In this document: in pieces, positions 1 through 28,673 of the stretch | How positions within the stretch are numbered: position 1 is the first letter of the stretch | How the letters are laid out: every line of letters begins with the position of its first letter | Origin: a virus | Virus record (IMG/VR): IMGVR_UViG_3300035118_000176 | Coordinates: 1-28,673 of that record | Reading direction: 5' to 3' (one strand) | DNA: 28,673 bases | Notes under the pieces: model-generated | The model's database searches: none | Told to the model about the DNA's origin: nothing | The model's input: only the letters and a program-made list of their open reading frames with translations | Position numbers and translations under genes: made by a program

Positions 1-31
1 ATCATACCAAGTGCTGGGAGAAGTCAGTTGA
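1..31 (+). CDS. C-terminal end of an upstream gene (partial)
   Basis: Reading frame 2 is open from the window edge and ends SYQVLGEVS at the TGA at 29-31. This stop overlaps the TTG start of the next gene as TTGA, the same stop/start coupling used throughout the window, so a preceding gene probably ends here. Too little is visible to assign a function. Confidence 0.45.
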   Translation, partial: SYQVLGEVS

Positions 32-447
32 CGAGCACCCGACAGAAGGTTAATCTATTCTGGTCTGATATTGATCACGCGAGTAATCGTTTGATTAAGA
101 AGATGCGAGAGGATTCAATTGTAAAGCCTACAAGTATAATCATGCCGGTATATCGTGGTGGATTAGTTCCTGGTTCAATGCTTGCCTATGAGTTTGATAT
201 TAAGGAGTTGATATGTATTGATCCAAAGATTAGTTATGTTATGTCTCATTACTCTGATTTGATAGTTGTTGATGACGTTTATGACACGGGTTCGACTTTT
301 GCAAAATTGCAAAACTTCTACCCACACGCTACTTACGTCGCATTGTTCTCCAAGATTCCTTACGGTTGTCATTACTATGGTAAGCTGGTGGATCCAGATG
401 ATTGGTTGGTGTTCCCTTGGGCAAAGAATGATGAAGTAAACAGATGA
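28..447 (+). CDS. Phosphoribosyltransferase-like protein
   Basis: 139 residues. It shows the type I phosphoribosyltransferase signature: a PRPP-binding loop of hydrophobic strand plus DDVYDTGST at residues 82-90, and an upstream RGG at 43-45 in the position of the pyrophosphate loop. Enzymes of this fold move ribose-5-phosphate from PRPP to a base, commonly in purine salvage (xanthine/hypoxanthine type). The substrate cannot be read from the sequence. Start is TTG at 28 with GGAGAAG 4-10 bases upstream. The gene overlaps the next by ATGA and lies in the same run as a ribonucleotide reductase, which fits a nucleotide-supply role. A purely regulatory PRPP-binding role remains possible. Confidence 0.8.
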   Translation: MTSTRQKVNLFWSDIDHASNRLIKKMREDSIVKPTSIIMPVYRGGLVPGSMLAYEFDIKELICIDPKISYVMSHYSDLIVVDDVYDTGSTFAKLQNFYPHATYVALFSKIPYGCHYYGKLVDPDDWLVFPWAKNDEVNR

Positions 448-647
448 ACCGTTACGAAGACCCAAAAGATCCATTCAATAGTGACTTCTATTGGACGGGT
501 AAAGCATGTATTGAAAAGGGTTGTGAAAAGCCTGCTGGAACGTATTGGTCTCGGCTTTGGTGCTTTGATCACAATGTTAAAAGAATGCGTCGGATAGATA
601 AGTCTCTTGAACCATTTCGGCATGTGTTAGATGAGAAATCCTCCTAA
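444..647 (+). CDS. Small putative zinc-binding protein
   Basis: 67 residues, unrecognised. CIEKGC at residues 23-28 and a later WCFDH around residue 40 give three Cys and one His spaced like a small treble-clef or zinc-knuckle site, so metal binding is plausible. It overlaps the phosphoribosyltransferase stop by ATGA and the following start by 17 bases, indicating one polycistronic message. Function unknown. Confidence 0.7.
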   Translation: MNRYEDPKDPFNSDFYWTGKACIEKGCEKPAGTYWSRLWCFDHNVKRMRRIDKSLEPFRHVLDEKSS

Positions 648-828
648 ACCCATCCGGGTGTTCTTTAGTCCATTGTCTCGTCGCTTTTACGCGACTCGAG
701 CATACCGTGAAGAAGAAAATGGTCTAATCATTGTCACCGGGGAGAAGTTTGATGTAACTAATGACATCGCTGGGTTGATTGAACAGCATAACGTCACATT
801 CAAGATACGAGAAGAGGTGGAGGAATAG
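631..828 (+). CDS. Hypothetical protein, 65 aa
   Basis: Small basic-to-mixed protein with no motif I recognise. ATG at 631 lies inside the end of the preceding gene; the stop at 826-828 is immediately followed by the next ATG at 829. Coding potential is supported by this tight head-to-tail packing and by the lack of another long frame here. Confidence 0.65.
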   Translation: MRNPPKPIRVFFSPLSRRFYATRAYREEENGLIIVTGEKFDVTNDIAGLIEQHNVTFKIREEVEE

Positions 829-1170
829 ATGGCGTTCATTCTTGAAATTCAAATGGATAACGTAAAGCATCATCTGGTGATGCCGGATATGGACACGGCC
901 AAATGCTGGCTTGCTAAGCTTGAACCCCATGTTGGTGTCCGCTTTAAGAATCGTGAGACCGAACAAATGCGGATACCGTCAGTGGAGGGCGAGGCCGTTA
1001 TCTCTTTGGAGCACATCATCAGTGCGCGGGCGATCGACGGGAAGATCTATCAAGACGCAGTTTCGGAAGAGAGAATCGCCGAGCGCACCGAGTTCGCCAA
1101 TATATTCCGTAAGGTTGACTCTGAAATCTGGGAGAAGATCTTAGAACGACTAGAGTCTAAAAAGGAGTAA
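829..1170 (+). CDS. Hypothetical protein, 113 aa
   Basis: Unrecognised soluble protein with a charged, helical-looking C-terminus (residues 80-113 rich in E, R, K). The start ATG abuts the previous stop, and GGAGG lies about 8 bases upstream. It ends only 4 bases before the ribonucleotide reductase start, so it is probably co-transcribed and translated with it. Confidence 0.7.
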   Translation: MAFILEIQMDNVKHHLVMPDMDTAKCWLAKLEPHVGVRFKNRETEQMRIPSVEGEAVISLEHIISARAIDGKIYQDAVSEERIAERTEFANIFRKVDSEIWEKILERLESKKE

Positions 1171-1174
1171 ACCA

Positions 1175-2923
1175 ATGGGTCCACAAACTGAATCTGCTGA
1201 TCGTCTTCATGCAATGAAGTATCGATCACCCGGTGAAGACTTTCGTGAGTCAATGAATCGAGTGGCCTTTGGTCTAAAGGACTCGGATAACCACTATCAT
1301 CAGTTTAGAGAGGTTATCCTAGACCAGCGTTTCCTCACCGGTGGCAGGATTCAGTCCGCTGTGGGCTCCTCCAAGCACGTTACTGCTCATAACTGTTACG
1401 TGTCAGGGACTATAGCTGACTCCTATGTTGAAGGACCGGGCTCTATTATGCACCGGGCGCATGAAGCGGCAGCAACGATGCGCATGGGAGGTGGGATTGG
1501 CTACGACTTTTCAACTCTACGTCCAAGAGGAGAATTGGTTGCTAAGTTGCAATCTCAGTCTTCTGGACCTGTCTCCTTTATGCACATTTATGACGCTGTA
1601 TGTCTTGCCACTGCGTCCTCCGGGCACCGGAGAGGCGCTCAAATGGGAATCCTACGGATCGATCATCCCGACATCGAAGAATTCATTCATGCTAAAAATA
1701 ATCGTGATAAGTTGGTGGGATTCAATATTAGCGTGGCAGTAACTGATGAGTTTATGGAAGCGGTAGCAAAGGGTAGTGAGTTTGCGCTGCGCTGGGGTGG
1801 TAAAGTTTATCGGTACGTGGATGCGCAGGAACTGTGGGAAAACCTGATGCGGTCTACCTGGGATTGGGGTGAGCCCGGTGTAGTCTTTATCGATACAATC
1901 AACCGCATGAACAACCTGTACTACTGCGAGATCATTGCTGCCACTAATCCTTGTAGTGAACAACCCTTGCCACCCTTTGGTGCTTGTCTGCTTGGATCGT
2001 TCAACCTTGTCAAGTATCTGTCTCGGCAGCCACTAAGGTTGATGAACTCACTTGATACTCTCCCGTCACCATGGTCATTTGATTCTGATAGGTTAAGGGC
2101 GGATGTCCCACCTGTGGTTAGGGCACTGGATAATGTTGTTGATAAGACTCGTTATCCCTTGGCAGAGCAACGTGGGGAGGCTATCACCAAGCGCAGGATG
2201 GGGATTGGGATTACAGGACTTGCCAATGCTGGTGAGGCACTGGGGTTCCCCTATGGGTCTGAAGCGTTTTGCTACTTTGAATCTGCTGTCTTGGAGACTA
2301 TTGAAGAGGCAGCTTACTTGGCAAGTGCGGATCTTGCTGAGGAAAAGGGTGCATTCCCATTGTTTGATGCGGAGCGTTATCTTGAAGGTGAGCACGTTAA
2401 GCGTCTATCGGAAGAAGTTCAGTATGCCATCAGAAAGAAGGGAATCCGCAATTCGCATCTGACCTCTATTGCACCCACAGGCACAATCTCGCTTTGCGCT
2501 GACAATGTAAGCTCTGCCCTGGAGCCTGTATTTGCCTATCGGCAAGAGCGTCCGATCAATACACCCACCGGTGCAATGATCGACGTGCTTGATGACTATG
2601 GGGCTAAGTTCTTGCAGGTGAGGGGAAAGCTGGCTGCAGATGTTACCGCAGATGAGCATCTCAAAGTCCTGTTGGCGGCACAACCACACTTAGACTCTGC
2701 TGCTTCCAAGACAGTGAATATGGATGGTCGAAAGATGCCTTGGGCGGACTTTAAGGCGATCTATCAAACAGTGTGGGAGAATGGTGGTAAGGGCTGCGCC
2801 ACATTTAACAGCGCTGGTAAGCGGGGCAGCCTGCTTAGTGATGCAGAGCGCGAGGACCCACCGGTATACGAAGGGGATTCGTGCGAGGTGGACCCACTAA
2901 CTGGAAGGCGTAGTTGTGAGTAA
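1175..2923 (+). CDS. nrdJ: Class II ribonucleotide reductase (adenosylcobalamin-dependent)
   Basis: 582 residues. Reduces ribonucleotides to deoxyribonucleotides for phage DNA synthesis. Radical-site motif NPCSEQ gives Asn258, Cys260 and Glu262. The redox pair is Cys74 (in HNCYVSG) and Cys271 (in FGACLLGS). APTGTISL near residue 430 is the phosphate-binding loop. A C-terminal Cys570/Cys581 pair can reload the active site from thioredoxin. It lacks an N-terminal ATP-cone allosteric domain, as in short phage forms. No NrdB-like small subunit gene is visible beside it, consistent with a class II enzyme that makes its radical from coenzyme B12. Preceded by AAAGGAG at 1160-1166. Whether the substrate is the diphosphate or triphosphate is not resolved. 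Confidence 0.92.
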   Translation: MGPQTESADRLHAMKYRSPGEDFRESMNRVAFGLKDSDNHYHQFREVILDQRFLTGGRIQSAVGSSKHVTAHNCYVSGTIADSYVEGPGSIMHRAHEAAATMRMGGGIGYDFSTLRPRGELVAKLQSQSSGPVSFMHIYDAVCLATASSGHRRGAQMGILRIDHPDIEEFIHAKNNRDKLVGFNISVAVTDEFMEAVAKGSEFALRWGGKVYRYVDAQELWENLMRSTWDWGEPGVVFIDTINRMNNLYYCEIIAATNPCSEQPLPPFGACLLGSFNLVKYLSRQPLRLMNSLDTLPSPWSFDSDRLRADVPPVVRALDNVVDKTRYPLAEQRGEAITKRRMGIGITGLANAGEALGFPYGSEAFCYFESAVLETIEEAAYLASADLAEEKGAFPLFDAERYLEGEHVKRLSEEVQYAIRKKGIRNSHLTSIAPTGTISLCADNVSSALEPVFAYRQERPINTPTGAMIDVLDDYGAKFLQVRGKLAADVTADEHLKVLLAAQPHLDSAASKTVNMDGRKMPWADFKAIYQTVWENGGKGCATFNSAGKRGSLLSDAEREDPPVYEGDSCEVDPLTGRRSCE

Positions 2924-3209
2924 CCGATCCAATCGCAACCGAACGGCGCGCGCGGAGCGGATCGTCGACGTTGTGCTCGCCGAATTTGGGCAAGCGGTGA
3001 TCCGCAAAATATCGATGCGCGACGCGATGGTGGCAGCATGTGCCGCCGCTTTGATCGATAGGGAGGGCCATCAAACGCCCTGCTTGTCGGCGCTCGCCAG
3101 CGGCGACGCGTGCCAGCCAGACGAGACGTTAAAGCGTTGCGCGATCTGCGGCTTTGTCGTCGATACGAAATTCGCCGCTGAAAAGCCGACTGTGAGGATG
3201 CGGCCATGA
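2916..3209 (+). CDS. Hypothetical protein with a Cys pair, GC-rich
   Basis: 97 residues, GTG start overlapping the reductase stop by 8 bases. C-terminal half has CAIC plus other Cys residues, possibly a small metal site. The DNA is clearly GC-richer, with more Ala/Arg codons, than the flanking genes, suggesting a separate origin. No family recognised. Confidence 0.6.
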   Translation: MSNRSNRNRTARAERIVDVVLAEFGQAVIRKISMRDAMVAACAAALIDREGHQTPCLSALASGDACQPDETLKRCAICGFVVDTKFAAEKPTVRMRP

Positions 3210-3439
3210 CCAGCACGGTTGTTCATGCGAACGATTTGGATCGGGCACGCGCCTTGCTCGCCAACGACCCTGATGAAATGGATGAGGAGTGGCTCGCGGA
3301 GATTATCGCTGTCGTCCGAGCCGAGGCAGTCGCGGCTGAGCGCGAGCGCATCGCCCGCCGGGTCGTCCTCGTCACTCATCACTTCTTGAACTCCTTAGCT
3401 AAATCTGGACCGCCAAACCTACCAAGTGGTGAGAAGTAG
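3206..3439 (+). CDS. Hypothetical protein, 77 aa, C-terminus overlaps an opposing gene
   Basis: Starts by ATGA overlap with the previous gene. The first ~55 residues look like a helical phage protein (acidic DPDEMDEEW followed by Ala/Arg/Glu helix). The last ~20 residues are simply the antisense of the end of the convergent gene at 3379-3657, and base composition drops at about 3380. The original 3' end may therefore have been lost and replaced by read-through. Confidence 0.5.
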   Translation: MTSTVVHANDLDRARALLANDPDEMDEEWLAEIIAVVRAEAVAAERERIARRVVLVTHHFLNSLAKSGPPNLPSGEK

Positions 3440-3657
3440 CAGTTAGGATCGGCTAAGTCCTTCTGGTATTGTTCACCAAGGACATCTTCCATTTCCATGA
3501 TACGCTTGAGGCATAGCTCAGCGTATCTTCGTCTACTAATGATATTTCTAACGATGTTGCGCAGGTGGGTTAAGTCCAGATCGCCAACAGCAATCCTCTT
3601 GCCGTCTTTCGTAACCCAGTATTCTTCCTGAGCATCTTTTTGAGCTTTGGTTGTCAT
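3379..3657 (-). CDS. Hypothetical protein, 92 aa
   Basis: Lysine-rich N-terminus (MTTKAQKDAQ), then a helical region with RNIISRRRYAELCLKR around residues 38-53. No known domain seen. It follows the helicase gene by 14 bases on the same strand and is probably the last gene of the operon started by the promoter at 5435-5463. The 3' end runs into the convergent plus-strand gene. Confidence 0.7.
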   Translation of the reverse strand: MTTKAQKDAQEEYWVTKDGKRIAVGDLDLTHLRNIVRNIISRRRYAELCLKRIMEMEDVLGEQYQKDLADPNCYFSPLGRFGGPDLAKEFKK

Positions 3658-3671
3658 TCTGGTAAGTCCAT

Positions 3672-5408
3672 TCAGAACGGAATTCCGTCATCGAGCTTGC
3701 GCTGGTAGACAATCTCGGTTGCCTTTCTCACGCCTTCACTATTTTCCCTGGGGTTGATTGCCACCTGCGCAAGCGCAGCATGAGAGTTGATCTGAGGGGT
3801 GCGCGCGTCCAAAGCCCGCTCGATCACTTCCTGCTTCTCGACGATGGTGTGGGCCATGATAGAATCGACCGATCCATCGAACACCAGGTGCTGCACCAGG
3901 ACCGAACCTTGCTGACCGATACGGTGCAGACGATCTTCGCATTGGCTGATCGTACCAGGCACCCAATCCAGCTCGGCAAAGATCACCAGCTGAGCGGCGG
4001 TCAGTGTAAGCCCAAGACCGGCGGCATGGATTGAACCAATAAACAGGTGGCAATTCGGGTCGTGTTGGAACTTGTCGACCTGCTGCGACCGCGCATTAGG
4101 TGGCGTCTCGCCGGTGACCACTGCTGCGGTGGGGAACTCTGCTTGCAGAGCATGGCCCACATCGTGATGATGAACGAACACCACAACTTTGTCCTCGGCC
4201 TCAAGGCATTCCTTGAGATGCTCGATGACGTTCGGAATCTTGGCGACCGCTGTATCGTGTCGAACTTGCGACATCTCTTCGAAGGCGATCTTGTTCGCAC
4301 CATGCAGCTTCCGGATGGAGGCATTATACCCATCCTTGTCGCCCTGCGCGCGTGCCTCCCGCGCGGCTTCTTCTGCGGCCTCTATGGTATCACGATAGCG
4401 TTTGTACACCGAGAGCTCAGCCGCAATGGCCGTCCCTGAGTGGGTGCTGGGCGGGAGGATAATGACCTGCCTGCGCTTTGCTGGCATTTCGGTCATAACT
4501 TCTGACTTCAACCGGCGCACCATAAACTTGCTGCGCAGGCGCTGCTGAAGTTCACCCAGATTTGAGGCACCATTAAAGTCCCAACCATACCCATTGTGAT
4601 GGGCTTCGGTATAGCGCTTCATGAATGTGAAGAAGTGCCGGCCCAGACCCTGAGGATCGAGCGCATGGACCAAAGTCCACAGTTCCTTTGGCCGGTTTAC
4701 GATCGGAGTACCGGTCATAAAGATTTTACGCTTGGCGCTAATTGGCTTGACGACCTTGGCCGGGTCTTTGTCTTCGTGACCGAGCAAGATCCTCGTCCGC
4801 TGGGCGTTTTCATTCTTGACCATGTGGCACTCGTCGACAATGAGCAGGTCCCACTTACGAGCGTCAATTGCTGCGCGGTGCTTGATCAGAATGTCGTAAT
4901 TGATGATTACGATATTGCCGGTCGGGAAAGTCCCATTGGCAATTTCGATTGAGAACTTGCGGACCAGCCACTTGTTCATCTCCCGCGCCCAGTTCACCTT
5001 GAGCGAGGCGGGGCAGACCACAAGGACTGTCTGGATCGAAGTGTCTAGGTTGATCACCCCGATTGCCTCGATCGTCTTGCCCAAGCCCATTTCGTCCCCG
5101 ATGAGGGTGGCAGGCTTGCTGGCGGCATAGGCAATGCCGGCAAGCTGATAGGGCAGATAGGCAAGCCCGTTAGGTACGGGAACCTGGGCGGTGGCACCCG
5201 TGGCATAGCTGCTGGCGATGGCTGTGTTTGCCTGGTCCGCAGCGCTCGAATCGAGCTTGGCCGCGACCAGTACGTCCTCGGTCCACCACAGTTTCGTGGT
5301 CGGATCCCAGTGAAAGCCGGCGGCCTTAACTACGTCCTTGGTCGCCCAATCGAACGCAAACCGCGCGATCCACCGGGCACCGGATTTCTCAACTTTGATA
5401 GGGTTCAC
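3672..5408 (-). CDS. SNF2-family DNA helicase/ATPase
   Basis: 578 residues. ATP-driven translocase or annealing helicase of superfamily 2, SNF2 branch. Walker A GDEMGLGKT at 104-112, Walker B DECH at 192-195, motif III MTGTPIVNRPKELW, and motif VI QCEDRLHRIGQQ near residue 515. The N-terminal ~50 residues (GFHWDPTTKLWWTED) resemble the small substrate-recognition segment that precedes SMARCAL1/HARP-like helicases. Start is GTG with GGAG 7 bases upstream, directly behind a copy of the repeated promoter. Such phage helicases usually act in replication-fork remodelling or recombination; the exact role is inferred. The downstream gene at 3379-3657 is co-oriented and 14 bases away. Confidence 0.93.
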   Translation of the reverse strand: MNPIKVEKSGARWIARFAFDWATKDVVKAAGFHWDPTTKLWWTEDVLVAAKLDSSAADQANTAIASSYATGATAQVPVPNGLAYLPYQLAGIAYAASKPATLIGDEMGLGKTIEAIGVINLDTSIQTVLVVCPASLKVNWAREMNKWLVRKFSIEIANGTFPTGNIVIINYDILIKHRAAIDARKWDLLIVDECHMVKNENAQRTRILLGHEDKDPAKVVKPISAKRKIFMTGTPIVNRPKELWTLVHALDPQGLGRHFFTFMKRYTEAHHNGYGWDFNGASNLGELQQRLRSKFMVRRLKSEVMTEMPAKRRQVIILPPSTHSGTAIAAELSVYKRYRDTIEAAEEAAREARAQGDKDGYNASIRKLHGANKIAFEEMSQVRHDTAVAKIPNVIEHLKECLEAEDKVVVFVHHHDVGHALQAEFPTAAVVTGETPPNARSQQVDKFQHDPNCHLFIGSIHAAGLGLTLTAAQLVIFAELDWVPGTISQCEDRLHRIGQQGSVLVQHLVFDGSVDSIMAHTIVEKQEVIERALDARTPQINSHAALAQVAINPRENSEGVRKATEIVYQRKLDDGIPF

Positions 5409-5434
5409 TGTGCATCTCCGTTCTGACAGCTATA

Positions 5435-5463
5435 CATATAAGCGCTCTTGCGCTCGATTGCAA
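5435..5463 (-). promoter_or_regulatory. Repeated promoter copy P1 (helicase operon)
   Basis: -35 TTGCAA at 5458-5463, 17-bp spacer containing GCGCAAGAGCGCT, -10 TATATG at 5435-5440. Leader GTCAGAACGGAGA follows and ends 7 bases before the GTG start of the helicase. Confidence 0.8.
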
Positions 5464-5500
5464 GCTTGAAATGCACAGCACCTCAAATCATTGTATGGAC

Positions 5501-5707
5501 TTACTGGGTCTGTAAACGGATAAGCCGTTGGAGATGCCGATTCAAGATGTCGATGCGGTGGCCGAAGTTGATCATCTCGTCAGTCAAACCTTTCAGGCTG
5601 ATGTTGAGTCGACTGAGGCTGATGGTTACAAACTCTTGCTCTTGGCGCACTATGCCGATGTCTGCTTGTATGGAGCTGAAGAGTCGAAAGATTTCTTCAT
5701 CGGTCAT
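5501..5707 (-). CDS. Hypothetical helical protein, 68 aa
   Basis: Starts MTDEEIFRLF; the ATG at 5705-5707 has GGTGAG about 6 bases upstream and lies 4 bases after the stop of the preceding gene, so I prefer it over the longer in-frame reading that would run through that gene. The sequence has regular Leu/Ile heptad-like spacing (ISLSRLNISLKGL, HRIDILNRHLQRLI), suggesting a coiled coil. Last gene of the operon begun at 7937. Function unknown. Confidence 0.7.
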   Translation of the reverse strand: MTDEEIFRLFSSIQADIGIVRQEQEFVTISLSRLNISLKGLTDEMINFGHRIDILNRHLQRLIRLQTQ

Positions 5708-5711
5708 AATC

Positions 5712-5975
5712 TCACCTATTAACAAGGCCGCACATGCCGTGCCTTGTTTCTGGTTTGTCCTTGTGCTGTTGCCAGCCGATCCACTGCCACGCCATGCAGC
5801 GGGAGGCGATGCAGAGACACCACTGATCGGGTTCCCCATCCATTTTTCGATTGGCAGTAAATGGTTGTTCTCCCACATCGAGATCATTTGCCTTGGCACG
5901 CGCGAACGGGCACCACTTGGTTCGAGCTTCCTCTTCCTCCATCCCTCCGATATCGACTTCGTCAAAGATGCTCAT
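5712..5975 (-). CDS. Cys-cluster phage protein, 87 aa
   Basis: Carries WCPFAR at 21-26 and CLCIASRCMAWQW around 53-65. This arrangement, CPF...NR...C.aS.CMAW, recurs in hypothetical proteins of many phages and looks like a metal-binding fold. GGAG lies 8 bases before the ATG, and the start overlaps the previous stop by ATGA. The biochemical role is not known to me. Confidence 0.8.
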   Translation of the reverse strand: MSIFDEVDIGGMEEEEARTKWCPFARAKANDLDVGEQPFTANRKMDGEPDQWCLCIASRCMAWQWIGWQQHKDKPETRHGMCGLVNR

Positions 5976-6325
5976 TTGTCAATCTCCTCATCCCACTCGA
6001 GAGCTCGTGCATCCCAGTGGGCATTCTCCGCATCTATGTCACCAGCCCACTGACGCTCGGCCTCTGCCAGAAGTGCCACCTGCGCAAAGCTCCGCACTAG
6101 ACCATGTGGTGGCTTGGGCATGTCGGTTCGAGTCCAGGTCAGATCCTCATCGTAGTCGATGTAGCAGCTCGGATCACCGACGTCACCACATAGTGGACAT
6201 TCAGGACAAATGCACTCATCAAGACGCTGACCACAAACGTTGCAGGGACCGTCATCCGTCTGGTTATACGGTGCATTAGGGTCGTTTGCTGCACCGGGTG
6301 GGTAGGACCAACCAAAGATACCCAT
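5972..6325 (-). CDS. Cys-rich zinc-binding phage protein, 117 aa
   Basis: N-terminus MGIFGWSYPPGAA, then CNVCGQ, CICPECPLCGD and a further Cys within residues 28-54: at least two CxxC pairs, consistent with one or two zinc ions. The C-terminal half is acidic and helical. This N-terminus is familiar from conserved phage proteins of unknown function. AAGGA precedes the ATG by 9 bases; starts at the end of the previous gene. Confidence 0.8.
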   Translation of the reverse strand: MGIFGWSYPPGAANDPNAPYNQTDDGPCNVCGQRLDECICPECPLCGDVGDPSCYIDYDEDLTWTRTDMPKPPHGLVRSFAQVALLAEAERQWAGDIDAENAHWDARALEWDEEIDK

Positions 6326-6326
6326 T

Positions 6327-6581
6327 TTAGTTTATCCTTCTCTTGATGATTTCGTCTCTGACATAACGTGCTTGTTTGAACTCGTCGGCGAAGATTTTCC
6401 ACATTGTGAATTCAAAGAATTCTATTTCTTGTTTGGTGAATTTCCTGCTCAATCCAAGCATTGTGCCGGCAGTTATCATTAGTAATGCTGCACCTTCTTC
6501 GGATCCCCCGGCAAGGTTAAAGTCTGTAACGAATTTTGTCACCTTTTTTTGGTTTTCTCTTACGTCTTTGGAGATAGCCAT
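6327..6581 (-). CDS. Hypothetical protein, 84 aa
   Basis: Mostly helical, with a hydrophobic middle (AALLMITAGTMLGL, residues 31-44) that is short for a membrane span. GGAAA precedes the ATG, which overlaps the upstream stop by one base (TGATG). Middle of the 7937-5501 operon. No family recognised. Confidence 0.7.
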   Translation of the reverse strand: MAISKDVRENQKKVTKFVTDFNLAGGSEEGAALLMITAGTMLGLSRKFTKQEIEFFEFTMWKIFADEFKQARYVRDEIIKRRIN

Positions 6582-7105
6582 CAGGCGTTTCCTCCAATGG
6601 GTAAGATGTTATCGATAAGCTGACCAGCAAAGGCCATGTCATCCGAGGTTGTTTCGGGTATCAGCTGACTGATCTTACCCTTCCAGTCCCGCTTAATCTC
6701 GAAGATTCGAGACTTGGTGTTGGTCCCATCGGTTGCCAGTGCAATAACCACTTCCCGTCTCTCGGGATGTAAGCTTGGGCGTGTTGTCTTTGTTAGATCA
6801 ACGCCGGGTCCGTAAGATGGGGACACCCAGGCTTCGGATAGGTTGGAGAGCATAACGGCGTGCATCCCCTTGGCTGCCTCTCTGAGGGCTGCAAGCATGA
6901 TCTGTTTTTCCGTGTCATTCTCCCACGGGCAACTGATGATGGACAGTTCATCCCGTGGGGAAACGAGAACAAATACAGGTACGAGCTGTTTTATACGCTC
7001 CACCAATAGCATATGGTGAGCCTGCTTTTCAGCAAGCTCAAGTAAGACGTCAAGTGACATGGCCTTTTCGGCTTTGAATGTCGAGATCGTGTGTGATTTA
7101 CTCAT
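6581..7105 (-). CDS. Hypothetical phage protein, 174 aa
   Basis: I place the start at MSKSHTISTF because GGA lies 9 bases ahead; a longer in-frame reading would sit wholly inside the preceding gene. Predicted alpha/beta protein, with VPVFVLVSPRDELSIISCPW and a later basic stretch IFEIKRDWKGKI. No catalytic motif seen. Overlaps the upstream gene by 8 bases. Confidence 0.75.
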   Translation of the reverse strand: MSKSHTISTFKAEKAMSLDVLLELAEKQAHHMLLVERIKQLVPVFVLVSPRDELSIISCPWENDTEKQIMLAALREAAKGMHAVMLSNLSEAWVSPSYGPGVDLTKTTRPSLHPERREVVIALATDGTNTKSRIFEIKRDWKGKISQLIPETTSDDMAFAGQLIDNILPIGGNA

Positions 7106-7544
7106 CGTCATTTTCCGTCCCAACCATCTCGGCATGGTACTCGGCGAAGTGTTGCTGTTGCGCTTCATCGGCAGCAACGAAGACACTTAGCGGCAAGTCC
7201 GGGTAGTCCTGCTCTGCCAACACGCGTTCGATATAAGCCGGGTATTCAGCGTTAGTTATCGGTTCACGAAACCAATCCGGTGCACAGAAGAAGCCCGGTC
7301 CCGGCATGTTACGAGCCTTAGCGGTTATTAGCGCGTTGAGCTTGGGCTTGCCCAAGTCTTCGCATACCCAACCGACAATAGCTAACGGTCTGCCTTGACT
7401 ACGGCGCCAGATACCGGTGACAGCTTCGGCATCGATGTAGTGATAGTCCTCGGCTCTCGTACGGCGACTCATATGCAGGACAGTACGTGATACGTAATAG
7501 AGCTGGCGTGCCTCCTTGGCGTACTTTAGGCGTGGTCTAGGCAT
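7098..7544 (-). CDS. Hypothetical phage protein, 148 aa
   Basis: Basic N-terminus (MPRPRLKYAKEARQLYYVSR), then a core with RPLAIVGWVCEDLGKP and LITAKARNMPGPGFF. The last phrase, a Leu-x-x-Leu strand followed by a P-G-x-G-F/Y turn, recurs in phage and mobile-element proteins of unknown role. It begins 2 bases after a basic micropeptide gene. Confidence 0.75.
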   Translation of the reverse strand: MPRPRLKYAKEARQLYYVSRTVLHMSRRTRAEDYHYIDAEAVTGIWRRSQGRPLAIVGWVCEDLGKPKLNALITAKARNMPGPGFFCAPDWFREPITNAEYPAYIERVLAEQDYPDLPLSVFVAADEAQQQHFAEYHAEMVGTENDDE

Positions 7545-7546
7545 AA

Positions 7547-7654
7547 CTACGATCCTCTCTTACGATTACGCGGACGGCGCTGATAGCGCTTACCGCTTGG
7601 CCTAACCTTAGGCCGGATAGCCCGCACGACGCGGGCAATGGGGTTGCGTTTCAT
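7547..7654 (-). CDS. Basic micropeptide, 35 aa
   Basis: Begins MKRNPIARVVRAIRP and ends RPRNRKRGS. About 14 of 35 residues are Arg or Lys, suggesting nucleic-acid or ribosome binding. AGGTG lies 4 bases before the ATG. It fits exactly between its neighbours (7 and 2 bases apart), supporting it as a real gene below usual length cut-offs. Confidence 0.65.
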   Translation of the reverse strand: MKRNPIARVVRAIRPKVRPSGKRYQRRPRNRKRGS

Positions 7655-7661
7655 GTGGCAC

Positions 7662-7937
7662 CTAGTCGTTAAAGATCACAATGTCGGTCCGCCGAGCTTC
7701 CGGATGGGCTTTAACGTCCACCGGCTCCGGCATGTAATACCAGGCCAGAACATCGCCATCCCGGTCGGTGTCCTCGTGGTGCAGCCTGTACCGCACCACC
7801 GTACCGGTCTTGTCGGACTTTAAGGCGATCACCGGGCTCAGTGGGTGGCGCAACTGCAGAGTGGAAATCTCCTGTGAGAAAGACCCGCCACGATAGCTGA
7901 AATCGCTGGTGCTGAGGTTCATCATCCGGGTAAGCAT
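7662..7937 (-). CDS. Hypothetical protein, 91 aa, first gene of operon
   Basis: Start ATG at 7935-7937 chosen because AAGGAG precedes it by 8 bases in the repeated leader; a TTG seven codons upstream would lie in that leader. The protein looks beta-rich (ISTLQLRHPLSPVIALK, TVVRYRLHHE). First gene of an eight-gene operon to 5501. Function unknown. Confidence 0.75.
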   Translation of the reverse strand: MLTRMMNLSTSDFSYRGGSFSQEISTLQLRHPLSPVIALKSDKTGTVVRYRLHHEDTDRDGDVLAWYYMPEPVDVKAHPEARRTDIVIFND

Positions 7938-7961
7938 TCGAAATCTCCTTACTGACAAGCT

Positions 7962-7989
7962 ATAATAGCGCTTTTGCAGCGATTTGCAA
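7962..7989 (-). promoter_or_regulatory. Repeated promoter copy P2
   Basis: -35 TTGCAA at 7984-7989, -10 TATTAT at 7962-7967, 16-bp spacer with GCAAAAGCGC. Leader GTCAGTAAGGAGA leads into the 7937 start. The -10 is the most divergent of the set. It overlaps the last codons of the 7992-8144 gene. Confidence 0.7.
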
Positions 7990-7991
7990 GC

Positions 7992-8144
7992 TCAAATTAG
8001 AGCTTCCTGTTTCGCTTGATCAATCGGGCTATCGATAGCCTTCCCACAATTTGCACATGCCCCCGGAAGGGTGGAAATTCCACCCTTCCAGTTCGGGTTT
8101 TGATCTCCTTTGAAGGATCGTCTTTTACTATAATCCCGTGGCAT
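7992..8144 (-). CDS. Short HNH-endonuclease-like N-terminal fragment, 50 aa
   Basis: Begins MPRDYSKRRSFKGDQNPNWKGGIS. The phrase NPNWKGG is typical of the N-terminal region of phage HNH endonucleases; a single CANCGK zinc half-site follows at residues 30-35 and the frame then stops before any HNH core. The start overlaps the upstream stop by TAATG. It is either a relic of a homing endonuclease or a small DNA-binding protein kept for another purpose. Confidence 0.6.
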   Translation of the reverse strand: MPRDYSKRRSFKGDQNPNWKGGISTLPGACANCGKAIDSPIDQAKQEALI

Positions 8145-8578
8145 TACAACCCCATAATTGCCCGACATTCAGGCCCGAGGCCTGAATCCACACTCTCAGG
8201 AACGGTGAGCTTCCTGCCGCATCGACCGCAATTTCCGGAGTGTCGGATCTCCATTTGGGGAGGCATCCGCTCCTCGACGATCCGGTTCCAGAAGAACTCG
8301 AACGCCTTGACCGGGATGCTGTCCGGAGTGTACTTCGACTTGCCCGTGAGCTTGAACATCTTCTGGCAACCCGCCAGGACACCCATGTACCGGTAGTCGG
8401 AGTAGTTGTCCGGGCCGACGAGCAGGCCCACGAACCACATCTCCTTCGGGGCCCCGTCGTCGTCCTTGGCCTGGCTGACCTTGAACGTGTACCGCGCGCC
8501 CGTCTTCTCACTGGTGAGGGTCAGGGTGGCATTACCGGCGAGGGTGTAGGCTTTGACATCGGCTGCATTCGAAAACAT
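8144..8578 (-). CDS. DUF6011-type zinc-finger protein, 144 aa
   Basis: The start MFSNAADVKA is preceded by GGAG with 6-base spacing; an in-frame ATG four codons upstream lies over the Shine-Dalgarno itself. The C-terminal ~33 residues contain CGRCGRKLTVPESVDSG and GLGPECR. This matches the DUF6011 signature (CxxCGR.L..P.S...G.GP.C), a zinc finger widespread in phages. The N-terminal ~100 residues form a beta-rich region of unknown role. First gene behind its own promoter. Confidence 0.85.
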   Translation of the reverse strand: MFSNAADVKAYTLAGNATLTLTSEKTGARYTFKVSQAKDDDGAPKEMWFVGLLVGPDNYSDYRYMGVLAGCQKMFKLTGKSKYTPDSIPVKAFEFFWNRIVEERMPPQMEIRHSGNCGRCGRKLTVPESVDSGLGPECRAIMGL

Positions 8579-8603
8579 TTTGATCTCCATTTCTGACTCT
8601 CTA

Positions 8604-8631
8604 AATATAAGCGCTTTGCGCTGAATTGCAA
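8604..8631 (-). promoter_or_regulatory. Repeated promoter copy P3
   Basis: -35 TTGCAA at 8626-8631, spacer 16 bp with GCGCAAAGCGCT, -10 TATATT at 8604-8609, leader GTCAGAAATGGAGA. T-rich tracts lie upstream on the minus strand, possibly an UP element. Confidence 0.85.
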
Positions 8632-8705
8632 TAGCCCGTGCGAAAATAATTGAAAAAGATTCTCATCGGCTTCGTATGGACTTACCGGTGCCTGCTCAGG
8701 CGGAC

Positions 8706-8729
8706 GGGGGTAGCGCTTTTGCTACCCCC
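8706..8729 (-). terminator. Strong hairpin after the 8750-8998 gene
   Basis: Nine-base-pair perfect stem GGGGGTAGC/GCTACCCCC (8706-8714 with 8721-8729) and a 6-base loop, 20 bases past the stop of the minus-strand gene. There is no U-run on either side, so it may be a weak terminator or an RNA-stabilising hairpin. Confidence 0.5.
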
Positions 8730-8730
8730 T

Positions 8731-8754
8731 TAGCTAATTAGCTAATTGGCTAAT
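8731..8754. repeat. Tandem 8-bp repeat TAGCTAAT
   Basis: TAGCTAAT, TAGCTAAT, TGGCTAAT in direct tandem, next to the hairpin and running into the stop of the 8750-8998 gene. Another TAGCTAAT is at 9068-9075, just upstream of promoter P4. Significance unknown. Confidence 0.6.
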
Positions 8755-8998
8755 GGAGCGTAGGATGATAAATCGGGTCCTCAAAGCGCAGCGCAAGCGC
8801 TAGGTCCAAGGGCTCTTCGATATAATATTCGGCGCGCTCAATGGCGAATTCCCAATCGGTTTGACCGTTTTTTGTGGCTTCGGATACGGCCGTCCGTTTC
8901 ACGTCCGCAGCAAACACAGCGCAAAATTCGTCGTCAATGTCAAGATCGATTGCGTCAACATTTGCGTCGATAAAGGCGAGGAAATCGATTTCGGTCAT
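8750..8998 (-). CDS. Acidic hypothetical protein, 82 aa
   Basis: Starts MTEIDFLAFIDANV with GGAG in the repeated leader. Asp/Glu-rich throughout (DAIDLDIDDEF, ERAEYYIEEPLDLAL). It stands alone behind promoter P4 and is followed by a hairpin. The acidity is compatible with a DNA-mimic or inhibitor, but that is speculation; no family recognised. Confidence 0.75.
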   Translation of the reverse strand: MTEIDFLAFIDANVDAIDLDIDDEFCAVFAADVKRTAVSEATKNGQTDWEFAIERAEYYIEEPLDLALALRFEDPIYHPTLH

Positions 8999-9024
8999 TT
9001 TGTGCACTCCTGTCTGACCGCTTA

Positions 9025-9052
9025 CATATAAGCATTTTGCGGTGGAATGCAA
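9025..9052 (-). promoter_or_regulatory. Repeated promoter copy P4
   Basis: -35 TTGCAT at 9047-9052, 16-bp spacer with GCAAAATGCT, -10 TATATG at 9025-9030, leader GTCAGACAGGAG, then the 8998 start. Confidence 0.8.
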
Positions 9053-9214
9053 TACCTCAAGCTGAAATAGCTAATTTCTTTTACGCAAGCTAAATCAAGG
9101 TGTTACATCGTAGAAATCGATCTCTCATACAGCTCGTATGCAGCCGAAAGTGGGTGTCCGTGGCGCATAGTAGCGGAAATCGAACACCGCACTAGAGGTG
9201 CCTTGAGGCCGTTT
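9053..9214 (-). other. Intergenic region with small hairpins and a possible 29-aa frame
   Basis: Between the ligase-like stop and promoter P4. It holds a short hairpin CATAC-AGCTC-GTATG at 9126-9140, a second stem GCGG/CCGC around 9173-9190, and an open frame on the minus strand from a GTG near 9191 encoding about 29 residues (ends AAYELYERSISTM). The Shine-Dalgarno for that frame is weak. No confident gene is called. Confidence 0.3.
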
Positions 9215-9868
9215 CTAGAAGCTCAGGTGGTTTGTCGCCACCCGGCACTTGTGCTGACCCTTGACATTCGATGTCGCGCTGCCGCACGGCATGAGCTTCG
9301 AATCTGGGTCCTTGAAAACCAACCCTTCGACCGGGGGCTTGCCTGGCATGTTTCGGATGGAGTCAAACCATTCGGTGAACGAATGCAGGTGGCTGTGGGC
9401 TAGCCAAACTCCAGGGCAGATGACGGTGTGTGTATGATGGATCTCCCGCTGGCTATGGTCATGTCCGTCACAAAGCCATTTTAGCAATCTCATCCGATCT
9501 CGATAGGTGACGCCGACCAGATAATTGCCGTTTTCAACCAGCAAATCGTGGAGGTAGATCGTGTCCCGAACGCCGACACCCTTGGAGTGCAGTAGTTCGC
9601 CAACGAACACATACCACCCTGTGCCTGGAAATAGGCGCTTCTGAAAAGCATTCCACCGGTCACCGGGTTGCCAGATGAGCTTGTTGGCAGGACCTGCGCG
9701 GCCCATGGCGAAGTTTGACTGATCGGGGCGAACGTACAGGGTCGTACACGTTCCATTCATCTTTGCTTGGCCCAACCACCCGCTTGCCTCGTAGTTGTGT
9801 AGAGTTGAGGGTGCCCCGGCCGTAGTTGGCCGGGGCGGATAAAGGTAGCGGTACATTGGGTAGTGCAT
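9215..9868 (-). CDS. ATP-dependent ligase-type nucleotidyltransferase (adenylation domain only)
   Basis: 217 residues from MHYPMYRYLYPP (AGGAA about 8 bases upstream). Shows the covalent nucleotidyltransferase motifs in order: motif I KMNG with nucleophile Lys36; motif III VFVGELLHSK with Glu91; IIIa IYLHDLLVENGNY (105-117); motif IV VEGLVFK with Glu181; a C-terminal Lys/Arg segment VKGQHKCR as motif V. The family forms enzyme-AMP and seals nicks in DNA or RNA. KxNG rather than KxDG, and the lack of a clear OB-fold C-terminal domain, favour an RNA-ligase-like enzyme over a full DNA ligase; the substrate cannot be decided. Third gene of the operon behind P5. Confidence 0.75.
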   Translation of the reverse strand: MHYPMYRYLYPPRPTTAGAPSTLHNYEASGWLGQAKMNGTCTTLYVRPDQSNFAMGRAGPANKLIWQPGDRWNAFQKRLFPGTGWYVFVGELLHSKGVGVRDTIYLHDLLVENGNYLVGVTYRDRMRLLKWLCDGHDHSQREIHHTHTVICPGVWLAHSHLHSFTEWFDSIRNMPGKPPVEGLVFKDPDSKLMPCGSATSNVKGQHKCRVATNHLSF

Positions 9869-9891
9869 GACAATATTTCCTAGCTTAGGAT

Positions 9892-10491
9892 TTAGAAGAA
9901 TTCCGCCCAATAGGGATTATCACCCTTATTCAGTCTGTATTCGCAACGAATGCCATGAGGCACCCGAAGCGAGCAGTTATTCTTCACCCAGGAATCACTG
10001 GCGTAACTCCACTTTACGGCGATAAACCACATTGCACCGAGAATTTGGTCGGGAGGAACCTTGCATGTTGCAATCGGATCGGGGTCTGTCAGCCGGCCGT
10101 TAGGAAGGATTAATCCCATCAAGCATTGAAAAGGACGCCCTTGAGTTAGTCTATTCATGCTGTCCCGAACGGGATAGGGATCGTTGCCGGACAATTCGTT
10201 GCAGCGCATCTGGATTCGATTAGTTGGGTATAAATAATTTCCCATTTGAATAGCGTTTCCGTCCCCGGCATATTTGTTAGCGAGATTACAAACAACCTGG
10301 TCGGGGTCTGGCATCGAATACTCGGATTGGGGTACTGGATCCACTTTCTGGACGTTGGGTTGTAGTATTGATCTGCACTTTGCAATGAAGTCGGCTGGCC
10401 AACCATCACAGCCCCCTTGCTCGGTGGCGTAAGCAGGTAGGGCAAAAGCCGACATAATGGCGATCCCGGCTAATAGTTGTAACTTTTTCAT
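9892..10491 (-). CDS. Secreted/periplasmic Cys-rich protein, 199 aa
   Basis: Clear Sec signal peptide: MKK, hydrophobic core LLAGIAIMSAFAL, and a predicted cleavage after AYA (residue 22). The mature part has about nine Cys residues, consistent with disulfides in the periplasm, and no motif I recognise. AGGAA precedes the ATG by 7 bases. It lies between a large unknown gene and the ligase-like gene in one operon. A role at the host envelope, such as superinfection control, is possible but unproven. Confidence 0.8.
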   Translation of the reverse strand: MKKLQLLAGIAIMSAFALPAYATEQGGCDGWPADFIAKCRSILQPNVQKVDPVPQSEYSMPDPDQVVCNLANKYAGDGNAIQMGNYLYPTNRIQMRCNELSGNDPYPVRDSMNRLTQGRPFQCLMGLILPNGRLTDPDPIATCKVPPDQILGAMWFIAVKWSYASDSWVKNNCSLRVPHGIRCEYRLNKGDNPYWAEFF

Positions 10492-10514
10492 CGTAGTTTC
10501 CTTTCTAACTTTGA

Positions 10515-11255
10515 CTAGATGGCCTTGAGGGAACCGGTGAGCATCTTCTTGACCTGTGCCTTGGCGTCACCTGGGGTCAGCAGCGGCTTGACGATTTCCC
10601 AAGCCTTCCCGATGTCCTTGAACGCGGGGGTGAGGCTGACTCGGGCGATGAGACCGAACACCGTTTCGACCTGCTCGACCGGGAGGCGGAACACCGCATC
10701 GGTCGCGCTGTCACTGACCACCATTTTGCTGCTGGCAGGAACCGAGATCACGAAATCCTCCGGGATCCCTTTGACTCCGCTCAAAGCTTTGTCGATCTTC
10801 TTGAGCAGGTCCTCGTTGCTGGCGTAGATCGGATTGATCTGCAAGCTGGCCGGGATCGATTCCAGAATCTCCGCAAAGCCCGGGACCGCCGTGATGTTGC
10901 CATCGGTGTCGTGAACCACATCACCGACCATTTCGGCGAGAAGCTCAACCTCGTCGGTGCTGAGCGGGCTTGCGGTGCTGCGCTTGGTGATGGCAACACG
11001 GCCAGTGGCCTCGCCCTCAACCAGGGAGAGGTGGTCCGGCTTGCTGTGACGCTCGATTCCGGTCTCGATGAGCTGCTCGATCGCGCTCGACTTCAGCGCC
11101 TCCTTTTTCAGGTCGAGCAGGCCCTTGATCGCCTTCATGCAGGCGTCAAGAGCTGCCACCTCGGCCAGACCCTCGATCGTGGTCGTGGACTTTGGCGGCG
11201 CCTTGCCCTTAACGGCCACCGGCAAAACGGCTACTTTTTTGGCATTTGCAAACAT
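10515..11255 (-). CDS. Hypothetical protein, 246 aa
   Basis: Starts MFANAKKVAVLPVAVKG with GGAG in the repeated leader; the in-frame extension upstream would cross the promoter and is rejected. It opens with a basic Ala/Lys/Pro stretch, followed by helical segments (ALDACMKAIKGLLDLKKEAL) and an alpha/beta part. No family recognised. Its N-terminus resembles that of the DUF6011 gene (MFSNAADVK), perhaps only because both follow duplicated promoter cassettes. Confidence 0.8.
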   Translation of the reverse strand: MFANAKKVAVLPVAVKGKAPPKSTTTIEGLAEVAALDACMKAIKGLLDLKKEALKSSAIEQLIETGIERHSKPDHLSLVEGEATGRVAITKRSTASPLSTDEVELLAEMVGDVVHDTDGNITAVPGFAEILESIPASLQINPIYASNEDLLKKIDKALSGVKGIPEDFVISVPASSKMVVSDSATDAVFRLPVEQVETVFGLIARVSLTPAFKDIGKAWEIVKPLLTPGDAKAQVKKMLTGSLKAI

Positions 11256-11280
11256 TTTCGTCTCCATTTCTGACTCTGTA

Positions 11281-11308
11281 AATATAAGCATTTTGCGGGG
11301 AATTGCAA
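11281..11308 (-). promoter_or_regulatory. Repeated promoter copy P5
   Basis: -35 TTGCAA at 11303-11308, 16-bp spacer with GCAAAATGCT, -10 TATATT at 11281-11286, leader GTCAGAAATGGAGA before the 11255 start. Confidence 0.85.
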
Positions 11309-11317
11309 GCCCTGTTT

Positions 11318-11389
11318 TCAAAAGATTTGATGCAGGAGTACCCACGCGAATGGGCTTAACGGGATGAGGCAGATTATGAGTTTGGTCAT
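11318..11389 (-). CDS. Membrane micropeptide, 23 aa
   Basis: MTKLIICLIPLSPFAWVLLH and three more residues; almost entirely hydrophobic, long enough for one membrane span. The start overlaps the stop of the 31-aa frame as ATGA, the usual coupling here. Short length keeps confidence low. Confidence 0.4.
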   Translation of the reverse strand: MTKLIICLIPLSPFAWVLLHQIF

Positions 11390-11481
11390 GGATCGTACTC
11401 GTCATTTCCTATTTCTGGATAGATCTCATCATTTTCGATGTCATTCCAGACGTCTCTTATGAACTTCAGCAATCTTCTCAT
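11386..11481 (-). CDS. Acidic micropeptide, 31 aa
   Basis: Begins MRRLLKFIRDVWNDIENDEI. A basic N-terminal helix is followed by an acidic tail. AGGA lies 7 bases before the ATG, and it sits 15 bases after the 11496-11804 gene on the same strand. Confidence 0.45.
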   Translation of the reverse strand: MRRLLKFIRDVWNDIENDEIYPEIGNDEYDP

Positions 11482-11495
11482 TGAATTATCCTGGT

Positions 11496-11804
11496 TTAGT
11501 CAGCCGCTAACGGATAGTTGAGTTCACAAAGGTGATCATGATAATCCTCACCAAGATGTGAGCGGGCATCCTTCCGTGAGTCAGCAGCTTCAAGGCAGTT
11601 GAAGCAATTGACTTCACGTGGAGTGCGTCGATAGCCAGGCTGGTTGTTAGGGTAGTGCATTCCGCAAAGCGTAGCGGTCTCCCCACCACAGGTCTGATAA
11701 AGATATGCGTGATTACGGTCGCCCGAATAGAAGGTGACACTGAGCGGCGGCACGTATCTAGGGTAGTTATCGTTGGCTGCGAAAGCATAGATAACGGTGG
11801 ACAC
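11496..11804 (-). CDS. Putative metal-binding protein, 102 aa
   Basis: GTG start with GGAG about 7 bases upstream, just past the terminator of the preceding gene; a longer in-frame reading would run back through the terminator and the SWIM gene and is rejected. Contains TCGGETATLCGMHY and NCFNCLEAADSRK, i.e. two Cys pairs plus His, compatible with a zinc site. Probably transcribed by terminator read-through or an undetected promoter. Confidence 0.65.
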   Translation of the reverse strand: MSTVIYAFAANDNYPRYVPPLSVTFYSGDRNHAYLYQTCGGETATLCGMHYPNNQPGYRRTPREVNCFNCLEAADSRKDARSHLGEDYHDHLCELNYPLAAD

Positions 11805-11820
11805 GACAGTCTCCGATCGA

Positions 11821-11848
11821 GAAAAAGCCCCGCCCGAAGGCGGGGCTT
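11821..11848 (-). terminator. Intrinsic terminator after the SWIM-finger gene
   Basis: Ten-base-pair stem AAGCCCCGCC/GGCGGGGCTT with a 4-base loop (TTCG when read on the minus strand), followed on the minus strand by TTT. Lies 13 bases past the stop at 11861. Confidence 0.85.
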
Positions 11849-11860
11849 GTGTTTGAGGGG

Positions 11861-12088
11861 TTAGGCTGCGACGCCCATAGCGCGGAGGTGCTTGCAGGGC
11901 TTTTTCTGGTGCGCGGGGCCCTTCTGGTAGATGTGACCCGGGCAAGAGCACTGCCAGTTGTCCGAGCCACGACGCTGCGCGATCGTGTAGGTCCGGCCGC
12001 TGGTGCTGGTTAGCGCGAAGCGGGAAACCCACTGGTCGCTGGCCGGGAGGGACTGCAGGTTTTTGACGGTTGAGCTGAGATTTGACAT
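11861..12088 (-). CDS. SWIM-type zinc-finger protein, 75 aa
   Basis: Starts MSNLSSTVKN behind the repeated leader. C-terminal half reads NWQCSCPGHIY...PCKHLRAM: the CxCx(n)CxH pattern of the SWIM finger, which binds zinc and often DNA or protein. RTYTIAQRRGSDNW before it matches the usual short beta-hairpin. Stands alone between its promoter and a strong terminator, so it is probably expressed strongly as a single gene. Confidence 0.85.
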   Translation of the reverse strand: MSNLSSTVKNLQSLPASDQWVSRFALTSTSGRTYTIAQRRGSDNWQCSCPGHIYQKGPAHQKKPCKHLRAMGVAA

Positions 12089-12112
12089 TTCGGTCTCCAT
12101 TCTGACTCTATA

Positions 12113-12140
12113 CATATAAGCGCTTTGCAGCTCATTGCAA
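12113..12140 (-). promoter_or_regulatory. Repeated promoter copy P6
   Basis: -35 TTGCAA at 12135-12140, 16-bp spacer with GCAAAGCGCT, -10 TATATG at 12113-12118, leader GTCAGAATGGAGA. Confidence 0.87.
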
Positions 12141-12171
12141 TACCCTGAGCGAAAAAAGGTATCAAAAAGAC

Positions 12172-12205
12172 AAAAAAATGCCCCCGGACTTTCGGGGCAC
12201 TTTTT
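12172..12205 (-). terminator. Intrinsic terminator, possibly bidirectional
   Basis: Stem TGCCCC/GGGGCA (12179-12184 with 12194-12199), with a run of seven T on the minus-strand 3' side and five T on the plus side. Ends the operon whose last gene is 12244-12522. Confidence 0.8.
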
Positions 12206-12243
12206 CCTGCGTTTTAGAGCGGGTTATATGATTTTTTGCATGA

Positions 12244-12522
12244 TCAATCATTCCTTGGATGTGGGTAAGAGCATCGGGTAGGGTCTTTTTCAACGCACGG
12301 GTTTGCCCCGTCCTTGCACTTCCAGCAGGCGCTGTCACGAAACCGGCCTTTGGGCAGTGTGCTGGTATCGACTTTTGTCACTCCGTCTTCTGATGATACC
12401 TCGAACACAGTGGCGCTATTCTTCGGATCACGTTGAATCTCTTGGGCAGCTAGTGCAGCGGAGATAGGTCCTGCTGCTGTTAACTCGACCTCCCAAGATA
12501 CGATGTAAGTTTTCTTTGTCAC
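12244..12522 (-). CDS. Cys-containing hypothetical protein, 92 aa
   Basis: GTG at 12520-12522 chosen because AAAGGAG lies 6 bases upstream; an ATG at 12537 overlaps the previous stop but has no Shine-Dalgarno. The N-terminal half (KTYIVSWEVELTAAG, AAQEIQRDPKNSATVFEV) looks like an alpha/beta fold common in phage proteins; the C-terminus has CWKCKDG and further Cys residues, a likely zinc site. Last gene of the P7 operon. Confidence 0.75.
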   Translation of the reverse strand: MTKKTYIVSWEVELTAAGPISAALAAQEIQRDPKNSATVFEVSSEDGVTKVDTSTLPKGRFRDSACWKCKDGANPCVEKDPTRCSYPHPRND

Positions 12523-12533
12523 AAGCACTCCTT

Positions 12534-12974
12534 TCATGATGCGAATGTTCCATCAGGCCAGATGATAAACACTGGTTTCTTAGCAATTCGGGCCATCCGG
12601 ATAGTCATCCAGGTACCGGAACGTTGTTCTTCTTTGAACATTTTGGGTGCTGCCACTAGTAAGTCTGTCTCGGACACTATCATCCGGTTTCGATCACGGT
12701 AATCCAGAGCTGGGAAGATTCGAATGGGACTATTTGGGGACTCTTTCCAGGCTCTCTTTTTGGGATCTTCCGGTGGATGAAGGACTAGGGAAAGGCTAAG
12801 ACTGAAGGCAATGTCGTGTGCTTGGGCATCAGCCCCGATGCAGTCACCGTGATGAAACTCCGCGTTGTCATAACCAAGGGTGGCACCTAGCAGGAAGCCA
12901 CGGAGGGCATCGTGCTGCGACAGCGACATGCCTAGTTGAGTGCCGGTAAATCCGATCTTTATCAAAGGGATCAT
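12534..12974 (-). CDS. SLOG-superfamily (DprA/LOG-like) protein, 146 aa
   Basis: Starts MIPLIKIGFTGTQLGMS, overlapping the previous stop by ATGA with GGTGGG upstream. Rossmann-like features: GFTGT loop near the N-terminus, HHGDCIGADAQAHDIA (typical GxxxGAD ligand loop), RDRNRMIVSETDLLVAAP and SGTWMTIRMA followed by KKPVFIIWP. SLOG proteins bind nucleotides or nucleotide-derived ligands; in bacteria they appear in DNA uptake, cytokinin-type hydrolysis and as sensors in defence systems. Its role in the phage is open. Confidence 0.75.
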   Translation of the reverse strand: MIPLIKIGFTGTQLGMSLSQHDALRGFLLGATLGYDNAEFHHGDCIGADAQAHDIAFSLSLSLVLHPPEDPKKRAWKESPNSPIRIFPALDYRDRNRMIVSETDLLVAAPKMFKEEQRSGTWMTIRMARIAKKPVFIIWPDGTFAS

Positions 12975-13093
12975 GGGCCCACCAGATATCCGATTAGGGC
13001 GAGGAGGCCGAACACGATAAAGATGCGGCCCAGATTGCGCAGCACGGCCATGATAAAGAAGGCCAGTAGGATGCCTCCAGCGATGACTAGCAT
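12971..13093 (-). CDS. Two-span membrane micropeptide, 40 aa
   Basis: MLVIAGGILLAFFIMAVL, a short basic turn (RNLGR), then a second hydrophobic stretch IFIVFGLLALIGYLVG. AAGG lies 7 bases before the ATG; the stop overlaps the SLOG-protein start as ATGA. Size and two-span topology recall small holin-like peptides, but the location among early genes argues against lysis; function unknown. Confidence 0.65.
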   Translation of the reverse strand: MLVIAGGILLAFFIMAVLRNLGRIFIVFGLLALIGYLVGP

Positions 13094-13335
13094 GACGTCG
13101 CCTTCCGCAGTACATCAGCTACCTTTTTGATGTAGCCCGCCTTGGCGTAGTTGCTGCATTGGATATGCGTGGCGATTTCGGCCCGCAGTTCCTCAAGGAC
13201 AGCTTGCCGCTGCCCCTGTTGCCACTGCGTGATCAACGCCATCCCCTCCTCCTCGGAATGGTAAGCCCAAGGCAACGTCTTCATCCGTTCCAGGGCCTCG
13301 GCTTCGGTTTTCGGGTTCAGAATAAGTGTGGTCAT
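13087..13335 (-). CDS. Hypothetical helical protein, 82 aa
   Basis: Starts MTTLILNPKTEAEALERM behind the repeated leader. The rest looks helical, with ITQWQQGQRQAVLEELRAEIA and two Cys residues. First gene of the P7 operon; its end overlaps the membrane-peptide start by 7 bases. No family recognised. Confidence 0.75.
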   Translation of the reverse strand: MTTLILNPKTEAEALERMKTLPWAYHSEEEGMALITQWQQGQRQAVLEELRAEIATHIQCSNYAKAGYIKKVADVLRKATSC

Positions 13336-13361
13336 TTTGGCTCTCCGTTCTGACATCCATA

Positions 13362-13390
13362 CATATAAGCGCTTTTGCGGCGATTTGCAA
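13362..13390 (-). promoter_or_regulatory. Repeated promoter copy P7
   Basis: -35 TTGCAA at 13385-13390, 17-bp spacer with GCAAAAGCGCT, -10 TATATG at 13362-13367, leader GTCAGAACGGAGA. Confidence 0.85.
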
Positions 13391-13400
13391 GCACAAAGTC

Positions 13401-13430
13401 AAAGGAAACGGCGACCCTATAAGCCGCCGT
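13401..13430 (-). terminator. Weak terminator-like hairpin
   Basis: Stem ACGGCG/CGCCGT (13408-13413 with 13425-13430) followed on the minus strand by TTCCTTT. Lies between the end of the 13516-13755 gene and promoter P7, the expected place for a terminator. A further stem ACCTC/GAGGT at 13440-13452 lies beside it. Confidence 0.5.
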
Positions 13431-13515
13431 CTCCCCCGCACCTCCAAGAGGTTGCGGTTACCGGGTGGTCCCACCCTGCCCGGAGCAGGTCGTCAGAAGG
13501 AGATTTGGCTGGGAC

Positions 13516-13755
13516 CTAGCCAACTCTGTGTAACTCCGTGATAAACTTTACAAATCCTGTATAGTCCCCACGTTTCATCTGTTTAACCACTTCCATAGCT
13601 CGTTCCTTCGTGAGGAGTCGAGCTGCGGTCTCGGGCGATAGTTGCGCATCGTACCAGTATCGAGCATCGCCTTGATCTGCTTCGTGTGTACCTAGGAATT
13701 TGAGAGCCTTATTGAACTCCCGCCACCAGAGGTGGAATGTAGGTTCGGTCATCAT
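13516..13755 (-). CDS. Hypothetical protein, 79 aa
   Basis: Starts MMTEPTFHLWWREFNKAL, overlapping the previous stop by ATGA. Helical and aromatic-rich; AARLLTKERAMEVVKQM near residue 50. No family recognised. Second and last gene behind promoter P8. Confidence 0.7.
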   Translation of the reverse strand: MMTEPTFHLWWREFNKALKFLGTHEADQGDARYWYDAQLSPETAARLLTKERAMEVVKQMKRGDYTGFVKFITELHRVG

Positions 13756-14081
13756 TTGATTCCCGTGATCAGATCAAAGATGGCATCGAAATTCTTGTGG
13801 TACAACGCCTGCTCGACTGCATGGTGGGCAACCGAACGTGCTTCGGCGTTCCGCGCGCGCACCGCCGAGTTGTATTGGACCAGTGCACCCGGTGACGTAA
13901 AGCCCAGTGCCTTGCAGGCGACCATATCGAACGCCTCCTTGGCGGTGGCACCGATCTCGCAATGCTGCCCGATTCGGGCTACAAAGCCCTTGGGGCAGTT
14001 GTTCACGAAACCGACCTTTTTACGGCCCTCCGTGATGTTCCAGCAGGAGGCGCTAATTTGGGCGAGTCTGTACGTGGTCAT
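13752..14081 (-). CDS. Hypothetical protein, 109 aa
   Basis: Starts MTTYRLAQISASCWNITEG behind the repeated leader. Alpha/beta composition, with GFVNNCPKGFVARIGQHCEIG then a helical C-terminal half. The N-terminal half resembles a small beta-sheet domain; not assigned to a family. Confidence 0.75.
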   Translation of the reverse strand: MTTYRLAQISASCWNITEGRKKVGFVNNCPKGFVARIGQHCEIGATAKEAFDMVACKALGFTSPGALVQYNSAVRARNAEARSVAHHAVEQALYHKNFDAIFDLITGIK

Positions 14082-14105
14082 TTTCGTCTCCGTTCTGACA
14101 GCTTA

Positions 14106-14133
14106 TATATAAGCGCTTTGCGCTACAATGCAA
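14106..14133 (-). promoter_or_regulatory. Repeated promoter copy P8
   Basis: -35 TTGCAT at 14128-14133, 16-bp spacer with GCGCAAAGCGCT, -10 TATATA at 14106-14111, leader GTCAGAACGGAGA. It overlaps the last codons of the 14123-14335 gene. Confidence 0.83.
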
Positions 14134-14335
14134 GCTTTAATTTTGCCTCACCGGAAATTTCTAGCCATCCATTCTCATCAGAGATGAGGATTGGAGTCCC
14201 ATCAAACTTTAGGGAGCGGAAAATATTGGTGCCACATTCCGGGCAGTATGTCGGCAAACGTGGGTTGACCCAACAGAGTAGCTGGCCGCAGCACGGTGTC
14301 TGGATCAGCCTAAAGTGGATTCGTTCTCTGGTCAT
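14123..14335 (-). CDS. Zinc-ribbon protein, 70 aa
   Basis: CCGQLLCWVN near residue 15 and CPECG near residue 31 form a compact four-Cys ribbon, as in many small phage DNA- or RNA-binding proteins. The start overlaps the preceding stop by ATGA. Last gene of the long P9 operon. Confidence 0.75.
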   Translation of the reverse strand: MTRERIHFRLIQTPCCGQLLCWVNPRLPTYCPECGTNIFRSLKFDGTPILISDENGWLEISGEAKLKLAL

Positions 14336-14607
14336 TGTGGATCACCAATACGACCACTAGGCTTACGTACGTTCTCATCGATCAGCCAGTCGTCTTCTTC
14401 CATCCAAGCCATGAGGTCAGCACATAGGCGGTTCCAGCCTCTCTCAACCTTCGGCGGGATGTTCAAGTCGGGAATGCTGATCTCGGCACCTAGCTGATTG
14501 GCGCATTCGGCCACCCTGCGCAAGCTTAGTCGTAGGGTGGCGAGTTGCTCTTCAGGTGTTTGCATTTGTTCCGTTCCCTGGTCATTGTGGTCTTCGGGTA
14601 CGTTCAT
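14332..14607 (-). CDS. Hypothetical protein, 91 aa
   Basis: Gln/Glu-rich start, then a helix LATLRLSLRRVAECANQLG and a tryptophan/acidic segment LMAWMEEDDWLIDE. No family recognised. Overlaps both neighbours by ATGA, so it is translationally coupled. Confidence 0.7.
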   Translation of the reverse strand: MNVPEDHNDQGTEQMQTPEEQLATLRLSLRRVAECANQLGAEISIPDLNIPPKVERGWNRLCADLMAWMEEDDWLIDENVRKPSGRIGDPQ

Positions 14608-15596
14608 TGTCTTACTTTGATGTGTCTGCTAATTGTTTCGCCTTGGCCCCGCATATACGGCTCGACAATCCAGTGCTTGTTTCCTCGTCTAGCCAAGTAC
14701 CTGCTGACCATGTGGATTCGCGGTGACTTGCGGGTGAACCCTAATGGTGTACGGATTTGCTGCGCGCGCTCGGCAGCGTTAAGATGAATGGTTACCCGGG
14801 TATGGTCTAGTCTGGGGACTTCATGCCGCTTGACGCGGGCTTTGTTCAGCTTGGATTGATCTACTGGTGTATAGTGAACGATGGGTCGACTGGCAGTTAG
14901 TAGCATCATGATCGCCCAGACCGTAATGTATTCACCATAAACATCGGCGTAGGCTGCTTCTCTTTGATGTGGATTTCTGTTGAGAAACATCTCACCCCAT
15001 CTATTAGGTGAATGCTCCGCTGTTTCCCAAATCTGGAATAGAGCTTCCTTTTGGATTGGGTTGTCCGTCCATAGCCTGGCTAGGTTAGCTATTGACAATC
15101 CTAACGTGTTTTCGATCGGTTGTTTGATTCGTTGGTCTAGGTTAAAGTAAGCTGAAATTGGGGCAATGTTGGCCGGGTTTAGATCCTTTGAGATTTGTAA
15201 CCCGTCCATTATTGGGCTTTCCCATGCCCAGGTCACTTGTCCCTTTCGACCACCTTTTTCACATTCAAGGAAAAACCCAACACGTACTGGTATGGGTCTG
15301 CCGGGTTCGTTAATCACGGCATCTGGGAACCTACGACGTAGGTTCTCACGACCGCTTTCTTCCCATTCCACCCACATCTTTGTATAAGGTATGTGACAAT
15401 GAGCCATTGCCTCCAACAGGACTTTGGGGCGGCCAAAGGTTAGTTCGGTCGCGGTGTGAATGGCATTGGTATCAAGCAGAAATCTCGGTGCCCCCTTTAG
15501 TTTATCTTCCATAGCACCAAAGATGGCAATGATGGGATTGAATGGTCTTGTCTTGGCAAGACCAGCCATCTCCACTATGTTGTCCATCAGGTACAT
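14604..15596 (-). CDS. Conserved-type phage protein, 330 aa
   Basis: I use the ATG at 15594-15596 (MYLMDNIVEM) with GGTGGGA upstream; GTG at 15609-15611 and ATG at 15585-15587 are alternatives. The N-terminal third has HIPYTKMWVEWEESGRENL and the C-terminus has KSPRIHMVSRYLARRGN, WIVEPYMRG. These two signatures (PYxxMWxEW and PRxHxVxxHxxRR...P..RG) occur together in a widespread phage family of unknown function. FLLDTN near residue 40 resembles a PIN-nuclease opening, but the remaining PIN acids are not evident. Basic C-terminus suggests nucleic-acid contact. Confidence 0.8.
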   Translation of the reverse strand: MYLMDNIVEMAGLAKTRPFNPIIAIFGAMEDKLKGAPRFLLDTNAIHTATELTFGRPKVLLEAMAHCHIPYTKMWVEWEESGRENLRRRFPDAVINEPGRPIPVRVGFFLECEKGGRKGQVTWAWESPIMDGLQISKDLNPANIAPISAYFNLDQRIKQPIENTLGLSIANLARLWTDNPIQKEALFQIWETAEHSPNRWGEMFLNRNPHQREAAYADVYGEYITVWAIMMLLTASRPIVHYTPVDQSKLNKARVKRHEVPRLDHTRVTIHLNAAERAQQIRTPLGFTRKSPRIHMVSRYLARRGNKHWIVEPYMRGQGETISRHIKVRQ

Positions 15597-16288
15597 TTGA
15601 TGATTTCCCACCCTTCGATTGTTGGGAGTAGTGGATCTTCCCAGCGAAGTTGCGGATTTTCCTGCATCAGTCGATTGATCTCTTCGACGGGTGTAAACTC
15701 ACCATCAAACAGTTTGCGGGTCAAGATATGATATTGATGACCCATGACCATCTGGTTTATGATCACGATTGTGGGATCCCAGACGTACATAAGTTTTATG
15801 TTTGGATGATGCGGCCACAACACCGCTCTAGTAATTGCGGATGGTGGGATTGTGCCCCTATGGGCGCAGGTACCTAGATGTTGTAGAGATGCCTCCCACC
15901 ATGTGGTGTCTGTACCGTCCTTATTCTGGGTAGGCCAGTTGAAAGTGAATTGCTGCTTCCGGTAGTGTATAGTCCGTTCTTTCATCGAGCCGGGTACCGG
16001 GTTATCGATCTTTCGGCTTCCCTGTTCTAGAAAGTCCTCATCGGGGTAGAGGTTAAGTGGGAATAGCTTGTCGGTGTCGATTTCAATAACGGCGCAGAGA
16101 GGCTCTTTGCCTTTGGAAGCGTTGAACGCGAAATATGGGGCGTAGCTGTTCGTCAGGTACACACACTTTGGGTTGCTGTTGACCGTATACTTCCAGTTGT
16201 TGACTCCTTTCGCACCCCTTGGGTGTATTCCTATCTTTAGAATGTTGTTAAGCCAGGCACCGTTAGTGCCGTGATAGAGTTTTACCAT
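15587..16288 (-). CDS. ADP-ribosyltransferase-fold protein (KptA/DarT-like), 233 aa
   Basis: The N-terminal half follows the pattern of ADP-ribosyltransferase-like folds: LYHGT with His6, ILKIGIHP, VYLT with Tyr44 before an alanine-rich helix, then AVIEID at 66-71 and LYPDEDFLEQ at 80-89. RGTIPPSAI at 144-152 matches the GxIPxxxI turn near the end of such domains. The His-Tyr pair fits the HYx (diphtheria/KptA) class, which binds NAD+. Possible targets include DNA, RNA 2'-phosphates or host proteins. The third catalytic residue is not obvious, so activity is unproven. It lies mid-operon behind P9. Confidence 0.6.
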   Translation of the reverse strand: MVKLYHGTNGAWLNNILKIGIHPRGAKGVNNWKYTVNSNPKCVYLTNSYAPYFAFNASKGKEPLCAVIEIDTDKLFPLNLYPDEDFLEQGSRKIDNPVPGSMKERTIHYRKQQFTFNWPTQNKDGTDTTWWEASLQHLGTCAHRGTIPPSAITRAVLWPHHPNIKLMYVWDPTIVIINQMVMGHQYHILTRKLFDGEFTPVEEINRLMQENPQLRWEDPLLPTIEGWEIIKCT

Positions 16289-16291
16289 CTC

Positions 16292-16492
16292 TCAGTTTCC
16301 ATATTGTTTGATGATTAGGTGAGCTGTCTCTATTAGCTCAGCTATAGGAACCTTTATGACAGACTGTGTCACTCCAGTCGCTTTGTCAAGCATAGTGACA
16401 TAGACTGAAGTAACACCACGTTGGCCTACACCAACGTCAACAATCTCAATGATGTGACTTTCCCCCTTCATTCGGATGATTTGATCAGCCAT
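16292..16492 (-). CDS. Hypothetical protein, 66 aa
   Basis: Starts MADQIIRMKGESHIIEIVD, with GGGGGTG 4 bases upstream. Beta-rich N-terminus and a helical C-terminus (IAELIETAHLIIKQYGN). Overlaps the preceding gene by 8 bases. No family recognised. Confidence 0.65.
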   Translation of the reverse strand: MADQIIRMKGESHIIEIVDVGVGQRGVTSVYVTMLDKATGVTQSVIKVPIAELIETAHLIIKQYGN

Positions 16493-16679
16493 TATGCACC
16501 CCCGCACGAGCGACACGTTCGATCTGGTCGACTGTCAGCCCTGAGATTTCGGATAGGGCCTGCACTGCCCGTTCTATCTTTACGGCACCCCACATGTCCC
16601 TCGGTTTGGTGTCTCTCAACCAGACGAGGAAGGAGCAGAGGTCGGTAAGTGCTTTGATCTGATTTGATGTGATTTCCAT
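16485..16679 (-). CDS. Hypothetical helical protein, 64 aa
   Basis: Starts MEITSNQIKALTDLCSFLV; a longer in-frame reading would run through the promoter and is rejected. Two predicted helices ending in SGLTVDQIERVARAG, which could be an HTH-like turn. First gene of the P9 operon, whose 5' leader differs from the others. Confidence 0.65.
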   Translation of the reverse strand: MEITSNQIKALTDLCSFLVWLRDTKPRDMWGAVKIERAVQALSEISGLTVDQIERVARAGVHNG

Positions 16680-16728
16680 TTCCCGATCCTGTGCTGCCGG
16701 ATCACCCGGCGTCTGGTTACTATCATCA

Positions 16729-16756
16729 TATATAAGCGCTTTGCAACGAATTGCAA
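16729..16756 (-). promoter_or_regulatory. Repeated promoter copy P9 (divergent partner)
   Basis: -35 TTGCAA at 16751-16756, 16-bp spacer with GCAAAGCGCT, -10 TATATA at 16729-16734. Unlike the others it lacks the GTCAGAAnGGAGA leader; instead a 5' hairpin GCCGG/CCGGC lies around 16696-16710. Confidence 0.8.
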
Positions 16757-16790
16757 GCACAAAATGATCTAAAAAATCCGACACGGGGAC

Positions 16791-16818
16791 TTGCAATGTG
16801 CCGCAAAATGCTTATATG
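16791..16818 (+). promoter_or_regulatory. Repeated promoter copy P10 (plus strand)
   Basis: -35 TTGCAA at 16791-16796, 16-bp spacer with GCAAAATGCT, -10 TATATG at 16813-16818, leader GTCAGAATGGAGA. It faces away from P9, so the two drive divergent operons 35 bases apart. Confidence 0.87.
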
Positions 16819-16842
16819 TATGGAGTCAGAATGGAGACCGAT

Positions 16843-17100
16843 ATGACCAAGTTCGTGAGAGATCAATTTAGCTACTGGGGTGGGTATCTGACCTACGGGC
16901 CGGAACGCCTTTTTATCGCCCGCTTCAAGTACGCCTCGACCTCCAGCAAGCCCCGGTGGATCACGTTCATGTGCAAGAATTTCACCGTGGAAGAGTGGCA
17001 GGCTGCGCGCGCTCAGGACAAGGCGCCGCTCGACATCATGCGCTCGAAGGGTTTCGAGCTCACTCATATCCTCAAGTGGCGTCGTGAGGGTGTGATCTAG
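16843..17100 (+). CDS. Hypothetical protein, 85 aa
   Basis: Starts MTKFVRDQFSYWGGYLTYG; the ATG at 16843 has GGAG 8 bases upstream. In-frame ATGs upstream lie in the promoter and leader. Aromatic-rich beta region followed by VEEWQAARAQDKAPLDIM helix. First gene behind P10. No family recognised. Confidence 0.75.
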   Translation: MTKFVRDQFSYWGGYLTYGPERLFIARFKYASTSSKPRWITFMCKNFTVEEWQAARAQDKAPLDIMRSKGFELTHILKWRREGVI

Positions 17101-17113
17101 AAAGGAGTGGAAA

Positions 17114-17452
17114 ATGCCGTATATCACAATCACCGTTAAACCGTACGATACCCTGGCCACCGCGGCCAGGGATTGCCACGGCAAGACGCCCAGCCTCAAA
17201 GTGCTGCAAAAGGCGGTTGGTGGGTACATCGAAACCGTGCCGCACCTGACCAGCATCGAGCTCGATGGCAAGCGGGTGCGCTGCACCGCCTACGCCAACG
17301 AGGAGGGCCGATTGCACGATCTGCCCCGTAACCACCACATGAGTAACCTCTGGAAGCGGGAGTTGCTGCGCCAGTCACCGAACGCCGAATTCCGCTACGA
17401 ACCCGAGCTTTACGGGCCAGTGGTCTTCGTTGTCAAGGCCTCGGTCAAGTAG
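17114..17452 (+). CDS. DUF3846-like protein, 112 aa
   Basis: Contains VGGYIETV at 35-42, YANEEGRLHDLPRN at 79-92 and a final LYGPVVFV. This matches the DUF3846 pattern (VGGxIexv...NEeGkl..LpxN...GxvvV), a small fold common in phages and plasmids with unproven function. AAAGGAGTGG precedes the ATG. Second gene of the P10 operon, closed by a terminator 17 bases later. Confidence 0.75.
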   Translation: MPYITITVKPYDTLATAARDCHGKTPSLKVLQKAVGGYIETVPHLTSIELDGKRVRCTAYANEEGRLHDLPRNHHMSNLWKRELLRQSPNAEFRYEPELYGPVVFVVKASVK

Positions 17453-17468
17453 GTTTTCGAGCGCTGGG

Positions 17469-17494
17469 AAAAGCGGGCTTTGCGCCCGCTTTTT
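17469..17494 (+). terminator. Intrinsic terminator 1
   Basis: Stem AAGCGGGC/GCCCGCTT (17471-17478 with 17484-17491), 5-base loop, followed by TTT. Ends the P10 operon. Confidence 0.88.
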
Positions 17495-17540
17495 CAGCTC
17501 GGGGGTATTGCAATCGGCATTAGCAGCGTAGCGCAAGAAA

Positions 17541-17567
17541 AGGCCCCGTTTAGGCGGGGCTTTTTTT
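17541..17567 (+). terminator. Intrinsic terminator 2
   Basis: Stem GCCCCG/CGGGGC (17543-17548 with 17555-17560), extended by flanking A-T pairs, then seven T. A tandem terminator that isolates the late operon from the early one. Confidence 0.87.
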
Positions 17568-17580
17568 GTAAAGTTTGTGT

Positions 17581-17674
17581 ACTACCAAATTTTTTGCTTG
17601 CAATCGTTAGCTTTGAATAGCATACTACCAACGCTCATCCAAGAAACTAATAACATGTTTAACTACCAACGCTC
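17581..17674 (+). repeat. Direct repeats ACTACCAA(CGCTC) in the late leader
   Basis: ACTACCAACGCTC at 17624-17636 and again at 17662-17674, with a shorter ACTACCAA at 17581-17588. Spacing is 43 and 38 bases. They lie between terminator 2 and the NusG-like gene; two would be in the transcribed leader if the promoter at 17598 is real. Confidence 0.75.
17598..17626 (+). promoter_or_regulatory. Possible late-operon promoter
   Basis: TTGCAA at 17598-17603, 17-base spacer, CATACT at 17621-17626. Directly follows the tandem terminators and precedes the structural operon. It lacks the GCGCTTATAT core and the GTCAG leader of the early set, so it would be a different class. Confidence 0.45.
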
Positions 17675-17687
17675 TAATCATAGGGCT

Positions 17688-17695
17688 GCGGTAGC
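17688..17695 (+). promoter_or_regulatory. ops-like element (RfaH-type pause/recruitment site)
   Basis: GCGGTAGC, identical to the core of the enterobacterial ops site GGCGGTAGCGTG, which recruits RfaH to paused RNA polymerase. It lies 35 bases upstream of the start of a NusG-family gene and on the same strand. The flanks differ from the full consensus. Confidence 0.45.
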
Positions 17696-17730
17696 TCTCT
17701 GTGCTTGCGGGAGTGGGGAATGGAGAGCAG

Positions 17731-18237
17731 ATGGCATGGGCTTGCTTTCAAACTTATGGTGCTCAGGAACGTAAAGCTGTCGAGAACCTGACTCGACAGG
17801 GTCTAGACGCGTTTTGCCCGTTCTACACCAAACCCGTACTTCCATCTATCCGAGCACGAGGTCCTAAGGACGCTCCGTTATTTCCCTGTTACGGTTTTGT
17901 CTATCTTGAAGATAAGACGCAGTGGGGAATCCCCGGAAATACATACGGGGTCATTCGGCTTTTAACAGGAAACAAGTTAGATCCAAGACCTTTATGGGTG
18001 GCTACCACCTATATCGAGACAATTTATGAGATTCAAGCAAAGTTTGGTGGGAATGTCTTACCGGTTGATACGATAGTCAGAGTAAAAACTAAAGATAGCC
18101 CGTTTTTTGATCAAATAGGTACTGTTATTTCAATGAATTCAAACGATAGAATCCGGTTATTGATGAGTTTGTTCAATCGAGACATTATAGTAGAATTCGA
18201 AGCAGGTGCGGATTTAGAAATTGTGGAGCTTGAGTAG
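17731..18237 (+). CDS. NusG/RfaH-like transcription antiterminator, 168 aa
   Basis: Start ATG at 17731 (MAWACFQTYGAQERKAVENL) with GGAG 5 bases upstream. N-terminal NGN domain: W-x-C/x-Q-T, E-x-x-A-x-x-x-L, then FCPFY and PLFPCYGFVYLE (residues ~52-63), the standard NusG layout. The C-terminal KOW-type domain is around 115-168 (VDTIVRVKTKDSPFFDQIGT). NusG proteins bind RNA polymerase clamp helices and suppress pausing; specialised paralogues serve single long operons. Position at the head of the structural operon suggests a phage late-gene processivity factor. Overlaps the next start by one base. Confidence 0.85.
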   Translation: MAWACFQTYGAQERKAVENLTRQGLDAFCPFYTKPVLPSIRARGPKDAPLFPCYGFVYLEDKTQWGIPGNTYGVIRLLTGNKLDPRPLWVATTYIETIYEIQAKFGGNVLPVDTIVRVKTKDSPFFDQIGTVISMNSNDRIRLLMSLFNRDIIVEFEAGADLEIVELE

Positions 18238-19214
18238 TGACGAAAATCCCTCCCAACCAACCAAAGACAGATAGGAAGGTGAAATACGGTAACAGTACTG
18301 CTTATTCTCGTATGCGTTTTGATGATTTACCGCCTTCCCCTCAGACGTTGTGGTTCTATGGTAGATTACCCGCACACCAGCGCAAGTTTGTTGATGAATT
18401 GATTGTCAGTCAGGATCCGCAGCAGGCTGCCACTCGGTCGGGATTCTTGAATTACGATAGTGCAATGAAAGAGATTAGTGTTCGTTGTGCTATCCGTGAA
18501 CGACTTGAGACTATTACAGAGATGGCATCGGTTACTGCAGCTGATGTTCGTCGTGAATTAAAACATATTTACGAAGGCGATCCCACCGAGATTACCGGTG
18601 TTTGGCGGGTGCCCTGCAGGCATTGTTGGGGTGAAGGCAATCGCTTTCAGTACACCGACCCTGAAATGTACTATGTTGAGCAGGCGCAGTCTTACGGTGA
18701 AAACAATTGGCCCTCTTCCTGTATTACTAACGAATTCGGGCCCTTGATCTTCAAACATGCTACCGCTGCATGGGTGGCTGGTAAGAATCATCACCAAGTC
18801 GATATCAAGGGTGGTAGTGGGTATAGTCGCAACCGTGAAATCAACTCGGATTGCCCACAATGCCATGGTATTGGCGAACCGATGATGTATGTTTGTGATA
18901 CAAGGTACCTTTCGGAATCAGCCAAAAAGATCTTTAAGGGTGTAAGGGTTGGTGATAACAAAATCGAAGTAATGACGATTGATAAGACTCACGCCCTAAC
19001 ATTATTGGCAAGAGATACTCAGGTTGGTATTGAGCGGCGGGAAATCACAATTAACCTCCCCCGCACAAAGGAAGAATTTGAAGAGACAGTCAGGAAAATG
19101 TCTGTTGATGAACTTGAAATGTTTATCGCTAATATGATCACGCTTGGGGAAGAAGAGTACGAAGTACAAGGTGCGGGGGCACAGCGTAGGTTAAAGTTTT
19201 CAAGAGGTAACTAA
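18237..19214 (+). CDS. terS: Terminase small subunit with zinc-finger insert
   Basis: 325 residues, GTG start overlapping the previous stop (TAGTG). Residues ~48-75 (QRKFVDELIVSQDPQQAATRSGF) match the N-terminal DNA-binding HTH of Terminase_2-type small subunits, which recognise the packaging site. Unusually, residues ~125-220 insert a CRHCWGEGN pair and a CPQCHGIGE pair, like DnaJ CxxCxGxG repeats, probably one zinc ion. The C-terminal acidic helix (EEFEETVRKMSVDELEMFI) may contact the large subunit. The length is nearly twice a typical small subunit. Function is inferred from the HTH region and its place before terL. Confidence 0.8.
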   Translation: MTKIPPNQPKTDRKVKYGNSTAYSRMRFDDLPPSPQTLWFYGRLPAHQRKFVDELIVSQDPQQAATRSGFLNYDSAMKEISVRCAIRERLETITEMASVTAADVRRELKHIYEGDPTEITGVWRVPCRHCWGEGNRFQYTDPEMYYVEQAQSYGENNWPSSCITNEFGPLIFKHATAAWVAGKNHHQVDIKGGSGYSRNREINSDCPQCHGIGEPMMYVCDTRYLSESAKKIFKGVRVGDNKIEVMTIDKTHALTLLARDTQVGIERREITINLPRTKEEFEETVRKMSVDELEMFIANMITLGEEEYEVQGAGAQRRLKFSRGN

Positions 19215-19215
19215 C

Positions 19216-19371
19216 ATGAAGTTGATCATTCTCTCTCTAGTGGTTGGTATGGGCTTTGTCCTTGCCGGCTGCACTGGTTGTGGCGTAAATGGTCAACGCT
19301 GTGTGACCGGTTACACTTACACCCAGACACAACCCGGTGTCTGGGTAATTACAGTGCAGTACGGTAGCTGA
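19216..19371 (+). CDS. Small lipoprotein, 51 aa
   Basis: MKLIILSLVVGMGFVLAGC: a type II signal peptide with lipobox LAGC, so Cys19 would be lipidated after cleavage. The mature chain of 33 residues has two further Cys and a Thr-rich beta-like tail (YTYTQTQPGVWVITVQ). AGAGG lies 9 bases before the ATG, and the stop overlaps the terminase start (TGATG). Phage lipoproteins may act as superinfection-exclusion or outer spanin proteins; the lack of Pro-rich sequence and of a partner inner spanin makes the first more likely. Both are inference. Confidence 0.75.
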   Translation: MKLIILSLVVGMGFVLAGCTGCGVNGQRCVTGYTYTQTQPGVWVITVQYGS

Positions 19372-21002
19372 TGCCTACCAAGACTAGACATCAAACATTA
19401 CCACATGAACGGCGCCGTCTGGAAGATTTGGCGCTGGATACCTATGTTAGTTTGAAAGACAGGGTAATTCCAAAGTTACAGTTGATTAAGGAACCTGATG
19501 TAGACTTGAAATGGGCCTACTCCTATGCGGGTAGGCCACATGATTTCATTGCTGAAATCGTACCTGATTGGTATGGTAGTAATTGGACTTCCTGGCGTTC
19601 TTTTGTTGGTACTGTATTCGCCATTCCATTTGAAGAAAATGAAGAATACCAGATCTTTAGAGACTGCACTGATCTTGTTGATCAGCCTACGAAAAAGTCG
19701 TCACGGGTCTGGATGCCGGTCGGTCGTCGCGGCGGGAAGTCTCGTATACTTGCTGCTATTTCTGTGTATTTGGGTTGTTGTTATGATTGGTCTCATTATC
19801 TGGACCCCGGGGAACTGGGTGTACTACTTGTATTGGCAGCAGACCGTCGACAAGCTCGAGTAATCATGGGTTATGTTAAAGCCTTTCTAGATCATCCGAA
19901 ATTGAAGACCAGAGTCAAGACAGAGAACGCCGAATCTGTTCTATTTCATGGTAATATCTTAGTTGAAGTGGGTACAGCTAGTTATAGAGCAGTCCGGTCA
20001 AGAACCATTATTGCGGCATTGTGTGATGAGATTGCTTTTTGGCATAGTGACGAATCTTCAGCAAATCCGGATACTGAAATTATTGCCGCTCTTGAGCCGG
20101 CAATGGCCACCATCCCAAATGCACTATTGTTGGGCGCTTCATCCCCATACGCTCGCCGTGGTGTATTGTGGAATAACTTTGAAAGGTACTTTGGTAAAGA
20201 TGATGGGCCGCTAATTTGGCGCGCACCCACAAGGGTGATGAACCCTACGGTACCACAATCATTTATTGATGAAAAGTACGAAGAAGACCCCTATAGTGCG
20301 GCAGCTGAATATGGTGCCGAATTTAGATCTGATGTTGATGCGTTTATTACGAAAGAGGCAATTGATAGTGTAACAACTCGCGGATTACATGAATTGCCTT
20401 ATGAGATGGGGATGCGTTATTACGGATTTGTAGATCCTAGTGGTGGTTCCAGTGATAGTATGACCCTGGCAATTGGCCATATTGATCCGCAGACCAAACG
20501 TGGTGTACTTGATGTATTGAGAGAGCGTAGACCACAATTCTCACCGGAAGCGGTGGTTGAAGAGTTTGTTTCAGTACTACATACTTATCGGGTCTTTAGG
20601 GTAGTTGGTGACCACTATGCTGGTGAGTGGCCCAGGGAAAGATTTAGAATAAAGGGTGTTGAATATAATGTCTCTAAGGCAAGTAAATCCGACATTTACG
20701 TTGCATTTCTACCGATCGTCAACGCCGGACGGTGTGAGTTACTTGATAACAGTCGCCTATATAACCAGTTGCTCGGACTCGACCGGCGAATCTCACGTGG
20801 AGGTCATGAAACAATTGATCACTCTCCGGGGACACACGACGATCTCGCAAATGTGGTCGCAGGTGTGATGCACATTATGCTCAGCAAGCGTCAGACCTTG
20901 AATGTCGATCCCAAGGTACTGGCAATGTCTGAGACACTGGTTGCTCGTAGACCAGTAGATTTGGTTAATCTAACTTCCAATATGCACGGACCTCGGTGGT
21001 AA
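19371..21002 (+). CDS. terL: Terminase large subunit
   Basis: 543 residues; ATP-driven DNA packaging motor and headful nuclease. Walker A GRRGGKS at 118-124, Walker B CDEIAFW with Asp219/Glu220, then a coupling motif LLLGASSP at 252-259. The RNase-H-like nuclease has Asp355 in GFVDPSGG, Asp414 in VVGDHYAGEW, and Asp490/Asp491 in THDDLANV. All key residues are present. Starts at TGATG overlap with the lipoprotein gene and ends at TAATG overlap with the next small gene. Confidence 0.95.
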   Translation: MPTKTRHQTLPHERRRLEDLALDTYVSLKDRVIPKLQLIKEPDVDLKWAYSYAGRPHDFIAEIVPDWYGSNWTSWRSFVGTVFAIPFEENEEYQIFRDCTDLVDQPTKKSSRVWMPVGRRGGKSRILAAISVYLGCCYDWSHYLDPGELGVLLVLAADRRQARVIMGYVKAFLDHPKLKTRVKTENAESVLFHGNILVEVGTASYRAVRSRTIIAALCDEIAFWHSDESSANPDTEIIAALEPAMATIPNALLLGASSPYARRGVLWNNFERYFGKDDGPLIWRAPTRVMNPTVPQSFIDEKYEEDPYSAAAEYGAEFRSDVDAFITKEAIDSVTTRGLHELPYEMGMRYYGFVDPSGGSSDSMTLAIGHIDPQTKRGVLDVLRERRPQFSPEAVVEEFVSVLHTYRVFRVVGDHYAGEWPRERFRIKGVEYNVSKASKSDIYVAFLPIVNAGRCELLDNSRLYNQLLGLDRRISRGGHETIDHSPGTHDDLANVVAGVMHIMLSKRQTLNVDPKVLAMSETLVARRPVDLVNLTSNMHGPRW

Positions 21003-21154
21003 TGGCAGAGTCAAGACAACAACCTCCGGAACCACGTCATCATGGCCGAATGACTCCTGATGAAATGGAAGCCGCAATTCGGGAATTGTTAGAATGGAAG
21101 GCAAAGATCGAGAAATCGGAAGCAGCCGTACCGATAGTAGTGGACACGAAGTAG
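21002..21154 (+). CDS. Small helical protein, 50 aa
   Basis: MAESRQQPPEPRHHGRMTPD, then a charged helix EMEAAIRELLEWKAKIEKSE. Start overlaps the terL stop (TAATG). Coding is supported by this coupling and the clean helix. Its last 61 bases overlap the following gene in another frame. Function unknown. Confidence 0.6.
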   Translation: MAESRQQPPEPRHHGRMTPDEMEAAIRELLEWKAKIEKSEAAVPIVVDTK

Positions 21155-21420
21155 AAACCCTCAAGGTTGGCGGGAAATATGCTACGGCCATTAGTCATGA
21201 TGGTGTTCATACTTTTGCCCTTTCTGTTGCGATGAAAAAGACTGATAATTCAACCACTACTGTTGATGGTGGCGGTACAAGTTTTCGTGCGATGACAGAG
21301 GTGACCGAATATCAAAAGGCATTGTTGGCGGAAGGATTTGCGGTGCAAGTAACTCAATATCCTTCTAATCATTCACAACACGCTAAGGACGACGCTTTGG
21401 CACTGGCGGGTACACTATAG
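21094..21420 (+). CDS. Hypothetical structural-region protein, 108 aa
   Basis: Starts MEGKDREIGSSRTDSSG; no later start precedes the apparently coding VETLKVGGKYATAISHDG, so the 61-base overlap with the previous gene is accepted. Beta-rich middle, helical end (VTEYQKALLAEGFAVQV). The stop is directly followed by the next ATG at 21421. Possibly a small virion protein. Confidence 0.6.
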   Translation: MEGKDREIGSSRTDSSGHEVETLKVGGKYATAISHDGVHTFALSVAMKKTDNSTTTVDGGGTSFRAMTEVTEYQKALLAEGFAVQVTQYPSNHSQHAKDDALALAGTL

Positions 21421-22380
21421 ATGTCTGATATCTATATTCCCTCACCGGATCCCAGACCCGATTTGGGTCTAACAATGTTCTACCAGACTCATCGACTGAT
21501 AGAGGCCGCACCGATTGTCAGTTTTACCCATGGATCACCATCTATTGTTGTTGTAAATGATAATGGAGTCGAACATACAATTGAGGTCACCGAAGCATTC
21601 TTTACCGCAGGTGACCCTGAAATTGGTGATTACTTTGTTGCTTACCCAGACCCAGCACAAACTATGTACTGGGAAGCGAAACTGGCATTTGAGCAAGCCT
21701 ATACAGTTGTAGTTGAGGGACCACCGGGTCCGCAAGGTCCGCAGGGTGAACCAGGAGAAACTGGACCACAAGGTGAACCAGGAGAAACTGGACCACAAGG
21801 TGAACCAGGACCTACTGGAAATACTGGTCCTATTGGCCCTACTGGCCCTAGTGGTCCTACTGTTGTCAGTGTTGATAATGGGAATCTAGCCGAGCTAGGT
21901 TCTGATAATCTATTACTTGTCCCGAATACTTCAAGACTTGTGGGTGTAACTGACGGATCTGATGCACAACCTGGTGAGATTGGTGAATACGTAGTATCGG
22001 CTAACGCAGTTGGTATTGCAGTTACTTCGGATGTGCCCGCAACGATTACACAAATCACTTTGAGTCCTGGCTGCTGGGAAATGTGGGGTTGTGTTGACTT
22101 TCGACCTCCCTCCAATAAAAGTCCAAATATGATTTGTGGCAGTATTAGTTTGAATGATAACTCGCTGCCGACTGACAACGATCTGTACGTGGGCGTCGGC
22201 ATTATGACGTTGTTTTATACAACGGCGCTGACATCCGGGGCGCGGCAGGTATTGATGACTGGACAATGCCGTGCTAACACTGCGGTATCTCTTACCGTTT
22301 ATCTGGTAGGAGAGACGGCTTTTGGTGGTGGCGGTACTTCGAATGTTCAGGGTTACATCTGTGCTAGGCGCGTCCGATGA
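21421..22380 (+). CDS. Collagen-repeat fibre-like virion protein, 319 aa
   Basis: Residues 1-99 form a beta-rich head domain. Residues 100-145 are uninterrupted Gly-X-Y triplets rich in GEPGETGPQ and GPIGPTGPS, expected to form a trimeric triple helix. Residues ~146-319 form a Gly/Ser/Thr-rich beta domain like phage head- or tail-fibre tips ([14 protein letters not shown]). Proteins of this form are usually receptor-binding or capsid decoration fibres. Its place between terminase and portal, rather than among tail genes, favours a head fibre. Confidence 0.75.
21745..21810 (+). repeat. 27-bp tandem repeat in the collagen region
   Basis: Two identical 27-base units (21745-21771, 21772-21798) encoding GEPGETGPQ plus a partial third, GEPG. 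The exact identity at DNA level indicates recent unit duplication. Confidence 0.85.
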
Positions 22381-22397
22381 CTCACGTGGAGGGCAAG

Positions 22398-22556
22398 ATG
22401 ATCATCGAAATCCTGTTCGTCGTCGTGATGTTCCTGTGGCTCCTCACAATCCTACCCTTTCCACCATTACAACCATTCGCCACGTCAAACGTCTTCTTTG
22501 CGTTTGTGGCTGTGTTGTTGCTGGGGTTGTTTATCTTTATGCCTGGCATTAGATAA
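22398..22556 (+). CDS. Two-span membrane protein, 52 aa
   Basis: MIIEILFVVVMFLWLLTIL, a Pro-rich turn FPPLQPFATS, then NVFFAFVAVLLLGLFIFM. GGAGGG lies about 6 bases before the ATG at 22398; an in-frame ATG at 22377 overlaps the previous stop but has no Shine-Dalgarno. The stop overlaps the next start (TAATG). Likely an inner-membrane peptide; role unknown. Confidence 0.65.
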   Translation: MIIEILFVVVMFLWLLTILPFPPLQPFATSNVFFAFVAVLLLGLFIFMPGIR

Positions 22557-22717
22557 TGCTTGGCATTATTCTTCTAGTTATACTAATCCTACTGCTTGTA
22601 GGTGGGTTGCCTAATTGGGGGCATATGGCACCTTACAACTATGGTTATTACCCATCATTTGGGGTTTTGTTATTGATAATTGTTCTACTAGTCTTGATCT
22701 TCGGAGGACATCTCTAG
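22556..22717 (+). CDS. DUF3309 family membrane protein, 53 aa
   Basis: MLGIILLVILILLLVGGLPN, a polar turn with WGHMAPYNYGYYPS, then GVLLLIIVLLVLIFGGHL. The LLLVGGLPxWxH...GYxPSxGVLLLIxxxLLL pattern is that of DUF3309, a two-span family common in alphaproteobacteria. Stop TAG is immediately followed by the portal TTG start. Its presence in a phage late operon is unusual; function unknown. Confidence 0.8.
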   Translation: MLGIILLVILILLLVGGLPNWGHMAPYNYGYYPSFGVLLLIIVLLVLIFGGHL

Positions 22718-25462
22718 TTGGCTGAAGTTACCGATCTCAAGCAAGTATCGGAAACAAAGAACCCGGTAAAGATAATACCGTCTGAGGTTCTGGCTAAGTC
22801 AGCCATGATTAGGCGGCCTTCAGTAGCAACTCGTAGTCCATTTGAAGTACCGAGCTTCCCGCCAGCAGTTGAGAACGCGCTAAAAGAGCGCGATATTCCA
22901 ACACTGGCGATGGATGAAACAATATCTGGAACCTTTGGTTGGGCGTCCAGAGATTTTATTGCCACAGCTTATGCTGAAGGCGTTGTGTTTATGGGCTATG
23001 CCTACCTGGCTAGTCTATCACAACGCCCAGAGTACCGGGTGGTTACAGAAGTTATTGCTTCTGAAATGACTCGTGAGTGGATTGAGTTAAAGGCCGCCAG
23101 TGGTGATGAAAGCAAGTCAGACAAGATCAAGAAAATCAATGACAAGATGGACAACCTTAGGATTAGAAAGGCATTTCAAAAAGCAACAGAGGCTGATGGT
23201 TTCTTTGGTCGCGGTCATTTATACCTAGACACCGGCAAAACTCACGATGACGAAGAGTTAAGGCTGGATTTGGGTGATGGTCGCAATCTGTTGAGTAAAC
23301 AGAAGGTTGGTTCGTCAAAAAGTGGTAAAGCGCAAAAGCTGATTAGAGTCTTGCCGGTAGAGCCCACTTGGTGTTATCCTACCCGGTATGACTCGGTTGA
23401 TCCACTGAGCCCTGATTGGTATAACCCAATCACTTGGTTTGTAATGTCACGCGAGGTACATCGCTCAAGGTTGCTGACATTTGTTGGTCGAGAAATGCCG
23501 GACATCTTGAAACCCGCCTATGCTTTTGGCGGGTTAAGCATGTCTCAAATGCTCAAGCCCTATGTCGACAATTGGTTAAGGACAAGACAGAGTGTCAGTG
23601 ATCTGATTCAGAACTTTTCACATAGTGTATTGAAAACCAATATGGACGCCACCACAGCGGTGGGTGGGGATGCACTTTTCGCTCGGGTTGCGTTGTTTAA
23701 CAATATCAAGAATAACCAAGGTGCAATGGTTATTGATAAGGATGCTGAAGATTTCAGTAATGTTAGTGCCCCATTGGGTGGACTGGATTCCTTACAAGCA
23801 CAATCTCAAGAACATATGGCGGCGATTGCCCGTATTCCACTGGTTAAGTTGTTGGGCATTCAGCCTGCTGGATTGAATGCAAGTAGCGAGGGTGAACTGG
23901 TTTCTTTTGAAGACTGGATTGCGGCATTTCAGGAAGTATTGTACCGGCCCAATCTGACCAAGATTATTGACCTTATTCAGTTAAGCGAGTTTGATGAAGT
24001 GGACGATGATATTACGTTTGACTTTAAGCCACTAAGACAAGAGAAGCCTGAAGAGATTGTTCAGAGAGAGCAAGTAAAGGCGACCACTAGAGAAACCTAC
24101 TATGGAATGGGTGCTGTAGATCCACAAGAGGTGCGAGATTCTCTTGCTCAGGATCCGGATAGTCCATTTGATGGTGTAGATCTAACAAAAGAACTTCCAG
24201 CACCACCACAGCCTCCTGGTGTACCTGGTGTCCCACAACCACCAGGTGCTGCATCACAACCAGGAGGGCCAGGTGGACCACCGGGTGGGGGTCCACCATC
24301 ACCTGCTTCTGGGCCACCTGGTGCAGCGCCTCCGAAACAACCGAGCCGCCCCCCGGCCCCGGGCGGAGGCGCTCCTGGTGACAATAGTAATGATAATAAT
24401 CAGAAATTAGTTGATCTATTGAATGCTAAGGTAGCGGCAGACGCTGGCTTTGATCCTAAAGACCATCCACATGCACCTGAAGGTACTAGTGGTGGTAAAG
24501 GTGGTCAGTTTGTCAGTAAAGGTTCTGGTGCATCGGCAGCTACAGCTCCCGCCGCACCAGCAAAGCCTGCAGCTAAGGCGCAGACTGCAAAGCCTGCTGC
24601 AAAGAAAGCAAAAACAACCACTGCCAAACCTAAGAAAGAATCAACCGTTGGGTATTACAGTCTAACTCCTGCCCCGGCCAATAAAGAAGATTGGCCAGAA
24701 CATGCCAAAGACTTTAAGATCCCACCAGCCTGGACCGATGTTAGAATCAATATGGATCCTAACGCTAGGGGTCAACTAGCGGGTGGTAAAGACTCTAAGG
24801 GTCGTATTCAACCACTATTCCATCAGGAGTACAGAGATTCTCAGGATGCAAAAAAGTTTGAGCTTGAATTAAAGTTAACCCCACATATGCCGGAGTACAA
24901 GGAAGGAAATGATAAGAATTTGACTGCCTGGGATGGTCGAACTCGTGAACATGCTACATGTCTTGGTATAATCATGCAGATGGGCCTAAGGCCGGGTAGT
25001 GAACGAGATACAGGGGCTGAAAAGCAGGCTTATGGTGCGACTACATTACAAGGTAAGTTTGTCAAGACTGAGGGGGATAAGACATTTTTGAGATTTACAG
25101 GTAAGAAGGGTGTCTCGTTAAACTTACCAGTTGAAGATCCCGAACTTGCCGCCTCTCTGCGCAAGATGGCAGGGGAAAATCAGGGTAAGTTGTTCACGAA
25201 GATCAATGATCAATCCTTGCGGGATTACACAAAACATATTACAAAGGGTTTAGGCAAGCCTAAGGATTTTAGGACGTTGTTTGCTAACAAGACTGCAAAC
25301 GAAGTAATATCAAAGATGCGTGCACCCCCACCCGGTGATGATGCAGCTTTTAAGAAGGCCTGCCAACAGGTTGCATTGGCAGTATCGAAAAAGCTAGGCA
25401 ATACACCAGATGTCGCCTTGCGATCGTATATTAATCCGATCGTGTTCTCAGGCTGGAGATAA
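22718..25462 (+). CDS. Portal protein fused to a DNA topoisomerase IB domain
   Basis: 914 residues, TTG start with CGGAGGA upstream. Residues ~65-490 match the DUF1073 (Phage_portal_3 type) portal, e.g. RPEYRVVTEVIASEMTREW, ADGFFGRGHLYLDTG and the APLGGLDSLQAQSQEHMAA region; portals form the dodecameric DNA gate. A Pro/Gly linker (~498-560) and an Ala/Lys/Pro tail (~600-640) follow. Residues ~642-914 match topoisomerase IB: IPPAWTDVRI, DSKGRIQPLFHQEY, then the pentad Arg758 (MGLRPGSE), Lys796 (FTGKKG), Arg852 (KDFRTLFANKTA), Asn895 (LGNT) and Tyr904 (RSYINP). The spacings 38, 56, 43 and 9 agree with poxvirus and bacterial enzymes; Asn in place of His is known in Deinococcus. The usual N-terminal TopIB segment is shortened. 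One continuous frame, no frameshift. Confidence 0.9.
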   Translation: MAEVTDLKQVSETKNPVKIIPSEVLAKSAMIRRPSVATRSPFEVPSFPPAVENALKERDIPTLAMDETISGTFGWASRDFIATAYAEGVVFMGYAYLASLSQRPEYRVVTEVIASEMTREWIELKAASGDESKSDKIKKINDKMDNLRIRKAFQKATEADGFFGRGHLYLDTGKTHDDEELRLDLGDGRNLLSKQKVGSSKSGKAQKLIRVLPVEPTWCYPTRYDSVDPLSPDWYNPITWFVMSREVHRSRLLTFVGREMPDILKPAYAFGGLSMSQMLKPYVDNWLRTRQSVSDLIQNFSHSVLKTNMDATTAVGGDALFARVALFNNIKNNQGAMVIDKDAEDFSNVSAPLGGLDSLQAQSQEHMAAIARIPLVKLLGIQPAGLNASSEGELVSFEDWIAAFQEVLYRPNLTKIIDLIQLSEFDEVDDDITFDFKPLRQEKPEEIVQREQVKATTRETYYGMGAVDPQEVRDSLAQDPDSPFDGVDLTKELPAPPQPPGVPGVPQPPGAASQPGGPGGPPGGGPPSPASGPPGAAPPKQPSRPPAPGGGAPGDNSNDNNQKLVDLLNAKVAADAGFDPKDHPHAPEGTSGGKGGQFVSKGSGASAATAPAAPAKPAAKAQTAKPAAKKAKTTTAKPKKESTVGYYSLTPAPANKEDWPEHAKDFKIPPAWTDVRINMDPNARGQLAGGKDSKGRIQPLFHQEYRDSQDAKKFELELKLTPHMPEYKEGNDKNLTAWDGRTREHATCLGIIMQMGLRPGSERDTGAEKQAYGATTLQGKFVKTEGDKTFLRFTGKKGVSLNLPVEDPELAASLRKMAGENQGKLFTKINDQSLRDYTKHITKGLGKPKDFRTLFANKTANEVISKMRAPPPGDDAAFKKACQQVALAVSKKLGNTPDVALRSYINPIVFSGWR

Positions 25463-25659
25463 TGGCACCACTTCCTCAACCTTCCTATGGTGAATATGGC
25501 AATCATGCTGATTTGCCAACTGACGAGGAGCGGGAGGAAGAGGTTGATGAGGATGCTCCAGTTAGTCAAGACTGGATAGACATCATGGGTTTTGACCCTG
25601 ATGAGCTAGATTGGGATGACGTGGAAGAACCCGAAACCACAGAGGAAGAAGATGCATAA
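25462..25659 (+). CDS. Very acidic protein, 65 aa
   Basis: Pro-rich start MAPLPQPSYGEYG, then a run rich in Asp/Glu (EEREEEVDEDAP, DDVEEPETTEEEDA). The start overlaps the portal stop (TAATG). Net charge about -24 suggests a scaffold-like or DNA-mimic role; no family recognised. Confidence 0.7.
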   Translation: MAPLPQPSYGEYGNHADLPTDEEREEEVDEDAPVSQDWIDIMGFDPDELDWDDVEEPETTEEEDA

Positions 25660-25999
25660 GGGGATTCAATCGATTTGGACAGCAGAACAAGACGAAATTC
25701 TAATCAAGGCGATAAATGATGGGATGGAACAAGGGTTGACACAAAAGAAAGTCATTATTGCATTGATGAAAGCATTTGATCGAGAGTATGGGAGTATACG
25801 AACTCGAATTACCAGGCTGCGTGAGGAAAAGACGTTAGTTAACTATGTCCGCCGAAAAAGTAGAAAATCGGGCAGCGTACCTGGTGCTTATCAAAATTGG
25901 GTGGATACACGTAAGAAACCCTTCGTTAAGCCAAGTCTAAATCGACCGGATTGGTTTGACAAAGAGAATCTTCAGGAGCGAATACTTGCCGGAAGATAA
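25652..25999 (+). CDS. Myb/SANT-like HTH protein, 115 aa
   Basis: Starts MHKGIQSIWTAEQDEILIKA with GAGGAAG upstream. Residues 9-60 have the three-helix Myb/SANT arrangement: W-T-x-E-x-D at the first helix, then a middle helix and SIRTRITRLREEK as recognition helix. The C-terminus is basic. Overlaps the acidic gene by 8 bases. Probably a DNA-binding protein; target unknown. Confidence 0.65.
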   Translation: MHKGIQSIWTAEQDEILIKAINDGMEQGLTQKKVIIALMKAFDREYGSIRTRITRLREEKTLVNYVRRKSRKSGSVPGAYQNWVDTRKKPFVKPSLNRPDWFDKENLQERILAGR

Positions 26000-26261
26000 T
26001 CCACCTATTGGTACTTTGGTGACCTGCGAAAACGGGCATCGAATTTGTGAGATAGTGGGACCAATTGCGGATTGGCGAGAAAAGACTGCACTGTCCGCTG
26101 GATTTGGTAACTATACACCCGGTGAGAAACTTGTTGGACCTGGTGACATTGCAGCGTACTGCAGATGCCAACAATGTGGTGCCCCTTGGGTGGATGTACG
26201 GCCAAATGTCAGGGGTACTTTGAGTGCAAAAGTTCATCTCGAAACTGGTTGGTGGCCGTAG
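25986..26261 (+). CDS. Putative zinc-binding protein, 91 aa
   Basis: TTG start at 25986 preferred because AGGAG lies 8 bases upstream; the frame is open further up without a Shine-Dalgarno. Contains CENGHRICEI and CRCQQCGAPW, giving a plausible four-Cys zinc site. Ends ETGWWP. Overlaps the previous gene by 14 bases. Function unknown. Confidence 0.7.
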   Translation: MPEDNPPIGTLVTCENGHRICEIVGPIADWREKTALSAGFGNYTPGEKLVGPGDIAAYCRCQQCGAPWVDVRPNVRGTLSAKVHLETGWWP

Positions 26262-26288
26262 CTCTAACACCTTGCAAGGAGTACAAAA

Positions 26289-26777
26289 ATGGACATAGAC
26301 ATTATGTGGTCGATGTTTAACAAGTATCGTCCGATGCTTGACGAGATGCATACGGCATGGTTGGTCATGCCTCCGTACAACAAAGATGTTCCCTTTGTTG
26401 AGGGAGCACCTATGGTTGGTCAGAGTCTGACCTGCACCATGGGTAACTGGAACCACATGGATGCAGAGCCTCATAGCTATGTATTCCAGTGGAAGCGTGA
26501 TGGTGCAGACGTAGATGGTGGTATTGAGCCCAACACCTATGCGGTTGCCGATTCCGATGCCGGTCATGTTATTACTTGTGTAGTGACGGCGACCAACGAA
26601 TATGGGACGACCGAAGCTCCGCCGAGTAATGAAATCGAAATTCCGGCGGCGGATGGTTCAACTCGTTCCTCACGAGGCGCAGAAAAAGAAGAAAAAGAGG
26701 AAGATGATGACCACCGTTCAGGTCCACCGTCTCCAAGACGGGACAATAATCAACCCCAGCACCATCGCCGCACGTAA
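26289..26777 (+). CDS. Ig-like domain virion protein, 162 aa
   Basis: Residues ~37-120 match bacterial/phage Ig-like repeats: G-x-x-L-T-C-x-x-G-x-W, FQWKRDG, then DAGHVITCVVTATNEYG and PSNEIEI, with a Cys pair in disulfide position. Such domains decorate capsids or tails and bind glycans. The last ~42 residues are low complexity (EKEEKEEDDDHRSG and a Pro/His/Arg tail), and another frame is also open there. Strong AAGGAG precedes the ATG. Confidence 0.8.
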   Translation: MDIDIMWSMFNKYRPMLDEMHTAWLVMPPYNKDVPFVEGAPMVGQSLTCTMGNWNHMDAEPHSYVFQWKRDGADVDGGIEPNTYAVADSDAGHVITCVVTATNEYGTTEAPPSNEIEIPAADGSTRSSRGAEKEEKEEDDDHRSGPPSPRRDNNQPQHHRRT

Positions 26778-26784
26778 TTGTTGA
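26704..26784 (+). CDS. Possible overlapping micropeptide, 26 aa
   Basis: MMTTVQVHRLQDGTIINPST and six more residues, in the +1 frame relative to the end of the Ig-like gene, with AGAGGAAG directly upstream. It looks more protein-like than the low-complexity tail it overlaps. Could also be reached by frameshifting at the A-rich run 26682-26698. Confidence 0.3.
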   Translation: MMTTVQVHRLQDGTIINPSTIAARNC

Positions 26785-26800
26785 ACAGGAGGGAAGTCAA

Positions 26801-26920
26801 GTGTCGGATCCTCACCCACAAGAAGCACCACCACCTCCTCCACCTCCTGGTACCGCACCTATCGTCCCTAATCCTCATCCACCGGAGCCCGATAGGGAAG
26901 AGGAAAAGGAGCTCGTCTAG
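26801..26920 (+). CDS. Pro-rich small protein, 39 aa
   Basis: GTG start with a strong AGGAGGG 7 bases upstream. The product has seven consecutive Pro near residues 10-16 and an acidic/basic end (DREEEKELV). The strength of the ribosome binding site is the main support; no family recognised. Confidence 0.6.
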   Translation: MSDPHPQEAPPPPPPPGTAPIVPNPHPPEPDREEEKELV

Positions 26921-26953
26921 TAGACGGCTTTTAGGCGGTACACATGCGGTAAA

Positions 26954-26985
26954 GGGTCCTACGCATACCAAGCTGCTTAGGACCC
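26954..26985 (+). other. Perfect 8-bp RNA hairpin in the late operon
   Basis: GGGTCCTA (26954-26961) pairs with TAGGACCC (26978-26985) around a 16-base loop. It lies in a 105-base gap before the 27026 gene. No U-run follows, so it is not a standard terminator; a processing or stability site is possible. Confidence 0.6.
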
Positions 26986-27025
26986 GTTCATCCCACTAGA
27001 AACCGAGCTCTATGGGACTCTTGCT

Positions 27026-28342
27026 ATGGCGTTCGATCAGACCAGCCCCGAGTTCTTAAGCCAAATGAGAAACTTTGCTCGAGGACTGTTGTCCTGGATC
27101 AATGAAGAGGGTGAGGAAGAGGAGCACGATGAAGTGGGTGATCAAGCTAATGATGAGCAACCGCCACTGTTGAAAGTAAAGACGGTAACAGAGCATCATT
27201 ACGCTGATCCGAATGGTATGGCAACGGATCCTCCTGTCAGTGAAGCGCAACGTGGTGCAATGGGTGCTGCGGCTGGTGGTAATTCTACACTTGGCATTCC
27301 CCAATCGGTTGGCAAAGAGTTCATGAATGCCGATCCTGGTGGGAAATTACAGCAAAAGGCAAAGGATGGTGCATATTTCACTCGCACGGCAATAGGAGAA
27401 AGACAAGAAAAGCCCGCAATAGATGATCAAAATGGTCGGTTTTCATTGTCACCCGACGGTCAATATGTTATTGATAATCAGACTGGTAACCAGCATAGCA
27501 TTGATGACGTTATGCGGATTTTGTTTTCTGATGGTCAAAATGACTCTGCTGCAAGCTTGAAACCAGAAGTTACCGTAGCTAAGGATCCTGTGACCAAGTC
27601 TACCGTACCTACAGGTATGTGGAAGAGCCCAAAGATTGATCCAAGTACTCGTAGTGGAAATCCTGGCGATAATGGGAAACCTCCTCTTGGTAATGGTGAG
27701 GGTGGAACAGCACTTGGGAACTTGCTCAAGTACACTGCTGGTGAAACCAGTCGTGATGATACCATGAAGGGTGGGTCGATGGGCTATCAAGGTAATGGTT
27801 GGTCATCTCCTACAATTCCACCTCAAAAGGCAAAGGACGGTATTGGTGCCAGTATTGTAAAGGGTGCAACTACCGCAGTCAATAAAGCCAATACTGTATC
27901 CCAAGGTGGTCCAGTATTTGGTGACGGTGGCCCTGGCAGTGGACCGCATCCGGGTGGCGGGTCTGAAGGAGGAGAGACAGTGAAGAGTACCTCTGGTAAA
28001 TCAACAGTGACTAAAGTTGAGCCCACTGCTAAAGGGGCTGTCTATCATGTTGACAGCTCTGAGCATGGTGGGTTAATGAAGAATCAGCTTCATTATACTA
28101 GTGGTGGTAATTTATATCAACACGTATCTAATGGTTCCCCTATTGCTAATAAGATCTCGTTAAAGTTTAATCCTGATATACACGATGCTGTGAAGAATCA
28201 TATTAAACAACATGGATTACCCAAGTCCGTAAAGGGTGGGACTGGTTCTATTGTTCAGGCACAGCCCGGTTCGTCCTCTGTTGGGGCAAATATTAAAAGA
28301 AATATGGCAGCTCAGGCTGGTAAACGTAGGGCTGGATTTTGA
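27026..28342 (+). CDS. Large putative head-associated protein, 438 aa
   Basis: Acidic N-terminus (NEEGEEEEHDEVGD), then long Gly/Asn/Ser/Pro-rich stretches with little predicted structure. At ~299-312 it has GDGGPGSGPHPGGG, a linker seen in phage capsid-assembly, minor-head and portal-linked proteins just before a C-terminal domain. Residues ~330-438 form that small alpha/beta domain (KGAVYHVDSS, LHYTSGGNLYQHV) with a basic end (GKRRAGF). It may be a minor head or injected protein. No catalytic motif seen. Confidence 0.7.
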   Translation: MAFDQTSPEFLSQMRNFARGLLSWINEEGEEEEHDEVGDQANDEQPPLLKVKTVTEHHYADPNGMATDPPVSEAQRGAMGAAAGGNSTLGIPQSVGKEFMNADPGGKLQQKAKDGAYFTRTAIGERQEKPAIDDQNGRFSLSPDGQYVIDNQTGNQHSIDDVMRILFSDGQNDSAASLKPEVTVAKDPVTKSTVPTGMWKSPKIDPSTRSGNPGDNGKPPLGNGEGGTALGNLLKYTAGETSRDDTMKGGSMGYQGNGWSSPTIPPQKAKDGIGASIVKGATTAVNKANTVSQGGPVFGDGGPGSGPHPGGGSEGGETVKSTSGKSTVTKVEPTAKGAVYHVDSSEHGGLMKNQLHYTSGGNLYQHVSNGSPIANKISLKFNPDIHDAVKNHIKQHGLPKSVKGGTGSIVQAQPGSSSVGANIKRNMAAQAGKRRAGF

Positions 28343-28354
28343 GGTCTCAGAGAC

Positions 28355-28576
28355 ATGATTGATCTATCACAACCAATTTTAACCAATGAAACATTCACAT
28401 TACGGACCATGATAATGATTGTTGACGAAGGGAAAGAAGCCTTTCGTGCTGGCCTAAAATTGCGCCAATGTCCACGTTTCAAATCCCCGGACATGGTACG
28501 CGCGTGGCGTGACGGTTGGCGAGAGGCAAAGCACCCCACCAGCCGAGCGCGGGCGTCAAACAGAATATCGCAATAA
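28355..28576 (+). CDS. RMF/CrpP-like small protein, 73 aa
   Basis: Residues 25-60 read EGKEAFRAGLKLRQCPRF and RAWRDGWREAK. The G-x-x-A-x-x-x-G...CP...R-x-W-x-x-G-W pattern is that of ribosome modulation factor and its short relatives in phages and plasmids. RMF itself dimerises ribosomes in stationary phase; phage members are uncharacterised. GAGG lies about 11 bases before the ATG. Confidence 0.6.
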   Translation: MIDLSQPILTNETFTLRTMIMIVDEGKEAFRAGLKLRQCPRFKSPDMVRAWRDGWREAKHPTSRARASNRISQ

Positions 28577-28640
28577 AACCGCAATGATAATTCTTTAATA
28601 TGTAGAACTTCGGCTTCCCCCTGAGGCCGAGGGCGAGGAT

Positions 28641-28662
28641 CGGGGCGGTCTCCTTTCTGACA
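28641..28662 (-). promoter_or_regulatory. Early-type 5' leader copy at the window edge
   Basis: Minus strand reads GTCAGAAAGGAGACC, matching the leader of the repeated early promoters. The -10 position (toward 28673) does not show TATATG, and no start codon follows closely, so it is an orphan or partial copy. Confidence 0.4.
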
Positions 28663-28673
28663 AAGAGTAACTT

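Follow-up and report, generated by a model that had tools for sequence, protein, structure and literature searches.

A phage portal protein fused in frame to a predicted topoisomerase IB, a candidate cargo enzyme of the phage head

Type IB topoisomerases (TopIBs) relax supercoils without ATP, and poxvirus virions contain such an enzyme, which assists early transcription. Some jumbo phages (Motura, NCTB and others) are described, in the available part of PMC7824862, as having a topoisomerase I with a tyrosine-recombinase fold, which we take as likely a TopIB. Portal and MuF proteins fused to PBECR, 2H, InPase, Nudix and ART domains have been proposed to be packaged and injected as polyvalent proteins (PMC5512222; PMC9503650), and the cargo known from such fusions, as far as these sources were available, comprises RNases, nucleotide enzymes, ADP-ribosyltransferases and similar. 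The protein described here likewise carries an enzyme on a head protein; however, topoisomerases are not among the polyvalent fusions in those texts, the word occurring once in the main text of PMC5512222, in a reference title, and not at all in the text of PMC9503650. Fusions of head proteins and enzymes are already known, and TopIB as such cargo was not found in the open-licence PubMed Central literature searched, in agreement with an earlier note on this DNA that knew of no described portal-topoisomerase.

The window, by which we mean the whole stretch of DNA analysed, is 28,673 bases long and corresponds to a virus record of IMG/VR. Using the ORF listing and translation, we identified one open frame at 22718..25462 (+) that starts with TTG and encodes 914 aa, with a likely ribosome-binding site, GGAGG, recognised by eye at 22703..22707 (+). 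Genes for the terminase small subunit (18237..19214, +; phrog_51 E 8.1e-13; PF03592 at 24.8 bits, below its cut-off of 26.1) and large subunit (19371..21002, +; phrog_2 E 2.4e-20) lie upstream by Pfam and PHROGs and provide a packaging context. On the opposite strand only two ORFs of at least 80 aa overlap the gene (83 and 114 aa). The portal domain, residues 95-457 (23000..24088, +), matches Phage_portal_3 (PF06381, DUF1073) over profile positions 2-354 of 357 with 254.2 bits against a cut-off of 33.8 (E 1.9e-75), and the PHROG portal family phrog_146 with E 2.6e-102. It is followed by a Pro/Gly/Ala/Lys-rich linker at residues about 491-641 (24188..24640, +), predicted to be mostly disordered; in a full-length model of modest confidence (pLDDT 63.4, pTM 0.41) its pLDDT is below 50 at 492-562 and 568-645. 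Within the linker, residues 582-603 (24461..24526, +) form the motif DHPHAPEGTSGGKGGQFVSKGS, of a recurrent HPR..G(Q/K)F type that precedes cargo domains. The rest of the protein, residues 642-914 (24641..25459, +), is the TopIB domain, with a putative N-lobe and the catalytic core.

This domain has an E of 8.7e-21 and matches Topoisom_I (PF01028) at 704-895 with 74.8 bits against a Pfam cut-off of 23.7; the match to Top1B_N_bact (PF21338) at 664-686 (21.1 bits) is below the cut-off of 27, which several relatives exceed. The catalytic pentad is Arg758 (codon 24989..24991), Lys796 (25103..25105), Arg852 (25271..25273), Asn895 (25400..25402) and the nucleophile Tyr904 (25427..25429), all on the + strand and all placed by alignment. 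These residues are R117, K155, R211, N254 and Y263 of the 273-aa domain, and they are unchanged across two alignments of 9 and 20 sequences, the window's own included. They align to variola R130, K167, R223, H265 and Y274 (variola numbering counted from the alignment), with spacings of 38/56/43/9 in the window and 37/56/42/9 in variola. An AlphaFold2 model of the domain built with 20 sequences has a pLDDT of 91.1 and a pTM of 0.85, and its best solved match is variola TopIB (Foldseek TM 0.77-0.78; VIA-align Z 22.5, rmsd 2.9 over 262 residues), the alignment covering model residues 7-273. The human and Deinococcus TopIBs are close behind. The variola protein differs in being a separate enzyme of a eukaryotic virus, with His in place of Asn895 and 21-23% identity. 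Bacterial TopIBs, encoded on plasmids and chromosomes and including that of Deinococcus (2f4q/3m4a), share the pentad with Asn and are 26-31% identical, with best segments of up to 35%. A tyrosine recombinase identity was rejected on the lower fold score (best Z 15.4 versus 22.5) and on PF00589, which matches nothing in the record of the window at E 0.001; none of 11 records matched this profile, compared with 14 of 14 control genomes. No integrase was found in these 11 records, which may be fragments. By profile, pentad and modelled fold the domain is a topoisomerase IB, predicted to relax supercoils independently of ATP.

These results bear out the reading in the earlier note, which had described a portal fused in frame to a complete TopIB domain with these five residues, had given the vaccinia spacings as 37/56/42/9 and had likened the Asn in fourth place to Deinococcus TopIB. 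Of the checks that it proposed, the profile searches gave matches above cut-off for both the portal and residues 642-914, and structure prediction returned the TopIB fold. It had also named an assembly error joining two genes among the outcomes that would undo the fusion. Scanning viral contigs with the TopIB domain, we found that six further IMG/VR contigs, whose six metagenome ids differ from the window's, also encode it. Each of the six has the fusion as one uninterrupted frame, of 914 or 912 aa. In the longest aligned DNA stretch, identity to the window is 99.5-99.6% for four of the contigs, 97% for L006 and 93% for L007. With the fusion in six other contigs of two lineages, two of the six in a diverged form, an assembly error or chimera is excluded.

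We also considered whether a separate TopIB is made from an internal start. Codons 569-678 include no ATG, GTG or TTG, and inspection by eye shows no clear ribosome-binding site for TTG 568; an internal start is therefore not an obvious source of a free TopIB with its N-lobe. The fusion could instead be a co-expression device, the TopIB being cleaved away to serve replication or late transcription in the cell that produces the phage. Such a use would fit the separate TopIB genes that related contigs carry close to portal or protease genes, and also the likely TopIB of some jumbo phages in the available part of PMC7824862; several head-protein families as fusion partners (see below) are hard to account for in this way, and we consider it very unlikely. 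Exchange of the TopIB as a specific cassette was suggested by silent sites, pS between the window and L013 being 0.017 in the TopIB and 0.101 in the portal. It was set aside, because a sliding comparison of the two sequences gives low and high blocks throughout the region, which looks like general mosaicism.

We surveyed the tails of related portals, taking the best 80 of 303 confirmed relatives, of which six are the window's own group and 74 are others. The tail after the portal match is at least 120 aa in 17 of the 74 and shorter in 57; ten of the 74 ORFs leave their contig at the C-terminal end, so their tails are only partly visible. Twelve of the 17 long tails were scanned; L019, L071, L075 and L078 are identical over their length to a scanned one, and L069 was left out. 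A cargo domain was recognised in seven of the twelve: ART in L014, L064 and L076, NUDIX in L014, L073, L076 and L085, Zeta toxin in L051, GNAT in L073 and Acb1 in L087. The other five scanned tails (L027, L033, L054, L083 and L084) have no recognised cargo domain. The variable effector slot that the earlier note had supposed for DUF1073 portals, citing Acb1 and proposing this survey of C-termini, is seen in these tails, and the sequences indicate that the PF06381 portal tail is an interchangeable cargo position, with various enzymes at one place.

TopIB is a rare occupant of this position. Among the best 80 of 303 portals six are fused to TopIB, all in the window's own group. The closest portal outside that group in the same set (L014; 71% identical in the best segment, 65% over 547 residues) has NUDIX and ART domains; its likeness to the window stops near residue 547, and no TopIB was found in its 116-kb record. 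Nine TopIB queries found a TopIB in one of the 74 loci, L017, where a separate ORF of 392 aa contains both the enzyme and the linker motif and lies about 3.4 kb downstream of a PF06381-type portal with a short tail. By phmmer, the window's portal is related to the 765-aa gp19 portals of the Pseudomonas phages E217 and Pa193. The tail of these portals, which in E217 we take to be an InPase, has no topoisomerase match, and the significant phmmer match of the fusion stops at chain residue 580. In the available parts of the structural reports, the C-terminal barrel of the E217 portal projects into the head and residues 97-528 of 765 are built (PMC10329688), and residues 529-765 of the Pa193 portal are without density (PMC11042391). 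The direction of the E217 barrel and the unbuilt tails of both portals would by homology place the tail of the fusion's portal inside the head, beyond the barrel. We consider the proposal that the C-terminal tail of the portal carries a predicted working TopIB as cargo inside the head, acting on the phage's own DNA around delivery, and we give it an even chance.

To find the partners of TopIB in other phages, we searched viral contigs with a wider TopIB profile (36 loci) and a phage-weighted profile (best 80 of 202, of which 20 had been seen already). The resulting phage-side set has 90 sequences including the window, L102 and L193; it leaves out L097-L101, which belong to the window's group, and the partial TopIBs L130-L132. 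Two of these, L130 and L131, are fused to PF06381-type portals and truncated by the end of their contig. At 90% identity the 90 sequences, from the best 80 of 202 and others, form 79 clusters, 30 of them portal-fused. Fusion to portals of four Pfam families is found in 34 of the 90: 26 are PF06381-type (25 labelled, and L193 by PHROG matches), 4 HK97-type, 3 lambda-type and 1 Mu-type. By hmmscan, PF06381 is found in the window, L108, L110, L112, L114, L115, L116, L121 and L148, PF05136 in L111 and L152 (L179, at 32.2 bits, is just under the cut-off of 32.9), PF04860 in L119, L165 and L167, and PF06074 in L173. L133, L157 and L193 were assigned by PHROG matches and the remaining PF06381 members by phmmer. 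Three further sequences are fused to other head proteins: two of head-morphogenesis type (L172, with MuF PF04233 by hmmscan, and L157, by PHROG) and one DUF2213/head maturation protease (L192, by hmmscan). The other 53 are free-standing, joined to NUDIX or other cargo, cut by a contig end or without an assigned head protein, and fusion to a head protein is therefore not universal; some of these 53 lie near a portal or DUF2213 gene in the fetched flanks.

The distribution of partners bears on the main rival to cargo delivery, that the TopIB works at its attachment point during packaging and removes twist in the DNA pumped in or in the first turns round the barrel. No other identified partner is as common as the portal (34 of 90), and a TopIB needs no ATP. 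In addition, T4 heads fill badly when topoisomerase II is deficient (Zachary and Black, 1986, as cited in the available part of PMC10893049). However, members of the same TopIB clade are attached to head-morphogenesis proteins and to a maturation protease, others are separate ORFs, and the closest portals outside the window's group, among the best 80 of 303, were not found fused to TopIB. To our knowledge the slot-mates NUDIX, ART, Acb1 and Zeta have no packaging role. We consider a packaging role somewhat unlikely. A role at the portal only, such as the release of torsion at its channel that the earlier note had proposed, is likewise disfavoured because members of the clade occur on L172, L157 and L192 and as separate ORFs including L017, and entry into the cell with the DNA, an option that the earlier note had listed, would fit the shared slot better, although it needs release from the portal.

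The TopIB can also share its polypeptide with other cargo, and the domain order varies. L112 is portal-InPase-TopIB and L148 portal-TopIB-InPase, L192 is protease-TopIB-ART, L135 is TopIB-ART, and L142, L151 and L169 combine TopIB with NUDIX; L112 matches PF18823 InPase, and phrog_4660 nearly along its length. Since TopIB shares its slot, and sometimes its polypeptide (L192, L135, L142, L151 and L169), with effector-type domains, it could be an injected counter-defence or take-over effector that acts on host DNA or on a supercoil- or nick-dependent defence. However, no effect of a TopIB directed specifically at host DNA is evident, and we know of no defence that it would defeat. A precedent for such effectors is found among the polyvalent proteins in the available part of PMC5512222; nevertheless, we regard an effector role as unlikely.

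In a tree made by a quick method, 88 of the 90 phage-side sequences form one group, split from 20 bacterial sequences by a starred branch (100*); the other two, L127 and L129, fall among the bacterial TopIBs. With these two viral-contig sequences excepted, bacterial TopIBs differ from the window's in forming a separate clade. The window and L102 group with the separate ORFs L137 and L145 (95*). The PF06381-fusion label changes 13 times on the tree (L193 uncounted), at least five of these changes being forced by starred branches, with gain and loss indistinguishable. A search of genome contigs confirmed at least 454 relatives; of the best 80, which were kept, one (L193) is in the phage clade and the other 79 are at most 35% identical. 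L193, a portal fusion, lies in a contig of an Elusimicrobia MAG and may be a binned phage or a prophage. The full pentad is present in 89 of the 90 phage-side sequences, with N, or in one case H, in fourth place; L113 ends before the Tyr at a contig end. For 9 of 12 chosen TopIB pairs, those with computable dS, dN/dS is 0.06-0.34, with dS high in several, which points to purifying selection on the TopIB in relatives. The pentad in 89 of 90 sequences and this selection argue against a catalytically dead DNA-binding tail, an explanation that we find scarcely credible.

Described phage genomes hold distant relatives. Four TopIB queries of 50,697 phage records returned distant matches of at most 35% identity, and none of these records covers 80% of the whole fusion. 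The TopIBs or likely TopIBs of GenBank phages are 23-35% identical to the window in the matched parts: that of BS162P1 is a separate 254-aa gene, and in LR745208 the matched part belongs to an ORF of 508 aa whose N-terminal sequence is different.

Delivery of the TopIB as cargo builds on the single frame, the complete active site, the fold, conservation, purifying selection and the same clade on different head proteins, with its position in the particle suggested by homology to the E217 and Pa193 portals. The TopIB would sit inside the head on a long flexible tether from the portal C-terminus, and the twelve portal subunits would give about twelve copies per particle. It would then be cut free, probably in the linker, exit with the DNA into the cell and act there as a swivel available from the start, removing supercoils independently of ATP during genome entry and first transcription. 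Because the portal dodecamer stays with the head, injection of the TopIB needs release from the portal; this release is the weak link, and the cleavage site is putative. Since relatives of this TopIB occur on several unrelated head proteins, the particles of these uncultured phages may come with a topoisomerase of their own. A topoisomerase as cargo points to DNA topology as a problem for the phage at packaging, entry or first transcription, an idea that can be tested by changing a single tyrosine with the portal untouched. The set of portal fusions defined here, spanning four portal families, also offers material for asking how cargo leaves the portal.

The linker motif appears to be shared by TopIB and other cargo. 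A pattern written for this HPR..G(Q/K)F-type motif occurs within 110 residues before the TopIB in 56 of 91 ORFs with at least 40 residues upstream (L098-L100 left out); the corresponding figures are 3.5% for shuffled sequences and 13 of 306 for other segments taken from these ORFs. These counts are descriptive, the pattern having been written after the motif was seen and the sequences being related. The remaining 35 ORFs do not match the pattern, and some have looser forms. Bacterial TopIBs differ here as well, the pattern being found in none of 68 TopIB ORFs with at least 40 residues upstream from the 79 genome loci L194-L272. Among the 74 portals, the motif is present in 13 of 17 with long tails and in none of 57 with short tails. 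The likeness of the window to the separate TopIB ORFs L137 and L145 starts at residue 578, directly before the motif, so motif and TopIB appear to move together. We tentatively suggest, as a possibility on which we lean to the doubtful side, that HPR..G(Q/K)F..G is a general tag that loads TopIB and other cargo enzymes into the particle, whether these are joined to portals, head-morphogenesis proteins or maturation proteases or have the tag near the start of a separate ORF, and that it is a place of joining, swapping and perhaps release. In that case interchangeable enzymes would be loaded at the portal as at a dock, and in many uncultured phages the incoming genome would bring a swivel with it. 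Such phages would have come to carry a TopIB in the virion independently of the poxviruses. The motif was rejected as a known Pfam domain, with no match at E up to 10 for the fragments from the window or L117. DUF7211, found in L178, is a different motif.

TopIB also occurs as a gene of its own. Among the loci matched in our portal or TopIB searches, L017 encodes a separate TopIB ORF of 392 aa that bears the linker motif (L017:10833-12011) and sits ~3.4 kb past a PF06381-type portal with a short tail. L017 is a related phage that has the same enzyme without the portal fusion.

Other loci from these searches carry TopIB fused to head proteins. These include a portal-TopIB ORF of 1304 aa (L133:2902-6813), in which residues 401-480 match the thymidylate synthase and ribonucleotide reductase families and are perhaps an intein within the portal. 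A single ORF of 1035 aa joins a head maturation protease, TopIB, and ART (L192:5209-8313), and another of at least 1290 aa, interrupted by the contig end, joins a MuF head protein, DUF3626, and TopIB (L172:2223-6092).

Additionally, TopIB was found with other partners. In a 485 kb uncultured phage record, the match lies within a 508-aa ORF (L089:3374-4900) whose N-terminus, judged by eye, resembles a HAD-type phosphatase. The ORF at L178:4033-6798 combines a short DUF7211 motif, which may be a further linker tag, with a weak PARP match and TopIB. At L182:5449-6795, a ribosome modulation factor match precedes TopIB, and is weak (24.8 bits; under the cut-off of 27.9).

In the window, Pfam and PHROGs identify a NusG-like antiterminator (17701-18237) immediately 5′ of the small terminase gene and a tail-fibre-like protein with collagen repeats (21421-22380) between TerL and the portal. 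A large part of this collagen-repeat gene is strongly divergent from L013, a locus compared with the window, by sliding comparison. Two very small hydrophobic reading frames, which we take to resemble DUF3309-type small membrane proteins, lie immediately 5′ of the portal gene (22400-22717). Further genes encode a ribonucleotide reductase large subunit (1175-2923, + strand) and a SNF2-type helicase (3672-5408, − strand).
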